A DNA stretch of 64,000 nt, taken from Alphaproteobacteria bacterium. Lineage in GTDB: Bacteria; Pseudomonadota; Alphaproteobacteria; Rhizobiales; OSC116. Where the stretch lies: positions 1 to 64,000 of the forward strand of contig NVQL02000052.1 of NCBI GenBank assembly GCA_002400495.2. The letters run 5' to 3'. The stretch's first letter is position 1. Each line of letters starts with the position of its first letter. Below, one piece after another: positions 1-64,000 of this stretch. The translations under genes and the position numbers were made by a program. The notes beneath the pieces are model-generated. The model had not been told where the DNA came from. It was given only the letters and a program-made list of their open reading frames with translations, and did not search any database.

Positions 1-71
<71 letters not shown>

Positions 72-121
72 TCTTAACTTGCTGTTGAGAAGAATTACCC
101 AAATTATGAACTAATCGCCCT

Positions 122-271
122 CCCGCAACCAAAGGGCTCATAAAAACATATGTATATCAAATGGTTGAATTTATGGGCGTTCCGAATGTTTTATTCAATT
201 TGCAAATTCAAGTTAAAACAGTAACTTATAGTGACGGTGCAAATCCCACCCCGCAACCGGTTGCGGAATAG
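122..271. repeat. degenerate ~150-nt repeat with tRNA-3'-end-like sequence, copy 1
   Basis: The segment begins CCCGCAACCAAA and ends with the perfect 16-bp palindrome CCGCAACCGGTTGCGG (251-266). A second copy lies at 14097-14246. The last 71 nt of each copy (201-271 and 14176-14246) align without gaps at about two thirds identity, and the first part aligns with one indel. The stretch GGTGCAAATCCCACC before CCGCAACC resembles a tRNA T-arm and acceptor end, so the element may derive from tRNA genes or attachment sites. No gene is visible between the tRNA and 352. Confidence 0.55.
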
Positions 272-351
272 AAATGTATATTCATGTAAAAGCGTTTCAA
301 TTTGGTGATGGCGGACTTCTGTGTGAAGACTTGTCATTTGACTATTAGAAG

Positions 352-627
352 CTATGCAGAAAGGCAAATGGAGCTACCGGCTTCTAAAAACTCTTTCGAC
401 CATTTGTAATAAATACTTTGGGCAATACCTTCTTGACGGCATAGCTCGGCAATCGATTCAACGTCGCGCAATCCATCTAAAACAATGCGGATCTTTTCTT
501 CGGCTGAATATTGCTTACGAGTGGCGCGGTGGATGTCTTTGATGATCTTCTCGCCTTTTGTGCGCTGGTTGTTCGTTTTGCTTTCATCCTCACTCCTTGA
601 GTGTGTAACGATGAACCAAAACCCCAT
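352..627 (-). pseudogene. IS3-family transposase OrfA, truncated remnant
   Basis: The reading frame encodes an OrfA helix-turn-helix with ATRKQYSAEEKIRIVLDGL, then SIAELCRQEGIAQSIYYKWS and EFLEAG, typical of IS3-family OrfA. It then runs into eight unrelated residues and stops, so the leucine-zipper half and all of OrfB are missing. At the 5' end an ATG with a good Shine-Dalgarno (AAGGAG) near 588 is out of frame with the homologous part, which suggests a small indel at the native start. It is an inactive fragment of an element different from the one at 30167-31397. Confidence 0.75.
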
Positions 628-744
628 CTTAGGTAACTAACCCAATCTGTTTCATAGAAGCTGGCGATTTACAAAAGAAGGGCATTTAATTTTTGGTATG
701 ATGAACCAACACAATTCATGGTGAAATAGCTTGTTTTCGTAATA

Positions 745-1863
745 TTATAACGTCGCTTTATAGATTTCGAATACATCTTCTAGACTCATGTCGCGGGGGT
801 TGTTATCCATCAAACGGCGGATTCCATGCGCTTCTTCGGCGTATTTTTGCAGCTGCTCAGATGTTGCGCCATGCTGTGATAGTTTCATTTTTATTCCAAG
901 CGACGAAGCAAAATCATAAGTCGATTTTAGCACATCTTCTGTTCGTAATGATATTGGCAAATTTAGTGAATTTAAAATTTCTGCGGTTTTTTGTTTGCAA
1001 CTTGATGTGTTGAATGCCAACACATGGGGGAAAACGATTGCATTTGCAAGCCCATGCGGTAATTTTAACTGCGTACCAAGAGGATATGCAAGAGCGTGAC
1101 CCGCCGCAGTATTTACCGGTCCAAGACAGACGCCGCCATAATAACTTGCCAACATCATGCCTTCACGGGCTTGGGTGTCATTTCCGTCATCAACGGCACG
1201 TTTAAGGTACTTTCCCACGAGATTAATTCCCATGCGCGCATAGTCGTCAATTAGCTCATGCGCATTAATGTTGGTAAAGGCTTCTACACAATGCGCCATT
1301 GCGTCAACGCCCGTTGTAGCGGTTACAGATGCAGGAACAGAAAAAGTAAGCTCAGGATCTAAAATAGCTAAATCAGCAAGCATTAAAGGGCTTTCAATTG
1401 CCATTTTTGCATTTGTTGCGGAGTTGGTCACAAGCGCACGGATGCCTGCTTCAGATCCAGTTCCAGCTGTTGTTGGAATTTGAATTATTTGAGATAACTT
1501 TTTGTTTATTTTATTAGGGCCAATTACATTTGCTAATTTTTGTTTTCCATCCCAAAGCACAGCCGCCAGCTTAGCCATGTCCATGACTGACCCACCACCT
1601 AAGCCAATGATGACCTCTGGCTCAAATGATTTGGCGACTTCTAAAACTTGAGCAAGAGCAATGTCGTCAGGCTCGGGCGGGATGTTTGAGAAAACCTGCA
1701 GTTCACCTTTAATGTTTAGTCTTTCGACATGCATTAAAACAGGAGCGGTTGTAAGAACTAGTGTGCGTTTGTTTTTAGCCCAAATGCCTGCGCGTGAAAC
1801 TGTGCCTGCACCTATTTCCAGCCGTGCAGGTTGATGTAGTGTTATTGGTCTTTGTATATTCAT
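745..1863 (-). CDS. iron-containing alcohol dehydrogenase (type III)
   Basis: A 372-residue member of the Fe-dependent alcohol dehydrogenase / maleylacetate reductase superfamily. The nucleotide-binding GGGSVMD lies at about 89-95. Metal-ligand positions expected for the family are visible as D187, H191, H256 and H270. The start has GAGGC upstream. It is the last gene of a four-gene minus-strand operon (sialidase-like, pdxA2, aldolase, this gene), 22 nt after the aldolase. It probably reduces an aldehyde or keto group, or oxidises a hydroxy acid, in the same acid-sugar route. The actual substrate cannot be read from the sequence. Confidence 0.88.
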   Translation of the reverse strand: MNIQRPITLHQPARLEIGAGTVSRAGIWAKNKRTLVLTTAPVLMHVERLNIKGELQVFSNIPPEPDDIALAQVLEVAKSFEPEVIIGLGGGSVMDMAKLAAVLWDGKQKLANVIGPNKINKKLSQIIQIPTTAGTGSEAGIRALVTNSATNAKMAIESPLMLADLAILDPELTFSVPASVTATTGVDAMAHCVEAFTNINAHELIDDYARMGINLVGKYLKRAVDDGNDTQAREGMMLASYYGGVCLGPVNTAAGHALAYPLGTQLKLPHGLANAIVFPHVLAFNTSSCKQKTAEILNSLNLPISLRTEDVLKSTYDFASSLGIKMKLSQHGATSEQLQKYAEEAHGIRRLMDNNPRDMSLEDVFEIYKATL

Positions 1864-1885
1864 ATTATTTGCCTCTCACGCTCAC

Positions 1886-2803
1886 TTATGCGCTTAATTC
1901 GTCCATTTTTTTCCAAATGATTTTGCACTCTGCCTCAGTGAGAGATACGAGTGGAGGTCGGGCATTTAGCCAGTCCAAATTGCCACGTGAATGGGCAACC
2001 ATCGCCTTTACTGTCGGTAGCTGAACGTAGGAGTTAGTCAATTCGCGCCATGCATTAATGTGTTCCTGTGCGTTTTCAACAATGTCTTTGGCATTTGGAT
2101 CGCTCCAGTTATCAAATACTGTTCTCAATGCATCTGAGCGCAAGTTTGAGGTTGCGGTGATACAGCCCGCGCCACCTGCTTCCAATATTGGCTTTAGCAA
2201 CGGGTCTGCGCCAGCAAACACAGAGAAATTATCAAATGTATTTACGAGCGATTCCATATGTTTGATATCGCCCGCGCTGTCTTTAATGCCAATGATTGTA
2301 TTTGGGAATTCTTTGATTAACCGCCGGATTAAGTCATGGCTTAATGATATTTGAGTGACCTGTGGGATGTGGTACAAAATAACTTTAAGCCGCGCATCAT
2401 TCACTTGGTTTATAACATTTGCATAAAACCGATATATGCCTTCGTCACTTACGCCTTTGTAATAAAATGGCGGTAATAACACGCAGGCTCTCGCGCCATT
2501 TTCAACTGCGTGGCGGGTTAGCTCAACGGTCTCGGGTACCGAGCATGCAGAAGTGCCAGGTAATAACTGGTTACCATTAACGCCGCTTTCAATTGCGGCT
2601 TCTAATAATGCACGGCGTTCGGCCCCTGAATAATTGTTAGCTTCGCCTGTTGTACCCAAAAGGGCAATGCCGTGTGCGCCTTCTTGTAACAATAATTTGC
2701 AATGTTCTGCAAAAAGATCGAGCCTAACTTTTCCGTTGGCATCAACGGGTGTGGTTGCGGCGCAATATACACCGGTAATCGGTAGATTCGTGGCTTTGTT
2801 CAT
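1886..2803 (-). CDS. dihydrodipicolinate synthase / N-acetylneuraminate lyase family aldolase
   Basis: A 305-residue class I aldolase of the DapA/NanA family. GTTGE at about 50-54, the tyrosine in YHIPQ (Y144) and the Schiff-base lysine in GIKDSAGD (K174) are all present. The start overlaps the pdxA2 stop by ATGA, showing translational coupling. Neighbours are catabolic, so a lyase cleaving a 2-keto-3-deoxy sugar acid or a sialic-acid-like compound is more likely than lysine biosynthesis. The motif around K174 (KDSAGD) is not the diagnostic NanA form, so I leave the substrate open. Confidence 0.88.
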
Positions 2804-3744
2804 GAGTGGCCTCCTGCTGTGAGTTTGCGCGCATAGGCAATCGCTTCAAGCAGATTGCTGTGGTTGGCAATGCCTTTTCCAGCAATGTCGAAGGCTGTGC
2901 CGTGGTCAACAGATGTGCGATCTATGGATAAGCCAACGGAAACATTCACCGCTGTATCAAATGCTACCAACTTAATGGGGATATGCCCTTGATCATGGTA
3001 ATTAACAACGACCAAATCGAATGCCCCATTATAGGCACGATGGAACACTGTGTCGGCAGATATCGGACCTTCGACATTTATACCATCAGCTCTCGCCCGT
3101 TCTACACCTGGTGTAATTAGTTCATCATCCTCGCAGCCAAATAGACCGTTTTCGCCACAATGAGGGTTAATGCCCGCCATTGCAATGCGAGGGTTTTTGA
3201 TGCCTATTCGCTGGAGGTGCTCGTAGCCTTTTTTGATCGTCTCAAAAACCCGTTCTGGTGTTGTGCGGGCAATTGCATCTTTTAGAGATACATGGGTCGA
3301 GGTGTGAATGACCTTTAGTTTTTCGGAAGCCAGAAGCATCCACGCTTTGCCCTTTGTAAGATGAGCCAGCATGCCTGTATGCCCATCATAGTGGTGGCCT
3401 GCAGCATTCAATGCTTCCTTATTTATCGGGGCGGTTACAATGCAATTGATTTCACCCGATAAGGAAGCTTCTACGGCAGCCTTAATAAAGTTAAAGGCTG
3501 CATCACCAGCTCGCTTGTCAAGTTTGCCAAATGGTAACGGAGCGCCATCAACCTTTACATCAAAAACGTTCACGTCTTTTTCAAGATTAAGCGTGGATCC
3601 AATAACTGTTGCGACATGTTTTAAAGTTGCAAGGTTGCCAAATATTTTTGTTATGGCGCGCTCTTGAACGTTCATGCCTTCTAGTGCTTTGATAATTATT
3701 TCTGGTCCGACGCCCGCTGGGTCGCCCATTGTTATGCCAATCAT
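2800..3744 (-). CDS. pdxA2: PdxA2-type 4-phospho-hydroxy-acid dehydrogenase
   Basis: A 314-residue PdxA-family protein. It opens with [13 protein letters not shown] and has the three family metal-ligand histidines in THVSL (H151), GINPHCGE (H195) and NYHDQGH (H250). Classical PdxA oxidises 4-phosphohydroxy-L-threonine for vitamin B6. PdxA2 paralogs next to DUF1537 kinases act on 4-phospho-D-threonate or -erythronate, giving dihydroxyacetone phosphate and CO2. Here a DUF1537 kinase lies in the divergent operon (12042-13067), which favours the catabolic role. It overlaps both neighbours by ATGA. No vitamin B6 genes are nearby. Confidence 0.87.
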
Positions 3745-4889
3745 ATAGTGGTTCCTAATTTGTTGTTTGGTATGCGTACATGTGCAATTGCGCGCCTGTT
3801 AAGAGTGAATGCTATATCTAACCCACCATCGGGTGTTTCTATTAAAGCAGGATAAGACAATTCTTGATTTTTTCCATCGATGGAGTTGTTTGATAAGCAT
3901 TTACCTGTGCTATTATGCACTTCGATAATGTCATCAAAACTGTCACCATTGTCACTTGACAGCGCCACAACCAATGGCGCGCGTGGCACGCCCCAAATTG
4001 CATCGCAACCGCCATCTGCGTCGGGCCTTTTGTCTTCATCTAATTCGTCATATAATGAGACGCGGCGATCACTCGACATATCTTTGTTAATTGGGTTGCA
4101 GCAAATTGCCAATCGGCCGTCTTTCATACGAATAGCCGCGATGGAAGAATTGTTGTTTGGCAATGAAATTGCAGTTGGTGTGGACCATGTTTGCCCCCCA
4201 TCTGTGCTTTGCGAGCGGTAAATATAGTCGGCTTGGCGTCGGCGAAAAAAAGCAAATATTTTTTCTTGCGCTGTGTCTTTGTTGCATTTGACCAATGTCA
4301 TATGAACACAGCCAATAGAATTTGGAACTTTGTGAATCTTCCAATTTATGCCCGCATCAGTACTAATTAGGACGGATGCTGTGTCGTGTCTTCCTGTCCA
4401 TTTCGCTCCATTTTTAGGGGTGCAGTGAAACAAGGGTAATAGCCACGCGCCATCTTTTCGAACGATAGGTGCCGCTCTGATAAAGGTGCCGCGTGGTACG
4501 GGGAGTTCAGTGGCGTTGTTGCCGATTTCACGGATTTGTACGGTGCAATTGTCTTGGTTTCCGCCCGCTTGAGCTGTGTGTAACAGGAGGCATCGGCCAT
4601 CTGGTGCATAAAACAATATTGGGTTTTGTTCAGATCTATTGTGATCGTCTGTGAGTTGCTCTGCGCGGGTCCATTTTTTCCCAAGAAAACTGCTCTTGTA
4701 TATACAAATGTCTGATTTTCCTTCTAGGCTTCCGCCGAACCAAACGCATTCCAAAATACCCGTTCTATTATAAGTTAAAAATGCTGCGTGGTTTTGAATG
4801 GCTGGTGAAGGGAGTATCGCTTCATTATTACGAAAGGCACCAGTCATTTGCGCTGAAATTGCATCAGGGGTATTTGGAAACTTGGTCAT
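3741..4889 (-). CDS. sialidase-like BNR/Asp-box protein, cytoplasmic
   Basis: A 382-residue six-bladed-propeller type protein resembling the COG4692 predicted sialidase family. Asp-box-like repeats are visible as [16 protein letters not shown] and SSDNGDSF, together with SEQNPILF and LLHTAQAGG segments typical of the family. There is no signal peptide or membrane segment, so it should act inside the cell on an imported compound. First gene of the minus-strand operon, with ATGA overlap to pdxA2. True sialidase activity is unproven. The association with pdxA2, an aldolase and an acid-sugar kinase suggests hydrolysis of a glycoside or sugar-acid conjugate. Confidence 0.8.
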
Positions 4890-4942
4890 TATTCATCCGT
4901 TCAGGAGTAATTCAATTGGATGTATGTTGCACTTGAATTTTT

Positions 4943-5078
4943 AAGTTGTCAAGTTGATAAGTTGATTTAATTTGAAAAATGTGTTGGGTAAAAATTATTT
5001 AATTAATTGTTTTAATTGATATTTTTATATATATACAAAAAATATTCTATTTCATATAAATATTTAATTTGACAACTT
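4943..5078. promoter_or_regulatory. candidate GntR/FCD operators in the divergent promoter
   Basis: The AT-rich gap between the two divergent operons holds three tandem 8-mers, AAGTTGTC AAGTTGAT AAGTTGAT (4943-4966). At 5069-5078 stands TTGACAACTT, the exact reverse complement of AAGTTGTCAA at 4943-4952, and ACAACTTGT there is itself a short inverted repeat. FadR-type GntR proteins often bind TTGT/ACAA-like arms, and a GntR/FCD gene ends the plus-strand operon, so these are plausible sites. Assignment to that regulator is inference. Confidence 0.45.
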
Positions 5079-5217
5079 GTACGTTTTTATGCTTCTTTGT
5101 TTTTACTTAATGTTGGGAGGCAATGTTGAGTTTTATTTGCGCCAACTTAAAAAGGGGCGGCGCAGGTTTTCCTTATTCAGGATGCTCCTGAGTTCGGGGT
5201 TCATAAAGGAGGAAATT

Positions 5218-6729
5218 ATGAAGAAATTTAAATCCCTTTTGTTGTTGAGCGCTTTCTCAATGGCAGCAATTTCTGGTGGCTCTGCTTTTGCGGCTGACAC
5301 TGACATTACAATTGTATTGAGTGAGGAGCTTGATCTAATTGAGCCGTGCATGGCGTCACAATCTAATATTGGTCGTGTTGTTTTACAAAATATTTCTGAA
5401 ACTCTTGCTGTTTTAAATCCAGAAAATGGTGAGCTGAAACCACGTCTTGCTTTATCTTGGCAAGATATGGGTAATGGGAAGTGGCGTTATAAATTGCGCG
5501 ATGGTGTTAAGTTCTCTGACGGCACAACATTTGATGCTAAAGATGTTAAGCACTCGCTTGATCGTACGTTGTCTGAAGACATCGCATGTGAATTGAAAGC
5601 GCGTTATTTTGGCGGCATGGAATTAAAAGCCGATATTGTAGATGACTTAACGATCGACTTCACTGCTGTGCCAGCGCAGCCTATCTTACCTTTGTTGATT
5701 TCTGCTTTAACAATTGTGCCAGAAGAAACGCCGATAAAGTTTACCAGAGAACCAATTGGCACTGGTCCTTATGTTTTGTCCGCCTGGAATGTAGGCCAAA
5801 ATATTATTCTTGATCGTCGCGATGACTATTGGGGCGCTAAGCCAGAAGTGAGTAAAGCAACTTATTTATTCCGTTCTGATGCTGCTGTTCGTGCTGCAAT
5901 GGTTCAAACTGGCGAAGCTGATATTGTTCCGCAAATTTCTGAGGAATTGGCGACAAATGCTAAAACAGATTTTGCTTATCCAAATTCTGAAACCACATAT
6001 CTTCGGTTAGACCATTTTATTGAGCCGTTGGGCGATATACGAGTTCGCAAAGCGCTTAATATGGCTGTAGACCGCGAGGCGTTTCTTGGTACTTTGGTTC
6101 CTAAAGAGGCAATTATTGCCACTCATATGGTGCCACCATCAACATTGGGTTGGCTTAAAGATCTGAAGCCGTTGGCGTTTGATGTAAAAGCAGCAAAAGC
6201 ATTGGTGGATGAAGCACGTGCTGATGGCGTCAATGTTGATGAAGAAATTATACTCATTGGCCGCACAGCTAACTTCCCTCATGCGACAGAAATTAACGAA
6301 GCGCTCACTCAAATGTTTAATGATGTTGGCCTGAATGTGAAGTTGCAAATGCGCGAAGTGGGAGAATGGATTGACTTCTATTCAAAGCCATTTGCCGAAG
6401 ACCGTGGTCCTCGTATGGTAACCGCACAGCATGACAATAGTCGTGGTGACCCTGTATTTTCTATGGTTTGGAAATATTCGTGTGATGGCGGCCAATCTGG
6501 TCTTTGTGATAAAGAATTAGATGGTCTAATCTCTAAAGCTTCAGCGGCAGCTGGTGATGAACGTGCTGCTCTTTGGGGGCCCGTATTTAAGCGGGTTCAT
6601 GAAGATTTGGTTGCAGATATATTCTTATTCCATATGGTTGGGTTTACGCGTGTCTCTGAACGTTTGAATTACACACCAAGTATTTCGACTAACTCTGAGT
6701 TGCCACTTGAGGAAATTAGCTTCAAATAA
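5218..6729 (+). CDS. ABC transporter substrate-binding protein, family 5 (peptide/nickel type)
   Basis: The start is set at ATG 5218, preceded by AAGGAGG; longer in-frame starts lack this and would bury the signal peptide. The 503-residue product begins MKKFKSLLLLSAFSMAAISG and is cleaved near AFA-AD. The mature part has the family-5 pattern: ETLAVLNPENGELKPRLA, YKLRDGVKFSDGTTFDAKDV, GTGPYVLSAWN, and RVRKALNMAVDREAF. It is the periplasmic receptor of the importer encoded downstream. By context it should bind the sugar acid, or its conjugate, that the flanking enzymes degrade, although the family is often annotated as dipeptide-binding. Confidence 0.93.
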   Translation: MKKFKSLLLLSAFSMAAISGGSAFAADTDITIVLSEELDLIEPCMASQSNIGRVVLQNISETLAVLNPENGELKPRLALSWQDMGNGKWRYKLRDGVKFSDGTTFDAKDVKHSLDRTLSEDIACELKARYFGGMELKADIVDDLTIDFTAVPAQPILPLLISALTIVPEETPIKFTREPIGTGPYVLSAWNVGQNIILDRRDDYWGAKPEVSKATYLFRSDAAVRAAMVQTGEADIVPQISEELATNAKTDFAYPNSETTYLRLDHFIEPLGDIRVRKALNMAVDREAFLGTLVPKEAIIATHMVPPSTLGWLKDLKPLAFDVKAAKALVDEARADGVNVDEEIILIGRTANFPHATEINEALTQMFNDVGLNVKLQMREVGEWIDFYSKPFAEDRGPRMVTAQHDNSRGDPVFSMVWKYSCDGGQSGLCDKELDGLISKASAAAGDERAALWGPVFKRVHEDLVADIFLFHMVGFTRVSERLNYTPSISTNSELPLEEISFK

Positions 6730-6746
6730 ACTTAGATAATAACATG

Positions 6747-6772
6747 ACCAGCGAACATAAATGTTCGCTGGT
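6747..6772 (+). terminator. intercistronic hairpin after the binding-protein gene
   Basis: A perfect 11-bp inverted repeat, ACCAGCGAACA / TGTTCGCTGGT with loop TAAA, lies 17 nt after the stop codon. It is followed by TAATTATATTG rather than a T-run. Such hairpins between a binding-protein gene and its permease genes usually protect the upstream mRNA and lower downstream expression, so this is more likely an attenuator or stabiliser than a full terminator. Confidence 0.6.
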
Positions 6773-6804
6773 TAATTATATTGTAAAACAGATACAGGTG
6801 TTTA

Positions 6805-7719
6805 ATGAATAAGTTTATACTTAAACGAGCGCTAGCTTCTTTAGTTTCTTTGCTTTTTTTAGTCGTTGCGGTGTTTTTCCTATCGCGCTTAACTGGTGAT
6901 CCAACAGATTTATATTTGCCCGTTGACGCAAGTTTGGCATCTCGCGAACAATTTCGAAAAATTCACGGCTTAGACCAACCTCTTATGGTACAGTTTTTTA
7001 ATTACGTTCGGGATTTAGCTGTTTTAGACTTTGGCGAGTCCATTCGCCGTGCAAGACCAGCTCTTGATGTTGTCTTAGAGGCGTTTAAGTGGACGCTTCA
7101 ATTGGCTTTAATCACCCTTTTTTTAGTGACTTTGGCCGCCATTATTTTTGGATCTCTTGCCGCATTTCGTGTCGGTGGCATGTTTGATAGATTTGCTACT
7201 TTTTTCTCACTTATAGGTGCATCGGCACCAGATTTTTGGTTAGCAATCGTTGCAATTGTGGTATTTTCTGTTGGTTTAGGTTGGGTGCCGACTTCGGGGA
7301 CGGGAACCATGATGCATTGGATATTGCCAGTCACAATTCTGTTTATTCGTCCCTTCGGACTCATTTTACAAGTCGTGCGAAGTTCTATGATAACGGCACT
7401 CAGCGCCGCTTACATAAAAACCGCACGCGCAAAAGGCGCGAAAGCTAAGTCAATAATATTCATTCACGCATTGCGTAACGCACTTTTGCCAATCATCACT
7501 GTGATAGGGGATCAGGCTGCCGGAATGTTAAATGGTGCCGTCATTGTCGAAACTATTTTTGGTTTTCCAGGAGTTGGAAAGCTGATGATTGATAGTATTT
7601 TACAACGTGATTTTTCGGTTGTATTGGCATCGATTATGGTGACTGCATTTGTCATTTTTTTAATGAACATATTGATAGATTTACTGTATGCGGTGCTAGA
7701 TCCGCGTATTCGTTATTAA
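6805..7719 (+). CDS. ABC transporter permease, DppB/OppB type
   Basis: A 304-residue inner-membrane permease with the long N-terminal helix and periplasmic domain of DppB-like proteins (SRLTGDPTDLYLP, LDQPLMVQFFNYVRDL). Further hydrophobic segments follow, and the cytoplasmic EAA loop reads TARAKGAKAKSIIFIHALRN at about 200. It pairs with the DppC-type permease that starts 10 nt downstream. Length is normal for the family. Confidence 0.93.
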   Translation: MNKFILKRALASLVSLLFLVVAVFFLSRLTGDPTDLYLPVDASLASREQFRKIHGLDQPLMVQFFNYVRDLAVLDFGESIRRARPALDVVLEAFKWTLQLALITLFLVTLAAIIFGSLAAFRVGGMFDRFATFFSLIGASAPDFWLAIVAIVVFSVGLGWVPTSGTGTMMHWILPVTILFIRPFGLILQVVRSSMITALSAAYIKTARAKGAKAKSIIFIHALRNALLPIITVIGDQAAGMLNGAVIVETIFGFPGVGKLMIDSILQRDFSVVLASIMVTAFVIFLMNILIDLLYAVLDPRIRY

Positions 7720-7729
7720 GGGTAAACAT

Positions 7730-8656
7730 ATGTCAGTTTCAGAAAATATTTCTACAATTGAAACGCCTAAAAAAGGCAAAATCAAAACTTTTTTCTCTCT
7801 ACTATGGTCAGATCAGTTTGCATTTTTTGCTGCGGTTTTTTTAATATTGGTTTTAACATCCGTAATTTTTGGTCCGATGTTGCTGGATTACGATGCGGGG
7901 AGACAAAATTTACGTGGTCGAAATGCCGCCCCTTTTGATTTCACGCGGGGATGGATGTGGTTTTTAGGTGGCGATCAGCTCGGGCGGCCACTGCTTGCCA
8001 GGGTTTTGGTGGCTGCGCAAAACACCATATTTGTTGCTGGTGGAGCGGTTATGATCTCGATGACAATTGGCTCGGTATTAGGGGTTATTGCCGGAAATTC
8101 GCGCGGGCGTCTGGGGCAGTTTATTCCGCGAATTGCCGATGTTATCATGTCTTTTCCTTCATTGCTTTTGGCAGTTATTGTTCTTTATATGTTGGAGCCT
8201 TCGGTTAGCAATATAATCATTGTATTGGCGATCACTAGAATTCCTGTATATTTACGCACCGCGCGCGCCGAGATTTTGGAAATTCGAGAGCGTATGTTCA
8301 TTCAAGCGGCAATCGTTATGGGGGCATCTAAATTCCGGATAATATTCCGCCATATGATGCCCATGCTATTGCCGACCTTATTGACGGTTGCAACCTTGGA
8401 TTTTGCATTCGTAATGTTGGCAGAAAGTTCTCTGTCATTTCTTGGTATTGGCATTCAACCTCCCGACATCACTTGGGGGCTGATGGTTAGCCAAGGGCGA
8501 CCATATTTGACAACTGCGTGGTGGTTATCATTCTGGCCGGGACTTGCGATAATTTTTACAACTTTAAGTCTTAATCTGATTTCGAATTGGATACGCATAG
8601 CGCTTGATCCACAACAACGATGGCGCCTAGAAATTGAGAGTAAAAAAAATGACTGA
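7730..8656 (+). CDS. ABC transporter permease, DppC/OppC type
   Basis: A 308-residue permease with the N-terminal OppC helix (FAFFAAVFLILVLTS), the GGDQLGRPLLARVL motif typical of DppC proteins, and the EAA loop around IQAAIVMGASKFRIIFRHMM. The C-terminus has SFLGIGIQPPDITWGLMV, a family hallmark. Its end overlaps the ATPase gene by 8 nt. It forms the transmembrane heterodimer with the preceding DppB-type protein. Confidence 0.93.
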   Translation: MSVSENISTIETPKKGKIKTFFSLLWSDQFAFFAAVFLILVLTSVIFGPMLLDYDAGRQNLRGRNAAPFDFTRGWMWFLGGDQLGRPLLARVLVAAQNTIFVAGGAVMISMTIGSVLGVIAGNSRGRLGQFIPRIADVIMSFPSLLLAVIVLYMLEPSVSNIIIVLAITRIPVYLRTARAEILEIRERMFIQAAIVMGASKFRIIFRHMMPMLLPTLLTVATLDFAFVMLAESSLSFLGIGIQPPDITWGLMVSQGRPYLTTAWWLSFWPGLAIIFTTLSLNLISNWIRIALDPQQRWRLEIESKKND

Positions 8657-10265
8657 TTATCTTTTAGAAGTACGTGATCTTTCTGTGACTTTTCACACGA
8701 CTAGGGGGCCAGTAGATGCTGTGCGTAACGTGAGTTGGCATCTTAATCGAGGCGAGGTTTTGGCGATTTTGGGTGAAAGTGGTTCAGGCAAGTCAGTTTC
8801 TGCTGCTGCGATTATGGATTTAATTGACATGCCACCTGGAGAAATTAAAAGCGGTGAAATATTTTTTGAAGGTGAAAACCTGTTGACGATGGATCAAGAG
8901 GCGAGACGCGAAATTAATGGCAAAAAAATTGCTATGATATTTCAAGACCCGTTAAGTCACTTGAACCCTGTTTACACCGTGGGTTGGCAAATTGAAGAAA
9001 CAATGGTGATACATGGCACGGCACGACGAGTGGCACAGAAAGAGATGCTTTCTTTGTTGACTAAGGTTGGAATACCTGACCCTATTTTAGCCGCGAAAAA
9101 ATATCCACACCAGTTTTCGGGCGGGCAACGCCAACGAGTGATGATTGCAATGGCTTTGGCCTTGAAACCTGATGTGTTGATTGCAGATGAACCAACAACC
9201 GCTCTTGATGTGACAGTTCAAGCGCAAATATTAAAACTGTTACAAGAATTACAGCGTGAGACAGGAATGGGATTGGTGATCATTACTCATGATCTTGGTG
9301 TGGTTGCTGAAATTGCTGATCGCGTCGTTGTTATGAATAATGCAGAGATTGTAGAGAGTGGGTTGGTTAGTGATGTCTATCACAACCCAAAACATGCTTA
9401 TACGAAAAAGTTGATCGCGTCAGCGCCGGGAAACGGAGAAATGAGTTCTGGTGTTAAAAGCCAAGAACCAATATTGCAACTTGAGAATGTCTCAAAAGCA
9501 TATGGTGATTTTGTGGCTCTTAGGGGGATGTCGTTTGAGCTTATGCCGGGTGAGGTTGTCGCTATTGTTGGAGAAAGTGGTTCAGGAAAGTCTACAGTTG
9601 CAAGAATGTTGCTGCGTTTAGAGGAGGCGAGTGGCGGCGTTGTAAAATATCGCGGCGATGATATTCTATCCATGAGTAGTTCCGAGCTTTTGTCCATTCG
9701 TCGTGACATTCAAATGGTGTTCCAAGATCCAACGCAATCACTCAACCCACGCATGTCTGTTTATCAAATAATATCTGAGGCTTGGATTATTCATGCAGGC
9801 ATCATAGCAAAGTCGAAATGGAAAGAGCGGGCAGGGCAATTGCTAGAGCAAGTTGGGTTGAAACGGGAACATCTTGATCGTTATCCTCATCAATTTTCAG
9901 GTGGTCAGAAACAAAGAATTGCGATCGCTCGCGCTCTTGCGCTTGAGCCCAAAATTATCATTTGCGATGAAGCCGTTTCTGCGCTCGATGTATCCATTCA
10001 AGCTCAAGTGATTGCGCTGCTAAAAGGGTTGCAAAAAAATCTAGGCATTAGTTTTATTTTTATTGCCCATGATTTGCCAGTCGTTCGAGATTTTGCGGAT
10101 AGGGTTATCGTGATGAAAAGCGGTGAGATTGTTGAAGAAGGGGCTGTGCAGCAAATATTTGAAGCGCCTAAAGAATTATATACGCGCAATTTGCTCAATG
10201 CCTCACTTGATCCTGATCCAAAGGTTCAGGCCGCGCGCCGAATGGCAGCCGCTGCTGTTTCTTAA
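8649..10265 (+). CDS. ABC transporter ATPase, fused DppD-DppF type (two nucleotide-binding domains)
   Basis: The chosen start is ATG 8649, since the in-frame TTG at 8634 is weaker; 538 residues result. Two complete ATPase domains are fused. The first has GESGSGKS, QFSGGQRQR and LIADEPTTALD. The second has GESGSGKST, QFSGGQKQR and IICDEAVSALD, the last being the usual DppF form. A short linker joins the halves near residue 265. It energises uptake by the two preceding permeases. Single-chain double ATPases of this kind are common in alphaproteobacterial peptide-type importers. Confidence 0.93.
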   Translation: MTDYLLEVRDLSVTFHTTRGPVDAVRNVSWHLNRGEVLAILGESGSGKSVSAAAIMDLIDMPPGEIKSGEIFFEGENLLTMDQEARREINGKKIAMIFQDPLSHLNPVYTVGWQIEETMVIHGTARRVAQKEMLSLLTKVGIPDPILAAKKYPHQFSGGQRQRVMIAMALALKPDVLIADEPTTALDVTVQAQILKLLQELQRETGMGLVIITHDLGVVAEIADRVVVMNNAEIVESGLVSDVYHNPKHAYTKKLIASAPGNGEMSSGVKSQEPILQLENVSKAYGDFVALRGMSFELMPGEVVAIVGESGSGKSTVARMLLRLEEASGGVVKYRGDDILSMSSSELLSIRRDIQMVFQDPTQSLNPRMSVYQIISEAWIIHAGIIAKSKWKERAGQLLEQVGLKREHLDRYPHQFSGGQKQRIAIARALALEPKIIICDEAVSALDVSIQAQVIALLKGLQKNLGISFIFIAHDLPVVRDFADRVIVMKSGEIVEEGAVQQIFEAPKELYTRNLLNASLDPDPKVQAARRMAAAAVS

Positions 10266-10293
10266 AATATCAACTCTTGATTTTGGAGTGTTT

Positions 10294-11322
10294 ATGTCTG
10301 TTATAAAATATTTTCGTGGGGCAATTATTGTCACTGTGATGGGGCTTTTATTGGCTGCGTGGTTGGGGTGGGTTTATTTCGGCACTTTAGGTGGTGTGGT
10401 TAAATTTTTCACGATTGGTGCAATATTAGCGGTGCTCGAAATTTCATTGAGTTTTGATAATGCCATTGTAAATGCCAATAAATTAAAGACCATGAGTGAA
10501 ATTTGGCGGAAACGCTTTTTAACCTGGGGAATCTTGATTGCTGTGTTTGGAATGCGGGTTGTTTTTCCAGTATTGATTGTGGTTGCAGCCTCTGGCCTTG
10601 GCCCCATTGAAGCCATAAAATTGGCAATCAATGAACCTGTTCAATACGCAAAAATTGTTGGTGAAGCACATGTCTCTATTGCGGGGTTTGGGGGAACGTT
10701 TTTAATGATGGTGGCTCTGTCATATTTTGTTGATGAGGCCAAAGAAGTTCACTGGATCGGAGTGTTAGAGCGCTGGATGCGTAAATTTGCTTCTGTGCGA
10801 GGTGTTGAGGTGGCAAGCGTACTATTGATTGTGCTGTGCTTTTCGAGTTTGTTGCCAAAGTTAGAGAGCGCACGTTTTTTGTTTGCAAGCATTGCAGGTC
10901 TTTTTGCCTTTTTATGTGTTGAACTCATTGGTCATATTCTTGATAAATCAAATGCTGCGACAACCGTCACCAAAGGTGGCGTCGGTGCTTTTTTATACCT
11001 AGAGGTTTTAGATGCATCTTTCTCCTTTGATGGGGTTATTGGCGCATTTGCACTTACCCAAAATCTATTTCTTATTGCTATTGGCTTGGGTATTGGCGCG
11101 ATGTATGTGCGTTCTATGACAATAATGCTCGTCGAAAAAGAAACACTTGCTGAATTTCGTTACCTTGAACACGGAGCTTTCTGGTCAATCCTCATTCTAT
11201 CTATTTTGATGTTTTTACAAACATTGTGGCATGTTTCCGAAGTCGTCACCGGTCTATTGGGAGCGCTTTTTATTGCGATGTCTTTGATTTCTTCAATTAG
11301 TTACCGTCGGTCACAGAAGTGA
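10294..11322 (+). CDS. DUF475 / TerC-like integral membrane protein
   Basis: The start is placed at ATG 10294, behind TTGGAGTG, giving 342 residues; a longer frame begins inside the ATPase gene. The protein has about eight or nine hydrophobic segments and two charged signature stretches, EISLSFDNAIVNANKL (about 50-65) and DASFSFDGVIGAFALT (about 240-255). Aspartates and asparagines inside membrane segments suggest metal or ion handling, as in TerC relatives. It sits 28 nt after the ATPase and 9 nt before the SDR gene, so it is part of the catabolic operon, but no role in sugar-acid use is known to me. Confidence 0.75.
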   Translation: MSVIKYFRGAIIVTVMGLLLAAWLGWVYFGTLGGVVKFFTIGAILAVLEISLSFDNAIVNANKLKTMSEIWRKRFLTWGILIAVFGMRVVFPVLIVVAASGLGPIEAIKLAINEPVQYAKIVGEAHVSIAGFGGTFLMMVALSYFVDEAKEVHWIGVLERWMRKFASVRGVEVASVLLIVLCFSSLLPKLESARFLFASIAGLFAFLCVELIGHILDKSNAATTVTKGGVGAFLYLEVLDASFSFDGVIGAFALTQNLFLIAIGLGIGAMYVRSMTIMLVEKETLAEFRYLEHGAFWSILILSILMFLQTLWHVSEVVTGLLGALFIAMSLISSISYRRSQK

Positions 11323-11331
11323 GGAGTTAGT

Positions 11332-12024
11332 ATGACTATAAAAACAGCATTGGTCACGGGGTGTAGTTCTGGGATTGGAAAAAATATTTGTGAACGGCTT
11401 CTAGAAGATGGCTGGCTAGTTATAGGCCTAAGCCGGCGTGTTCCTGAATTTTCTACCAATAAAGCTCATGCTTCTTTTAGACATTTATGCGTTGATATGT
11501 TGGATGCCGCTGCGTTGGATTTAGCCTTAAACTCGGTTGGCTCTGTTGATGCATTGATCCATGCTGCAGGTATTTTAAGGGTGGGCGGTTTTAACGATAT
11601 GGATTTGGAGGATGGTGCCTTAATGTGGCGACTTCATGTCGATTGCAGTGCCCAACTAGTAAAAAAGTTGGCATCAGATATTCCTCAAGGGGGGCGCATT
11701 GTTTTTATTGGCTCTAGAGTTGCAAATGGTGCTGCTGGTCGTAGCCTATATGCTGCAACTAAATCTGCGCTCATTGGGTTTGCACGCTCTATTGCGTTAG
11801 AACTCGCCCCGCGACAAATTACGGTAAATATAGTGGCGCCGGCCGCTACTGACACTCCTATGTTACGTGATAAAAATAGAAATGAGCAGGCTCCCATATT
11901 GCCTTTAATGGGACGTTACGTGCAACCTGAAGAGGTTGCAGGAAGCGTTGTGTTTTTACTTTCTCCTTCTGCGGCTTCTATTACAGGGCAGCAATTGGTC
12001 ATTTGCGCAGGTTCTTCTTTATGA
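11332..12024 (+). CDS. short-chain dehydrogenase/reductase
   Basis: A 230-residue classical SDR. The cofactor motif TGCSSGIG is at about 9-16, the NAG-like segment reads IHAAGIL, and the catalytic Ser and YAATK (Tyr-x-x-x-Lys) follow around 127-147. The C-terminus SITGQQLVICAGSSL matches the family end. Start ATG has GAGGAG upstream. It lies between the DUF475 gene and the acid-sugar kinase. It probably interconverts a hydroxyl and keto group of the substrate or an epimer (inference from position). Confidence 0.9.
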   Translation: MTIKTALVTGCSSGIGKNICERLLEDGWLVIGLSRRVPEFSTNKAHASFRHLCVDMLDAAALDLALNSVGSVDALIHAAGILRVGGFNDMDLEDGALMWRLHVDCSAQLVKKLASDIPQGGRIVFIGSRVANGAAGRSLYAATKSALIGFARSIALELAPRQITVNIVAPAATDTPMLRDKNRNEQAPILPLMGRYVQPEEVAGSVVFLLSPSAASITGQQLVICAGSSL

Positions 12025-12041
12025 CGCGCGCTGAGGAGTAT

Positions 12042-13067
12042 ATGGATAATTTGTTTCCACTTTCTATAATAGCAGATGATTTGACAGGTGCATTGGATGG
12101 CGCCGTTGCGTTTTGCTCAGAGGGTGTTGAAGTTGTCGTCGCTGTAACTCTTGATGCGTATGAAGAGGCGATAAAAACAGGAGCTGACGTCGTCGCCGTT
12201 TCCACAGGTTCAAGAGATAGCACACCTGAAATTGCAAAGTCATTGGTCAGCCGCGCTCTCGATCTGAGTGGCAGGCGCAATATCTTTAAAAAAATTGATT
12301 CACGCCTTAAAGGCAACTTACAAGCGGAATTGTCTCCTTTTTTAGGGAAAAAACTATTTGTAAGTCCAGCGTTGCCAAGTTTTGGGAGATATGTAGAAGC
12401 AGGGTATGTAAAAGGCTTTGGTGTAAAAGAGCCAATTGATATAAAAAAGAAACTCGGTTTATTAGCAGTAAACTCGTTTATTCCTGATTGCAGAAGTGAT
12501 GAGGATTTTGACACAGCGCTGGATTTGTTTTTACAAACAAATTCAGAAGATGTGATTTTTATCGGCGCACGTGGCTTAACTTTTTCAATTGCAAGGCGTG
12601 AAGGTTTGTTGCCAAAACGGCCACCAGCGCTATCCGGTAATGTGGGGATGGTTATAGGATCACGGGATCCTATAACAGTCAAACAACTGGATAACATTTC
12701 AAACGAAAACGTAGCCATTATTTCTGCCCCATCTGGTATATTTGAAGGAGACATGCCGAAAGATAACTGCATTGTTTTGCAAGCCTCTCAAGGCGCGATT
12801 ACCGAACCTAACATTGTAGGAAAACAGTTAGCAAAATCGTTTCGGCCAATTGCACATAATTGTAGTACTTTACTATTGTCTGGTGGAGCAACAGCAGAGG
12901 CAGTACTTGCAGACCTAGATATAAATATGCTTTATATAGAAGGAGAGATTTTACCTGGTTTACCTGTTTCGAGCGCTAAAAAGTGGCGAATAGTGACGAA
13001 ATCAGGTGGTTTTGGTGACGTAAATACTTTGTCGCGCCTTTTGGAAAGTGCTTTAGGAAAACATTGA
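12042..13067 (+). CDS. four-carbon acid sugar kinase (DUF1537 / OtnK-DtnK family)
   Basis: The start is ATG 12042 with GAGGAG 4 nt upstream; product 341 residues, somewhat shorter than the 400-plus usual for the family. The N-terminal domain has SIIADDLTGALDGAVAF, VVAVSTGSRDS, and FKKIDSRLKGNLQAEL, the last being the substrate-binding KxDSxLRG-type motif. The C-terminal nucleotide domain has LLLSGGATAEAVL and VTKSGGFGD. Family members phosphorylate D-threonate, L-threonate, D-erythronate or related acids. With PdxA2 in the divergent operon, a D-threonate-like 4-phosphorylation is the natural guess. Confidence 0.87.
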   Translation: MDNLFPLSIIADDLTGALDGAVAFCSEGVEVVVAVTLDAYEEAIKTGADVVAVSTGSRDSTPEIAKSLVSRALDLSGRRNIFKKIDSRLKGNLQAELSPFLGKKLFVSPALPSFGRYVEAGYVKGFGVKEPIDIKKKLGLLAVNSFIPDCRSDEDFDTALDLFLQTNSEDVIFIGARGLTFSIARREGLLPKRPPALSGNVGMVIGSRDPITVKQLDNISNENVAIISAPSGIFEGDMPKDNCIVLQASQGAITEPNIVGKQLAKSFRPIAHNCSTLLLSGGATAEAVLADLDINMLYIEGEILPGLPVSSAKKWRIVTKSGGFGDVNTLSRLLESALGKH

Positions 13068-13775
13068 ATGAATAAAGAACAAACTGCAGATAAACGACAA
13101 CAAAGAACAACACTGGCGGAAACAGTGTTTAACGATATGTATCGTGCAATAAAATCTGGTGCATATTCACCAGATGAACGTCTGCCAACTGAGTATGATT
13201 TGGCTGCAGAATTTGAAGTTTCGCGCCCAATTGTTCGTGAGGCTTTGCAAAAGTTACGTGACCAGAATCTTATATATTCTCGTCGCGGTGCAGGTAGCTT
13301 TGTTAGGCAAAACGGTTTGAAAGATCCGCTTGGTTTTGGACACGTGGAAAATTTGGCTGATTTACGAAAATGCTACGAGTTTCGTGCCGTTTTGGAGCCA
13401 GCTGGTGCTGAAGCTGCTGCGCGCAGACGTACCGCAGAAGATTTGAAAGTAATCTTCGATGCATTAGAAGTTTTGAAGAATGCTACAGAACGCCATCATC
13501 ACCGTTCTGGTTCTGATTTTTTATTCCATCTGGCTATTGCGAAAGCCTCAGGAAATCAATATTTTTCAATCGCATTAGAAGCGTTAGAAGACCATATTGC
13601 AGTGGGAATGAAATTCCATGGACTTTCATTGCGCCAGTCTAGTAGCGGACTTGGGGGCGTTTATTCTGAACATAAAGGAATTTATGAGGCCATTCGCGAT
13701 CAGAATGCTGAAGCCGCGCATAGTCAAATGGCTGCTCATATTGAAGGATCCAGAAGTCGACTTTTTGACGAATAA
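13068..13775 (+). CDS. GntR-family regulator, FadR/FCD subfamily
   Basis: A 235-residue regulator whose ATG directly follows the kinase stop. The winged HTH spans about 15-85 (PTEYDLAAEFEVSRPIVREA). The all-helical FCD effector domain follows, with metal/ligand histidines in FHLAIAKASGN, EHKGIYEAI and AHIEGSR. Being last in the operon it probably senses a sugar acid or phosphorylated intermediate and controls both divergent operons through the repeats at 4943-5078. Confidence 0.92.
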   Translation: MNKEQTADKRQQRTTLAETVFNDMYRAIKSGAYSPDERLPTEYDLAAEFEVSRPIVREALQKLRDQNLIYSRRGAGSFVRQNGLKDPLGFGHVENLADLRKCYEFRAVLEPAGAEAAARRRTAEDLKVIFDALEVLKNATERHHHRSGSDFLFHLAIAKASGNQYFSIALEALEDHIAVGMKFHGLSLRQSSSGLGGVYSEHKGIYEAIRDQNAEAAHSQMAAHIEGSRSRLFDE

Positions 13776-14070
13776 CATTCATATCGACTTGTGTAATTGC
13801 TTTTATCCTCCAGTAAGCAGCGGCTTTTCTTTTAGCTTTACTAATGGGTGTTCGGTTAATTATTAGCTTGGATAGTAATGTTTCGAGCCCAAAAATAAAT
13901 GGGCAAGGGAATTCTGGTAAAGTATTATTCTTCCAAATAGCTGTTCCAGTTAAGCCCAGAATACAGTCGCTTGTCTGTCATAAATCTAGCGCTATTTATT
14001 CTATGCTTTAATATTATACCAAGAATTTAACTTCTGATTTGTCAAAAAGGATGAAATATTGTTGACTATG

Positions 14071-14246
14071 GGCCGCAAGTTATGGAGGTTGTGAGCCCCC
14101 GCAACCAAAAGACATTGAAAAACTTAGCTAAATCAATGCCTTATAGGCCTGCATTCTCGTGTTGCACATTCTCAATGCAAATCTCTATTAAAACAACATG
14201 TTACATTGACTATACAAATCCCATCTTGCAACCAATTGCGACAGAG
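14071..14246. repeat. tRNA-3'-end-like fragment and degenerate repeat, copy 2
   Basis: The stretch GGCCGCAAGTT at 14071 and CCCCCGCAACCA ending at 14107 match the T-arm and acceptor end of the tRNA-fMet at 39-71 (GGTCGCAAGTT ... CCCCCGCAACCA), with the middle diverged and a few bases longer. From 14097 on it aligns with 122-271, ending with ungapped similarity to 201-271, including AAATCCCA and GCAACC..TTGCG. It is in the same orientation as copy 1. Confidence 0.5.
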
Positions 14247-14460
14247 GATTATTTTAAATTAGATACTGATTGATACATAAATATATTTGTTCTTATGTTT
14301 TTCTATTAGGTATAATTGTCGATGATATTTTGAGTTTGTTTGATTTCATTGCATAACCAATTGTGGAATAAATGAACATGGCGTTATTGCAAAGCACAGC
14401 ATGACGGATTTAATTACACTTTCAATTAATAACACCTATTGGTTTCCCGCGCATAAATAC

Positions 14461-14545
14461 GCGGATGATAACATAAATGGGTGGGTCACTTTTAAACGCC
14501 AATTACCCACCTAAGTGGGCCACTTTTGCATGCCAATTCACATCT
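14461..14545 (+). mobile_element. IS21-family-like terminal remnant, copy A
   Basis: Two tandem 24-nt units are present, GTGGGTCACTTTTAAACGCC-AATT (14482-14505) and GTGGGCCACTTTTGCATGCC-AATT (14515-14538), separated by ACCCACCTA and followed by CACA. Multiple short tandem transposase-binding repeats of this form are characteristic of IS21-family ends. No istA or istB sequence remains. An inverted relative is at 30037-30125 and the similarity runs over about 85 bp. Confidence 0.65.
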
Positions 14546-14658
14546 TTATGCGTTGGTTAGTCAATAGTTTGGATTTTGGTTGTAATATGGATTATTTATG
14601 TTCTGATATTTGACTTAAGTAAATTTTGAATAGTCGCGTAATTCGCTTGACTCTGTTG

Positions 14659-14704
14659 TGTTATGTTATAACATAACATCAATAAATATGTAATAATATA
14701 ACAT
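14659..14704. promoter_or_regulatory. two Zur-box-like palindromes
   Basis: Box 1 is a perfect 20-bp palindrome, TGTTATGTTATAACATAACA (14659-14678). Box 2, ATGTAATAATATAACAT (14688-14704), departs from a perfect palindrome at one base pair. Both fit the ATGTTATA..TATAACAT-type operators described for proteobacterial Zur (known sites recalled, not searched). Box 2 ends just before the Shine-Dalgarno GAGGG of the next gene, a position suited to repression when zinc is ample. Confidence 0.6.
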
Positions 14705-14715
14705 TTGAGGGTCTT

Positions 14716-16239
14716 ATGATACGAAACATCATCTTAATTATAGCAACAGCGATCTCTTTGCCGTTGGCTCAGCCTGTGTTTGCGCAAGAGGGCAATCTTA
14801 ACATCGCTTATATGAGTGGGCCCACGAGTGAAGCGCCTGATCCCCGTATTCGGTACAATGGCTGGCTTTCGAACCAGGCTGGCGTGACAGAAACTCTAAT
14901 GGGTTTGACCGCAGATATGGGACTTTATCCACGGCTAGCAAAACGGCTTGAGCAAATAAACGAAACGACTTGGCGTATGACTTTGCGCGAAGATGTTGCA
15001 TTTCATGACGGTACGGCCCTAACGGCTCAAGCGGTAGTTAAAAGCCTCGCGCCAATCCTTGATCCTGAATCGGAATTTCACAACGCACGCAACGCACGGT
15101 TGCTGGGGATTGATGAAATGGTAGTCGAAGGTAATTATGTTGTAACTTTCAAAACCAAAGAGCCGAACGCTGCTTTCTCTTGGATTTTGACTGAGCCAGG
15201 GGTGGCTGTTTTGGGAGAACCAACTGACGCATTCCCGATCAACGCCACAGGCCCATATATTTTCCGCGAAGCTGTGAAAGATCAGCTTTATCGTGTTGAA
15301 GCGAATCCGAATTACCGTGATGGTGCCCCTCATATAGCCCAAATACGGGCTATGACCGTAACGGATCCTTCTGCAGCTGCATTGGCGTTTGAGGCTGGGG
15401 ATGTTGATCTGGTCATCAACTATCCTGAAACTGATTTTAAACGGATCACTGCCAACGGGGCAAGAGGGGTATCTGCACCAACGGTACAGCTTTATTGGCT
15501 TGATATTGACGCCACAAATGGGCCTTTGGCTGATGCGCGTATACGTCGTGCTGTTTCATTGGCGATTGATCGCGACGGGATTGTCGCTGCTGCTCTTTCC
15601 GGCGTTGGTGGTGAGCCTGCTGGCACTATTTATCCAAGCATGATGCCTTGGGCCGCTGATATTGCCCCAAGCTATGACCCCGCTGCGGCTGAGGCTTTGC
15701 TCTTTGAAGCAGGGGCCGTGAAAACCGACGGCAAGTGGATGCTGAATGATGAGCCGCTCAAAATCGAGATTGTGACCTACGCATCGCGTGCAGCCCTCCC
15801 TCCAACAGCGGAGCTAATCCAAGCCTATTTATCAGCGATTGGAGTTGAAGCGAGCGTGAAAATTGGTGAATGGGGTGCTAATAATGATGCCATTGCATCT
15901 GGAGCTGCGGATCTACATTTACAGGCTTGGGGGGTTGCACCTTCTGGCGATCCATCCTATTTCCCTGGTGCAATTTTGCACAGCGAAGCGGGTAGCAATA
16001 TCGGTGGCTATTCTAATGCAGAACTAGATGCGTTGCTTGCGAAAGGCACACAAACCTTTGACCTTGCCGAAAGACAGAAGATTTATGAGCAAGTTCAGAT
16101 GATTATTGCAAATGATGTCCCGCTGATTCCGATCTTTCATGCTTCGCAGCTAAGCGTATCCAATCCAAATCTTGCGGGATTCAAAGTGCATCCAGCAATG
16201 ACTTATTGGATATCACCTGAGTTACGCTGGATGAAATAA
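14716..16239 (+). CDS. ABC transporter substrate-binding protein, family 5 (nickel/metallophore type)
   Basis: A 507-residue periplasmic binding protein with signal peptide MIRNIILIIATAISLPLAQP, cleaved near VFA-QE. Family-5 landmarks are WRMTLREDVAFHDGTALTAQ, NATGPYIFREA, ARIRRAVSLAIDRDGI and the C-terminal LIPIFHASQL. It heads a five-gene ABC operon plus an EamA exporter. The Zur-like boxes upstream point to a metal or metal-chelate ligand rather than a peptide. Base composition is visibly more GC-rich than in the blocks on both sides, suggesting transfer. Confidence 0.92.
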   Translation: MIRNIILIIATAISLPLAQPVFAQEGNLNIAYMSGPTSEAPDPRIRYNGWLSNQAGVTETLMGLTADMGLYPRLAKRLEQINETTWRMTLREDVAFHDGTALTAQAVVKSLAPILDPESEFHNARNARLLGIDEMVVEGNYVVTFKTKEPNAAFSWILTEPGVAVLGEPTDAFPINATGPYIFREAVKDQLYRVEANPNYRDGAPHIAQIRAMTVTDPSAAALAFEAGDVDLVINYPETDFKRITANGARGVSAPTVQLYWLDIDATNGPLADARIRRAVSLAIDRDGIVAAALSGVGGEPAGTIYPSMMPWAADIAPSYDPAAAEALLFEAGAVKTDGKWMLNDEPLKIEIVTYASRAALPPTAELIQAYLSAIGVEASVKIGEWGANNDAIASGAADLHLQAWGVAPSGDPSYFPGAILHSEAGSNIGGYSNAELDALLAKGTQTFDLAERQKIYEQVQMIIANDVPLIPIFHASQLSVSNPNLAGFKVHPAMTYWISPELRWMK

Positions 16240-16240
16240 A

Positions 16241-16924
16241 ATGGCAATTCAAATTAACGGCCTGTCCGCTTCGCGGGCAGGTAGACTCATTCTACACCCT
16301 ACCGATTTAACTCTACCAGTTGGTGGTCGAATTGGTCTTGTGGGGCCAAGTGGCTCAGGTAAATCTACTTTATGCCATGCACTTGTTGACCATCTTTTAG
16401 CTGAAAGCATCGCCGTTGCACATGTGCCTCAAAGCCCTGACGAAGCACTTGACCCGCTACGCCGACTAGAATTCCACTGGCGTCAGGCAGAGCGTGCGCT
16501 TGGGTTGTCTCATGATCGAGAGCGTCAACGCACCTTACTGGCTGCGCTCGGCTTGGACGGCAGGCCGCTCAATGTTCGCCCGTGGGAATGGAGCCGTGGC
16601 ATGCAACAACGGTTTGTGATTGCGCTTGCACTATTAGCGCCTCTCGAATTACTAATTCTTGACGAGCCGACTTCAGCGCTTGACCCGATTATTGCCGCGG
16701 CAACGCTAGATTTAGTGGACGACCATATTGCCAACACGGATACAACGCTTTTGATAGTGACCCATGACCTTGGTCTTGCCGCAACACGCGCCGAGCGGCT
16801 GATGGTTTTAAGTGAGGGCCGCATCATTGAGGATGCTGCGACAGAAGATCTATTGTCAGCGCCGGCCACTGCAGTGACGCAATCTTTGGTCGCTCATCGA
16901 AACTGGGCGGAACTGCCATGCTGA
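16241..16924 (+). CDS. ABC transporter ATPase, NikD/CntD-like
   Basis: A 227-residue single-domain ATPase beginning one base after the binding-protein stop. It has Walker A GPSGSGKST, a Q-loop VPQSPDEALDP, Walker B LLILDEPTSALDP and the switch THDLG. The ABC signature is SRGMQQR instead of SGGQxxR. It lacks the C-terminal oligopeptide-transport extension of DppD and is therefore shorter. It pairs with the next ATPase. Confidence 0.9.
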   Translation: MAIQINGLSASRAGRLILHPTDLTLPVGGRIGLVGPSGSGKSTLCHALVDHLLAESIAVAHVPQSPDEALDPLRRLEFHWRQAERALGLSHDRERQRTLLAALGLDGRPLNVRPWEWSRGMQQRFVIALALLAPLELLILDEPTSALDPIIAAATLDLVDDHIANTDTTLLIVTHDLGLAATRAERLMVLSEGRIIEDAATEDLLSAPATAVTQSLVAHRNWAELPC

Positions 16925-17646
16925 ATGTTAATAATCTGACTGTCCAGCTTGGAGGGCGTGAAATTATCAGTTCCATCTCTCTATCTGTTGCACCTGGAAA
17001 AACCCTTGCCGTTTTGGGAGAAAGCGGGGCGGGGAAATCAACTCTGGTCGGCGCGATACTTGGCCTTTTACGGGCTTCCAGCGGCCAAATTAGTTGGGCA
17101 GGCAAGCCGATTGAGCGCGGTAAGGCAGCATTGGTTATGCAAGAACCCCGTAGCGCTTTTAACCCGCGACTTCCTTTGCGCCGCTCTGTCTTAGAACCGC
17201 TATATGCAGGCAAGTTACCTGATGATCCCGCACGACTAGAGCGACTTTGCAAAGGATTAGAAATCGATCCCAATATGTTGGATCGGCTACCTTACCAAGT
17301 CTCAATTGGTCAGGCTCAGCGGGCAGGTGTTCTACGTGCATTGATTGCTTCGCCGCCGCTCATCCTTTTTGATGAGCCGCTTTCTGCCCTTGATGCCGTC
17401 ACGCAGAAACACACCGCAAAATTGATCTCTACCTTACAACAAGAAGAAGGATTTGCCGCTTTGATCGTCACCCATGATATGGGCTATGCCGCCGCACATG
17501 CCGACAGTATCGCCGTGCTGCGTTCTGGACATATCGAAGAAATGGCCACAGCAGAAAATTTCTTTCGTTCTCCGCAAAGTCAATATGGGCAGGATTTGCT
17601 GAATGCTGCGGTTTCGCTTGGCGCCATCGAAAGAGCTGTCATATGA
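16918..17646 (+). CDS. ABC transporter ATPase, NikE/CntF-like
   Basis: A 242-residue ATPase overlapping the previous gene by 7 nt. Walker A is GESGAGKST, Walker B PLILFDEPLSALD, and the switch is THDMGY. The signature is SIGQAQR in place of SGGQ, so both ATPases of this importer carry altered signatures. The gene ends in an ATGA overlap with the permease gene. Confidence 0.9.
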   Translation: MLNVNNLTVQLGGREIISSISLSVAPGKTLAVLGESGAGKSTLVGAILGLLRASSGQISWAGKPIERGKAALVMQEPRSAFNPRLPLRRSVLEPLYAGKLPDDPARLERLCKGLEIDPNMLDRLPYQVSIGQAQRAGVLRALIASPPLILFDEPLSALDAVTQKHTAKLISTLQQEEGFAALIVTHDMGYAAAHADSIAVLRSGHIEEMATAENFFRSPQSQYGQDLLNAAVSLGAIERAVI

Positions 17647-18578
17647 AAAAACTATTCGAAATTTTCTTACGTGCTGCGGTAGTTCTGGCTGGCACAGCTC
17701 TTGTCACTTTCACATTACTTTGGTATGCACCCGGTGATCCAGCTGCTACAATAGCTGTGGCACGTTTTGATTCGACTGTCTCCGCTGAGATTGTAGATAA
17801 AATTCGTATTGAGGCTGGATTGGACGCTGGTTTTTGGCCGGCTTTTCGTCATTGGATTGGCCCTATTTTGGTGGGCGACCTGGGCAACTCTTCAGTTTCG
17901 GGAACTCCCATTTGGCCAGAAATGCGTACCGTCATTGCGCTGACAATGCCGCTCGCCATGTTAGGAATGACGATAGGTCTTGTTATTTCCATTCCGCTCG
18001 CCATTCTGGCTGCGTGTAATCAAGGCACTTGGATCGACAGAGGCGCAATAGCTTTGGCCTCTTTGGGGGCGGCTATTCCTGGATTTTGGCTCGCACTTTT
18101 GTTAATTCTGGTTTTTGCTGTCAAGCTATCGTGGTTACCAGCAATGGGCACTGGAACAGCGCGTCACTTGATACTGCCAGGTCTTACGCTTGGCTTGGGT
18201 GTCGCCGCGTCGCTAACCCGAATATTACGCTCAGCCCTATTAGAAGCTCGCAACGCGCCTTTTCTTCCAGCGTTTATACGGCGCGGGGTTGGGGTGCACG
18301 AACGGGCGCTGGCTCATATCACGCCTCATGCAGCCATACCAGTGCTAACGGTAGTTGGATTAGAACTTGCTTTCCTGCTTGAAGGCGCGGTTATGGTCGA
18401 GGTGGTATTTGCGCGCCCTGGCATAGGCAACTTTCTTATTCAAGCTATACAAGCGCGCGACTTTCCCAAAGTGCAGGCTGTTGTTCTGTTAACAGCCGTT
18501 TTATTTGTAGTCGTCAATCTATTAATTGATATATCTTACCACCTGATTGACCCAAGAGTGGGAACACAAGATGCGTGA
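17643..18578 (+). CDS. ABC transporter permease, NikB/DppB type
   Basis: A 311-residue permease with the DppB-like N-terminal helix, a periplasmic region containing WYAPGDPAAT, hydrophobic segments, and a C-terminal VVFARPGIGNFLIQAIQARDFPKVQ stretch partly shared with the DppB family (EMVF.RPGIG.L). The EAA loop lies around FIRRGVGVHERALAHI. It is coupled to both neighbours by overlaps of 4 and 8 nt. Confidence 0.92.
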   Translation: MKKLFEIFLRAAVVLAGTALVTFTLLWYAPGDPAATIAVARFDSTVSAEIVDKIRIEAGLDAGFWPAFRHWIGPILVGDLGNSSVSGTPIWPEMRTVIALTMPLAMLGMTIGLVISIPLAILAACNQGTWIDRGAIALASLGAAIPGFWLALLLILVFAVKLSWLPAMGTGTARHLILPGLTLGLGVAASLTRILRSALLEARNAPFLPAFIRRGVGVHERALAHITPHAAIPVLTVVGLELAFLLEGAVMVEVVFARPGIGNFLIQAIQARDFPKVQAVVLLTAVLFVVVNLLIDISYHLIDPRVGTQDA

Positions 18579-19374
18579 ACTTCGTCCTATATTCATTATT
18601 GTGGTGCTTTTGGTAGGAATAACTGTGTTTGGACCATTTCTTGCGCCCAACGACCCCACAGCTATCGACATTCCTAATCGTCTATCAGCGCCTAGCGAAG
18701 TTTATCCACTTGGTAGCGATGCGATGGGGCGATGCATCCTATCACGCCTGCTATATGGTGCCCGCTGGTCATTAGGATTGGCCTTTCTTGTTTCCACTAT
18801 TGGGCTGATTGTCGGCAGCTTAATGGGGCTTCTCGCTGCGATGGGAGGCCGAAAAATAGATTGGTGCATTATGCGCGTAACCGATATATTTCTGGCTTTT
18901 CCTGACCTTGTCGCAGCGGTTGTCATTGTAGGTGTATTGGGGGGCGGCACCAACAGCCTAATCCTTGCGCTTTCGGTAACCAGCTGGACGCGATATGCGC
19001 GGGTCGCGCGCGGTATTGGGCTGGGGCTTAGTTCTCGTGGTTATGTGATTCAGGCGCGTCTTGTTGGCCTTTCTGCATTTTCAATTGCCCGTTGGCATTA
19101 CATGCCGACATTAACCTCTTCGCTGGTTGTGGTTTGGACTGGCATGCTGGCGCGCGCCATCCTAGGCATTTCGGCGTTAGGTTTTCTTGGCTTTGGCGTG
19201 CAACCACCAACCCCAGAATGGGGCACGATGCTGCTGGACGCCCGCATTCATATCCTATCCACACCATTGCAGATGATCTGGCCTGGAATGGCTGTTCTGC
19301 TATGCGTATTAACTATCAACATTACTGGTGATGTGCTCCGAGATGCACTTGCCAAAAAGGAAATTAGACCATGA
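18571..19374 (+). CDS. ABC transporter permease, NikC/DppC type
   Basis: The start is chosen at ATG 18571, which minimises overlap and has GGAA upstream; product 267 residues. It contains the family motif PLGSDAMGRCILSRLLYG, an EAA-like loop (YVIQARLVGLSAFSIARWHY) and the C-terminal ALGFLGFGVQPPTPEWG. It forms the channel with the preceding permease. Its stop overlaps the EamA gene by ATGA, tying the exporter to the same transcript. Confidence 0.92.
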   Translation: MRELRPIFIIVVLLVGITVFGPFLAPNDPTAIDIPNRLSAPSEVYPLGSDAMGRCILSRLLYGARWSLGLAFLVSTIGLIVGSLMGLLAAMGGRKIDWCIMRVTDIFLAFPDLVAAVVIVGVLGGGTNSLILALSVTSWTRYARVARGIGLGLSSRGYVIQARLVGLSAFSIARWHYMPTLTSSLVVVWTGMLARAILGISALGFLGFGVQPPTPEWGTMLLDARIHILSTPLQMIWPGMAVLLCVLTINITGDVLRDALAKKEIRP

Positions 19375-20285
19375 CAGAAATTGACAATTCAATTGACAAA
19401 CCTCGCCGCGGCATTCTCTTGCGATTGCTTGCGGGGTTGCTATTCGCTGGCATGGTCGTGATGATAAAAGCAGTCAGTGAAAAAGTTCCACTCGGTGAAA
19501 TTGTCTTTTTTCGCTCAGCTTTTGCCATGATACCCTTGGTCATATTTCTATATCTTCGCCGTGAATTTCCTCACGGATTGCGCACGAAACGACCTTGGAG
19601 CCATGTATTACGCTCTGGGTTTGGTGCAGCGGCTATGTTCACCTCTTTTGCCACGATCGCTCGCCTGCCTGTTGCCGAGGCGACGGTTATTGGTTATCTT
19701 TCGCCAGTTTTAACGGCCGTGGCTGGTGTGGTCTTGTTGGGCGAACGGGCGACAGTTTACCGCATCGGTGGCATCGCTTTAGGTCTTGCGGGCGTGATGA
19801 TCTTGGTCTGGCCAGAACTTGGTGTCGGAGAGTTGGATACGCGCCGTTTTACCGGATTAATACTTGGCGTCATTACCGCAATATTAACCTCATTGGCGCT
19901 ATCTATGACCCGCAGCCTCGCACGCACAACCGAAAGCCCTGGTGCAATTGCATTCTATTTTGCACTCTGCTCAGGTTTGGCTGGGCTCGCAACCTTGCCT
20001 GGTGGTTGGATTATGCCCTCGGCAGATACCCTGTTGTTACTTGTGCTGGCAGGGCTTTTTGGTGGTTTTGCGCACATTGCGATGACCCTTGCATTCCGCT
20101 ACGCTGAAGCCTCTCGCTTGGCAGCCTTTGAATATGTCGCAATAATTTGGGCGGTTTTAACAGACCTTGTTATCTTTAGCTTGCCGCTTGCTCCTGCATT
20201 TCTTTTGGCGTTGCCGTTGGTACTAGCTGGCGCCGCCTTTGCCGCAATGGAACGCAGCACTCAGAAACCTGCGGGTAGCAAATGA
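19371..20285 (+). CDS. EamA/DMT-family exporter
   Basis: A 304-residue membrane protein with two EamA repeats and about ten hydrophobic segments. Typical pieces are EIVFFRSAFAMIPL, LPVAEATVIGYLSPVLTAVAG and LLGERATVYRIGGIALGLAGV in the first half, and AFRYAEASRLAAFEYVAIIWAVL in the second. The ATGA overlap with an importer permease gene is unusual for a general metabolite exporter. In Pseudomonas aeruginosa the EamA protein CntI exports pseudopaline while a Cnt-type ABC system handles metallophores elsewhere, so export of a metallophore is a reasonable inference. Confidence 0.9.
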   Translation: MTEIDNSIDKPRRGILLRLLAGLLFAGMVVMIKAVSEKVPLGEIVFFRSAFAMIPLVIFLYLRREFPHGLRTKRPWSHVLRSGFGAAAMFTSFATIARLPVAEATVIGYLSPVLTAVAGVVLLGERATVYRIGGIALGLAGVMILVWPELGVGELDTRRFTGLILGVITAILTSLALSMTRSLARTTESPGAIAFYFALCSGLAGLATLPGGWIMPSADTLLLLVLAGLFGGFAHIAMTLAFRYAEASRLAAFEYVAIIWAVLTDLVIFSLPLAPAFLLALPLVLAGAAFAAMERSTQKPAGSK

Positions 20286-20659
20286 ACAAAACTTTTGCTT
20301 AGCTGCCAACATAAGTAACAACTGAATCAACGCAATATCTTAACACCAGTAAACTGGCTGTAGACTGGAGAACCAAGCAAAACACTTTCATCCTTATTAT
20401 AGCTTACCTCATTGCTTTCCCGGTTAGTGGGTTCCAAAAAATTCTAATGACCATTATTGCTCTCAATTAATTTAATTTAGAACTAACCTTATCTGCAATA
20501 TAAAGCCTTGAATTAGTTTCAATATAATTGTTTTGCAAATCTAGTTTTTAATTATTATAATTACATATTACATTATATTTCAATAAGTTATTGACTTTTT
20601 GTGTGGTCACAAGTTAAGTGTTTGGCAAATAATAGACAAAATATACGAACTTATTACAG
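20286..20659. other. 374-bp AT-rich intergenic region, no gene seen
   Basis: No ORF of substance and no clear terminator were found. The last 150 bp are strongly AT-rich and should contain the promoter of the siderophore-uptake operon. I could not recognise a convincing Fur, RirA or Irr site by eye. Confidence 0.5.
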
Positions 20660-21511
20660 ATGAATAAACTCAAATACCGATTACTAGAGAAAACTGGTTT
20701 AAAAGCAACTGGTTTAAAAGTTTGCTATGATCAAAATGTCGTCATATCAGACCTCAGTTTAGATATTAAAACTGGCGAAATTACGATATTAGTGGGCGCT
20801 AACGGCTGTGGTAAATCTACTTTATTGAAATCCATTGCGCGCATCATTAAGCCTGAGCTTGGTAGTGTTTTGCTAGATGGTGAAAATATTCATAAAATTA
20901 AAACAAAGTATGTGGCGCAAAAACTGGGGCTTTTACCACAGGGCCCTATAGCACCCGAAGGGTTGAGTGTTAAAGAATTGGTCAGCCAAGGGCGTTTTCC
21001 GCATCAAAGCCTGTTGCGTCAATGGACTGAGCAAGATGAAACGGCTGTCACCCAAGCCATGCAAACCGCCAGAGTTGATGTTTTTGCCAATATGCAGGTC
21101 GATGAATTATCAGGTGGACAGCGCCAACGTTGCTGGATTGCGATGGCATTGGCACAAGAAACTGAGACTATTTTACTTGATGAGCCAACAACCTTCTTAG
21201 ATCTTAAAATCCAAGTTGAATTGATGGACTTGCTAGCCGATTTGGCACATAAAGGTGGCCGCACGTTGGTGATTGTTCTGCATGAGCTTAACCTTGCTGC
21301 GGCTTATGCCGATACATTAATCATGATGAAAGACGGCGAGATCACCCATCAGGGCGCCCCAAGCGAGGTTTTCACTAGCGAAAACTTAAAACAAGTGTTC
21401 GATTTAGATGCCGACATCATCATTGAACCGAAAACCAACCGCCATATATGTGTGCCACATTATAAAAATGCGGCCAGTTCAGATGCCAATGAGGTTGAAA
21501 AAACCGCATGA
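20660..21511 (+). CDS. ferric-siderophore ABC transporter ATPase (FepC/FhuC type)
   Basis: A 283-residue ATPase with Walker A GANGCGKST, signature LSGGQRQRCWIAMAL, Walker B ETILLDEPTTFLD and the switch HELNLAA, the cysteine in Walker A and the FLD ending being usual for the FepC group. Its N-terminus carries a tandem five-residue duplication (TGLKA TGLKV) from a 15-bp repeat at 20693-20720. First gene of the siderophore operon, overlapping the first permease by ATGA. Confidence 0.93.
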   Translation: MNKLKYRLLEKTGLKATGLKVCYDQNVVISDLSLDIKTGEITILVGANGCGKSTLLKSIARIIKPELGSVLLDGENIHKIKTKYVAQKLGLLPQGPIAPEGLSVKELVSQGRFPHQSLLRQWTEQDETAVTQAMQTARVDVFANMQVDELSGGQRQRCWIAMALAQETETILLDEPTTFLDLKIQVELMDLLADLAHKGGRTLVIVLHELNLAAAYADTLIMMKDGEITHQGAPSEVFTSENLKQVFDLDADIIIEPKTNRHICVPHYKNAASSDANEVEKTA

Positions 21512-22545
21512 GCCAAACCGCGACTGATATGCCCCGAATTCCCAATGTAAAGGATAAATGGCGCATGCTCACTATGGGCGTTCCCTTGATGCTGATATTG
21601 GTCGTTTCCATGTTTTTATTGCATATTTCCATCGGCGCCAAATCACTGACATATCAAACCGTTATTGACGCATTTAGTAATTTTGATGTTAAAAATTTCG
21701 ATCACATTATTATATTGAAAGTCAGGTTACCACGCGCCATCATTGCCATTGTCGTGGGTGCAAGCCTCGCGGTGGCGGGCGCAATTATGCAGGGCGTGAC
21801 ACGCAATCCACTGGCATCACCATCTATTTTGGGGCTTATGTCGGGTGCGTCATTTGCCATTGTCGTCGCACTTGGGGTGTTTGGGGTTCATTCGCCATTT
21901 TTAACCCCGTGGATTGCCGCTTTTGGTGCATTGGCGGCGGCTTTATTGGTGCTGGTCATCGCTACATTGGCGCCTGGTGGCACCAACCCGCTTAATTTGA
22001 CTCTCTCAGGTGTGGCGGTTAGCGCCTTTTTGGGTGCCATCATCTCATTGCTCAATCTCATGGATGAAGATAATTTCGATCAATTGCGGGTTTGGCTAAC
22101 GGGTTCACTAGCGGGTAAAAATTTAAATATATTTTACATCATCTCGCCGTGGCTGGTCATCACGATGATCGTTGCCATCATCCTATCGCGCAAGATCACA
22201 ATTTTAGGCATGGGCGAAGAAGTTGCCAAAGGCTTGGGCGTCAAAACCACAGGGCTTAAAATTCAACTGCTGGCCGTCGTCATAATTCTTACCGCTTGCA
22301 GTGTGGCAATGGCGGGGCCGATGGGATTTATCGGCTTGGTTGTGCCGCATATGGTGCGGCTATTCATTGGTGCTGATTATCGTTGGGTCATCCCTTATTC
22401 GGCTTTATTGGGCGCGGTATATTTATTGGCGGTCGATATCATTGCGCGGGTGATCATCGCCCCGCAAGAGGTTTCGACAGGCATCATCACCGCGCTGCTT
22501 GGTGGGCCGTTATTCATCTATCTCATCAAAACACGGGGGCGTTGA
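21508..22545 (+). CDS. FecCD-family siderophore permease 1
   Basis: A 345-residue permease of the BtuC/FecCD family with about nine to ten hydrophobic segments. Landmarks are LPRAIIAIVVGASLAVAGAI, QGVTRNPLASPSILGLMSGA and GPMGFIGLVVPHMVRLFIGAD, the last being the cytoplasmic coupling region. Starts within the ATPase stop codon and is followed 1 nt later by the second permease, with which it should form a heterodimer. Confidence 0.93.
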   Translation: MSQTATDMPRIPNVKDKWRMLTMGVPLMLILVVSMFLLHISIGAKSLTYQTVIDAFSNFDVKNFDHIIILKVRLPRAIIAIVVGASLAVAGAIMQGVTRNPLASPSILGLMSGASFAIVVALGVFGVHSPFLTPWIAAFGALAAALLVLVIATLAPGGTNPLNLTLSGVAVSAFLGAIISLLNLMDEDNFDQLRVWLTGSLAGKNLNIFYIISPWLVITMIVAIILSRKITILGMGEEVAKGLGVKTTGLKIQLLAVVIILTACSVAMAGPMGFIGLVVPHMVRLFIGADYRWVIPYSALLGAVYLLAVDIIARVIIAPQEVSTGIITALLGGPLFIYLIKTRGR

Positions 22546-22546
22546 A

Positions 22547-23599
22547 ATGAACCAGTATTTCACTTTACGCTTATTTGACCAGAAAATAGCGCTGCAGCTT
22601 CCTATCTTGGCTTTGTTGATATTTTTGGCGCTATTTTTGGCAATTGTGGCCAGTCTGGCCTTCAGTCTCAATGCGGGCAGTTATAATCTATCGCTAGCAG
22701 AGGTGTTGGATATATTGCTGGGCGAGCCAGCCGATGCGGCCAGTGAAAAAATTGTCTGGTTATTTCGCTTCCCGCGTAGTTTGGCCGCTATTTTGGTGGG
22801 GATGATGATGGCGCTTTCGGGCGCTGCCTTACAAAATATCACCCGCAATGGCTTGGCTGACCCTTCTTTGGTAGGCATCAGCCAAGGCGCGGCTTTGGCT
22901 GTGGTTGCGTCAATTATTGTCTTTCCCGAAATTAGCGCCGTATGGCGGCCTTGGTTGGCATTGCTCGGCTCGTTAAGCGTGGCGGTTCTGATTCAAGGTT
23001 TAAGTTATGAAGGCAAGGTCAGCAAACCGATTAAATTCATTCTTTTGGGCATTGGTGTTTCGGCATTTATCAGCTCAATCACCACTGCCATGCTCACTTA
23101 TGGCAATATTTATCAAGCTAGCGCGGCATTGGGTTGGTTGGCAGGTAGCATTAACGGCGCCGATTGGTTAGATGTCAAAATATTGGCCATTTCTTGTTTC
23201 ATCCTCATCCCGTTTTTATTAATCATCAGCCGTTCGATGGCAGCCATTCGTATGGGCGAGCATGTTGCCATCAGCTTAGGCACGCCGATATTATTCACCC
23301 GTTATGCACTTATTTCTATTGCAGTGGCGTTGGCGGCCATCGCCACATCGGTGGTTGGGCCATTGGGTTTTGTTGGGCTGATTGCTCCACATGCCGCGCG
23401 GCGTTTGGCGCATTGCGGCGTGGCGGTGCATTTATTGCTCACCGCACTTATTGGCGGGCTGCTGGTATTGATTGCTGACACGGCTGGCCGCGCGGCTTTC
23501 GCGCCCATTCAAATCCCCGCTGGCATTGTCACCCAAATTATTGGCGTGCCGATATTCGTTTATTTATTGCTCAGACAAAAGGCTAAAATTAACGGCTAA
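22547..23599 (+). CDS. FecCD-family siderophore permease 2
   Basis: Start placed at ATG 22547, one base after the preceding stop; a longer frame begins inside permease 1. The 350-residue product has FRFPRSLAAILVGMMMALSG, ITRNGLADPSLVGISQGAAL and VVGPLGFVGLIAPHAARRL. It completes the membrane part of the importer. A 57-nt gap separates it from the first binding-protein gene. Confidence 0.93.
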   Translation: MNQYFTLRLFDQKIALQLPILALLIFLALFLAIVASLAFSLNAGSYNLSLAEVLDILLGEPADAASEKIVWLFRFPRSLAAILVGMMMALSGAALQNITRNGLADPSLVGISQGAALAVVASIIVFPEISAVWRPWLALLGSLSVAVLIQGLSYEGKVSKPIKFILLGIGVSAFISSITTAMLTYGNIYQASAALGWLAGSINGADWLDVKILAISCFILIPFLLIISRSMAAIRMGEHVAISLGTPILFTRYALISIAVALAAIATSVVGPLGFVGLIAPHAARRLAHCGVAVHLLLTALIGGLLVLIADTAGRAAFAPIQIPAGIVTQIIGVPIFVYLLLRQKAKING

Positions 23600-23656
23600 C
23601 TACACAAATTCTGCCCCCGCACAACCCGCCCCACGCCAAAAAGAAAGAAGAGAAAC

Positions 23657-24631
23657 ATGAAAAATTCAATCATTGAATTTGCCTTCGTAATTGGATTTGC
23701 GGCGGCAAGCCTGCTGGGTAACGCCCATGCAGCAGATACCCGCATTTTTACCGATGACCTAGGCCGCGCGGTGGAGATTCCCACCCATGCCAGCCGCATC
23801 GCTTCATTACATGATGGCATGCTCACTTTGCCGTTAATTGAATTGGGCGTCATTCCTGCTGGCAGTGCGGGGCGTATTTCAGGCGACTTACCACCATTTA
23901 TTCGCGGCTCTAAAGGCTTAACTGGCTATGATTTTGACAATAGCGACATTCAATTTTTAGGCAAATACCCCGTTGATATTGAAAAGGTTGCGGCGCTCAA
24001 GCCTGACCTGATCATCAGCACCACAACTTATGAAGATATTTTAAACAAATTGTCGGCCATTGCGCCAACCATTATCATTGACAATGTGAATAATTCACGC
24101 GAACAAATGTTTGAAACATTGGCCGACATTACGCACACTCAAAAAACATTAGATGTGTTAAAAACCCGCTATGCGCAACAGATTAAAGACATTAACACTG
24201 TCATCGATACCAAAAGTATCAGCGTCAATGTTATGCAAGCCTCTGGTGGTAAACTCTATGTCTGGCATTCATATTTCAGCCTCGGCAAAGTGCTGCGCGA
24301 TGCTGGCTTTACTTTCCCTAAATTGGTAGAGGATATTGCGGTCGGTGAACGCCGTGAGCTAAGTGCCGAAAAACTACAAGATTTAAATGCAGATTATATA
24401 TTTGTCACCTATCGCACAGATAGAGCGCGCACCCCGCAAGATGCCATGGCTGAATTTGAAAAAGTCATTCCTGATTTTTGCAACTATCTAAAAGCTTGCC
24501 GCGAAAACCGTATGCTGATGATGCCGCGCGAGGCTGCCTCTAGCACTTCTTTCACCGCGTTGGGTCTATCTGCCTTTACTGTTCTCACGCACATTAGTGG
24601 CAACCCTTATGCTGCTAAAATTACCAAATAA
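23657..24631 (+). CDS. siderophore-type binding protein, paralog 1
   Basis: A 324-residue class III (FecB/TroA-fold) binding protein. The signal peptide MKNSIIEFAFVIGFAAASLL is cleaved near HA-AD. The TGYDFDNSDIQFLG motif (about 96-109) and the KVLRDAGFTFPKLVEDI segment are shared by all five paralogs in this locus. The C-terminal lobe has a cysteine pair in FCNYLKAC. Start ATG has AAGAAAGAAGAG upstream. It is the first of three closely related tandem copies and is the natural partner of the FecCD permeases just upstream. Confidence 0.9.
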   Translation: MKNSIIEFAFVIGFAAASLLGNAHAADTRIFTDDLGRAVEIPTHASRIASLHDGMLTLPLIELGVIPAGSAGRISGDLPPFIRGSKGLTGYDFDNSDIQFLGKYPVDIEKVAALKPDLIISTTTYEDILNKLSAIAPTIIIDNVNNSREQMFETLADITHTQKTLDVLKTRYAQQIKDINTVIDTKSISVNVMQASGGKLYVWHSYFSLGKVLRDAGFTFPKLVEDIAVGERRELSAEKLQDLNADYIFVTYRTDRARTPQDAMAEFEKVIPDFCNYLKACRENRMLMMPREAASSTSFTALGLSAFTVLTHISGNPYAAKITK

Positions 24632-24642
24632 TTGGGTGTGAA

Positions 24643-25563
24643 ATGAACAGCTTCTTCACAAGCTCTTACAATTTTACTGACGATATGGGACGGCAGGTTG
24701 CGATACCTGCCACGCCTTTAAGGATCGCTTCTTTGCACGATATAAGCATCACCATTCCGCTCATCGAATTGGGCGTTTTTCCGATTGGCAGCCATGGCCG
24801 CCAACTCAAGAATGGTGCGCCTTTCATTCGCGCCTCCAAAGGCCTAACGGGTTATGATTTTGGCAATAGCGACATCGAATTTATTGGTAGCACACCGATA
24901 GATATTGACAAGCTGGCAGTGCTCCAACCTGACCTGATCATCAGCACATTTTGGCAAAAAGCAAATGTTGAAGATTTACAAGCCATCGCGCCGACCATTG
25001 TGCTTGATTGCCACCATCGTGACGAAATAGAAATATTTGATATTTTAGCCAGAATCACCCAAACCCAAGCAAGACTTAACGTGCTAAAATCTCTATATGA
25101 TGAACAGATAAATCGCATCAAACAAATCCTAGATACACAAGACACCAGCGTCAATGTCATCCAACCGTTTGAAAACAAACTATTGGTATGGCACACCTAT
25201 TCAACTTTGGGGCGTGTGTTGCGTGATGCAGGCTTTCAATTCCCGCAAGCGGTAGAAAACATCCCGCAAGGTAAGTGCGTTGAATTTGGCGCCGCACAAT
25301 TGCCCGAATTAGAAGCTGATTATGTTTTCGTCACCTACCGTACCGATAAAAACCACACACCGCAAAACAGCATAAATGGCTTGAATGCGGTCAAAAACAA
25401 TTTCGCCACTCACTTCGCCCCCGCCCAAAATGGCCGCATGCTATTTTTGCCACGCGAAGAAGCGACGAGTAACTCATTTGCTGCTTTGGCTATATGTGCA
25501 TTCACTGTGCTCACGCACATCAGTGGAAACTATATTCAAACTAGTAATAATACCCCCGCATAA
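24643..25563 (+). CDS. siderophore-type binding protein, paralog 2, without signal peptide
   Basis: A 306-residue paralog whose homology begins almost at the start (MNSFFTSSYNFTDDMGRQVA). It has no hydrophobic leader, and the 11-nt gap to paralog 1 leaves no room for one. The shared TGYDFGNSDIEFIG and RVLRDAGFQFPQAVENI motifs are intact. Where the exported paralogs have FCxxxxAC, this one reads FATHFAPAQ, so both cysteines are gone. This is what one would expect of a cytoplasmic protein. It may buffer or sense the ligand inside the cell, or be a decaying duplicate; the intact frame argues against simple decay. Confidence 0.85.
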   Translation: MNSFFTSSYNFTDDMGRQVAIPATPLRIASLHDISITIPLIELGVFPIGSHGRQLKNGAPFIRASKGLTGYDFGNSDIEFIGSTPIDIDKLAVLQPDLIISTFWQKANVEDLQAIAPTIVLDCHHRDEIEIFDILARITQTQARLNVLKSLYDEQINRIKQILDTQDTSVNVIQPFENKLLVWHTYSTLGRVLRDAGFQFPQAVENIPQGKCVEFGAAQLPELEADYVFVTYRTDKNHTPQNSINGLNAVKNNFATHFAPAQNGRMLFLPREEATSNSFAALAICAFTVLTHISGNYIQTSNNTPA

Positions 25564-25588
25564 CCTGAAACTAAGAAAGAGAACAGAA

Positions 25589-26548
25589 ATGAACTTCTCA
25601 ATTTTCAAAAAAGCCGTTGTTGCCTGTGTGACAGCTGCAGCCCTAACCTCCAGCGTATATGCTACGGATACAAAAACATACACCGATAGCCTTGGTCGTA
25701 AAGTCGAAATACCGACCGATGCCAAACGCATTGTCTCGTTGCATGACATGGTGCTTACTGTGCCGTTGATTGAGCTGGGTATTTTGCCCGTGGGTAGCCA
25801 TGGCCGCACAACTGATGATGGCACGCCGTTCATTCGCTCGTCTAAGGCCATAACTGGTTATGATTTTGACAATAGCGACATTGAATTTATGGGCAATTGG
25901 CCTGCTGATGTCGAAAAAGTTGTCACGGCAAAGCCCGACCTTATTCTCACTACATCTTGGCAGGGGCTTAAATATGGGCAGATCGAAAATATTGCACCAA
26001 CTTTGGTGATTAATTCAGAATCAACTATTGAAGTTTTTGATATGTTGGCCGAGATTACAGGCTCTGGCGCCCAATTGGACATTCTCAAAAGCCGTTATGC
26101 CCAGCAAATTGCAGATATTAAACGCATCATCGATACCGAGAATATCACAGTCAATGTCATTCAACCTTACGACGGCAACCTTTATGTCGAACATACATAT
26201 GGCAATTTAGGCAAAGTGTTACGTGATGCGGGCTTTAAATTTCCCAAAATTGTTGATGACATTGCTGTCGGCGGCGATGCTTCATTCAGCGCCGAAAAAT
26301 TACAAGATTTGGATGCTGATTATGTTTTTGTCACTTACCGCACCGACCAATTGCAAACCCCACAAGACAGTATCGATGGGCTTGAAAAAGTTATCCCTGG
26401 TTTCTGTGATTACTTTAGCGCCTGCAAAAAAGGTCGTATGTTAGTGATGCCACGTGAAGCTGCCACAACAAGCTCATTTGATGCATTAAGCATTACCGCA
26501 TCTAATGTACTTACTCACATTAGCGGCAACCCTTACGCCAAAAAATAA
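25589..26548 (+). CDS. siderophore-type binding protein, paralog 3
   Basis: The start is ATG 25589, preceded by AAGAAAGAGA and opening a good signal peptide (MNFSIFKKAVVACVTAAALT, cleaved near VYA-TD); the longer frame starts inside paralog 2. The 320-residue product closely resembles paralog 1, with TGYDFDNSDIEFMG, KVLRDAGFKFPKIVDDI and the cysteine pair in FCDYFSAC. Tandem duplication explains paralogs 1 to 3; they may bind different forms of the ligand. Confidence 0.9.
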   Translation: MNFSIFKKAVVACVTAAALTSSVYATDTKTYTDSLGRKVEIPTDAKRIVSLHDMVLTVPLIELGILPVGSHGRTTDDGTPFIRSSKAITGYDFDNSDIEFMGNWPADVEKVVTAKPDLILTTSWQGLKYGQIENIAPTLVINSESTIEVFDMLAEITGSGAQLDILKSRYAQQIADIKRIIDTENITVNVIQPYDGNLYVEHTYGNLGKVLRDAGFKFPKIVDDIAVGGDASFSAEKLQDLDADYVFVTYRTDQLQTPQDSIDGLEKVIPGFCDYFSACKKGRMLVMPREAATTSSFDALSITASNVLTHISGNPYAKK

Positions 26549-26613
26549 CTAAAACTGCGTGCCATAACCCTATGGTACGCTTCTCAATAATAACCATAAA
26601 TATTGGTAGAACC

Positions 26614-27423
26614 ATGCTTCCTAAACTTAAAAAAATGCGATTTTTTAGTGTCAAAATTATTGCAAAAATAAAGTTGTCTCATTCCTTCACACGCATCACA
26701 TTCCAAGGTGAGAATGTTAAAAATATGCTCACCTATGCACCAGATCAATGGATTAAATTATCCATTCCTGATGCCAATGGCTTTGCGCCAAAAATTACCA
26801 ACCAAGAACAATATAATGCGATGGACAAAAATACTCGCCCGCCCATGCGCACCTATACAATACGGCATATAAGGCGAGAGCTCAACGAAGTTGATATTGA
26901 TTTTGTTCTTCACGGAGACGAAGGCCCAGCGTCTGCATGGGCAATCAAAGCCAAAATTGGTGATGAAATTCAAATGCGCGCACATTGCCATTCTATAATT
27001 AAAAAACCAGCAGGATGCCGATGGCTGCCACCAGAAGAGGCGAACGAATTTCTATTAATTGCAGATGAAACAGCAGTGCCTGCCGCAATTGGGATTTTAG
27101 AGCAATTAAGCCATTATAAAGACCCGCCCAAGGTCACCGCTTATTTTGAAGTTCCACATCAAGACGATTGTTTGGAAACTCCAAATTGGCCAGAACTAAA
27201 CTTGAATTGGCAAGTTCGAAATGAAGGTTCGCATGATTATAACCGCCTTTTAATAAATGCCGCCGAAAAATTTAATTTACCTCAAAATAACCGCTTTTAC
27301 GTGTGGCTCGCAGGAGAGACAACCGCAATTAGGCACATTCGCCTATATTTGGCTGAGGACAAAAAACTAAACAATGAAAAAATAACTTTTGCAGGTTATT
27401 GGAAATTAGGACAAGCAATTTAG
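26614..27423 (+). CDS. siderophore-interacting protein (FAD-dependent ferric-siderophore reductase, SIP/ViuB family)
   Basis: About 269 residues from ATG 26614; ATGs at 26572 and 26635 are alternatives and none has a strong Shine-Dalgarno. The FAD-binding motif is MRTYTIR, followed by VDIDFVLHGDEGPASAWA. The nucleotide-binding half has LLIADETAVPAAIGILEQL and the C-terminus FAGYWKLGQAI, all typical of the SIP family. It would release iron in the cytoplasm by reducing the imported ferric chelate. It is placed between binding-protein genes of the same cluster. Confidence 0.88.
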   Translation: MLPKLKKMRFFSVKIIAKIKLSHSFTRITFQGENVKNMLTYAPDQWIKLSIPDANGFAPKITNQEQYNAMDKNTRPPMRTYTIRHIRRELNEVDIDFVLHGDEGPASAWAIKAKIGDEIQMRAHCHSIIKKPAGCRWLPPEEANEFLLIADETAVPAAIGILEQLSHYKDPPKVTAYFEVPHQDDCLETPNWPELNLNWQVRNEGSHDYNRLLINAAEKFNLPQNNRFYVWLAGETTAIRHIRLYLAEDKKLNNEKITFAGYWKLGQAI

Positions 27424-27515
27424 ACATTTTGGGCGGTTGCCTTAATCACTTGGCACCAACCCAAAACCCCCACTTTATCGACAAACTAAACCAACATAAA
27501 ATGGAGCAAACTACG

Positions 27516-28565
27516 ATGACCGAAAAAAATAATTTTCACACAAAACTAAAACCACTGGGAAAAAAACTTAAAAATATTTTTAGTTTTACAACCCTTTGCC
27601 TTGCTCTTAGCATGGTGTTTACCACTCCAAGCAACGCGCTTGAATGTGAAACGGGCTTGCGGGCTTTCACACATGCTGATGGAGATATTTGCATTCCCAA
27701 TTCGCCACAGCGGATTGTTACCCTTAATGACCAATTGCTGGCATTGCCATTGATTGAATTAGGCGCACCACTTGTAGGGACTGCAGGACGTATTGCATCC
27801 GACGGCAGTTTTTATATGCGTGGTGGAATGGACACGCTTGGCGTTGATTTTAGCAATTCAAAAATTGAATTTGTTGGTAAATTTAATGCACTGGATCTTG
27901 AGCTAATTGTTGGCTTAAAACCTGACCTGATTATTGGTGGCACGTATAATGATGAAGCTGTGCTAGATCAACTTTCACAAATTGCACCAGTGGTTAAAAT
28001 AGACAATACTGGCCTTGGCTTAATTGGCACCTTAAAAGCGCTGGCAGATATCACAGGGACAAGTGAAAATTTCGAAGCCAGATATGCAAACTATGTTTCA
28101 AAAATCGAACGCCTTAAAAATGCAATTGGAAACCCAGAAGATATCTCTGTCACGCTGACGTTTATGTTCCCTGCGGGTGAAGACCTTTGGGTATATAGAG
28201 AAGGGTTAGGCGCTATTGGACAAGTGACCAAGGATTTGGGATTTAAACAACCAGATGCCGTCGCTAGCTTAACTGAACGTCAAGCAAAATTTAGTGCAGA
28301 AACCATTGAATCGCTTGATGCAGATCTGGTCTTTGGTTTTTACCGACAGTCTCCAGATGCGACTGCAAAGGCTGTATTCGCTGCTTATGAAAAGTTTAAC
28401 CCTGCATGGTGCGCAGCATTAAAGGCTTGTCAACAAGGGCAATTTATTTTATTGCCTAGCCCTACATTTGGCAGCAGCCTAACAAGTCTTGAACTTGCAG
28501 TGGAATTGGTTGAAACCCATACAGTTGGGCGTTCATTTAATAAACAAATTCAGGAATATAAATAA
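27516..28565 (+). CDS. siderophore-type binding protein, paralog 4
   Basis: Start ATG 27516 with GGAG upstream; 349 residues. A basic N-region (KLKPLGKKLKN) precedes a hydrophobic stretch ending near SNA-LE. The conserved motif has drifted to LGVDFSNSKIEFVG. It keeps the C-terminal pair (WCAALKAC) and adds a second, N-terminal pair (C in LECETG and C in DICIPN) shared with paralog 5 only. More distant from paralogs 1-3 than these are from each other. Confidence 0.88.
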   Translation: MTEKNNFHTKLKPLGKKLKNIFSFTTLCLALSMVFTTPSNALECETGLRAFTHADGDICIPNSPQRIVTLNDQLLALPLIELGAPLVGTAGRIASDGSFYMRGGMDTLGVDFSNSKIEFVGKFNALDLELIVGLKPDLIIGGTYNDEAVLDQLSQIAPVVKIDNTGLGLIGTLKALADITGTSENFEARYANYVSKIERLKNAIGNPEDISVTLTFMFPAGEDLWVYREGLGAIGQVTKDLGFKQPDAVASLTERQAKFSAETIESLDADLVFGFYRQSPDATAKAVFAAYEKFNPAWCAALKACQQGQFILLPSPTFGSSLTSLELAVELVETHTVGRSFNKQIQEYK

Positions 28566-28586
28566 TATCAATTTCGAATATTTGAG

Positions 28587-28619
28587 CGGTCACCAATTTG
28601 ATTTGGTGACCGTTTATTT
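28587..28619 (+). terminator. Rho-independent terminator after paralog 4
   Basis: Stem CGGTCACCAA / TTGGTGACCG (10 bp, 6-nt loop) followed by TTTATTTG, 21 nt after the stop codon. It ends the plus-strand siderophore operon. Confidence 0.75.
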
Positions 28620-28663
28620 GTTTAATCGCAGGTTATCGCGCATCATTATTCTTTTAAACTATT

Positions 28664-28701
28664 AAAAAAATTGCTGGGCAATCTGAAACATTGCCCAGCA
28701 A
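28664..28701 (-). terminator. Rho-independent terminator for the minus-strand binding protein
   Basis: A perfect 12-bp stem TTGCTGGGCAAT / ATTGCCCAGCAA with loop CTGAAAC. Read on the minus strand it is followed by a run of seven T, and it lies 10 nt past the stop of the gene at 28712. Confidence 0.85.
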
Positions 28702-28711
28702 AAATATTATA

Positions 28712-29686
28712 TTATTTTGACAACTGTCTCGCTGGGTCTGAAAGATGAGTTGTCAGTGCATATATGGTTGCCACTGATCCCATGATCGAACCTGCTGCTG
28801 CTTCATCACGTGGAAGATAAATCACACGGCCTTCTCTGCAGGCAGTTAGCGCCTCGCACCAATTAGGCAGAACTTCTTCTAAAGCCGCAATTGCATCTGC
28901 AGGTGTTTGTCCACGATCATTGCGATAGGAAGTTACGATCCAGTCAACATCAAGCTCTTGCAAATATTCTGCAGAAATAGACTTGCGAGATCCCACTTCT
29001 ATCTCTTCGATCAGGTCGGGAAATTTGAAACCTGCATCTCTAAGAACTTGGCCCATTCCTGGGTATGTATGGAATAAAAGGAGCGAGCCTTTGTAACCTT
29101 GCATAACCGCTACTGTCAGTCCCTCTGGTGCCATGCGCTTTAATTGGGCTATTTGTGCATCATAAAGTTCGCGTATTGCTTTTAACTTGCTTTGTGTGCC
29201 CGTCGCCTCTGCAACAAATGCGTGCAGGTCTATGCCAGTTGTTTTTTGTATGTGCACACCAATAGTGGGGGCGATCATTGAAAGCCGTTCATAGTTTTCA
29301 ATACTGTCAATTGATCCCCAAACCCCGTGAAGAATTAGATCTGGTTTCGCAGCTGTGATTGCTTCAAAATCTAATTGGTTTGGCAATCCAAGAAACATCA
29401 TATCTGAATTTGGAAAGTCAACACCTGTGAGGTTAAGGCTACTGCGTAAATATTGTTGCCCGTTAGAGTCAAGACCTCCGGTGCTACCAACTGGCATGAT
29501 TCCCAACTCAATTAGTGGTACTGTGACTGATGACACGGTGGAAACAATTCGTTCGGCATTTTCAGGAATACATGTGGTTCCGTAGTGATGTTTGATGAGC
29601 CGTTGGTCTTCGGCACAATCTTCTGCCATAGCTGGGCTTGAAAAGCCAATAGCGACTATAGCCGCCAAGGTGAGATGAAATTTCAT
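28712..29686 (-). CDS. siderophore-type binding protein, paralog 5
   Basis: Start at ATG 29686, beginning MKFHLTLAAIVAIGFSSPAM with cleavage near AMA-ED; 324 residues. It has TGVDFPNSDMMFLG and QVLRDAGFKFPDLIEEI, the C-terminal cysteine pair (WCEALTAC) and the N-terminal pair (DCAEDQ and TTCIPE) shared with paralog 4. It is transcribed alone, toward the main operon, with its own terminator, so it may be regulated separately while sharing the same permease. Confidence 0.9.
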   Translation of the reverse strand: MKFHLTLAAIVAIGFSSPAMAEDCAEDQRLIKHHYGTTCIPENAERIVSTVSSVTVPLIELGIMPVGSTGGLDSNGQQYLRSSLNLTGVDFPNSDMMFLGLPNQLDFEAITAAKPDLILHGVWGSIDSIENYERLSMIAPTIGVHIQKTTGIDLHAFVAEATGTQSKLKAIRELYDAQIAQLKRMAPEGLTVAVMQGYKGSLLLFHTYPGMGQVLRDAGFKFPDLIEEIEVGSRKSISAEYLQELDVDWIVTSYRNDRGQTPADAIAALEEVLPNWCEALTACREGRVIYLPRDEAAAGSIMGSVATIYALTTHLSDPARQLSK

Positions 29687-30166
29687 AGTGGTACTTTCGT
29701 ATAAAATACAGTTAGAGGAATAAGTTAAAAGTAACTTTGATTTAAGCAGGTAACAAAACACGCACTGAACCGAGTAGTTCTAAGCTCATGAGCCTGCTAC
29801 TTACCGCACAAATAATATCATATGAAGATATCGTAATCAATATACTTTTCAGTGAAAAACTATATTTTATCTATATATATCAGTAGTTTATAATTATTAC
29901 AAACTGTGATTGTTGGTTTGTTGCGGCAATGAGACATACTCGAATTAAAGTAGCGCCTCGTTAAAAACCAATATCATTCCGCCTTATCAATTTGATTCGC
30001 AGCCGAAGACAATTTATGGGGCAAAACTACGCCTTATATTTCATAAAGTTTGTGAATTGACATACAAAATGACCCAATTAGATGGGTAATTGGGGTTTAA
30101 AATTGATCCACCCATTTATGTTATAACCCCCGCTTTTACGTTTAAGGAGATAATTTAACTCTGAAC
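29687..30166. other. 480-bp intergenic region holding only a mobile-element remnant
   Basis: The part next to 29686 should contain the promoter of paralog 5. The rest is AT-rich without a gene and includes the IS21-like terminal remnant (30037-30125) followed by the left end of the IS3 element. Confidence 0.5.
30037..30125 (-). mobile_element. IS21-family-like terminal remnant, copy B (inverted)
   Basis: Read on the minus strand this matches 14461-14553: ATAACATAAATGGGTGG, a TCA-TTTTAAAC block, CCAATTACCCA, a second TGGGTCATTTTG unit and CAATTCACA. I estimate around three quarters identity by eye. As with copy A, no transposase reading frame remains. The two copies are inverted with respect to each other and enclose the metal-uptake block. 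Confidence 0.6.
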
Positions 30167-30232
30167 TGAAGTGGTCCCACAAATTCGGACAGTGGTTTAA
30201 GATGTATTCAACCATTAAGATTGCATATAAGA

Positions 30233-30485
30233 ATGACAAAACGACGGAATTTCACAGACACTTTTAAAGCCAAATTGGCACTTGAAGCTTTGCTAGGTGA
30301 CAAGACGGTTCAGCAGATTGCTGCCAAGCATCACCTTCATCCCACACAAGTCAGCACTTGGTAGAGGGGGTACAGAAAAGTCAAAGAAATCTGGTGTTCA
30401 AGATAGTGATATCAAAGATCTTCATGCCAAAATCGGCCTTTTAGCTATGGAAAATGATTTTTTGTCACAAGGGCTAGATCGATGA
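30233..30485 (+). pseudogene. IS3 OrfA, interrupted
   Basis: The frame from ATG 30233 gives MTKRRNFTDTFKAKLALEAL and HHLHPTQVSTW, a normal OrfA HTH, then stops at TAG 30362. The C-terminal zipper (DIKDLHAKIGLLAMENDF) continues in another frame up to 30485. Compared with intact relatives some residues between the halves seem missing, so a small deletion with frameshift is likely. The element is probably unable to move on its own. Confidence 0.75.
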
Positions 30486-31336
30486 GCCCGTCTAAACGCA
30501 GAGACATGATTAAACAGGACAATGTTAACATAAGTTTGAGCCGTCAATGTAAGTTATTGAAGATTAGTCGATCTTCAATTTATTATCGTCGCGTTGGCTT
30601 TAGTCCCGCAACGCTTGATCTGATGAATGAGATTGATCGGATATTCACTAAATACCCGTTCTTTGGTAGCCGCCAGATTGCAGCTTATCTTCCAAGAAAA
30701 GGTTTTGCTGCTGGTCGTCATCGAGTTCGGCGGTTAATGGGTATTATGGGTTTGCAGACTGTTTACAAAAGGTCAAATACGAGCAAAAAGCACTCGCAGC
30801 ATCCTGTTTATCCTTATTTACTTAGAAAACTTCCCATTACCCGCGCCAATCATGTTTGGTGTAGTGACATTACCTATATTCCTATGAAGCGTGGGTTCTT
30901 ATATTTGGTTGCAATTATGGATTGGGCCACACGAAAGGTTTTGTCTTGGCGCCTTTCAAATACGTTAGATACAAGCTTTTGTATTGAGGCACTTAATGAG
31001 GCCATTGCCAAATATGGAAGGCCTGAGATTATGAATACTGATCAAGGCAGCCAATATACAAGCTCAGGCTGGGTTACTGTTTTAAGTGATGCTGGTATTA
31101 GAATGTCAATGGATGGTAGAGGTCGTTATTTGGACAATATTTTTATTGAACGTCTTTGGCGATCACTGAAACAAGAAGCCATTTATTTGCATGAAATGAC
31201 TGATGGTTTCCATGCTGGTCAAATTATTGATGATTGGATGACATTTTATAATACGGATCGCCCACACACTGCACTTGATAAACATACGCCAGATGAGATA
31301 TACTTCAAGACAATCAAACCAAGAATTGCGGCATGA
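30482..31336 (+). CDS. IS3-family transposase OrfB (integrase catalytic domain)
   Basis: A 284-residue intact reading frame starting in an ATGA overlap with the end of orfA. The helical HTH_21 region is at about 35-95. The DDE core shows D in WCSDITYIP, D in NTDQGSQYTS and E in IERLWRSLKQE. In IS3 elements OrfB is normally made as an OrfAB fusion by frameshifting; with orfA broken here that fusion cannot be complete. Confidence 0.88.
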   Translation: MSPSKRRDMIKQDNVNISLSRQCKLLKISRSSIYYRRVGFSPATLDLMNEIDRIFTKYPFFGSRQIAAYLPRKGFAAGRHRVRRLMGIMGLQTVYKRSNTSKKHSQHPVYPYLLRKLPITRANHVWCSDITYIPMKRGFLYLVAIMDWATRKVLSWRLSNTLDTSFCIEALNEAIAKYGRPEIMNTDQGSQYTSSGWVTVLSDAGIRMSMDGRGRYLDNIFIERLWRSLKQEAIYLHEMTDGFHAGQIIDDWMTFYNTDRPHTALDKHTPDEIYFKTIKPRIAA

Positions 31337-31397
31337 ACATAATCAGAATACATCTTAACCAAGCCGCAAAACTGTCCTAAATAGCAGGACCACTTTA

Positions 31398-31558
31398 ATA
31401 AAAGTTGGTTGGACTAAAAAATATACGCTTGAGTATATGCTGGGCGGCGAAATTTCAGATATTATCATCACTAATTTAGAAGTCACTGACATTGTCAAAC
31501 ATTGTTCAGATAAAATTTCTACAGGTTTAACCCCCTCCACTGTAAACCATGATGTGTC
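31398..31558 (+). pseudogene. fragment of a tyrosine integrase core-binding domain
   Basis: Directly after the IS3 right end the frame reads GWTKKYTLEYMLGGEISDII, then TDIVKHCSDKISTGL and PSTVNHDVS before a TAG. The pattern, ending in PSTVNHDVS, resembles the core-binding domain of phage-type tyrosine recombinases. Neither a start nor the catalytic domain is present. From 31559 to 31745 I see no gene. Confidence 0.4.
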
Positions 31559-31745
31559 GTAGCTAGGGTTGGCAATCGCAGATTTTGGATTTATTCAGCT
31601 TAAGGGGCGTTTGACGTGGTGGCTATGGGGCTGTTCATTGGCGTTAGAAGCCGCGTTTCAATTGCTTGAAGCTGGGTTTGGTCGTTTTTATCTGGGCAGC
31701 TTTAACGCATTCCTTGTTGCTGGGTGTAACGCATAGCCTGCAGCA

Positions 31746-32153
31746 CTAAGGCAGGTCATAAAAGCCAATTGCATTGCCGAAAGGATCAGTAAACTCTGAA
31801 TAGGTCACGACATTGGGTATTTCGATTGCCTCCCCAGTATTTATGCCAACGCGCGCACGGGCGGCTTGCGCGACCTTCATGTCCTTCACCAAAAACCTGA
31901 TGATCGCGCCTGATGATTGTTGATTATTTGTCTCGTATAGTTGAAGCCAGACGCCACGCGCGGCCTTGAATTCTATAATATCTGGGGTGGGTTTGATCAT
32001 TTCGGTGTCTGCGCCAAGAAAGTTGGTATACCACTGTTCTGCTTGGTTAAGTGATGACACGGGGATCGCAATTGTGATTTCTTTGAATGGCTCTGCTGTC
32101 GCAACACTTATGATTGCCAGAAAAACCACGAAGACTTTACATAACATTTTCAT
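31746..32153 (-). CDS. VOC (glyoxalase/bleomycin-resistance fold) protein with signal peptide
   Basis: A 135-residue single-module VOC protein. The N-terminus MKMLCKVFVVFLAIISVATA is a plausible signal peptide, so it may be periplasmic, which is uncommon for this fold. The body shows ITIAIPVSSLNQAEQWYTNF and the C-terminal SEFTDPFGNAIGFYD typical of VOC modules. It lies 2 nt after the VOC gene at 32156-32533, implying one transcript. Substrate unknown. Confidence 0.8.
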   Translation of the reverse strand: MKMLCKVFVVFLAIISVATAEPFKEITIAIPVSSLNQAEQWYTNFLGADTEMIKPTPDIIEFKAARGVWLQLYETNNQQSSGAIIRFLVKDMKVAQAARARVGINTGEAIEIPNVVTYSEFTDPFGNAIGFYDLP

Positions 32154-32155
32154 AT

Positions 32156-32533
32156 TCAGGATCCTTTTGTCAAATCTTGCGCTAACATCAGCGCATTTCC
32201 ATCTGGATCGTAGAAAGTTGCGGTACTTACCATCCCTTCGACAATGTCTGTTGGCCCATCAAATTTCACGCCTTCTGCTTCTAAAGCTCGGCGCGCTATG
32301 TCAATATTTGCCACACCAAAAACAGGAACGGAATTCCCTGGTGCAGGTTCTACATGTTCACCCAAACCCAATGTCACTCCTTCGGTTTTTGTTTGCATTT
32401 CGCTCCAACCCGCTTCATCAATATGATGAATAAGCGTGAAGCCAAGCATATTTGAATACCATTTCGCGCTGATATGGCGGTCGCTTACGGATAAGGCGAT
32501 GGTAATTGTATTATCCAGTGTTATAATTGACAT
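32156..32533 (-). CDS. VOC-family protein, cytoplasmic
   Basis: Start at ATG 32533 behind AAGGAAGA gives 125 residues; an upstream in-frame start adds an unlikely extension. It contains TIALSVSDRHISAKWYSNML and the C-terminal TATFYDPDGNALMLAQD of the glyoxalase fold. It is the first gene of a two-gene VOC operon divergent from a HxlR-type regulator, so it may detoxify or modify a small inducer of that regulator. Confidence 0.83.
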   Translation of the reverse strand: MSIITLDNTITIALSVSDRHISAKWYSNMLGFTLIHHIDEAGWSEMQTKTEGVTLGLGEHVEPAPGNSVPVFGVANIDIARRALEAEGVKFDGPTDIVEGMVSTATFYDPDGNALMLAQDLTKGS

Positions 32534-32552
32534 ATTTCTTCCTTTTTGATTA

Positions 32553-32573
32553 AAAGTATATATACTATACTTT
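32553..32573. promoter_or_regulatory. candidate operator for the double-HxlR regulator
   Basis: In the 72-bp gap between the VOC operon and the regulator stands AAAGTATA-TATAC-TATACTTT, an inverted repeat with 8-bp arms and a 5-bp spacer, which also contains the 12-bp palindrome AGTATATATACT. It sits 20 nt before the VOC start codon. Confidence 0.5.
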
Positions 32574-32605
32574 ATGGACATTGAAATATTTGTCAAGGCA
32601 ATATC

Positions 32606-33142
32606 ATGAATATTGAAACCATCATCAGAGTTACGTCCCGTGCTTGGTCGCTAGAAATTCTTTCGCTTATGTTCGATGGAATAGCGGGTCGGCAAGCGCC
32701 GTTGCTTTCTGCATCAGGGGCAAGCCGAACTGCTTTCACACAAAGTTTGCACCATTTGATCGATCTTGAATTGTTAGAACGAAACCCTGGCCATGGACAT
32801 CCCTTACGACCAGAATACAGGTTAACGGCAAAAGGTGCTGAGGTCGCCGCCATTGCGCATAAAATCAAAATTCTCACGCCCTTACATACGCGCAATGCAA
32901 TTATCAGGCGCGCGTGGATTATTCCTGTTTTGGCGGTTAGTCAGAAACCACGTTATTTTAGCGAGATAAAAAGCGATCTTTGTTCGGTGACAGACCGCGC
33001 TTTGTCACAAACACTTCAACGACTTCAAGCCAATGATTGGCTTAAACGCGATGTTGATATAGAACAAAGCCCGCCTCGGCCATTATATCAAGCGGCAAAT
33101 ACTGGCATTGAAATTAGCCAAGCGGTTGATTTGGTGTTGTAA
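32606..33142 (+). CDS. transcriptional regulator with two HxlR-like winged-helix domains
   Basis: A 178-residue protein that reads as two winged helices in tandem. The first (about 10-80) includes ASRTAFTQSLHHLIDLELLE and RPEYRLTAKGAEVAAI. The second (about 105-172) includes PRYFSEIKSDLCSVTDRALS, QRLQANDWL and RPLYQAANTGIEI. HxlR proteins are normally single-domain dimers, so this looks like a fused pseudo-dimer. Divergent from two VOC genes, which it probably controls. Confidence 0.75.
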   Translation: MNIETIIRVTSRAWSLEILSLMFDGIAGRQAPLLSASGASRTAFTQSLHHLIDLELLERNPGHGHPLRPEYRLTAKGAEVAAIAHKIKILTPLHTRNAIIRRAWIIPVLAVSQKPRYFSEIKSDLCSVTDRALSQTLQRLQANDWLKRDVDIEQSPPRPLYQAANTGIEISQAVDLVL

Positions 33143-33289
33143 AATTTGCAGGCGGAAATTAAACCCGTAATTTGTTGCATCATTCAATTGTATATACTGG
33201 CAGTTGCATATGCCAGATTAACTTGCAACCCTTTCTTTTATTTCGAATATAGGCTAACGTGTGTATAAACCAAAAGAAAGGTCATTCCG

Positions 33290-33499
33290 ATGAGCAAAGC
33301 TAGAGCACGTGAGCGAAAGAAAAAAAGATTAGCCCAAGCGCATGCAGCAGGCAAAGCCCCTACCCCCGCCGCTGTCGCAGAGCAAAAGCACACTGCTGGC
33401 AAATTTGACAATCATTTAAACAAAAACGGTAAAAACAAAGGTGGCAAGAATATTCCTAATTTAGCGGCCTCAAGCCGTGGTGCTGCGCGATCTGGTTAA
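33290..33499 (+). CDS. small basic protein of unknown function
   Basis: 69 residues, rich in Lys, Arg, Ala and Gly, beginning MSKARARERKKKRLAQAHAA and ending SSRGAARSG. AAGAAAGG precedes the start at a suitable distance. Small basic proteins with a similar KRARxR start, a central GKF motif and an xGxARS end occur in many Alphaproteobacteria (recalled, not searched). No domain is recognised; nucleic-acid binding would fit the composition but is not shown. Confidence 0.65.
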   Translation: MSKARARERKKKRLAQAHAAGKAPTPAAVAEQKHTAGKFDNHLNKNGKNKGGKNIPNLAASSRGAARSG

Positions 33500-33795
33500 G
33501 AGCGAACACCATTTAGAGTTAAGTGAGCAGAAGAGCTATTTGACATATAATTAAGCCTATATTTACATTGAATTCAATATTTTATGGCATTAATTACGAA
33601 ATAGCTTGTTTTATAATTTAAACTAGTGTCTAACGCCCCCTACGTTTGATTGATACGTTACTAATGCATCCTACTTCTCTTTCTAAATATTTAGGTTAAG
33701 TCGAGGGTAATAGACGTAAGTCTTTATCAAGCCCAAATTTTCGGCCACACGGTTGTGGTTGATTGAATACCCAAATTTGCACAAGGAGAAATAAC

Positions 33796-33999
33796 ATGGC
33801 AATTGGTACAGTAAAATGGTTTAACCCTGCTAAGGGTTTTGGTTTCATCGAGCCTGAAAATGGTGGTTCTGATGTGTTTGTTCACATTAGCGCTGTTCAA
33901 AATTCAGACCTAGATGGTTTGGACGAAGGCCAAAAAATCGAGTATGAAGTACAAGAAGAAAAAGGCAAGCAATCTGCTTGTGATCTAAAAGCTGTTTAA
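33796..33999 (+). CDS. cspA: cold-shock domain protein (CspA family)
   Basis: A 67-residue single cold-shock domain from ATG 33796, with AAGGAG upstream. RNP1 is KGFGFIEP and RNP2 is VFVHISAV, with the usual start [11 protein letters not shown]. It binds single-stranded RNA or DNA. It stands alone, with about 290 bp of non-coding sequence before it, which likely includes a long 5' leader; CCACACGGTTGTGG (33745-33758) could form a small leader hairpin. Confidence 0.95.
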
Positions 34000-34027
34000 T
34001 TTAAAACAGCATATTTAGTTATTCAAG

Positions 34028-34063
34028 AAACACGGGTCAGATTTTTGACCCGTGTTTTTTTGT
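34028..34063 (+). terminator. Rho-independent terminator of the cold-shock gene
   Basis: Stem AAACACGGGTCA / TGACCCGTGTTT with a 6-nt loop, running into seven T and then GTTTTG. It begins 29 nt after the csp stop codon. Confidence 0.9.
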
Positions 34064-34215
34064 TTTGGGGCATCCTATTATCCAAATTAATGCAAAATTG
34101 CACAAGGCAAACTGTCTGCAAAATTACTAGAGATTTGTTTCGCATAAAAATTTAATTACTTTCTTTAAAAAAATACGGCATATTCAATCTACAAATTAAA
34201 ATAATAGCTGATGAC

Positions 34216-36852
34216 ATGGAAGTATTACGACAAAATATACTAGAGAAATTAAAGTCGGCAGGTTGCCGACGGTATTTCTGCATCACCGCCTCTGCTGGTA
34301 GTGGCAAGAGCACGCTTTTGCGTCAGTGGTATGGCTTGCTTGAACAAGCCAATGTTCGTGTGAAGCTCATTCGGGCTGAAAATTATATAAATGATGAGCG
34401 GGCTTTTTTAAAGGCGTTGATTGCGGCGTGTGATGAACAGGCCTGTGAAAATACTGATTACAATTTAGAAGATATTGACACCATCGCTGAACTGTCTCAT
34501 CAGTTATTTCAATCGGCGAACCGATTGTCGAGCCGTTTTGTGCTGATCATTGATGACTTCCATAAAATAAAAACCGCATCAATGGTGCAAATATTAACCC
34601 AACTCATCAGCCTAGCAGATGTTAAATGGCTTAATTTGGTGTTGGCTTCGCGAATAAGTCCAGACTTGCCCGCATCCTCCCTACAGCTAAATTCGCAATA
34701 TTTCGAGTTGAACGATGAAGATTTCCAATTTTCAGATAGAGAGGTTCGCCATCTGTTAAACAATGAAAATGCCGAAATTTCCGAAGAATTATTTCTCGAT
34801 TTTTCTAAAAAAGTTCATGGTTGGGCGGTGGCACTTCGCTTGGCATTGGTTTTGGTGAGAGATGGTGCTTTGCCGCAGAAAAAAATACTTGAATTCTCGG
34901 GCACACAACGCGAAATGGCGCGTTATATTTCAGAGCATATTTTGGCAACTTTGAACAAGCAACAACAAAATTTATTGATAAAAGCAGCGGTTTTTCCCGT
35001 TATCCGCATGGATGTAGTGAGTGCATGCATTGGTGAAGATGAAGCCAATGAATTATTCACTTTGGTTCAAAATCTCGGCTTACCACTCGAATCTGCTGAT
35101 GTTGATTCTGGGCATATTCAACTGCATGCGGTTTTACTAGAATTTTTGGTTTCAAGAGCCGCATTTATGGGCATAAGCCTTGACGAATTAAGATGCAAAG
35201 CCGCAAAGTTTTTGGCAACAAAAGCTGAGTGGCGTAAAGCCATAGACTATGCCCTACAAGCCGAAGATGGGCAACTTGTTGGTAGCATTGCCGAGCAAGG
35301 CGGCGGGTGGCGGCTTATCTATCGCGGCGAAGGCGGAATGGTCGACCAATTTACAAAAATCGGCAAGCTGTTGGGCAATCTATATTTCCAATTCCCCAAA
35401 ACCAGTATGGGGCTTTCCATCGCGGCGGCAAAAAACGGCAATATCGATGTCGCAACCCATATTTTAGACAATGTGACGCAATCATTGAATGAAAATGACA
35501 GCGAAATTGCCGCCGAATGCCGATTGGTAACCGCGTTGATATCGCTTTATCAAGACAAGATTATAACCGACCAAGAAGGCGTGCAATTAGAAGCCGACAT
35601 CGTCAATATCGCGCAAGTGGATAATGTGCGCCTTGCCCTCACGCAGAACCTGCTGTGTTTCACGTCGTTAGAGCGCAATGATTTTAGCCGCGCCATTCAG
35701 TTTGGCCGCTTGTCGATTGCTAGTTTCCGAAATTCAGGCTCAGGCTTTGGGGCGGCTCATTTGCCATTACATATTGGGCAAGCCGAATATTTTTCGGGTC
35801 ATTTAGATAAGTCTCTCACCACCCTGCGCCAGCATAAAGATGCCTGTACAATTGCCTTAGGCGCCACTGCAGAACTTACTTTAATGGCAATCTCATTGTT
35901 AACTGAGGTTGAAATTGAGAATGGACATGTCGAAGGAAATCAACAACTTTTAGAAAACACATTTACCAGCTTAAGCCAGAGTGATTGTTGGTATGACCCG
36001 CTTTCGACCTCGTTTTTGTCGTCGTTAAGATTATGTATGTTGGCCAATGATTTTGAATCTGCCGAACGCCTGCTGTCCAAAGCCGATCAAGTGGCGTTTG
36101 AAAGAAAATATCGACGGTTTGAGCAGCTGATTAAATATTCTAGAATTAGAATGTTGCTCGGGTCTGATGCGGCCTCTTCGGCACGTACTTTATCGAGCGT
36201 TTATGGTCTGCAAGAAAATTTTAGTGATGACGATATAAAGCGAAATTTAACTTATAATTTACGAGGCAGTTTTCCCGCTTCATTGCGTGCCAGAATTCTC
36301 ATCGAAGATGGTTACCCCGATGAGGCAGATGAATTGATTCAAAAAATATTGCGCCACACTATAAGCATCAACCATGTTCCGCGCACCGTTCGGTTGCATT
36401 TATTGCGCCTTCACGCGCTGCTAAATATGAATAAAAAAGCCCAAGCCACAAAACTGCTTGAATCAATATTGTTACAATATCCAGTTGAACAATATAGGCT
36501 TTCATGTTTGGAAGAAGGCGAAATAGTGATCGGTTTTTTAGCCCAACATTTGTTTAAAATCAACCGCATGGTGCCTTATTACAATAAATTAGATGGCTTG
36601 GTGCAATTGTCAAAAAAACTTCAATCCAACCATTTGGGTGATGAAAAAAGACATAAATTTACCGACAAAGAAAAGCAGGTATTGACTTATTTAGATGGCG
36701 GCCAACCCAATAAAACCATTTCGAGATCTATGGACATTAGCGAAAATACGGTGAAATTTCATATGAGCAATATTTTCAGAAAATTGGATGTAAAAAGCCG
36801 CACAGCTGCTGCCATTAAAGCCCGCGAATGGGGGCTGATCGAAAATACCTAA
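34216..36852 (+). CDS. MalT-like LuxR-family ATP-dependent regulator
   Basis: An 878-residue STAND-type regulator. Walker A is TASAGSGKST (about 24-33) and Walker B VLIIDDFHKI (about 109-118). A long helical, TPR-like sensor region spans roughly 330-800. The C-terminal LuxR HTH begins HKFTDKEKQVLTYLDGGQPN and includes SENTVKFHMSNIFRKLDVKS. Such proteins activate catabolic operons when an inducer and ATP are bound. It stands immediately upstream of hyuBA and the polyamine-type importer and is their likely activator. Confidence 0.9.
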   Translation: MEVLRQNILEKLKSAGCRRYFCITASAGSGKSTLLRQWYGLLEQANVRVKLIRAENYINDERAFLKALIAACDEQACENTDYNLEDIDTIAELSHQLFQSANRLSSRFVLIIDDFHKIKTASMVQILTQLISLADVKWLNLVLASRISPDLPASSLQLNSQYFELNDEDFQFSDREVRHLLNNENAEISEELFLDFSKKVHGWAVALRLALVLVRDGALPQKKILEFSGTQREMARYISEHILATLNKQQQNLLIKAAVFPVIRMDVVSACIGEDEANELFTLVQNLGLPLESADVDSGHIQLHAVLLEFLVSRAAFMGISLDELRCKAAKFLATKAEWRKAIDYALQAEDGQLVGSIAEQGGGWRLIYRGEGGMVDQFTKIGKLLGNLYFQFPKTSMGLSIAAAKNGNIDVATHILDNVTQSLNENDSEIAAECRLVTALISLYQDKIITDQEGVQLEADIVNIAQVDNVRLALTQNLLCFTSLERNDFSRAIQFGRLSIASFRNSGSGFGAAHLPLHIGQAEYFSGHLDKSLTTLRQHKDACTIALGATAELTLMAISLLTEVEIENGHVEGNQQLLENTFTSLSQSDCWYDPLSTSFLSSLRLCMLANDFESAERLLSKADQVAFERKYRRFEQLIKYSRIRMLLGSDAASSARTLSSVYGLQENFSDDDIKRNLTYNLRGSFPASLRARILIEDGYPDEADELIQKILRHTISINHVPRTVRLHLLRLHALLNMNKKAQATKLLESILLQYPVEQYRLSCLEEGEIVIGFLAQHLFKINRMVPYYNKLDGLVQLSKKLQSNHLGDEKRHKFTDKEKQVLTYLDGGQPNKTISRSMDISENTVKFHMSNIFRKLDVKSRTAAAIKAREWGLIENT

Positions 36853-36862
36853 TGTTAGCCCT

Positions 36863-36874
36863 ACCCATATGGGT
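36863..36874. promoter_or_regulatory. palindrome upstream of the hyuB operon
   Basis: The perfect 12-bp palindrome ACCCATATGGGT lies in the 97-bp gap between the MalT-like regulator and hyuB, some 75 nt before the hyuB start, a position suited to an activator or autoregulatory site. Assignment to the upstream LuxR-type protein is inference. Confidence 0.4.
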
Positions 36875-36949
36875 GGTTATGTATAGGCACAAAAAATGTT
36901 TTACTTGTTCATACTTTGAATTTTGTAAAAATATTGAGTGTTTGGATAG

Positions 36950-38671
36950 ATGTTAAATCCCAAAATAAACGCAGATGATGGCCAGTCAATTGACCCCATT
37001 AGCATGGAGATCATCCATGGTAAATTACTAGCCTTGGTTAATGAAATGGGCATCGCTATGCAACGCACCAGCATGAGCCCGGTTATCTACGAAGTGTTAG
37101 ATTTCGCCTGCGGTTTGTGTGATACCGAGTTTAATTTAATTGCCCAAACCAATGGCATCACCTTGTTTACTGGTACTTTTTCCGCACAGCTAAAATCTGT
37201 CGTCGAGGAATATGAAGGCCAAATTCAACAAGGCGATATTTATGTAACAAACGATCCATATCGAGGAGGCACCCACGCTTGCGACTTTGCCATTATCCGC
37301 CCCATTTTCAGCCATGGTGTGTTGGTGGCATATGCTTTAAACGTCGCGCATTGGGTCGATATTGGCGGTGCTGTGCCAGGCAGTCTACCGCCCGATGCAA
37401 CATCTGTATTTCAGGAAGGCTTGCGTCTGTCGCGCATACGCTTGGCAAAAAACGACATATTAAACCCAGAAATTGTTAGAATCATTACCGAAAACACGCG
37501 TTTACCCGAAATCGCGCTGGGTGATTTAAACGCCCAAATGGCGACGGTTAGAATTGCCGAATCTCGTTTGATGGAGATTATCGACAAATATGAATTACAA
37601 ACCGTGAATGATGCCTTCCAAAATATTTTGGTAAAATCTGAACAAAAAAGCCGCGCAACTGTTTTGGATTTACCAGATGGCATTTATACCGCCACAGATA
37701 TTGTTGATGGCGATGGGGTGACGACCGACCCGATAAATGTGCAAGTTAAAGTTACGATTAGTGGCGAGCGGATCATTGTTGATTTTACAGGCTGCCCGCC
37801 TGCTGTGGCTGGGCCGATCAATTGCGGGCGCGGGGCATTGAGTTCGGCGGTAAAAACCGTATTTAAAGCTTTGGTCGCGCCGCATGAGCCATCAAATGAA
37901 GGTTGGTTTCGGCCATTGGAAGTTATTGCGCCATCTGGCACTATATTCACTGCCGAAAAACCCTCGCCAACAGGTTGGTACTATGAAGGCTCCGTACAAG
38001 CTTCTGAGCTGGTGTGGAAGGCATTGGCAAGCCTATTGCCCGAACGCTTCTCGGCGGGCTCTTACTCGTCATTATGTGTCATTTATCTGAGTGGCCACAC
38101 CCAAGATGGCGAAGAATTTATTCACATCGAACCAACCCACGGTGGTTGGGGCGCTTGCCAAGACCGCGATGGCGCAAATGCGGTTATTTCTCTCACCGAT
38201 GGCGATACGTTTAATTATTCAATTGAATTGCTACAAGCCAAATTCCCATTGCGGGTAAAAACCTATGCATTAAATGTCGAAGGCGGCGTTGGCGCAGGTC
38301 GTTACCGCGGCGGCTATGGGATCATCAGAGAATATGAAATTTTGGCCGACAATACGCTTTTGACAGGTAGTTTTGGCCGCAACCAAACCCCGCCGTGGGG
38401 CATTCATGGCGGGCAAGAGGGTTCTACTAACCGCTTTGAGGTGATTGATGGCAAAACGGGTGATGTAGCAATTTATGGCCGTTTAAATGAAAGAAAATTA
38501 TTTAAAGGTGATGTAGTGCGCATCATCACTGGCGGCGGCGGCGGTTGGGGCAACCCATCCGAAAGGCCAGAATCCGAGATAAAAGCCGATATCGATTTAG
38601 GCCTTTTGTCAGCAAAACGCGCTTATGCCGAATACGGTTATAAAGTTGCTGAGGGGGGATGTGATGATTAG
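36950..38671 (+). CDS. hyuB: hydantoinase B / oxoprolinase family protein
   Basis: A 573-residue HyuB. Family features are IDPISMEIIHGKLLALVNEM, the metal-binding region YVTNDPYRGGTHACDFAIIRP, and the glycine-rich GGGGGWGNPSERP near the C-terminus. It pairs with HyuA, which starts 8 nt before its stop, to form an ATP-dependent amidohydrolase or carboxylase acting on a cyclic amide or ketone. The substrate is not given by the sequence; possible candidates from context are N-methylhydantoin or 5-oxoproline-like compounds. Confidence 0.92.
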   Translation: MLNPKINADDGQSIDPISMEIIHGKLLALVNEMGIAMQRTSMSPVIYEVLDFACGLCDTEFNLIAQTNGITLFTGTFSAQLKSVVEEYEGQIQQGDIYVTNDPYRGGTHACDFAIIRPIFSHGVLVAYALNVAHWVDIGGAVPGSLPPDATSVFQEGLRLSRIRLAKNDILNPEIVRIITENTRLPEIALGDLNAQMATVRIAESRLMEIIDKYELQTVNDAFQNILVKSEQKSRATVLDLPDGIYTATDIVDGDGVTTDPINVQVKVTISGERIIVDFTGCPPAVAGPINCGRGALSSAVKTVFKALVAPHEPSNEGWFRPLEVIAPSGTIFTAEKPSPTGWYYEGSVQASELVWKALASLLPERFSAGSYSSLCVIYLSGHTQDGEEFIHIEPTHGGWGACQDRDGANAVISLTDGDTFNYSIELLQAKFPLRVKTYALNVEGGVGAGRYRGGYGIIREYEILADNTLLTGSFGRNQTPPWGIHGGQEGSTNRFEVIDGKTGDVAIYGRLNERKLFKGDVVRIITGGGGGWGNPSERPESEIKADIDLGLLSAKRAYAEYGYKVAEGGCDD

Positions 38672-40721
38672 ATTGGCAACTGATGTCGGCGGCACTTTCA
38701 CCGACCTTTTAGGCTATGACGAACAAACGGGCAAAGTTTACAGCGCCAAAAGCCTAACCACGGTATTAAATCAATCCGATGGCGTGATGAATACCATTAA
38801 AACTGCCATTAAAGTTGATGGTTTAAACACGCAAAATGTTGATTTTTTCGTGCATGGCGGCACAACCGTCATCAACGCCATTACCGAGCGAAAAGGCGTC
38901 AAAACTGCATTAATTACCACCAATGGGTTTCGTGATGTTCTCGAAATTGGCCGCGGCAACCGACCTGATTTGTACAATCTTAAATTTCGTAGCCCGCAGG
39001 CCTATGTCAATCGTCAATTGCGGTTTGAAATTGACGAATTTACCGATTCTGAAGGGCAATCAGTTTCAGAACCTAATGTCAGTGAGCTTAAAAAAATTGC
39101 GGCAGAACTCAAAAAAATGAAGGTGGAATCTGTCGCCATTATGTTTATTCAAAGCTATGCAAACCCGCATAATGAACAAGTTTGTAAACAAATATTGGAA
39201 GCGCATTTACCAAATGTATCGATAAGTTGCAGTCATGAAATCACCCGCCTATGGCGAGAATATGAGCGTTCAAATACAGTTGTATTGAATGCCTATGTCA
39301 AACCAATTATCAATAAATATTTTCATAGTTTGGAGCAGGCTCTTGATGCCCAATCGCTCACCTGCCCGCATTATGCCATGTTATCTAATGGTGGGGTTGC
39401 TTTGTTTAAACAGGCGGTCGAAACACCGCTAAATTTAATTGAATCTGGCCCATCAGCAGGCATTGCAGGCGCGGCGAGAATCGGCGAACTGATCGGCGAA
39501 AAAAACATATTGGCATTTGATGTGGGGGGCACGACGGCAAAATGCTCCATCATCGTCGGCGGCAAACCTATCGTGTTTTCAGATTATAAAATTGAATGGA
39601 CGCGCCTCTCGCCAGGCTACCCCGTGCAAGTGCCTGTGGTGGATATTGTCGAAATTGGTGCAGGTGGCGGCTCGATTGCCTATATCGATGAGCAAAACAC
39701 CCTGAAAGTTGGCCCCAAGAGCGCAGGCGCAAGCCCTGGGCCCGTATGTTACGGCTTAGGCGGCACCGAACCTACGGTGACTGACGCAAAGCTTATAACA
39801 GGTGTTTTGGACGCCGAAAATTTTGCTGGCGGCGAGTTTAAATTAAATTTATCCTCCGCCCGCGCCGCTATGGTTAAATTGGCTGAGCAGCTTGAGCTTA
39901 GCGTTGCCGAAACAGCGCAAGCGATTATCGCCGTGGCCGAAGCTAATATGATTAATGCCCTCAAATTGGTAACCATTCAACGTGGGTATGACCCGCGCGA
40001 ATTCACGCTGGTCATTTCGGGCGGTGCAGGGCCGATGTTTGCGGCCAGTTTGGGCAAAGAATTAAACGTAAAACAAGTTGTTATCCCACCGCATGCAGGT
40101 ATTTTTTCGGCATGGGGCATGTTGGCGGCACGGCCACGGGTCGACCTGCGCAAAACATGGTTCAAAAAGCTTAATCAAAATGCCATATCTTCGCTGCATT
40201 CGCTAATTGACACACTAAAGCAAGAGGCGCGCGCTTATTTCGAAATCTCCAATGATCAAAATATTGATTTTCAAGTTTCATTGCAATTGCGCTATCAAGG
40301 CCAAGAGCATTCGGTCACCACACGAATTCATTCTGATATTTTAACTGACGATATAAAACATGCTTTTCACCAAGCCCATAAAACCGCTTACTCATTTAAT
40401 CTAACCGACGCAGCCATAGAAATAACCGGTGTGCATGTGGTCGGCGAATTAGACAGCCAAGTGATCACCAACCCAGATATAAAAGATGAAAATTGGCAAA
40501 TAGAAGATGCCATAGTGGGGCATAGAGAGGTTTATTTGGGCGCAGATATGGGGTGGCGTAAATGCCGCATATTGTTGCGCGATAAAATGCCGCTTAACTT
40601 GGCTATAGATGGGCCGCTTTTGGTCGAAGAGCCAACGACAACAACATTAGTTTTGCAAAATCAACAAATTATACGCAACTCGCGCGGTATATTGATTTTA
40701 AAAACAATAGGCGGTATTTAA
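38664..40721 (+). CDS. hyuA: hydantoinase A / oxoprolinase family protein
   Basis: Start ATG 38664, behind GAGGGGGG, gives 685 residues; the longer frame extends into hyuB. The acetate/sugar-kinase-like ATP site is split into LATDVGGTFTDLLGY and LAFDVGGTTAKCSII. Other HyuA marks are VHGGTTVINAITERKGVKTA, LIESGPSAGIAGAARIG and GGAGPMFAASLGKEL. It couples ATP hydrolysis to turnover of the HyuB substrate. The transporter ATPase gene follows after 2 nt. Confidence 0.93.
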   Translation: MIRLATDVGGTFTDLLGYDEQTGKVYSAKSLTTVLNQSDGVMNTIKTAIKVDGLNTQNVDFFVHGGTTVINAITERKGVKTALITTNGFRDVLEIGRGNRPDLYNLKFRSPQAYVNRQLRFEIDEFTDSEGQSVSEPNVSELKKIAAELKKMKVESVAIMFIQSYANPHNEQVCKQILEAHLPNVSISCSHEITRLWREYERSNTVVLNAYVKPIINKYFHSLEQALDAQSLTCPHYAMLSNGGVALFKQAVETPLNLIESGPSAGIAGAARIGELIGEKNILAFDVGGTTAKCSIIVGGKPIVFSDYKIEWTRLSPGYPVQVPVVDIVEIGAGGGSIAYIDEQNTLKVGPKSAGASPGPVCYGLGGTEPTVTDAKLITGVLDAENFAGGEFKLNLSSARAAMVKLAEQLELSVAETAQAIIAVAEANMINALKLVTIQRGYDPREFTLVISGGAGPMFAASLGKELNVKQVVIPPHAGIFSAWGMLAARPRVDLRKTWFKKLNQNAISSLHSLIDTLKQEARAYFEISNDQNIDFQVSLQLRYQGQEHSVTTRIHSDILTDDIKHAFHQAHKTAYSFNLTDAAIEITGVHVVGELDSQVITNPDIKDENWQIEDAIVGHREVYLGADMGWRKCRILLRDKMPLNLAIDGPLLVEEPTTTTLVLQNQQIIRNSRGILILKTIGGI

Positions 40722-40723
40722 GC

Positions 40724-41800
40724 ATGGCCATTTCAATAGATATTGACGGCATAAGCCGAAATTTTGATGGGGTGAAAGCGCTGGATGACATTCAGCTCGA
40801 CATTAAAGCGGGAGAATTTTTCACGCTGTTGGGTTCATCTGGTTCGGGCAAAAGTACATTATTGAGAATCATCGCTGGTTTCGATCAACCGACAAATGGC
40901 AGCATTCGGTTTGATGGTAAGAATATTTTAAACGTTCCTGCTAGTAAGCGCTCATGCAATACAGTGTTTCAAGATCTTGCGCTGTTTCCACATATGACGG
41001 TTGAAGAAAATATCGGTTATGGCCTTAAAGTACGCAAAGAGCCTGCGGCACAAAGACAACGCAAGGTGAAGGATATTCTTGAACTTGTCGATTTAGGCGG
41101 TTATGGCGACCGAAAAATAGCCATGATGTCTGGCGGGCAACGCCAACGGGTTGCCCTCGCCCGTGCCTTGGTTATGGAACCTGGCATATTGCTTTTGGAT
41201 GAACCACTGACTGGTCTTGATGAAAGATTACGCCAACAAATGCGTGATGAATTTAGCCGTTTGCACAAAAAAACAGGTGCGACTTTTATCTTGGTTACCC
41301 ATAATCAAGACGAGGCGCTGAGCTTGTCCGACCGCATGGCCATCATGCATTTGGGAAAATTAGAGCAAGTTGGCACGCCTGATGAGTTTTTAAACCACCC
41401 TCAAAATGAATTCGTTGCCAAATTTGTTGGGCTAGAAACCATCCTAACCCCCTCAAACATTTCAGTGATTAATGATAATTTAGAGATCAAAATAGCCGAT
41501 CAAAAACTAACCATTCCCAACACCGAAAAGGTCGAGAACGTCACTCACATTGCCGTCAGATCAGACCGAATCTTGGTAGCTGCAAACGACGGCAACGGTT
41601 TGAACGCCAAACTAATCAGCAAAAACTTCCGCGGTCGCACATATGAATGTGTTTTCAAACTGAGCGACGGCCAAAAAATCACTGCCAATATAGCCATCGA
41701 AAACTTTAAACCAGAATGGAAAGAAGGCACTGATTTAACCTTAGAATTTGAATTCGGAGCCTTAATTCCGATAGGCAAAACCAATAATAAAAGAGCATAA
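40724..41800 (+). CDS. spermidine/putrescine-type ABC transporter ATPase (PotA family)
   Basis: A 358-residue ATPase with Walker A GSSGSGKST, signature MSGGQRQRVALARAL, Walker B LLLDEPLTGLD and switch VTHNQDEAL. A TOBE domain fills the C-terminal 100 residues. Two nt downstream of hyuA. It powers the importer formed by the next three genes, whose ligand is probably what HyuAB or the downstream enzymes degrade. Confidence 0.92.
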   Translation: MAISIDIDGISRNFDGVKALDDIQLDIKAGEFFTLLGSSGSGKSTLLRIIAGFDQPTNGSIRFDGKNILNVPASKRSCNTVFQDLALFPHMTVEENIGYGLKVRKEPAAQRQRKVKDILELVDLGGYGDRKIAMMSGGQRQRVALARALVMEPGILLLDEPLTGLDERLRQQMRDEFSRLHKKTGATFILVTHNQDEALSLSDRMAIMHLGKLEQVGTPDEFLNHPQNEFVAKFVGLETILTPSNISVINDNLEIKIADQKLTIPNTEKVENVTHIAVRSDRILVAANDGNGLNAKLISKNFRGRTYECVFKLSDGQKITANIAIENFKPEWKEGTDLTLEFEFGALIPIGKTNNKRA

Positions 41801-41840
41801 TAAATGCCGAAAACTTAAATAAAATAAAAGGAGAGCGAAA

Positions 41841-43007
41841 ATGATACGAAGACCAACAAATCATCTGCTAAGTAATATGAACCGCAGAAAAATGCTAAAA
41901 CTCAGTGGCGCAACTGCTGCTGGCCTTGGCGCAAATATGATGATGCCAAATTCAGCTTATGCCGCCGATGGTGGCGACATCGCCTTTTGGGGCACAGGCA
42001 CATTGGACATTGGCGATATGTGGGATCAAGCCAACAAAGACGCTGGCTTGAATGTTTCCTTCATCGACAATGGCAACGACCCAGGGCCAATCGTTGCACG
42101 TCTAGTTGCAGGCAATGCCAATGCCATTTACGATGTCAGCGGCCTACAGGGCGGTGCTGAACGTGAACTTGCCCAACAAGGCGCAATCGCCCCTTGGGAT
42201 GTAAGCAAAATTCCCAATTACGACAAAGTATGGCAATGGGCAAAAGACATCCCATTCCTTTATAATGAAGGCAAACAATATGGCCTACCGGGTGTGGTGA
42301 ATGCCGACTCTATTATTTATCGCAAAGATAAATTGGGCATTGTTGACAGCTATGGCGTTATTTTTGATAAAAAGCTTAAAGGCCGTGTGGCGATGGAAGA
42401 CGCGTGGATTAACTCCGCCATTTTCACCGCTATGTATCTTAAAGAGTCAGAAAATGCTGACATTAAAGAGCCTGGTAACTTATCTGAAAGTGAACTCGGC
42501 TTGGTGATGGAATTCCTCATCAAACATAAAGTTGATGGTCAGTTCAGAACTTTCTGGAATGGTTGGGAACAAGGCGTTCAGCTAATCGCCGATGAAGAAG
42601 TTGATGCCATGACAGGTTGGGAGCCGATTGTGCTTGAAGGCCAAAAACGTGGTCTTGATGTGGCTTACGCCGAACCCATCGAAGGCTATGAAGGTTGGGG
42701 CAATAACTTGCTGTTACATAGCGGTGCAGTGGAACGCGGCCTTAGCGATGCAGCGCATGAATTCGCCAACTGGATTTATGGCGGCTTCTATGGCGCACAA
42801 TTGTCATTATCGCGCGGTTATGTTGTGCCAAGTGACTTAAATGTCGAGTATGCTAAAGCTCATTCCGACATAATCAATGCCGATAAGGTGGCCGAAGTGA
42901 CCGAACATGTACGTAACAAATTCTCAGGCAAAATCTACTGGCAGAATACCCGCCCTGATAATTTCCAGCTTTACGAACAATGGTGGCAAAGGCTGCGTAA
43001 TGCATAA
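41841..43007 (+). CDS. PotD-like substrate-binding protein with twin-arginine-type leader
   Basis: A 388-residue binding protein; AAAGGAGAG precedes ATG 41841. The leader carries NRRKMLKLSG (Arg 15-16), then a mildly hydrophobic stretch ending near AYA-AD, so export by Tat is likely. The mature part follows the PotD/PotF plan (VARLVAGNANAIYDVSGLQG, QYGLPGVVNADSIIYRKDKL). A second ATG at 41877 is also possible. By family it binds a polyamine-like or quaternary-ammonium compound. Confidence 0.9.
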   Translation: MIRRPTNHLLSNMNRRKMLKLSGATAAGLGANMMMPNSAYAADGGDIAFWGTGTLDIGDMWDQANKDAGLNVSFIDNGNDPGPIVARLVAGNANAIYDVSGLQGGAERELAQQGAIAPWDVSKIPNYDKVWQWAKDIPFLYNEGKQYGLPGVVNADSIIYRKDKLGIVDSYGVIFDKKLKGRVAMEDAWINSAIFTAMYLKESENADIKEPGNLSESELGLVMEFLIKHKVDGQFRTFWNGWEQGVQLIADEEVDAMTGWEPIVLEGQKRGLDVAYAEPIEGYEGWGNNLLLHSGAVERGLSDAAHEFANWIYGGFYGAQLSLSRGYVVPSDLNVEYAKAHSDIINADKVAEVTEHVRNKFSGKIYWQNTRPDNFQLYEQWWQRLRNA

Positions 43008-43065
43008 ATAGGTTGATACGTCCGTGCTTTTGGTCGATATTTTAACTAGTGATTGGAATTTCTAA

Positions 43066-43923
43066 ATGTTTCAAATAAAGCGCGGACTATCACTCGCCAT
43101 CCCAGCTTTTTTGCTGTTGGCCATTGTTGGGTTCATTCCCTTGCTCATCATCCTTTATTGGAGTTTTTGGGCTTGGGATCCCTCAACATATTGGATCAAG
43201 CCCGACCTATCCTTCGATGCCTATTTAGCCATCGGCGAGGTCGGCAGGTGGACGGTTTTACTCTCAACATTCGGCAAAGCTTTCTTTGCCGCTATTCTAT
43301 GCCTATTGGTCGGCTATCCTGCCGCCATGGCCATTCATTTTGTGGCCACGAGCCGTTGGGCATTTATTTTAATGGCTCTGTTCACCATTCCATTTTTCAT
43401 GTCATATCTCATACGCGCATTTTCATGGCGTTTGGTGCTGGGCCGCAAAGGCCTGATTAATAATTTTCTAGTGGATATCGGCATTGTCGATCAACCCATC
43501 GATTGGCTATTGTTCAGCGATTTCGCAGTTATGGTTGGCTTGGTGGCGTCCTACCTGCCCTTCGTTATTTTCCCACTTATCCTTTCCATGCAACGCGTAG
43601 AGCCTAATTTCATCGCTGCCAGTCAGGATCTAGGTGCAAGTTTTCTGCGCACCTTATTCACCATCATCATCCCGCTCACCAAACCTGGCATATTCGCAGG
43701 GTTTCTATTCGTATTCGTCATGTCCTCAGGTTCTTCTACCGAAGTTAAAATGCTAGGCGGCGCAGGTGAATCGATGATTTCAATTATGATCAACGACGTC
43801 ATGCGCGTGGTCAATTTCCCGCTGGCATTTGCCATTTCAGGCGTTACGATTGTTTTACTGCTCGGCATCATCATCGTTGGCAACCGCGTGTTTGGCCTAA
43901 CAAAATTGTTTGAGGACGTCTAA
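43066..43923 (+). CDS. PotB-type ABC permease
   Basis: A 285-residue permease with about six hydrophobic segments. It contains YPAAMAIHFVATSRWAFILM, PFFMSYLIRAFSWRLVLG and an EAA loop around FIAASQDLGASFLRTLFTII. It overlaps the second permease by one base (TAATG). Confidence 0.92.
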   Translation: MFQIKRGLSLAIPAFLLLAIVGFIPLLIILYWSFWAWDPSTYWIKPDLSFDAYLAIGEVGRWTVLLSTFGKAFFAAILCLLVGYPAAMAIHFVATSRWAFILMALFTIPFFMSYLIRAFSWRLVLGRKGLINNFLVDIGIVDQPIDWLLFSDFAVMVGLVASYLPFVIFPLILSMQRVEPNFIAASQDLGASFLRTLFTIIIPLTKPGIFAGFLFVFVMSSGSSTEVKMLGGAGESMISIMINDVMRVVNFPLAFAISGVTIVLLLGIIIVGNRVFGLTKLFEDV

Positions 43924-44726
43924 TGACTATTGGTTTCGAAAGCAAAATTGTAAGAAGTGCCATTTGGGGTCTCACTGCCATTGCCTTGCTGATTATTTAC
44001 CTGCCACCATTTTATTTATTGGCGATATCATTCAACCCTGCCCTGCAACCTGCTTTGCCAAATTTAAGCGACGTCAGTTTAAAATGGTATATAGAGCTAG
44101 GTTCCGAGCGTGGCCTGCTGGCTGCACTTAAAGAATCTCTGCTCATCGCCACAGTCACCGCAGCAATCTCGACCATCACAGCACTTTTAGCCGCGTTGGC
44201 CTATTTAGAATTGGGTCGTATGCGCAATGCATGGTTTATGTTGGTCATCACGCCGATGTTTGTGCCGGGTGTCATTCAAGGCCTAGCGCTTTCAGTTTTG
44301 CTCAACCGCGCCGAGATCGTACCCTATTGGGGCACTGTGGTTTTGGGGCATATTCTATGGTCAATACCTTTTGCCTTCACCGTCATTCTCACCAGCTTAG
44401 CCGTGGTTAAAAACAACTATTTATTGGCCGCGGCCGATTTGGGTGCCACATGGTGGCAACGGGTCGTGGATATTATTTTCCCGCTGATAAAACCTGGTAT
44501 TGCAGGGGGCATAATTTTTTCATTCCTCTTGTCATTAAACGAATTTTCTCGCTCAAGCTATCTTGTTGGCCGTCAAAACACCCTGCCACTCACCATGTTT
44601 GGTAAAATGAATTCAGGCGCCACTCCCACCATTTATGCCCTATCTGGCATTATATTTATGTTTTCAGTTTTAGCCGTTGGTGGGTTCATGTATTTGCAAT
44701 CGAGACAAAAAAACCTAAAAAAATAA
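43923..44726 (+). CDS. PotC-type ABC permease
   Basis: A 267-residue permease with six hydrophobic segments. The periplasmic WYIELGSERGLLAALKESLL and the EAA loop LLAAADLGATWWQRVVDIIF are typical of PotC, and the C-terminal half has FSFLLSLNEFSRSSYLVG. Last gene of the importer; the dehydrogenase gene follows after 64 nt. Confidence 0.92.
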   Translation: MTIGFESKIVRSAIWGLTAIALLIIYLPPFYLLAISFNPALQPALPNLSDVSLKWYIELGSERGLLAALKESLLIATVTAAISTITALLAALAYLELGRMRNAWFMLVITPMFVPGVIQGLALSVLLNRAEIVPYWGTVVLGHILWSIPFAFTVILTSLAVVKNNYLLAAADLGATWWQRVVDIIFPLIKPGIAGGIIFSFLLSLNEFSRSSYLVGRQNTLPLTMFGKMNSGATPTIYALSGIIFMFSVLAVGGFMYLQSRQKNLKK

Positions 44727-44790
44727 CAAAACCACCTATGTTCAATTTGGAATAAACCTTTATGCTATTGTATAGAATTAAGGGGATGTA

Positions 44791-45729
44791 ATGACCAAAT
44801 TACCGCAAATTAAAACCGTAACTATAGTCGGCGCAGGCTTGATTGGTGCCAGTTGGGCAGCCTATTATTTGTCCAGACAAATAAATATACGCATTTACGA
44901 CCCTGCCCCCGAAACCTATGACAAAACAAAAGCTCTGATACAAGTGATGTTAACCGATATTGAAGCGGTTAACGACAAACATGCGGCAAAGGCAGCAAAT
45001 TTATCATTCCATGATGATTTAAAACAGGCCTTAACTGGCACTGATTATGTGCAAGAAAATGCGCCAGAAAGACTCCCGCTTAAACAAAAATTACTGGCCG
45101 AAATAGATGCGTTGCTGCCGCCAGATATTTTAATCGGCTCAAGCACATCATCTTTGTTATGCTCCGATTTGCAAGAAAAATGCATCCACCAACATCGCAT
45201 ATTGGTCACTCATCCGTTTAACCCTCCACATTTAATACCGCTTGTCGAGCTGGTTGCAGGCAAAAACACAGCCAGCGCTTCAATTGATATCGCTTATGAT
45301 TTTTATCAAAATATTGGCAAAAAACCCATCCGCGTTAGCAAAGAAGCCATCGGCCATGTTGCCAACCGCCTCACCGCTGCATTGTGGCAAGAAGCGGTGA
45401 ATATAGTGGCCGAAGGCATTGCGTCGGTTGAAGATGTCGATCGAGCCATTGCCAATGGCCCAGGCCTGCGTTGGGCCATTCATGGGCCACATATGCTCTA
45501 TCATTTGGGTGGTGGCGAAGGCGGAATTGAAGCCTATTTAAACCATCTCGGCCCTGCGCAAGAAGCCCGTTGGAAAGATTTGGGACATCCGGTATTGGAT
45601 GCACCAACACGCCAAAAATTAATTGATGGCGTGTTGGAGGAAGCCAATGGCCAGTCATTGCCTGATTTAAAACAAGATCGCGATAAAAAATTGGTGGCTT
45701 TACTAAAAGCTCTTGAAGAAACGAAATAA
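44791..45729 (+). CDS. 3-hydroxyacyl-CoA-type dehydrogenase, L-carnitine dehydrogenase-like
   Basis: A 312-residue NAD-dependent enzyme. The Rossmann motif VGAGLIGASWAAYYLS is at about 10-25, and the catalytic histidine lies in LVTHPFNPPHLIPLVELVAG. The C-terminal domain reads ANGPGLRWAIHGPHMLYHLG, a form I associate with carnitine dehydrogenase rather than fatty-acid oxidation proteins. Followed, with TAATG overlap, by a BKACE gene: carnitine to 3-dehydrocarnitine to glycine betaine is the known two-step use of this pair. Specificity is inferred from context. Confidence 0.83.
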   Translation: MTKLPQIKTVTIVGAGLIGASWAAYYLSRQINIRIYDPAPETYDKTKALIQVMLTDIEAVNDKHAAKAANLSFHDDLKQALTGTDYVQENAPERLPLKQKLLAEIDALLPPDILIGSSTSSLLCSDLQEKCIHQHRILVTHPFNPPHLIPLVELVAGKNTASASIDIAYDFYQNIGKKPIRVSKEAIGHVANRLTAALWQEAVNIVAEGIASVEDVDRAIANGPGLRWAIHGPHMLYHLGGGEGGIEAYLNHLGPAQEARWKDLGHPVLDAPTRQKLIDGVLEEANGQSLPDLKQDRDKKLVALLKALEETK

Positions 45730-46496
45730 TGCAACCACTGCCTCATATAATGTTAGCACCAAACGGGGCTAGACATACAAAGTTAGATCACCCTAATTTG
45801 CCAATTTCAATCGAAGAAATTGCCCAAACTGCCAAGGCTGGGTTTTTAGCAGGCGTCGATGGCATACATGCTCATATACGAGATAAAAATGGAAAGCATA
45901 GCTTAGACTCTGGTATTTATAGGGAATTACTAAATCATATAAAACACGTCGTCCCTGAGATAGAGGTGCAGATTACCACTGAAGCCGTTGGAATTTACCG
46001 AGCCGAACAACAAATCCAATTGATTGAGGATATCAAACCCAAATTGGTGTCTGTCGCACTGCGAGAAATCACCAATGGCGATGTTCCTAAGAAATAATAT
46101 TCCAAATTCTATCACAGCTGCTCAAATGACGACATTGCCGTGCAACATATTTTATATGACAAAACGGATTTATTAAACCTCATCAGTTTGCGAGATCAAA
46201 ATATTTTACCGCATGGTCAACTCGATCTATTGTTTGTTTTGGGTAGATATGGCGAGATGCACGGCAGCAATCCGCATGATTTTCAGGTGTTTATAAACGT
46301 CCTCAGCACACATAATGTCCAAGCGGATTGGATGGTCTGCGCGTTTGGGGTCAATGAAATTGATTGTTTGCTCGCAGCGCATAAATTAGGCGGAAAAATG
46401 CGAATTGGTTTTGAAAATAGCCTATGGAACCAAGATGGTAGCCTCGCTACAAGTAACGAGCAGCGAGTCACAGATTTACTCAAAGAAATTAAATAA
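45729..46496 (+). pseudogene. beta-keto acid cleavage enzyme (BKACE/DUF849), one in-frame stop
   Basis: The two halves lie in the same frame and are separated only by TAA at 46095-46097. The first half has MLAPNGARHTKLDHPNLP, HAHIRD (the HxH metal site) and QITTEAVG. The second resumes IAVQHILYDKTDLLNLISL and ends with KMRIGFENSLWNQDGSL, including the metal-ligand glutamate. The region between them still reads as sensible sequence, so a single nonsense change is the only visible lesion. Full length would be about 255 residues. It is either a recent pseudogene, a sequencing error or a read-through case. Confidence 0.85.
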
Positions 46497-46508
46497 TTCT
46501 GAGCACAT

Positions 46509-47894
46509 TCACAGACGATGCAAATAGGTTGAATACTCAATGTCTGGTATCATGGCACATAATTGGTTCATTTCATCATGCCGACAGGCTAGATAAATAT
46601 CATAATAATTCACACCAAGAGCTTGCTTTGCCACTTCGGATTTTTTAAAATTCCGCAACGCAGCGCCCCACTCGTTAGTTAAGTTATCATCGCCTAACAT
46701 CCCGCCATCGACAACGGCTGGAGGTGGTTGCATATTAGATTCTAGGCCGTTCAATATTCCTGCCAAAATTGCGGTTAACAGTAAATATGGGTTTGCGTCA
46801 GCACCACTCACGCGGTGTTCCAGCCGCGCATTTTTGCCTCTAAACTCAGGAATGCGAATGGCCACCCCTCGGTGATCATAGCCCCAAGAAAGGTTGGTTG
46901 GGGCATGAGAATCAACCAAGAATCGGCGATAAGAATTTGCATGAGGCGCGAATATTGCCTGAAAATCAGGCATGCTATCCAACACTCCTGCAATTGCATT
47001 TAACAGCGCCTCATTGGCGACGTCATCGGCTTGGCTTGCCGCAAAAATATTATTTCCAGCTTTATCTAAAACGCTGATATGAACATGCAAACCATTGCCT
47101 GGTTGTCCTGCAAGTGGTTTGGCCATAAAGGTGGCACGCATACCGTGTTTTTTTGCGCAATGGCGCACTAAATGTTTAAATAACATCGCGTGATCAGCCG
47201 CTTGTAATACATTGTCACTGTGCAACATATTCATCTCAAATTGCCCACGGCCATATTCGGCAATGATGGTATCAATGGGTATATTTTGCTGGCGACAACC
47301 TGCTAACACATCATCTAAGAAGCCCTGCTGGTCAACCAATGCATCAATTTCGTTAACCCGCTGCACTTTACCGCTAGAAATCGGCATTGGCGGGCCATCA
47401 GCGGGCGTTTGATCTGACATTAAATAAAATTCAAGCTCGAGCGCCAATACAGGTTTCAGGCCTTTTTCGCTAAATTTAGACAATATATTTGTCAAAATAT
47501 CTCGTGGGTCAACGGGGCTTTCAAAGCCTGTTTTTAACGGCAATAATTGGGTGAGTATCTGCCCGTGCGTTTGGCTATTCGGCGCGGGGGCAAGGCTGCC
47601 TAATATCGGCCAAAACACGCCGTCTGGATCACCATTTTTAAGTGCCAAACCTGTGGTTTCAACATCTTTGCCCCAAACACTCAAACCATGGGTCGAAAAA
47701 GGCATTTTCATACTACCTGCAGATATTTTTTCAAGCGCCGAAACATGAATGGCCTTGCCGCGCATGATGCAATTCATATCTGGAAACATAATATGAATCT
47801 GCTCAATCTTTGGGTATTGTTTGATAAAATCAGCAACTTCTACTTTAAATTTTTGAGCCATTTCTGCGGTAAAACCGTTTGAGTTTTCTGTCAT
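46509..47894 (-). CDS. glutamine synthetase-family gamma-glutamylamide ligase (PuuA-like)
   Basis: A 461-residue GS-fold ligase. The metal-binding ELEFYLM, the NGLHVHIS stretch and the adenylate/glutamate-binding PHANSYRRF and LSWGYDHRGVAIRIP are present. The N-terminal domain lacks the GlnA-type D50 loop and resembles PuuA, the glutamate-putrescine ligase. Near a polyamine-type importer it could glutamylate an amine substrate. Its ATG overlaps the stop of a 2Fe-2S protein remnant by ATGA, so it was once the downstream gene of an oxygenase-reductase operon. Confidence 0.9.
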   Translation of the reverse strand: MTENSNGFTAEMAQKFKVEVADFIKQYPKIEQIHIMFPDMNCIMRGKAIHVSALEKISAGSMKMPFSTHGLSVWGKDVETTGLALKNGDPDGVFWPILGSLAPAPNSQTHGQILTQLLPLKTGFESPVDPRDILTNILSKFSEKGLKPVLALELEFYLMSDQTPADGPPMPISSGKVQRVNEIDALVDQQGFLDDVLAGCRQQNIPIDTIIAEYGRGQFEMNMLHSDNVLQAADHAMLFKHLVRHCAKKHGMRATFMAKPLAGQPGNGLHVHISVLDKAGNNIFAASQADDVANEALLNAIAGVLDSMPDFQAIFAPHANSYRRFLVDSHAPTNLSWGYDHRGVAIRIPEFRGKNARLEHRVSGADANPYLLLTAILAGILNGLESNMQPPPAVVDGGMLGDDNLTNEWGAALRNFKKSEVAKQALGVNYYDIYLACRHDEMNQLCAMIPDIEYSTYLHRL

Positions 47895-48118
47895 AATGTG
47901 TCCACTTCAATATTAGATGTCGGGAATGTACTGCACGCCAATATATATTTTCGTTCAATATCTTGCTGGCTTAACCCCAAAATGTTGGATGAAAATACCT
48001 CGCCTTTGGTTAACTTGCAACGACAAGTTACACAAATACCCGCGGGGCAAGAATTGGCGATTTCAATGCCCTATTTTTGCGCGATATTGCGCCCGTGTTT
48101 TGAGCTGATAAATGGACA
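47891..48118 (-). pseudogene. C-terminal 2Fe-2S ferredoxin domain of an oxygenase reductase, remnant
   Basis: On the minus strand the frame reads NIAQK-stop-GIEIANSC, then PAGICVTCRCKLTKGEVFSS and ends RKYILACSTFPTSNIEVDTL. This is the plant-type 2Fe-2S site C-x4-C-x2-C...C, as found at the C-terminus of vanillate demethylase / carnitine monooxygenase reductases. A TAG (48071-48073) interrupts it just before the cluster loop, and the FMN/NAD domains are missing upstream. The terminal TGA overlaps the ATG of the GS-like gene. Confidence 0.75.
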
Positions 48119-48268
48119 GGCTAGAAACAAATATAAGCATTTTGAACCTTTTTGAAAAATTCTATTTTTACAATATATATCATAAAAAATAATATGATCA
48201 TATTAATACAGCGATTGAACGGACTGAGCCGTTTTATCGCCATCTTCGGCCAAATTTGGCTTAGTTAT

Positions 48269-49171
48269 TCAGGTTACTTGAGAGCTTTTAGTTTCCGCAA
48301 GCAGCCATTGTTTGAAATTCTCAAAACCGTCTATTTCGGCGCTGCGTTGCGGGTATACTAAGCAATATGGTTCATCTGTCAGCAATCTACGCTGGGATGC
48401 GACGATTAGTTGGCCCGTTTTGAGTGCGTCTTGCACCAATATTTCTGGCACTAAGCCTATGCCTAAACCCGCGATGGCGGCATTGATTACCATATCGAAA
48501 TGTTCAAACCTTGCGCCGCGCAATATGGTGCGAGTGTCTAGGCCTGCATGTTCGAACCAGTCGAGCCATAATGTCGGGCGCGTCGCCTGCTGCAGGAGCG
48601 GTAATTTGGCTAAATCAGCATCTTCTAGCATTTTGCCATTGGGTAAAAATTCGGGTTTTGCCACTATAATTAGATATTCATCGATTAGTTCCAATGACTC
48701 CACCGCGGTTGATGGGTGTTTTCCGCGTTGAATGGCGGCATCAAAAGCCTCATTTTCAAAATCTACATCGGTTAATTTGGCGGAAATGTCAAAAGTCATA
48801 TTGGGCATAATTTGTTGGAAATTTTGCAATTTTGGAATGAACCAAACGCTTGCGAATGTTGGTAAAGATGCCAGCCTTAACAATTCGCTATGGCCACCAA
48901 ACGCCATAACTGTCATTGCCGCTTGGTCTAAATTTGCCAATAGGTTAGCTGCATCTCGTTGCAATACACGCCCTGCATCTGACAAGATTAAACGTTGGCG
49001 CACACGGTGAAAAAGCTGCACGCCTAGCCGCTCTTCTAATGAATGAATGGAGCGACTGATGGCACTTTGGGTTAAATTTAAAGCTTTGGCCGCGCGAGTG
49101 GTTGCGCCGAGTTGGGAGCAAGATAAAAAAGCTTGCAATTCACTAATTGTTGGTAAATATGTATCACGCAT
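48269..49171 (-). CDS. LysR-family regulator
   Basis: A 300-residue LysR protein from ATG 49171, with AAGGTG seven nt upstream; a GTG six nt earlier is possible. The N-terminal HTH contains ATTRAAKALNLTQSAISRSI and the effector domain follows from about 90. It is divergent from glutaryl-CoA dehydrogenase, the usual place of the glutarate regulator (GcdR-type), so it probably activates 49336-51720. Resembles the GcvA/AmpR subgroup in its C-terminal half. Confidence 0.9.
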   Translation of the reverse strand: MRDTYLPTISELQAFLSCSQLGATTRAAKALNLTQSAISRSIHSLEERLGVQLFHRVRQRLILSDAGRVLQRDAANLLANLDQAAMTVMAFGGHSELLRLASLPTFASVWFIPKLQNFQQIMPNMTFDISAKLTDVDFENEAFDAAIQRGKHPSTAVESLELIDEYLIIVAKPEFLPNGKMLEDADLAKLPLLQQATRPTLWLDWFEHAGLDTRTILRGARFEHFDMVINAAIAGLGIGLVPEILVQDALKTGQLIVASQRRLLTDEPYCLVYPQRSAEIDGFENFKQWLLAETKSSQVT

Positions 49172-49217
49172 TTTCACCCACCTTATGAGTTAAATTCATT
49201 ATCTTATGCTATTTATT

Positions 49218-49248
49218 TGTTAGCCTTACATCAAAATTTAAGCTAACA
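49218..49248. promoter_or_regulatory. candidate LysR binding site
   Basis: TGTTAGC (49218-49224) and GCTAACA (49242-49248) form a 7-bp inverted repeat with a 17-nt spacer in the divergent gap between the LysR gene and gcdH, where such regulators bind. A nearby ATTAGCC at 49248 repeats part of one arm. Confidence 0.4.
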
Positions 49249-49335
49249 TTAGCCTAATAAACAAAAAATAGCTAATTTTAATTTATACGTTAAATTTCAT
49301 TAGTCGAATTTAATATAACCTAGCCGGAAACCTAT

Positions 49336-50580
49336 ATGCCTAAAAACAATCAATCGAACGCAACCGATAAACCGATGTTAAGAGCTAAGGACAGCCCGAA
49401 TTTAAGCGGTTTTCAATGGGATGATGCGCTGCGGTTTAACAGCCAATTGAGCGAAGAAGAAACGATGATTCAAGCCAGTGCTGCGGCTTTTGCCGCTGAG
49501 CATTTGGCGCCGATTATTGAAGATGCTTATATGTCTGAAACCGTTAATGCTGAGATATTTAAAAAAATGGGCGACGTTGGTTTGCTTGGTGTTACCTTGC
49601 CTGAGCAATATGGTGGCATTGACAGCACATATGTATCTTATGGTTTGGTGGCGCGGGAGATTGAGCGCATTGACAGTGGTTATCGCTCGATGATGAGTGT
49701 GCAATCGTCGTTGGTTATGTATCCGATTTATGCTTATGGCAGTGAAGCCCAGCGCCAAAAATATTTGCCTAAACTGGCTGCTGGTGAATGGATTGGCTGT
49801 TTTGGATTGACCGAACCTGACGCGGGATCTGACCCCAATAGCATGGTGACACGGGCTAAAAAAGTTGATGGCGGCTATGTAATAAATGGGGCGAAAACTT
49901 GGATTTCTAACAGCCCGATTGCTGATGTGTTTGTGGTTTGGGCTAAATCTGACGCGCATGATGGTGCGATACGTGGGTTTATTCTGGATAAGGGCATGGA
50001 CGGTTTATCGGCGCCTAAAATTGGCGGGAAATTGTCGCTTCGGGCATCTGTAACAGGCGAAATTGTTATGCAGGATGTTGAAATTTCTGATGATGCTTTG
50101 TTGCCGCATGTATCTGGTCTTAAAGGGCCATTTGGTTGTTTGAACCGCGCTCGTTATGGCATTGCGTGGGGCGTTATGGGCGCGGCTGAAGATTGTTGGC
50201 ACCGTGCTAGACAATATGGTTTAGACCGTAAGCAATTTAACAAGCCATTGGCGGGTATGCAGCTTTACCAGAAAAAATTGGCTGATATGCAAACTGAAAT
50301 TAGCCTTGGATTGCAAGCTTGTTTGCAGGTTGGGCGGTTGATGGATGGTGCGAATGCCGCGCCTGAAATGATCTCGCTGATTAAGCGTAATAATTGCGGC
50401 AAGGCACTCGAAATTGCGCGCAACGCCCGTGATATGCATGGCGGCAATGGCATTCAAATCGAATATCATGTGATGCGTCATGCGCAGAATTTGGAAACCG
50501 TCAACACCTATGAAGGTACGCATGATGTGCATGCGTTGATTCTTGGCCGCGCTCAAACTGGTATTCAAGCTTTTTACTAG
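49336..50580 (+). CDS. gcdH: glutaryl-CoA dehydrogenase
   Basis: A 414-residue acyl-CoA dehydrogenase. The substrate/FAD motifs [36 protein letters not shown] and [20 protein letters not shown] are GcdH-like, and the catalytic glutamate is in [12 protein letters not shown] (E393). It oxidises and decarboxylates glutaryl-CoA to crotonyl-CoA in lysine, tryptophan and glutarate degradation. The CoA-transferase gene follows after 24 nt and completes the glutarate module. Confidence 0.95.
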
Positions 50581-50604
50581 GCAGGCGTTTTATTAGGAGC
50601 GATT

Positions 50605-51720
50605 ATGCATCCATTAGATGGCATTAAAGTGGTTGAATTGGCACGTATTTTGGCGGGGCCTTGGGTTGGGCAATCGCTGGCCGATTTAGGCGCAGAAGTG
50701 ATTAAAATCGAAAGCCTCGAGGGTGATGACACCCGCAAATGGGGACCACCTTTTATCGAACGTGATGGCGATGTTTCGGCGGCGTATTTTTATGCTTGCA
50801 ACCGCGGTAAAACCTCGATCAGCATTGATTTTAAAACACCAGCAGGGCAGCAAAAGATTCGTGATTTGATTAAAGACGCCGATATATTGGTTGAGAATTT
50901 TAAAGTTGGTGGGTTGGAAAAGTATGGTTTGGATTATGCCAGCCTCGCGGCCATAAACCCCAAATTGATTTATTGCTCTATTACCGGGTTTGGCCAAACA
51001 GGGCCAGATGCAAAATTAGCTGGCTATGATTATCTGATTCAAGGCATGTCTGGACTTATGTCGGTCACTGGAGAGCCAGACGGGCAGCCGCAAAAAGTGG
51101 GAGTGGCGATTACTGATATTGTCACTGGTTTATACAGCACCATTGGCATTATGGCGGCTTTGGAGCAGCGCCACCGCACGGGGCTTGGGCAACATATCGA
51201 TATGTCGCTGCTGGATTGCGCGACGGCTATGTTGGCTAACCAGAATATGAATTATCTGGCTACGGGTGAAAGCCCAAACCGAAAAGGTAATGAACACCCC
51301 AATATTGCGCCTTATCAGGTGTTTGAAACGCTTGATAGTCATGTGATCTTGGCGGTTGGCAATGATGGGCAATTTGAGCGCTGTTGCGCTGTGCTTGGTT
51401 TGGCTGAAGTGAGCGCCCATGAGCGGTTTAAAACCAATCAATTGCGAGTGAAAAACCGTGATTTACTGACTGAAATACTGTCCAAATCTATTGCGAAATG
51501 GACTAATGATGACTTATTGAGTGGTTTAGAGGCGGCCAATGTGCCTGTTGGGCCGATACGCGATATTGGGCGAAATTTTAACAGCCCACAAACCATTGCC
51601 CGCGAGATGCAAATATCGCCTGAGGGCGTGCAAGGTGTGCGCAGTCCGTGGAAATTTTCTGATGCTGAATTGTCGCTGAACCGAACGGCACCTGTTTTGA
51701 ACAAAACTGATCAAGTTTAG
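50605..51720 (+). CDS. CaiB/BaiF CoA-transferase, probably glutarate CoA-transferase
   Basis: A 371-residue class III CoA-transferase. It begins HPLDGIKVVELARILAGPWV and the expected catalytic aspartate is D171 in GVAITDIVTGLY. TAGG AGCG provides the ribosome site. Pairing with gcdH suggests it activates free glutarate from succinyl-CoA, as the SUGCT-type enzymes do. Confidence 0.9.
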   Translation: MHPLDGIKVVELARILAGPWVGQSLADLGAEVIKIESLEGDDTRKWGPPFIERDGDVSAAYFYACNRGKTSISIDFKTPAGQQKIRDLIKDADILVENFKVGGLEKYGLDYASLAAINPKLIYCSITGFGQTGPDAKLAGYDYLIQGMSGLMSVTGEPDGQPQKVGVAITDIVTGLYSTIGIMAALEQRHRTGLGQHIDMSLLDCATAMLANQNMNYLATGESPNRKGNEHPNIAPYQVFETLDSHVILAVGNDGQFERCCAVLGLAEVSAHERFKTNQLRVKNRDLLTEILSKSIAKWTNDDLLSGLEAANVPVGPIRDIGRNFNSPQTIAREMQISPEGVQGVRSPWKFSDAELSLNRTAPVLNKTDQV

Positions 51721-51752
51721 TTGTGGATTGTTGGCAAGCTGGTTGAATGATT

Positions 51753-52121
51753 TCAGGTGTCGGTTTTTGAGATTTGTTGCTTTGCCCATTTTTTTGCTGT
51801 GCTGCCGAGGGGGACTAATAATGTGTAAATTTCTTGCCCCATATTTGTGACTATATAGCCGCCCTCTCCTCTATCGACCAAGCCTGCGGCGCGTAATTCT
51901 TTAAGCCGTTGGTTGAGTACGGCGGGTGATATTGTCTCGCAGCTATCTTGCAATTTTCTGAAAGTTGCGGGTTCGATTTCATTCAAAGTCCACAATACAC
52001 CCATCGCCCAACGCCTGCCGAGCAGGTCAAACAATGCCATAATTGGCGCGCCAGACTTTGAACCGCGCACTGGTTTGCCAGGGATTGGAATGTTGACTTT
52101 GTTTTTTGCCATATTTTTCAC
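51753..52121 (-). CDS. HxlR-family regulator
   Basis: A 122-residue winged-helix protein. A GTG start at 52121, behind AAAGGAAT, fits better than the ATG nine nt later. HxlR marks are LLGRRWAMGVLWTLNEIEPA, RKLQDSCETISPAVLNQRLK and VDRGEGGYIVTNMGQ. Convergent with the CoA-transferase gene and downstream of mmsA on the same strand. Its target is unclear. Confidence 0.88.
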   Translation of the reverse strand: MKNMAKNKVNIPIPGKPVRGSKSGAPIMALFDLLGRRWAMGVLWTLNEIEPATFRKLQDSCETISPAVLNQRLKELRAAGLVDRGEGGYIVTNMGQEIYTLLVPLGSTAKKWAKQQISKTDT

Positions 52122-52265
52122 AGCTATTCCTTTTATCGCGCTATTAAAACGATAGCTTTTTTAATATAGCTCAATTGCTACCAATTAAAAGTTAAATAAA
52201 ATGAACGCCTAGCAAATTAATGGGTTCTAGCCATGCAAATGTTGGTGCATGGCCGAATTTTTTGA

Positions 52266-53762
52266 TTAGCTTAATGTGGGAATGGTGAATTCTGCGCTCT
52301 CGCCGCCTCTCCAACGGCTGGTGACAGTTTTCACTTTGGTGTAAAAGCGAATGCCTTCCATGCCGTGTTGGTTATGCTCATTAAATGCAGAGTTTTTCCA
52401 ACCTCCAAACGAATGAAACGCCATCGGCACAGGAATGGGGACGTTAATGCCAACCATGCCGACCTCGACATTGTCGGAAAATTGCCGTGCGGCTGCACCA
52501 TTTTCGGTAAATATAGACGTGCCGTTGCCGAATTCGTGTTCTGACGGCAAGCGCATGGCTTCCTCGAGCGTGTCGACGCGGATAATTTGTAATGTGGGGC
52601 CGAAAATTTCTTCTTTATAGGATTGCATTTCTGCGGTGACGTTATCGATTAGGGTTGGGCCTAGAAAATAGCCATTGGCATATTTATCGTCATCTAGCTT
52701 GAAGCCGCGGCCATCTATGAGCAATGTCGCGCCTTCTTTTTCGGCCATATCGATATATGAGATTACCTTTTCTAGGTGCTGCTTGGTGACCAAGGGGCCG
52801 TAGTCGGCTTTTTCATCCATCGAATGATTGATGGTTAGGTTTTTGATTTTTAGGGTTAGTGCGGCGATCACTCTGTCGGCTGTGTCATCACCCACGCATA
52901 CTGCCACCGAAATTGCCATGCAGCGCTCGCCTGCTGAGCCGTATGCAGCGCCGAGCAATGCATTTGTGGTGTTTTCGATGTTGGCATCGGGCATGATGAT
53001 CATATGATTTTTTGCGCCGCCCATGGCTTGGCATCTTTTATTGTGGGCGTGTGAGCGGTCGTAAACATATTTTGCGATTGGGGTCGAGCCAACAAAGCTT
53101 ACGGCTTTGATGTCGTCATGTTCCGTGAGGCGATCGACCGCCACTTTATCGCCATTCACAACATTCAGCACGCCTTTGGGAAAGCCTGCTTCTATCATAT
53201 ATTCGGCAATTTTTAATGGAGCAGCTGGGTCGCGTTCGGATGGTTTCCAAACCACGCAATTGCCGCAAACTGTCGAAATGGCGACCATCCACATGGGCAC
53301 CATAACGGGGAAGTTAAACGGCGTGATGGCCGCGGTGACTCCCAATGGTTTGCGCATTGAATACATATCCATGGCGGTTGAGACATTGTCGCTAAATTCA
53401 CCTTTTAGTAAATGGGGTGCGGCGCAGGCAAATTCTACGGCTTCGATGCCGCGTATGACTTCGCCTTCGGCATCCAATATGGTTTTGCCATGTTGCTCGG
53501 AAATTAGAGTGGCTAGCTCACGTTTGCGCTCGTTTAATATTGCTAGGAATTTATTCATTAGCCTTGCGCGTGCCAATGGGGATGTGTGTCGCCATGTTTG
53601 AAACGCGGCTTCGGCGCTTGCCACTGCGGCATCGACATCGGCAATTGAGGCTAACGCCACTTGGCCAGATTCCACGCCTAAGCTTGGGTTGAAAACTGCT
53701 TGGCTGTTGCCAGATGTGCTGTCGACATAAGCGCCGTCGATAAAATGTTCGAATTTTTGCAT
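52266..53762 (-). CDS. mmsA: methylmalonate-semialdehyde dehydrogenase (CoA-acylating)
   Basis: A 498-residue aldehyde dehydrogenase. It has ITPFNFPVMVPMWMVAISTV, VWKPSERDP, the NAD loop SFVGSTPIA, and the catalytic cysteine in SAGERCMAIS (C281). The NFPVMVPMWM stretch separates MmsA from other ALDHs. It converts (methyl)malonate semialdehyde to propionyl- or acetyl-CoA in valine, inositol or beta-alanine degradation. It follows the Nudix gene by 61 nt and may belong to the same transcript. Confidence 0.94.
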   Translation of the reverse strand: MQKFEHFIDGAYVDSTSGNSQAVFNPSLGVESGQVALASIADVDAAVASAEAAFQTWRHTSPLARARLMNKFLAILNERKRELATLISEQHGKTILDAEGEVIRGIEAVEFACAAPHLLKGEFSDNVSTAMDMYSMRKPLGVTAAITPFNFPVMVPMWMVAISTVCGNCVVWKPSERDPAAPLKIAEYMIEAGFPKGVLNVVNGDKVAVDRLTEHDDIKAVSFVGSTPIAKYVYDRSHAHNKRCQAMGGAKNHMIIMPDANIENTTNALLGAAYGSAGERCMAISVAVCVGDDTADRVIAALTLKIKNLTINHSMDEKADYGPLVTKQHLEKVISYIDMAEKEGATLLIDGRGFKLDDDKYANGYFLGPTLIDNVTAEMQSYKEEIFGPTLQIIRVDTLEEAMRLPSEHEFGNGTSIFTENGAAARQFSDNVEVGMVGINVPIPVPMAFHSFGGWKNSAFNEHNQHGMEGIRFYTKVKTVTSRWRGGESAEFTIPTLS

Positions 53763-53823
53763 TTTGCATTCCTACTTATTGGCTTGATTTGGTGTTTAAT
53801 TTGTTATTTTTTTGGGGATACTT

Positions 53824-54573
53824 TTAGATTAATTCTTCGACATTGCCGTAACCAAATTTTGGGTCAAGGACTAAATATCTGTCATCGCCTCTTTGCTCAA
53901 CTTTGGGTTCTACCTTATGGATTTTGCGGGTTCTGGCTTGGTTTACGGCTGTGTGAAGACCATTGGATTCGCCCAACATTTTTAAATTCATACGGGTGGG
54001 AAATAGTAATTTACGTTGCTTATTTGCGGCTAAATTTAGTGCGTTTTGCGGGGTTACCCATTCGGTTTTTACGGCTTCGCGGCCATCAGCAACAGGGGTT
54101 TGGCCTTTTGGTGCGGGGGCTAAATAAAAATGTGTGTCAAATCTTCTGCCTATTGTCGGCGGGGTTTGCCAGCGTGAGAATAATGTCAACGCTTGTAAAT
54201 CTAGGGTGATATTTTGGGTTTTTACATAGTCATAAAAACTTAAGTCACCTGCTTCGATGGCTTTTCTGATGTTTAATGTTTCGGCTTCGGGTGCGTTGTT
54301 TTTGACGTTTTGACCTAGCATTATCCCTGTTTCTTCGAAGGCTTCGCGAATGGCGGCGATGCGTAGACCGCGCTCTGATTTGGGGGTGGAAGCCCAACCT
54401 ATTACTAGTTCAGCCCAGTCATCGGTTTCATCGTGGGTTTCTAGTTTTCCGCCTGGGAACATCATCGCGCCTGAAAGGATGTCGTCGCCCTGATAGCGTT
54501 TTAGCATCAGCACTTCGAGCTGGTTTATTTCTTGAATGAGCAAGATAGTTGCCGATGATCGGATGTCACTCAT
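53824..54573 (-). CDS. Nudix hydrolase
   Basis: About 249 residues from ATG 54573, chosen to limit overlap with the ligase gene to 8 nt; an in-frame start at 54606 exists. The Nudix box is split in the manner of NUDT19-like proteins: FPGGKLETHDETDDW, then an insertion, then AIREAFEETGIML. Members with this layout are often CoA diphosphatases, which would fit the acyl-CoA operon (inference). Confidence 0.85.
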   Translation of the reverse strand: MSDIRSSATILLIQEINQLEVLMLKRYQGDDILSGAMMFPGGKLETHDETDDWAELVIGWASTPKSERGLRIAAIREAFEETGIMLGQNVKNNAPEAETLNIRKAIEAGDLSFYDYVKTQNITLDLQALTLFSRWQTPPTIGRRFDTHFYLAPAPKGQTPVADGREAVKTEWVTPQNALNLAANKQRKLLFPTRMNLKMLGESNGLHTAVNQARTRKIHKVEPKVEQRGDDRYLVLDPKFGYGNVEELI

Positions 54574-55795
54574 AGCTGCGGCAATCTTCGATGATGATGC
54601 CGTCATTTGGCAATTGGCCGAGGGTGAGAGGTTCGACTTTGGCCGATATTTTTGTGGTGGCTTTTAGTGTTTCGGCTATTTTTACTAAGGTTTTATCATC
54701 TGCACTGGTGGTTAGTTCGACTTGCAATATGGCGGTGTCTTGTCCATCGACGGCATTGACTATAAACCGGGCTTTTTTTATTTCTGAATGAGCTGCGATG
54801 ATCTCGGCGATTTGTTTGGGGTGTACAAACATGCCTTTGACTTTGCAGGTTTGATCGGCACGGCCAAGCCAGCCTTTTAGACGCCTATTTGTTCGTTTCA
54901 CTGTGTTGTCGTGAGGCAATATCATTGATAAATCACCTGTTGCGAAGCGTATTAGTGGGTAGACTTTATTGGTCAATAATGTCACCACCACTTCGCCGAC
55001 TTGCCCATCGGCCAGCACATTGCCTGTGCCTGGGGTGACGATTTCTACAATGACATCTTCATCAATTACTAAGCCTGCGTCATCATCTTGATAGGCGATT
55101 AGGCCTAGATCAGCGGTGGCATAGCATTCTTTTACTGCGATGTTATGCGACTGGTAAAAATCTTTAAGTTGGGGGAAAAAAGGGCCGCCTGATACCAAGC
55201 CTTTGGTTATGCTGGTTAGGTTTTTGCCTGTTTCTTTGGCTCGTTCGATGATTAATTTTAAAAAATCAGGGGTGCCGACATAGGTGTTTAATGTGAAGGC
55301 TTGAATGGCTTTGATTTGGTCGTCTCGCATGCCTGCACCGCCTGGGTAGACTGGGCAGCCAATCTTAGTTGCACCGCCTTCGAACATCAGGCCTGCTGGG
55401 GTGTGATGGTAGGAAAAACAGTTTAACACGCGGTCGTTGGCATTGATGCCAGCTGCCGCCATGGCGCGGGCTAAACGATGCTCGTTTTCTTGTCGCCCCA
55501 TTGGTTCTGCTATTGGGCCAGGGGATAGGAATAGGTTTTTTAGGCTGGTTATTGGTACGGCATTCATGCCTGCAAATGGTGCGCTGGGGGTTTGTAAATC
55601 CATTAGGTCGGATTTACGCACTAGAGGGAGTTTTTGCAGATCATCTAGGGTTACAATGTCGGTGCAATTGGCTAAGCTATTGGCGAAATAATCGGTGTTT
55701 TTACGCGCATAGGCCACTTGCGCTTGCAGTTGTGCCAACTGCTCCAGCTGTCTTTGCTGGGGATCTCTTTGTTCTAATACATCTAAAATTACCAT
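54566..55795 (-). CDS. phenylacetate-CoA ligase-like adenylate-forming enzyme
   Basis: A 409-residue PaaK-family (COG1541) protein, slightly shorter than PaaK itself. It begins with the helical LAQLQAQVAYARKNTDYFAN, has LPLVRKSDLM, FLSPGPIAEPMGRQE in the position of the phosphate loop, and TGDLSMI plus RLKGWLGRADQTCKVKGMFV of the C-terminal adenylation motifs. The canonical SSGTTG is not seen in the loop, where SPGPIAEP stands instead. Substrate is probably an aromatic or other carboxylic acid imported by the Liv-type transporter. Confidence 0.85.
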   Translation of the reverse strand: MVILDVLEQRDPQQRQLEQLAQLQAQVAYARKNTDYFANSLANCTDIVTLDDLQKLPLVRKSDLMDLQTPSAPFAGMNAVPITSLKNLFLSPGPIAEPMGRQENEHRLARAMAAAGINANDRVLNCFSYHHTPAGLMFEGGATKIGCPVYPGGAGMRDDQIKAIQAFTLNTYVGTPDFLKLIIERAKETGKNLTSITKGLVSGGPFFPQLKDFYQSHNIAVKECYATADLGLIAYQDDDAGLVIDEDVIVEIVTPGTGNVLADGQVGEVVVTLLTNKVYPLIRFATGDLSMILPHDNTVKRTNRRLKGWLGRADQTCKVKGMFVHPKQIAEIIAAHSEIKKARFIVNAVDGQDTAILQVELTTSADDKTLVKIAETLKATTKISAKVEPLTLGQLPNDGIIIEDCRSYE

Positions 55796-55806
55796 GATTT
55801 ACCTAT

Positions 55807-56643
55807 TTATAACCAACGTTTGCGACGTTTAAATGATTTTATGTTTTTGAAGCTTTTGCGCTCATCGCCGCCGCCACCTAAATAAAATTCTTTTACATCT
55901 TCATTATTTTTAAGCTCTTCGGCTGTGCCGTCGAGTACGATTTTGCCGTTTTCCATGATGTAACCGAAATCGGCGGCGTTTAGTGCCATGGTGGCATTCT
56001 GCTCGACCAAAAGAATCGAAATGCCCAATTCATCGTTCATGCGTTTGATGATGCCGAACACTTCTTTTACCAATAGGGGTGATAAGCCCATTGATGGTTC
56101 GTCCATTAAAATTAGTTTTGGTTTGGCCATTAACGCACGTCCAATGGCTAGCATTTGTTGTTCGCCACCAGAAAGATAGCCTGCTGCGCCGCCTGTAATG
56201 CTGCGTTCTTTTAGGCGTGGGAAGAAGTGAAACACTTTTTCAATCTCTTCATTCATATTGAAATTCTTGCGGGTGAATGCGCCTAATTTTAGGTTTTCTA
56301 GCAGCGTCATATCTTGGACAATGCCGCGGCCTTCCATCACTTGAAAAACGCCTTTGCGCACCACTTTATCGGGGCTGGTGCCTGCGATATTTTGGCCTTC
56401 AAAATTTATACTGCCGCGTGAGACTTCGCCATCTTCGGTGTTTAGCAAGCCTGAAATGGCTTTTAATGTGGTTGATTTACCTGCGCCATTGGCACCTAAC
56501 AAGGCGGTGATTTTACCGCGCTGTACATTGAGGCTAAGCCCGCGCAAAACCAAAATAACTTCGCTATAAACCACTTCGATATTGTTGACCGATAAAATAT
56601 AATCAGTGTTGGTTTTTTGTGCTGCTTGTGCCATGTCATTCAT
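55807..56643 (-). CDS. branched-chain amino acid-type ABC transporter ATPase (LivF family)
   Basis: About 278 residues from ATG 56643 (TTG 56658 and ATG 56634 are alternatives). Walker A GANGAGKST, signature LSGGEQQMLAIGRALM, Walker B LILMDEPSMGLSP, switch VEQNA. The basic C-terminal tail after the core (ERKSFKNIKSFKRRKRWL) is longer than in most LivF proteins. It partners LivG at 61944-62771. Confidence 0.9.
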   Translation of the reverse strand: MNDMAQAAQKTNTDYILSVNNIEVVYSEVILVLRGLSLNVQRGKITALLGANGAGKSTTLKAISGLLNTEDGEVSRGSINFEGQNIAGTSPDKVVRKGVFQVMEGRGIVQDMTLLENLKLGAFTRKNFNMNEEIEKVFHFFPRLKERSITGGAAGYLSGGEQQMLAIGRALMAKPKLILMDEPSMGLSPLLVKEVFGIIKRMNDELGISILLVEQNATMALNAADFGYIMENGKIVLDGTAEELKNNEDVKEFYLGGGGDERKSFKNIKSFKRRKRWL

Positions 56644-56668
56644 CCAATTGTCAGTCAAAATTCTGAGT

Positions 56669-56694
56669 GAGTGTGAAAATTGCTTTTCACACTC
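56669..56694 (-). terminator. intercistronic hairpin after the livK-type gene
   Basis: Perfect 11-bp stem GAGTGTGAAAA / TTTTCACACTC with a 4-nt loop, 33 nt past the binding-protein stop and before the livF-type gene on the minus strand. Read on the minus strand the stem's left arm ends in four A and its right arm begins with four T inside the stem, without a clear T-run after it, so it may stabilise or attenuate rather than end the transcript. Confidence 0.6.
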
Positions 56695-56727
56695 TTTATT
56701 ATGTGAGGCTAATTCTAGTAACCAATA

Positions 56728-57954
56728 CTAATAACCAATCCAATCATCACGACGAGGTAATGATACCGTATCAAGCAGTTCGATGACCACTTTACCGTCA
56801 ATGAATGACCCACGGTTTACAGATACAACTGTTGTGCCGCGATGGTCGGTTTCTGTCCAAGTTGAAGGCATACAAACACCTTCTAAGCCAGCAGGAACCC
56901 AATCTTTGCGGGTTTCCATGCCTTTTTTAATGTTGGCGCCCGTGAGGCCGCCATTGGCTTTGGCCCATTCCATAGCTTCTTTCATATAATATGTGCTGCA
57001 AATGCCGCGAATGTAATGATGCGTTGGTTTATCATCATCAGCTGCGCCTGAAAGCGCGGCAATGGCGTTGACCAATTTCATACCTGATACATCTGCACCC
57101 CAGAAAGGCGATGCGGATGGGAAGATATAATCAACCGCTTCGGCAGCTTCGATGGTTTTATAATCGCCGCCCCAAATGTTGGCCATATATTGCACATCAG
57201 TGCCGACTGTTTTACAAGATTTTAGCAATGAAACCACAGAACCGCCTAAATTGCCGATAAAGGCATAGTTTGCACCAGATTCTTTGATGGTTAGGCATTG
57301 AGCTTTAAAATCACCCGGTGCCATTGGCACGACGATTGGGTCAAGCACTTTGAAACCTAGCTCACCCGCATATTCATTACACGCGGCTTTTGGTGCGTTT
57401 GGATATGGATGGTTATCGCCAGTGTAGACAAATACAGGGTTTGCATTGCCAGCTTGTTTGGCATCAGCTGCTGCCCATTGCACCATAGCGCGGCAACCAT
57501 CTGAATATGATGGGCCATAGAAATAGTTATATGGTGCGGCTTTTTTAGTGTTTGGGTTTAGCTTCGTTGGGTCAGTTAAATGACCTGAATATGATGCTGA
57601 CCATACTGGAATTTCATCACGTGCAACAAATGAGATCAGCGCCTCGGTATCGCCTGTGCCCCAACCTTGCAAGGCAACCATGCCGCGTGATTTCCATTTT
57701 TTATAGGCCGCGATGGCTTGCGGCACTTTATAGGCATAGTCAATTTGGTCAAGCTCGATGGTTGTGCCATCAATGCCGCCATTGGCGTTGATATAGGCAA
57801 TGGCGTCTTTAATGCCTGGGCCATAAGTTCTGCCAACAAAGGCTGTTGGGCCTGTATAATCGACCAATTGGCCAACCAATATACTATCGGCTTGCACGGC
57901 TGTTGAGCTTAATAAAGCGCCAACGGCTAATGCTATTTTTAGTGTTTTTAACAT
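56728..57954 (-). CDS. ABC transporter substrate-binding protein (LivK-like)
   Basis: A 408-residue periplasmic protein with signal peptide MLKTLKIALAVGALLSSTAV, cleaved near VQA-DS. The type I fold is indicated by ILVGQLVDYTGPTAFVGRTY, INANGGIDGTTIELDQIDYA and GWGTGDTEALISFVARDEIP. Such proteins in operons with acyl-CoA ligases usually bind carboxylic or aromatic acids rather than amino acids (general observation). Its high position in the operon, with a hairpin after it, fits its need for high expression. Confidence 0.92.
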   Translation of the reverse strand: MLKTLKIALAVGALLSSTAVQADSILVGQLVDYTGPTAFVGRTYGPGIKDAIAYINANGGIDGTTIELDQIDYAYKVPQAIAAYKKWKSRGMVALQGWGTGDTEALISFVARDEIPVWSASYSGHLTDPTKLNPNTKKAAPYNYFYGPSYSDGCRAMVQWAAADAKQAGNANPVFVYTGDNHPYPNAPKAACNEYAGELGFKVLDPIVVPMAPGDFKAQCLTIKESGANYAFIGNLGGSVVSLLKSCKTVGTDVQYMANIWGGDYKTIEAAEAVDYIFPSASPFWGADVSGMKLVNAIAALSGAADDDKPTHHYIRGICSTYYMKEAMEWAKANGGLTGANIKKGMETRKDWVPAGLEGVCMPSTWTETDHRGTTVVSVNRGSFIDGKVVIELLDTVSLPRRDDWIGY

Positions 57955-58006
57955 TGTTTTCCCTCTCTGGTTTAGTCTTAAAATTCCTTAGCAACATCCC
58001 TCAACG

Positions 58007-59065
58007 TTAGTAAGAAAATGGATAAAGCTTCCAATAAGCTTTAATGAGTTTCCATCTGTGTGCCAGACCTTCTGGCTCAAAGATTAGAAATAATACAATT
58101 GCAGCACCGACGCTCATTTCTTTGACATAGGCTTTGCCGTCGGCGATTGATTCTGGCAGCACGATGTCGGCCATAATTTCGGTAAACTCCGGCAATAATG
58201 TGATGAAAATCGCGCCTAACACTGATCCCATTACTGAGCCTAAACCGCCGATGATGATCATGGCTAAAAATGAGATGGACAGGCCAAGCGTAAAACCTTC
58301 GACAGATACGAAGCCTAAATAATGGCCGTATAGAGCGCCGCCAATGCCTGCGAAGGCGCTGGATATGCCGAACGATAAAATACGGTATTTGGTGAGGTTG
58401 ATGCCCATAATTTCGGCTGATAAATAATGATCGCGCACGGCGACCAATGCGCGGCCATCGCGGGTGCGTATTAGGTTGGCGGCGGCGATGAGGCTGACGA
58501 CTAACCAGAATAATACGAGGTAGAAATATTTTTGATCAGTGTCTAACTCTATGCCTAAAAAGTTAACAATTTCGGCTAAGGAGCCTGATGAACCGCCTGA
58601 GAACCAATTGGCACGGGCGTAGAAATCTTCCAATATAAATTGTGAAGCTAAGGTGGCGATGGCTAGGTATAGGCCTTTGATGCGTGCTGCGGGTATGCCG
58701 AATATGAGGCCAACGGCTGCGGTGGCAAAGCCTGCTAGCGGGATGGTGAAAAATACGGGGATGCCTGTCGCGTTGTTTAAATAGGCGCTGAATATGGCGC
58801 CAAAGCCAAAAAATGCACCATGGCCAAGGCTAATTTGGCCTGTGAAGCCGACCAATATGTTTAGGCCAATGGCGGCGATGCTGTAATAGCCGATTTGGAT
58901 GAGTAGGCTGAGGTGGTAATCGTTGCCAATCATTGGGAAGGCAAGGAGTAAAAACAGGCCACCGATCGCCGCATATAATGAATTTCTCGAAGGGAAAATC
59001 GTCATATCCGATTTGTAGCTGGTGCGGTAATCGCCGCACGGACGTGGGGAAGAAATACCCGCCAT
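58007..59065 (-). CDS. ABC transporter permease (LivM-like)
   Basis: A 352-residue permease with about nine to ten hydrophobic segments; GAAAGGG precedes the ATG. It has LVGFTGQISLGHGAFFGFGA and LLAMIIIGGLGSVMGSVLGA-type segments (here FLAMIIIGGLGSVMGSVLGA), hallmarks of LivM. An N-terminal extension (MAGISSPRPCGDYRTSYKSD) precedes the first helix. Starts 2 nt after the LivH stop. Confidence 0.93.
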   Translation of the reverse strand: MAGISSPRPCGDYRTSYKSDMTIFPSRNSLYAAIGGLFLLLAFPMIGNDYHLSLLIQIGYYSIAAIGLNILVGFTGQISLGHGAFFGFGAIFSAYLNNATGIPVFFTIPLAGFATAAVGLIFGIPAARIKGLYLAIATLASQFILEDFYARANWFSGGSSGSLAEIVNFLGIELDTDQKYFYLVLFWLVVSLIAAANLIRTRDGRALVAVRDHYLSAEIMGINLTKYRILSFGISSAFAGIGGALYGHYLGFVSVEGFTLGLSISFLAMIIIGGLGSVMGSVLGAIFITLLPEFTEIMADIVLPESIADGKAYVKEMSVGAAIVLFLIFEPEGLAHRWKLIKAYWKLYPFSY

Positions 59066-59067
59066 AA

Positions 59068-59961
59068 TTAAACCCTTTCAATGTCTGGCGTGCCAAACAA
59101 GCCATATGGTTTGATCATTAAAATCACAATTAAAATATAAAATGGGGCGATTTGATACATGTTGCCGATGTGTAAATATTGTCCATCTACGAATTCGGCC
59201 AGATTTTCTAGCACACCGATGATGACGCCGCCAACCACCCCGCCGACAATGCTATCCATGCCGCCGACAATTACTGCGGGGAAGACTTTAATGCCGATGA
59301 AAGACAGAGCGGTTGAAACGGCTGATACCATGCCGATGATGATGCCTGCGACCGCTGAAACTACAGCTGAGATTGCCCATGCCATCATGAATACATGCTT
59401 GATGGATATGCCTAAAGATTGCGCAATTTGTTGGTTATAAGCCGTGGCGCGCATGGCTAAACCGAAGCGCGAATAGCGGAAGAATAAGAAGAAAATAATC
59501 ATAATCGCGACCGACATGGCGATTGACATTAGATAGGCTGTCTCGACATTGAGGCCGCCAATGTTGACCACTTCGACCTCGAATATTTTAGGGTAACTCA
59601 CCGCGCTATTGCCGAAAATCCAGCTCATTAGCGATTGCATGAAGCTTGAAAAACCAATGGTTACCATGATGATGGAAATGATGGGCTCGCCAATTAACGG
59701 CCGCAAGATTAGCATTTGCACCACGATGCCAAATACTGCCATAAAGCCCATTGTCAGCAAGAAACCAATCCAGAACGGCAATTCATATTCGACTAGGAAA
59801 TATAAACAAACCCATGCGCCCAATAATAAAAATTCGCCTTGGGCAAAGTTAACCACTTGAGTTGACTTGTAAATCAGCACAAAGCACATGGCGACAACGC
59901 CATATAACAGGCCGACAATGACGCCGTTAATTAAAAGTTGAAACAGTAGATCCCAATTCAT
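59068..59961 (-). CDS. ABC transporter permease (LivH-like)
   Basis: A 297-residue permease. LINGVIVGLLYGVVAMCFVL, VNFAQGEFLLLGAWV and the C-terminal GGMDSIVGGVVGGVIIGVLE are typical of LivH. It forms a dimer with the LivM-type protein. AAAGGG stands before its ATG. It lies between an acyl-CoA synthetase gene and livM. Confidence 0.93.
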   Translation of the reverse strand: MNWDLLFQLLINGVIVGLLYGVVAMCFVLIYKSTQVVNFAQGEFLLLGAWVCLYFLVEYELPFWIGFLLTMGFMAVFGIVVQMLILRPLIGEPIISIIMVTIGFSSFMQSLMSWIFGNSAVSYPKIFEVEVVNIGGLNVETAYLMSIAMSVAIMIIFFLFFRYSRFGLAMRATAYNQQIAQSLGISIKHVFMMAWAISAVVSAVAGIIIGMVSAVSTALSFIGIKVFPAVIVGGMDSIVGGVVGGVIIGVLENLAEFVDGQYLHIGNMYQIAPFYILIVILMIKPYGLFGTPDIERV

Positions 59962-59976
59962 GTAAATGCCCTTTCT

Positions 59977-61947
59977 TTATATTTTTTCGACTTTAACGGT
60001 GGTTTGAATGCGTTGCTGACCACCGTCTTGGAAATGAATGACCGTGTCGATTTCGATTTGTTGTTTGTCTGAATAAAGCGTTTCGATGATGTCGGCGTAT
60101 TTTTGACTGATCACTTTGCGGCGCACTTTTAGCGTGCGGGTTAGTTCGCCATCATCGGCATCTAGCGCTTTATATAGCAGGATGAATTTTTTGATTTTTT
60201 GCGCGTCAGGTAGGGTTTTATTGACCATTTCCACTTCTTTGCGCAACATTTCGTAAATTTCTGGCCGTGCTGAAAGGTCGGTATAGGTGGTGAAGTTGAT
60301 GCGATTTTTCTCTGCCCATTTCGAGACGATTGGGAAGCGAATGCAGATCATTGCGGTTAGATAATCTTGGCCTGAGCCCAAAATTACCGCTTCGGCGACA
60401 TAAGCCGAGAATTTGAGTTTATTCTCGATGTAAGCGGGTGAAAAGCGCACATCTTGGCTGGTTGTTGCCAAATCTGAAATGCGGTCGATGATGACTAGAT
60501 GGCCTGCATCGTTGTAATAGCCTGCATCGCCAGTGCGCATCCAGTGGTTTTCGGTAAACGCTTCTTTGGTGGCCTCCTCGTTTAAATAATAGCCGTCCAT
60601 CATATTGGCGTGGCGCACCACAACCTCGCCAATGCCTTCTTTATCGGGTTGATCGATCACCATTTCGACATTGTTAAAACCGTGGCCGACACTGTCATAA
60701 TCGACGTCATTGGTTTCGTGCAATGTGTAGGCGCCTAAGCTTTCGGTCTGGCCGTATAGCTGGCGTAGGGGCACTCCCATGGCTAGGAAGAATTTGAATG
60801 TGTCTGGCCCGAGCGCTGCGCCACCTGTTGCGGCGGATGTTACGTGGCTTAAGCCCAAGCTGTCTTTTAATGCGCGGAATAAGAGGAAATGTGCCAAGGG
60901 TGATTTTGTGCCTTCATCGACGGCTTTCAGCCCCATATTCATGCCTAACTTATACATATATTGTTTAAATTTATCGGCATCCATAATTTGTGCGCGCACG
61001 TCACCCGCAATTTGCTCCCATAAGCGCGGGGCGAATAAAACAAAGGTCGGGCCAATTTCGCGCAGGTCGCTCAACATGGTTTCGGCTTCTTCGACAAAAT
61101 TGACTTTCATGCGTGCCAAGAGTGACCAACCGACTGCGTAAATTTGTTCCATAATCCAACTTAGCGGCAGGGTGGAGACATATTCGTCATCGGAATTTTT
61201 GGGGTCGGCTTGCAAATAGTTCACACAATGATGAATTAGTGATTTGTGGCTAATCATGGTGAGCTTTGGGTTGCCTGTGGTGCCTGACGTTGCGCATAAT
61301 AAAGCGATGTCGCTGCCTTTGACTTTTTTGAGCAAGCGCCTGAATACGCCATTGTCATTGGCTTGGATTTTGCGGCCAATTTCTTCAAAATCTGCAAGGC
61401 TGATAAGACGTTCATCATCATATTTGCGCATACCGCGTGGGTCGGCATAAATGATTTTTTGTACGGATGGAATGCGGTCGGCTAAATTTAAAAATTTATC
61501 TACCTGCTCTTCATCTTCGGCGAAAATAAATTTCGGTTTTGCATAGTCGATTAAATAAGAGATTTCATCTTCTAACGCGTCGCGATATATGCCTAAGCTC
61601 ATGCCACGGTTGGCTTGGCAGGCAATTTCTGCCCAAATCCATGCGGGGCGGTTGTCGCCGATGATGCCGACAATGTCACCTTTTTCGAAACCAAAATCGG
61701 CCAAAGCGAGGCCAATATTTCGCACGTGAGTGTAATAATTTGTCCATGTGTAACTTTGCCAAATGCCAAATTCTTTTTCGCGCATGGCGGTTTCATCGCC
61801 ATGATGGTTCATATTGTGCAGCAGCACAGCGGGCAGGCTTTCGATGCCAGAAAGGTCTAACAAGCCATCAACTTTTTCTGGCCATACATTCATACGGCTG
61901 AAATTATTATTGCCTGTATTGGGGTCTAAATTAACGATTTCACTCAT
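59977..61947 (-). CDS. AMP-binding long-chain acyl-CoA synthetase
   Basis: A 656-residue adenylate-forming enzyme. The phosphate loop is LLCATSGTTGNPKLTMISHK, followed by TLPLSWIMEQIY and the ATP-binding LYGQTESLGAYTLHETNDVD. The motif RTGDAGYYNDAGHLVIIDRI and the C-terminal ELTRTLKVRRKVI complete the family set. Its presence among liv genes, with ATGA overlap to livG, suggests that the imported acid is activated to its CoA ester at once. Confidence 0.93.
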   Translation of the reverse strand: MSEIVNLDPNTGNNNFSRMNVWPEKVDGLLDLSGIESLPAVLLHNMNHHGDETAMREKEFGIWQSYTWTNYYTHVRNIGLALADFGFEKGDIVGIIGDNRPAWIWAEIACQANRGMSLGIYRDALEDEISYLIDYAKPKFIFAEDEEQVDKFLNLADRIPSVQKIIYADPRGMRKYDDERLISLADFEEIGRKIQANDNGVFRRLLKKVKGSDIALLCATSGTTGNPKLTMISHKSLIHHCVNYLQADPKNSDDEYVSTLPLSWIMEQIYAVGWSLLARMKVNFVEEAETMLSDLREIGPTFVLFAPRLWEQIAGDVRAQIMDADKFKQYMYKLGMNMGLKAVDEGTKSPLAHFLLFRALKDSLGLSHVTSAATGGAALGPDTFKFFLAMGVPLRQLYGQTESLGAYTLHETNDVDYDSVGHGFNNVEMVIDQPDKEGIGEVVVRHANMMDGYYLNEEATKEAFTENHWMRTGDAGYYNDAGHLVIIDRISDLATTSQDVRFSPAYIENKLKFSAYVAEAVILGSGQDYLTAMICIRFPIVSKWAEKNRINFTTYTDLSARPEIYEMLRKEVEMVNKTLPDAQKIKKFILLYKALDADDGELTRTLKVRRKVISQKYADIIETLYSDKQQIEIDTVIHFQDGGQQRIQTTVKVEKI

Positions 61948-62771
61948 GACATCACCTCCGCATCATCTTCTTCTAATTCGCGAATATAATCATCTTCTTC
62001 GCCTAGATAGGCTTTTTTCACATGTTCATTCTGCATCACTTCTTCGGGCAAGCCGAGCGCAATTTGGCGGCCAAAATCTAGCACCATGACGCGGTCGGAT
62101 ATATCAATCACCACGCCCATATCGTGTTCGATCATCACAATGGTCATGCCTAATTCTTGGTTCAAATCGATGATATAGCGTGCCATATCTTCTTTTTCTT
62201 CTAAATTCATGCCAGCCATTGGCTCATCGAGCAGAATGATTTGCGGGCTTTGTGCTACCGCACGGGCAAGCTCGACACGTTTGCGTAGACCGTAGGATAA
62301 TTCGCCTGCGGGTTTGTTGCGCACATGTTGGATTTCTAAAAAATCTATAATGTCTTCAACTTTGCGGCGCTCGATTATCTCTTCTTTTTGCGCACCACCT
62401 ACCCAATAAAACATGCCGTTCATGAAATTATTTTTAAGCTGATGATGCCTGCCGACCATAATGTTATCGAGCACGCTCATATGGCCAAATAGCGCCAAAT
62501 TTTGGAATGTACGGCCAATGCCTAAACCTGCGCGGTCATTAACTGAATAGCCTTTGAGTGATTTGCCATTGAGCAATATCTCGCCAGATGTGGGTGTGTA
62601 GCGACCAGATATGCAATTGAGCATGGAAGTTTTGCCTGCGCCATTGGGGCCAATAATGGAAAAAATTTCGCCTTTTTTAATGTCATAACTTACATTTGAC
62701 AATGCATGCACACCACCAAATCTCAGCGATATATCCTGCGCTTGCAACAGCACATTTGTATTTTTATCCAC
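61944..62771 (-). CDS. branched-chain amino acid-type ABC transporter ATPase (LivG family)
   Basis: I favour GTG 62771, behind GGGAGG, giving 275 residues; TTG 62783 is an alternative. Walker A GPNGAGKTS, signature LSYGLRKRVELARAV, Walker B IILLDEPMAGMNLEE and switch IEHDMGVV. The signature LSYG is usual for LivG. First gene of the minus-strand operon, divergent from the TetR gene. Confidence 0.92.
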   Translation of the reverse strand: MDKNTNVLLQAQDISLRFGGVHALSNVSYDIKKGEIFSIIGPNGAGKTSMLNCISGRYTPTSGEILLNGKSLKGYSVNDRAGLGIGRTFQNLALFGHMSVLDNIMVGRHHQLKNNFMNGMFYWVGGAQKEEIIERRKVEDIIDFLEIQHVRNKPAGELSYGLRKRVELARAVAQSPQIILLDEPMAGMNLEEKEDMARYIIDLNQELGMTIVMIEHDMGVVIDISDRVMVLDFGRQIALGLPEEVMQNEHVKKAYLGEEDDYIRELEEDDAEVMS

Positions 62772-62910
62772 ATAACCTCCCAAATCTCAATTTATATGAG
62801 ACCCCAACTATTAAAACGCGCTTATTTTTATTATTATGCATTTGTGTAATAATTGGTTTTTGCAATATCTTTAATTTACATAGACGAAATTCTAGTTTAA
62901 CCTTAACCTA

Positions 62911-63020
62911 CAATACCCTAGGGTATGGTTATGGCGATAAGGGGGCCAAGCTGGATGTTTTTCACCTATAAATATTAACCTATAAGATTAAATTCAGCAG
63001 GTCAATACCCTACAGTATGG
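62911..63020. promoter_or_regulatory. duplicated TetR-type operator
   Basis: Two 18-nt copies, CAATACCCTAGGGTATGG (62911-62928) and CAATACCCTACAGTATGG (63003-63020), differ at two bases. The first contains the perfect 14-bp palindrome ATACCCTAGGGTAT. They lie between livG and the TetR gene, one 15 nt before the TetR ATG, as expected for autoregulation and control of the divergent operon. Confidence 0.7.
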
Positions 63021-63035
63021 AAAAATAACAATAAT

Positions 63036-63611
63036 ATGAATACGCGATTAAAAAACAATAATAACAAACGCTTAGGTAAAGAAGATTGGGTTCTAGCTGC
63101 GTTCACAACTTTGAGTGAAAGCGGTGTGGCGGCTGTTAGGGTGGTGGTTTTGGCTAAAAATATGGGGGTTACCAAAGGTAGCTTCTATTGGCACTTTGAA
63201 AACCGTCAGGAGTTGCTGGATGCGATTTTGAAAAAATGGCGGTTCGAACAAAGGGTTATTGACCGCGTCGAGGCCATTGGTGGTACGCCTAAAACCATGC
63301 TTAAAAACTTACTGGCGAGTGTGCCGCGGTCAGTGAGGCGAAATAAAAGTGGTGCGACTGAGCTTGCAGTGCGTTCGTGGGCACGTAATGACGAAAAAGC
63401 TGCCGAGGCTGTGGCGATGGTTGATAAAGAGCGGATAGTTTGGACGAAACAACGATTAATTGATATGGGATTTAGTGAAGACATTGCCGAAATGCGTGCC
63501 TTTACCATTTATAGCTATATCATGGCGCAAGGAGTTTTCTCGACCGAAAAAATACCCGACATATTGGAGCGCATTCATGATAATGCGGTTGAGATGTTTT
63601 TGCAGAAATAA
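63036..63611 (+). CDS. TetR-family regulator
   Basis: A 191-residue regulator. The N-terminal HTH runs from about 15 to 60 and includes VLAKNMGVTKGSFYWHFENR, typical of TetR. The C-terminal helical ligand domain is unassigned. Divergent from livG, with duplicated operators between. It probably senses the imported acid or its CoA ester. Confidence 0.92.
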   Translation: MNTRLKNNNNKRLGKEDWVLAAFTTLSESGVAAVRVVVLAKNMGVTKGSFYWHFENRQELLDAILKKWRFEQRVIDRVEAIGGTPKTMLKNLLASVPRSVRRNKSGATELAVRSWARNDEKAAEAVAMVDKERIVWTKQRLIDMGFSEDIAEMRAFTIYSYIMAQGVFSTEKIPDILERIHDNAVEMFLQK

Positions 63612-63617
63612 GTCATA

Positions 63618-64000
63618 TTAAGTTTCACTCAGCCCTAACTCTTCCATCATTGCTTCGCGCATCAGGAATTTTTGAATTTTACCTGTCACCGTCATCGGGA
63701 ATTCTTGGACAAATTTTATGTGAGTCGGGATTTTTTGATGGGCGATTTGGCCTTGGCAAAAATCTTGTAGCCCTGCGGCGGTGAGTGTTGAATTCGGGTG
63801 CAGAATCACCCAAACTGCTAGCGCTTCGACATATTTCTTATCTGGCACGCCGAACACTTGCACGTCGCGGATGGCAGCGTGCTTATATAGATATTCTTCA
63901 ATCTCTCGCGGGTATAGGTTTTCACCACCGCGTATGACTAAATCTTTAATTCGGCCGACAATTTTGCAAAAACCTTGCTCGTCAATGGTGGCGATGTCGC
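63618..64000 (-). CDS. AMP-binding acyl-CoA synthetase, C-terminal part (runs off the window)
   Basis: The frame is open to the window edge, giving the last 126 residues. They include IVGRIKDLVIRGGENLYPRE, the hinge motif of class I adenylate-forming enzymes, then YLYKHAAIRDVQVFGVPDKK and the C-terminal catalytic lysine in MTVTGKIQKF. This is a medium- or long-chain acyl-CoA synthetase of the FadD/AcsM-like type; the substrate cannot be told from this part. Convergent with the TetR gene, stops 7 nt apart. Confidence 0.92.
   Translation of the reverse strand, partial: DIATIDEQGFCKIVGRIKDLVIRGGENLYPREIEEYLYKHAAIRDVQVFGVPDKKYVEALAVWVILHPNSTLTAAGLQDFCQGQIAHQKIPTHIKFVQEFPMTVTGKIQKFLMREAMMEELGLSET

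Follow-up and report, generated by a model that had tools for sequence, protein, structure and literature searches.

Within the window, by which we mean the whole stretch of 64,000 nucleotides analysed here, lies a gene cluster encoding an ABC transporter ATPase, two permeases, five FitE-like proteins and a SIP-type siderophore reductase. The nearest named relatives belong to Hyphomicrobiales (Maritalea, Devosiaceae). On the forward strand, the FecE-type ATPase (20660..21511) is followed by two permeases of the FecCD/BtuC type (21508..22545 and 22547..23599, the latter with an uncertain start codon) and by a tandem array of binding proteins, namely P1 (23657..24631), P2 (24643..25563), which is the FitE-type protein of 306 aa considered in this report, and P3 (25589..26548). 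The reductase gene (26614..27423, forward strand), which had been predicted as such from its sequence and is confirmed as SIP-type by its domains (PF08021 and PF04954), is located two genes downstream of P2 and is the candidate partner of P2. Two more distant paralogs, P4 (27516..28565, forward strand) and P5 (28712..29686, reverse strand), complete the set. Hydrophobic leaders are present in P1 and P3 to P5, which are exported paralogs. Going by sequence alone, an open reading frame beside the array at 30482-31336 (+) looks like the integrase portion of an IS3-type transposase, and two small proteins encoded at 31746-32596 (-) and 32606-33142 (+) resemble glyoxalase/VOC-fold proteins and an HxlR-like regulator.

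P2 matches the Peripla_BP_2 profile (PF01497, E 4e-15), and its closest solved structure is that of FitE of E. coli (phmmer E 3.5e-78; PDB 3be5, 3be6), a group III periplasmic siderophore-binding protein. An AlphaFold2 model of P2 (mean pLDDT 87) aligns with FitE over the full length, giving TM scores of 0.92-0.95 in Foldseek and, in VIA, a Z score of 38 with an rmsd of 1.8 A and 45% identity. Both the family profile and a FitE-like fold are therefore present. The binding domain also retains conserved arginines and aromatic residues (R53, R63, R194, Y232, R233 and R271), so P2 may bind a ferric siderophore; these residues are candidates by conservation rather than contacts mapped on coordinates.

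FitE-type class III proteins need an export signal peptide, and P2 has none, as the original prediction had claimed. Its residues 1-10 (MNSFFTSSYN) run directly into the mature start FTDDMGR, and the highest 10-residue hydropathy within residues 1-30 is only 1.22, located in the mature domain, versus 2.1-3.0 by the same measure in leadered neighbours and relatives. A leader does not fit before P2, because merely 11 bases separate the stop codon of P1 (24629-24631) from the P2 ATG and the P2 reading frame is closed 8 codons upstream of that ATG (24619..24642, forward strand). A hidden or frameshifted leader is ruled out by the closed frame, by the low hydropathy, and by an ortholog that is itself leaderless and free of any frameshift.

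This ortholog was found in a congeneric genome, G001 (L021:8764-9669; 56% identical to P2), where the gene order is the same as in the P2 cluster: permeases, an exported paralog, the leaderless protein, two exported paralogs, and SIP. A stop codon, TAA, directly abuts its ATG. In a tree of 37 relatives from which the trait columns had been removed, P2 and the ortholog grouped as sisters with moderate support (88/95). Leaderless orthologs had been suggested as something to look for, and a leadered ortholog combined with a frameshift in P2 would have spoken against the prediction; what the search returned was a syntenic gene without a leader. Relaxed selection, the other finding that would have counted against it, is likewise not seen. 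Over 298 codons without a stop, P2 and its ortholog are identical at codon positions 1/2/3 in proportions of.63/.77/.40, which is the pattern of exported paralog pairs and therefore indicates that selection has preserved the P2 frame; the end-branch lengths of both proteins are also like those of exported paralogs. dS is saturated in this comparison, and omega values are indicative only. By these codon patterns, P2 is under purifying selection like its leadered neighbours.

P2 had also been said to be alone among the five paralogs in having no cysteines where the others carry a C-x6-C pair. P2 is indeed the only one of the five without the pair, although the spacing is C-x5-C. The pair, a feature of the FitE subfamily, lies at P2 positions 255 and 261 in P1, P3, P4 and P5, and it is found in 69 of 70 exported relatives; both positions are Ala in P2. 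The protein is not, however, devoid of cysteines, as Cys123, Cys212 and Cys285 occur elsewhere. The ortholog has lost Cys255 and kept Cys261. Since this syntenic gene is also leaderless and without Cys255, the traits of P2 are not the chance drift of one gene. Cys212 and Cys285 are common to both leaderless proteins, are not among the common residues of exported relatives, and are unpaired.

A further difference, newly seen here, concerns the residues that contact the transporter. Class III binding proteins carry a pair of glutamates that dock to arginines of the permease; such Glu-Arg salt bridges are reported, with support from mutagenesis of FecB, FhuD2 and FeuA, to be necessary for docking (PMC3741162). 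We matched P2 positions 89 and 218 to the docking residues of BtuF by motif alignment, having selected them from the known BtuF residues while the sequences were being read. Glu occupies both positions in every one of the 70 exported relatives collected, FitE among them, and the two glutamates are kept in P1, P3, P4 and P5; they are absent from P2 (Asp/Ala) and from the ortholog (Asp/Asp). Both permeases of the cluster keep the R-x-P-R motif (RLPR and RFPR, respectively), which, by comparison with BtuC, we take to hold the docking arginine. Whereas FitE is described as periplasmic and has the C-x5-C pair and both docking glutamates in its sequence, P2 shares its full-length fold and conserved binding-domain residues without leader, pair or glutamates. 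Across 26 exported relatives, 37 positions never vary. P2 departs from this set at six (89, 218, 252, 255, 260 and 261), which are the two docking glutamates and four disulfide-loop positions. The ortholog departs from it at seven, five of them the same as in P2, and exported sequences average less than one such change. The chance that four named positions, 89 and 218 among them, all fall within the changes of P2 is about 0.001 (P), a guide only, given that the positions are assumed to be independent and that 89 and 218 were picked during sequence reading.

Taken together, P2 looks like a working cytoplasmic protein rather than a broken gene, and its location is probably the cytoplasm. Losses such as these are to be expected once a binding protein stays in this compartment. 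The original proposal of a real adaptation to the cytoplasm has gained ground, with neither of the contrary findings observed, the docking glutamates lost, and two unpaired cysteines shared by the leaderless proteins. On the other hand, Asp leaves both docking positions of the ortholog acidic, and half of its cysteine pair survives, which weighs against this reading. The best explanation overall, which we hold tentatively, is that P2 is a genuine cytoplasmic FitE-type paralog, perhaps holding ferric siderophore for SIP. A stand-alone cytoplasmic siderophore carrier, derived from a periplasmic substrate-binding protein (SBP) and handing the ferric siderophore to the SIP reductase, is possible, and we put it forward with more reserve. 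Under the best explanation, one copy of the tandem array would have lost its leader in an ancestor within the genus, which placed the start of P2 close after the upstream stop codon, where translation is probably coupled. In the cytoplasm, the disulfide and the permease-docking glutamates would no longer have been needed and would have changed, unpaired cysteines would have been gained, and selection would have preserved the fold together with the majority of conserved binding-domain residues. P2 might then hold imported ferric siderophore and hand it to the SIP-type reductase encoded nearby, much as HemO receives heme from PhuS. A role as chaperone or store, suggested in the original prediction, is plausible. 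The most likely role of P2 lies in binding imported ferric siderophore in the cytoplasm, where it would either serve SIP as carrier or buffer or act as a sensor.

A cytoplasmic sensor, which would bind imported ferric siderophore and signal via a regulator or the transporter ATPase with no handover to SIP, draws on the same structural evidence as the carrier. Siderophore sensing in the cytoplasm by SBP-like domains has precedents, an example being the cytoplasmic, siderophore-binding SBP-like domain of Btr of Bacillus subtilis. In Btr, however, this domain is joined to an AraC-type DNA-binding domain, whereas P2 stands alone, with no DNA-binding or partner domain and no regulator identified in its cluster, and we therefore regard a sensor as unlikely, if worth keeping in view. 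Somewhat less likely still is that the fold has been kept but recruited for a cytoplasmic task other than siderophore binding. Siderophore binding by P2 is putative, and the two leaderless proteins disagree at some candidate residues (183 W/F, 184 H/N), yet both retain positions 53, 63, 186, 194, 232, 233 and 271, and outside the docking sites and the disulfide loop P2 shows no change at any family-invariant position.

That P2 is a decaying duplicate, drifting since its leader was deleted in a redundant array, might be read from its lost conserved residues and from a truncated chimeric copy in another cluster of the same assembly, C120. We consider this improbable: the frame is full-length in two species despite saturated synonymous divergence, the codon-position pattern and end-branch lengths are like those of exported paralogs, and the substitutions cluster at the docking sites and around the disulfide. 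The full-length frame and the codon pattern likewise disfavour a pseudogene. P2 could, finally, act outside the cytoplasm, via an unrecognised route or a P1-P2 frameshift fusion, since it sits in an operon of exported paralogs and its open frame extends back over the final codons of P1. To this we give hardly any credence, as the docking residues and the disulfide are changed and, in the ortholog, the stop codon abutting the ATG makes a fusion or N-terminal extension impossible; a frameshift fusion is thereby ruled out.

For heme, dedicated cytoplasmic carriers stand between the importer and heme oxygenase, among them PhuS, whose protein family is unrelated to P2. PhuS is a cytoplasmic carrier that delivers heme to HemO (PMC7948967). 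PhuS-type carriers are like the proposed P2 in acting in the cytoplasm between an importer and an iron-releasing enzyme, but they carry heme, not siderophore, and the role of P2 is suggested by its gene neighbourhood only. We know of no established siderophore counterpart of these carriers that is built from an SBP. With the residues tied to export and docking alone changed in two species, P2 offers a clean and testable example from nature of what would be a transport protein relocated to the cytoplasm.

SIP is present in all three clusters of the P2 kind in the genus (the P2 cluster, G001 and C120), and none turned up in a Devosiaceae cluster of 19 kb (L023); the association is weak. The C120 cluster, which could derive from a different strain or represent a second copy, encodes an in-frame chimera of 181 aa (L022:5208-5753, reverse strand), in which a leaderless P2-like start is fused to a P3-like C-terminal part and the middle of the protein is missing. 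Because SIP is intact there, SIP does not require a P2-like protein, which is dispensable in C120. Another SIP-like gene lies near other PF01497 genes in G001 (L047:2961-3863, contig C42).

P2 was searched against genomes sampled from the order (397), from the class (385) and from Devosiaceae (136), with leaders judged by hydropathy and only matches with a locus inspected. Among relatives with loci and long frames, P2 and its G001 ortholog alone lacked the leader or the Glu/Glu pair, and these two, from one genus, are the only intact leaderless cases known. No P2 relatives were found in viral contigs, and nothing relevant on leaderless cytoplasmic siderophore SBPs was found in the open-access library searched, which does not show their absence. 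In plasmid records, all relatives were below 60% identity, and the GTDB contig collection, queried with one sequence and no profile, gave one exported relative. A PF01497-type frame of 246 aa from a different subfamily (L027:9764-10504, reverse strand, contig C41) is without the N-terminal start of the domain and adjoins further SBPs and two permease pairs.
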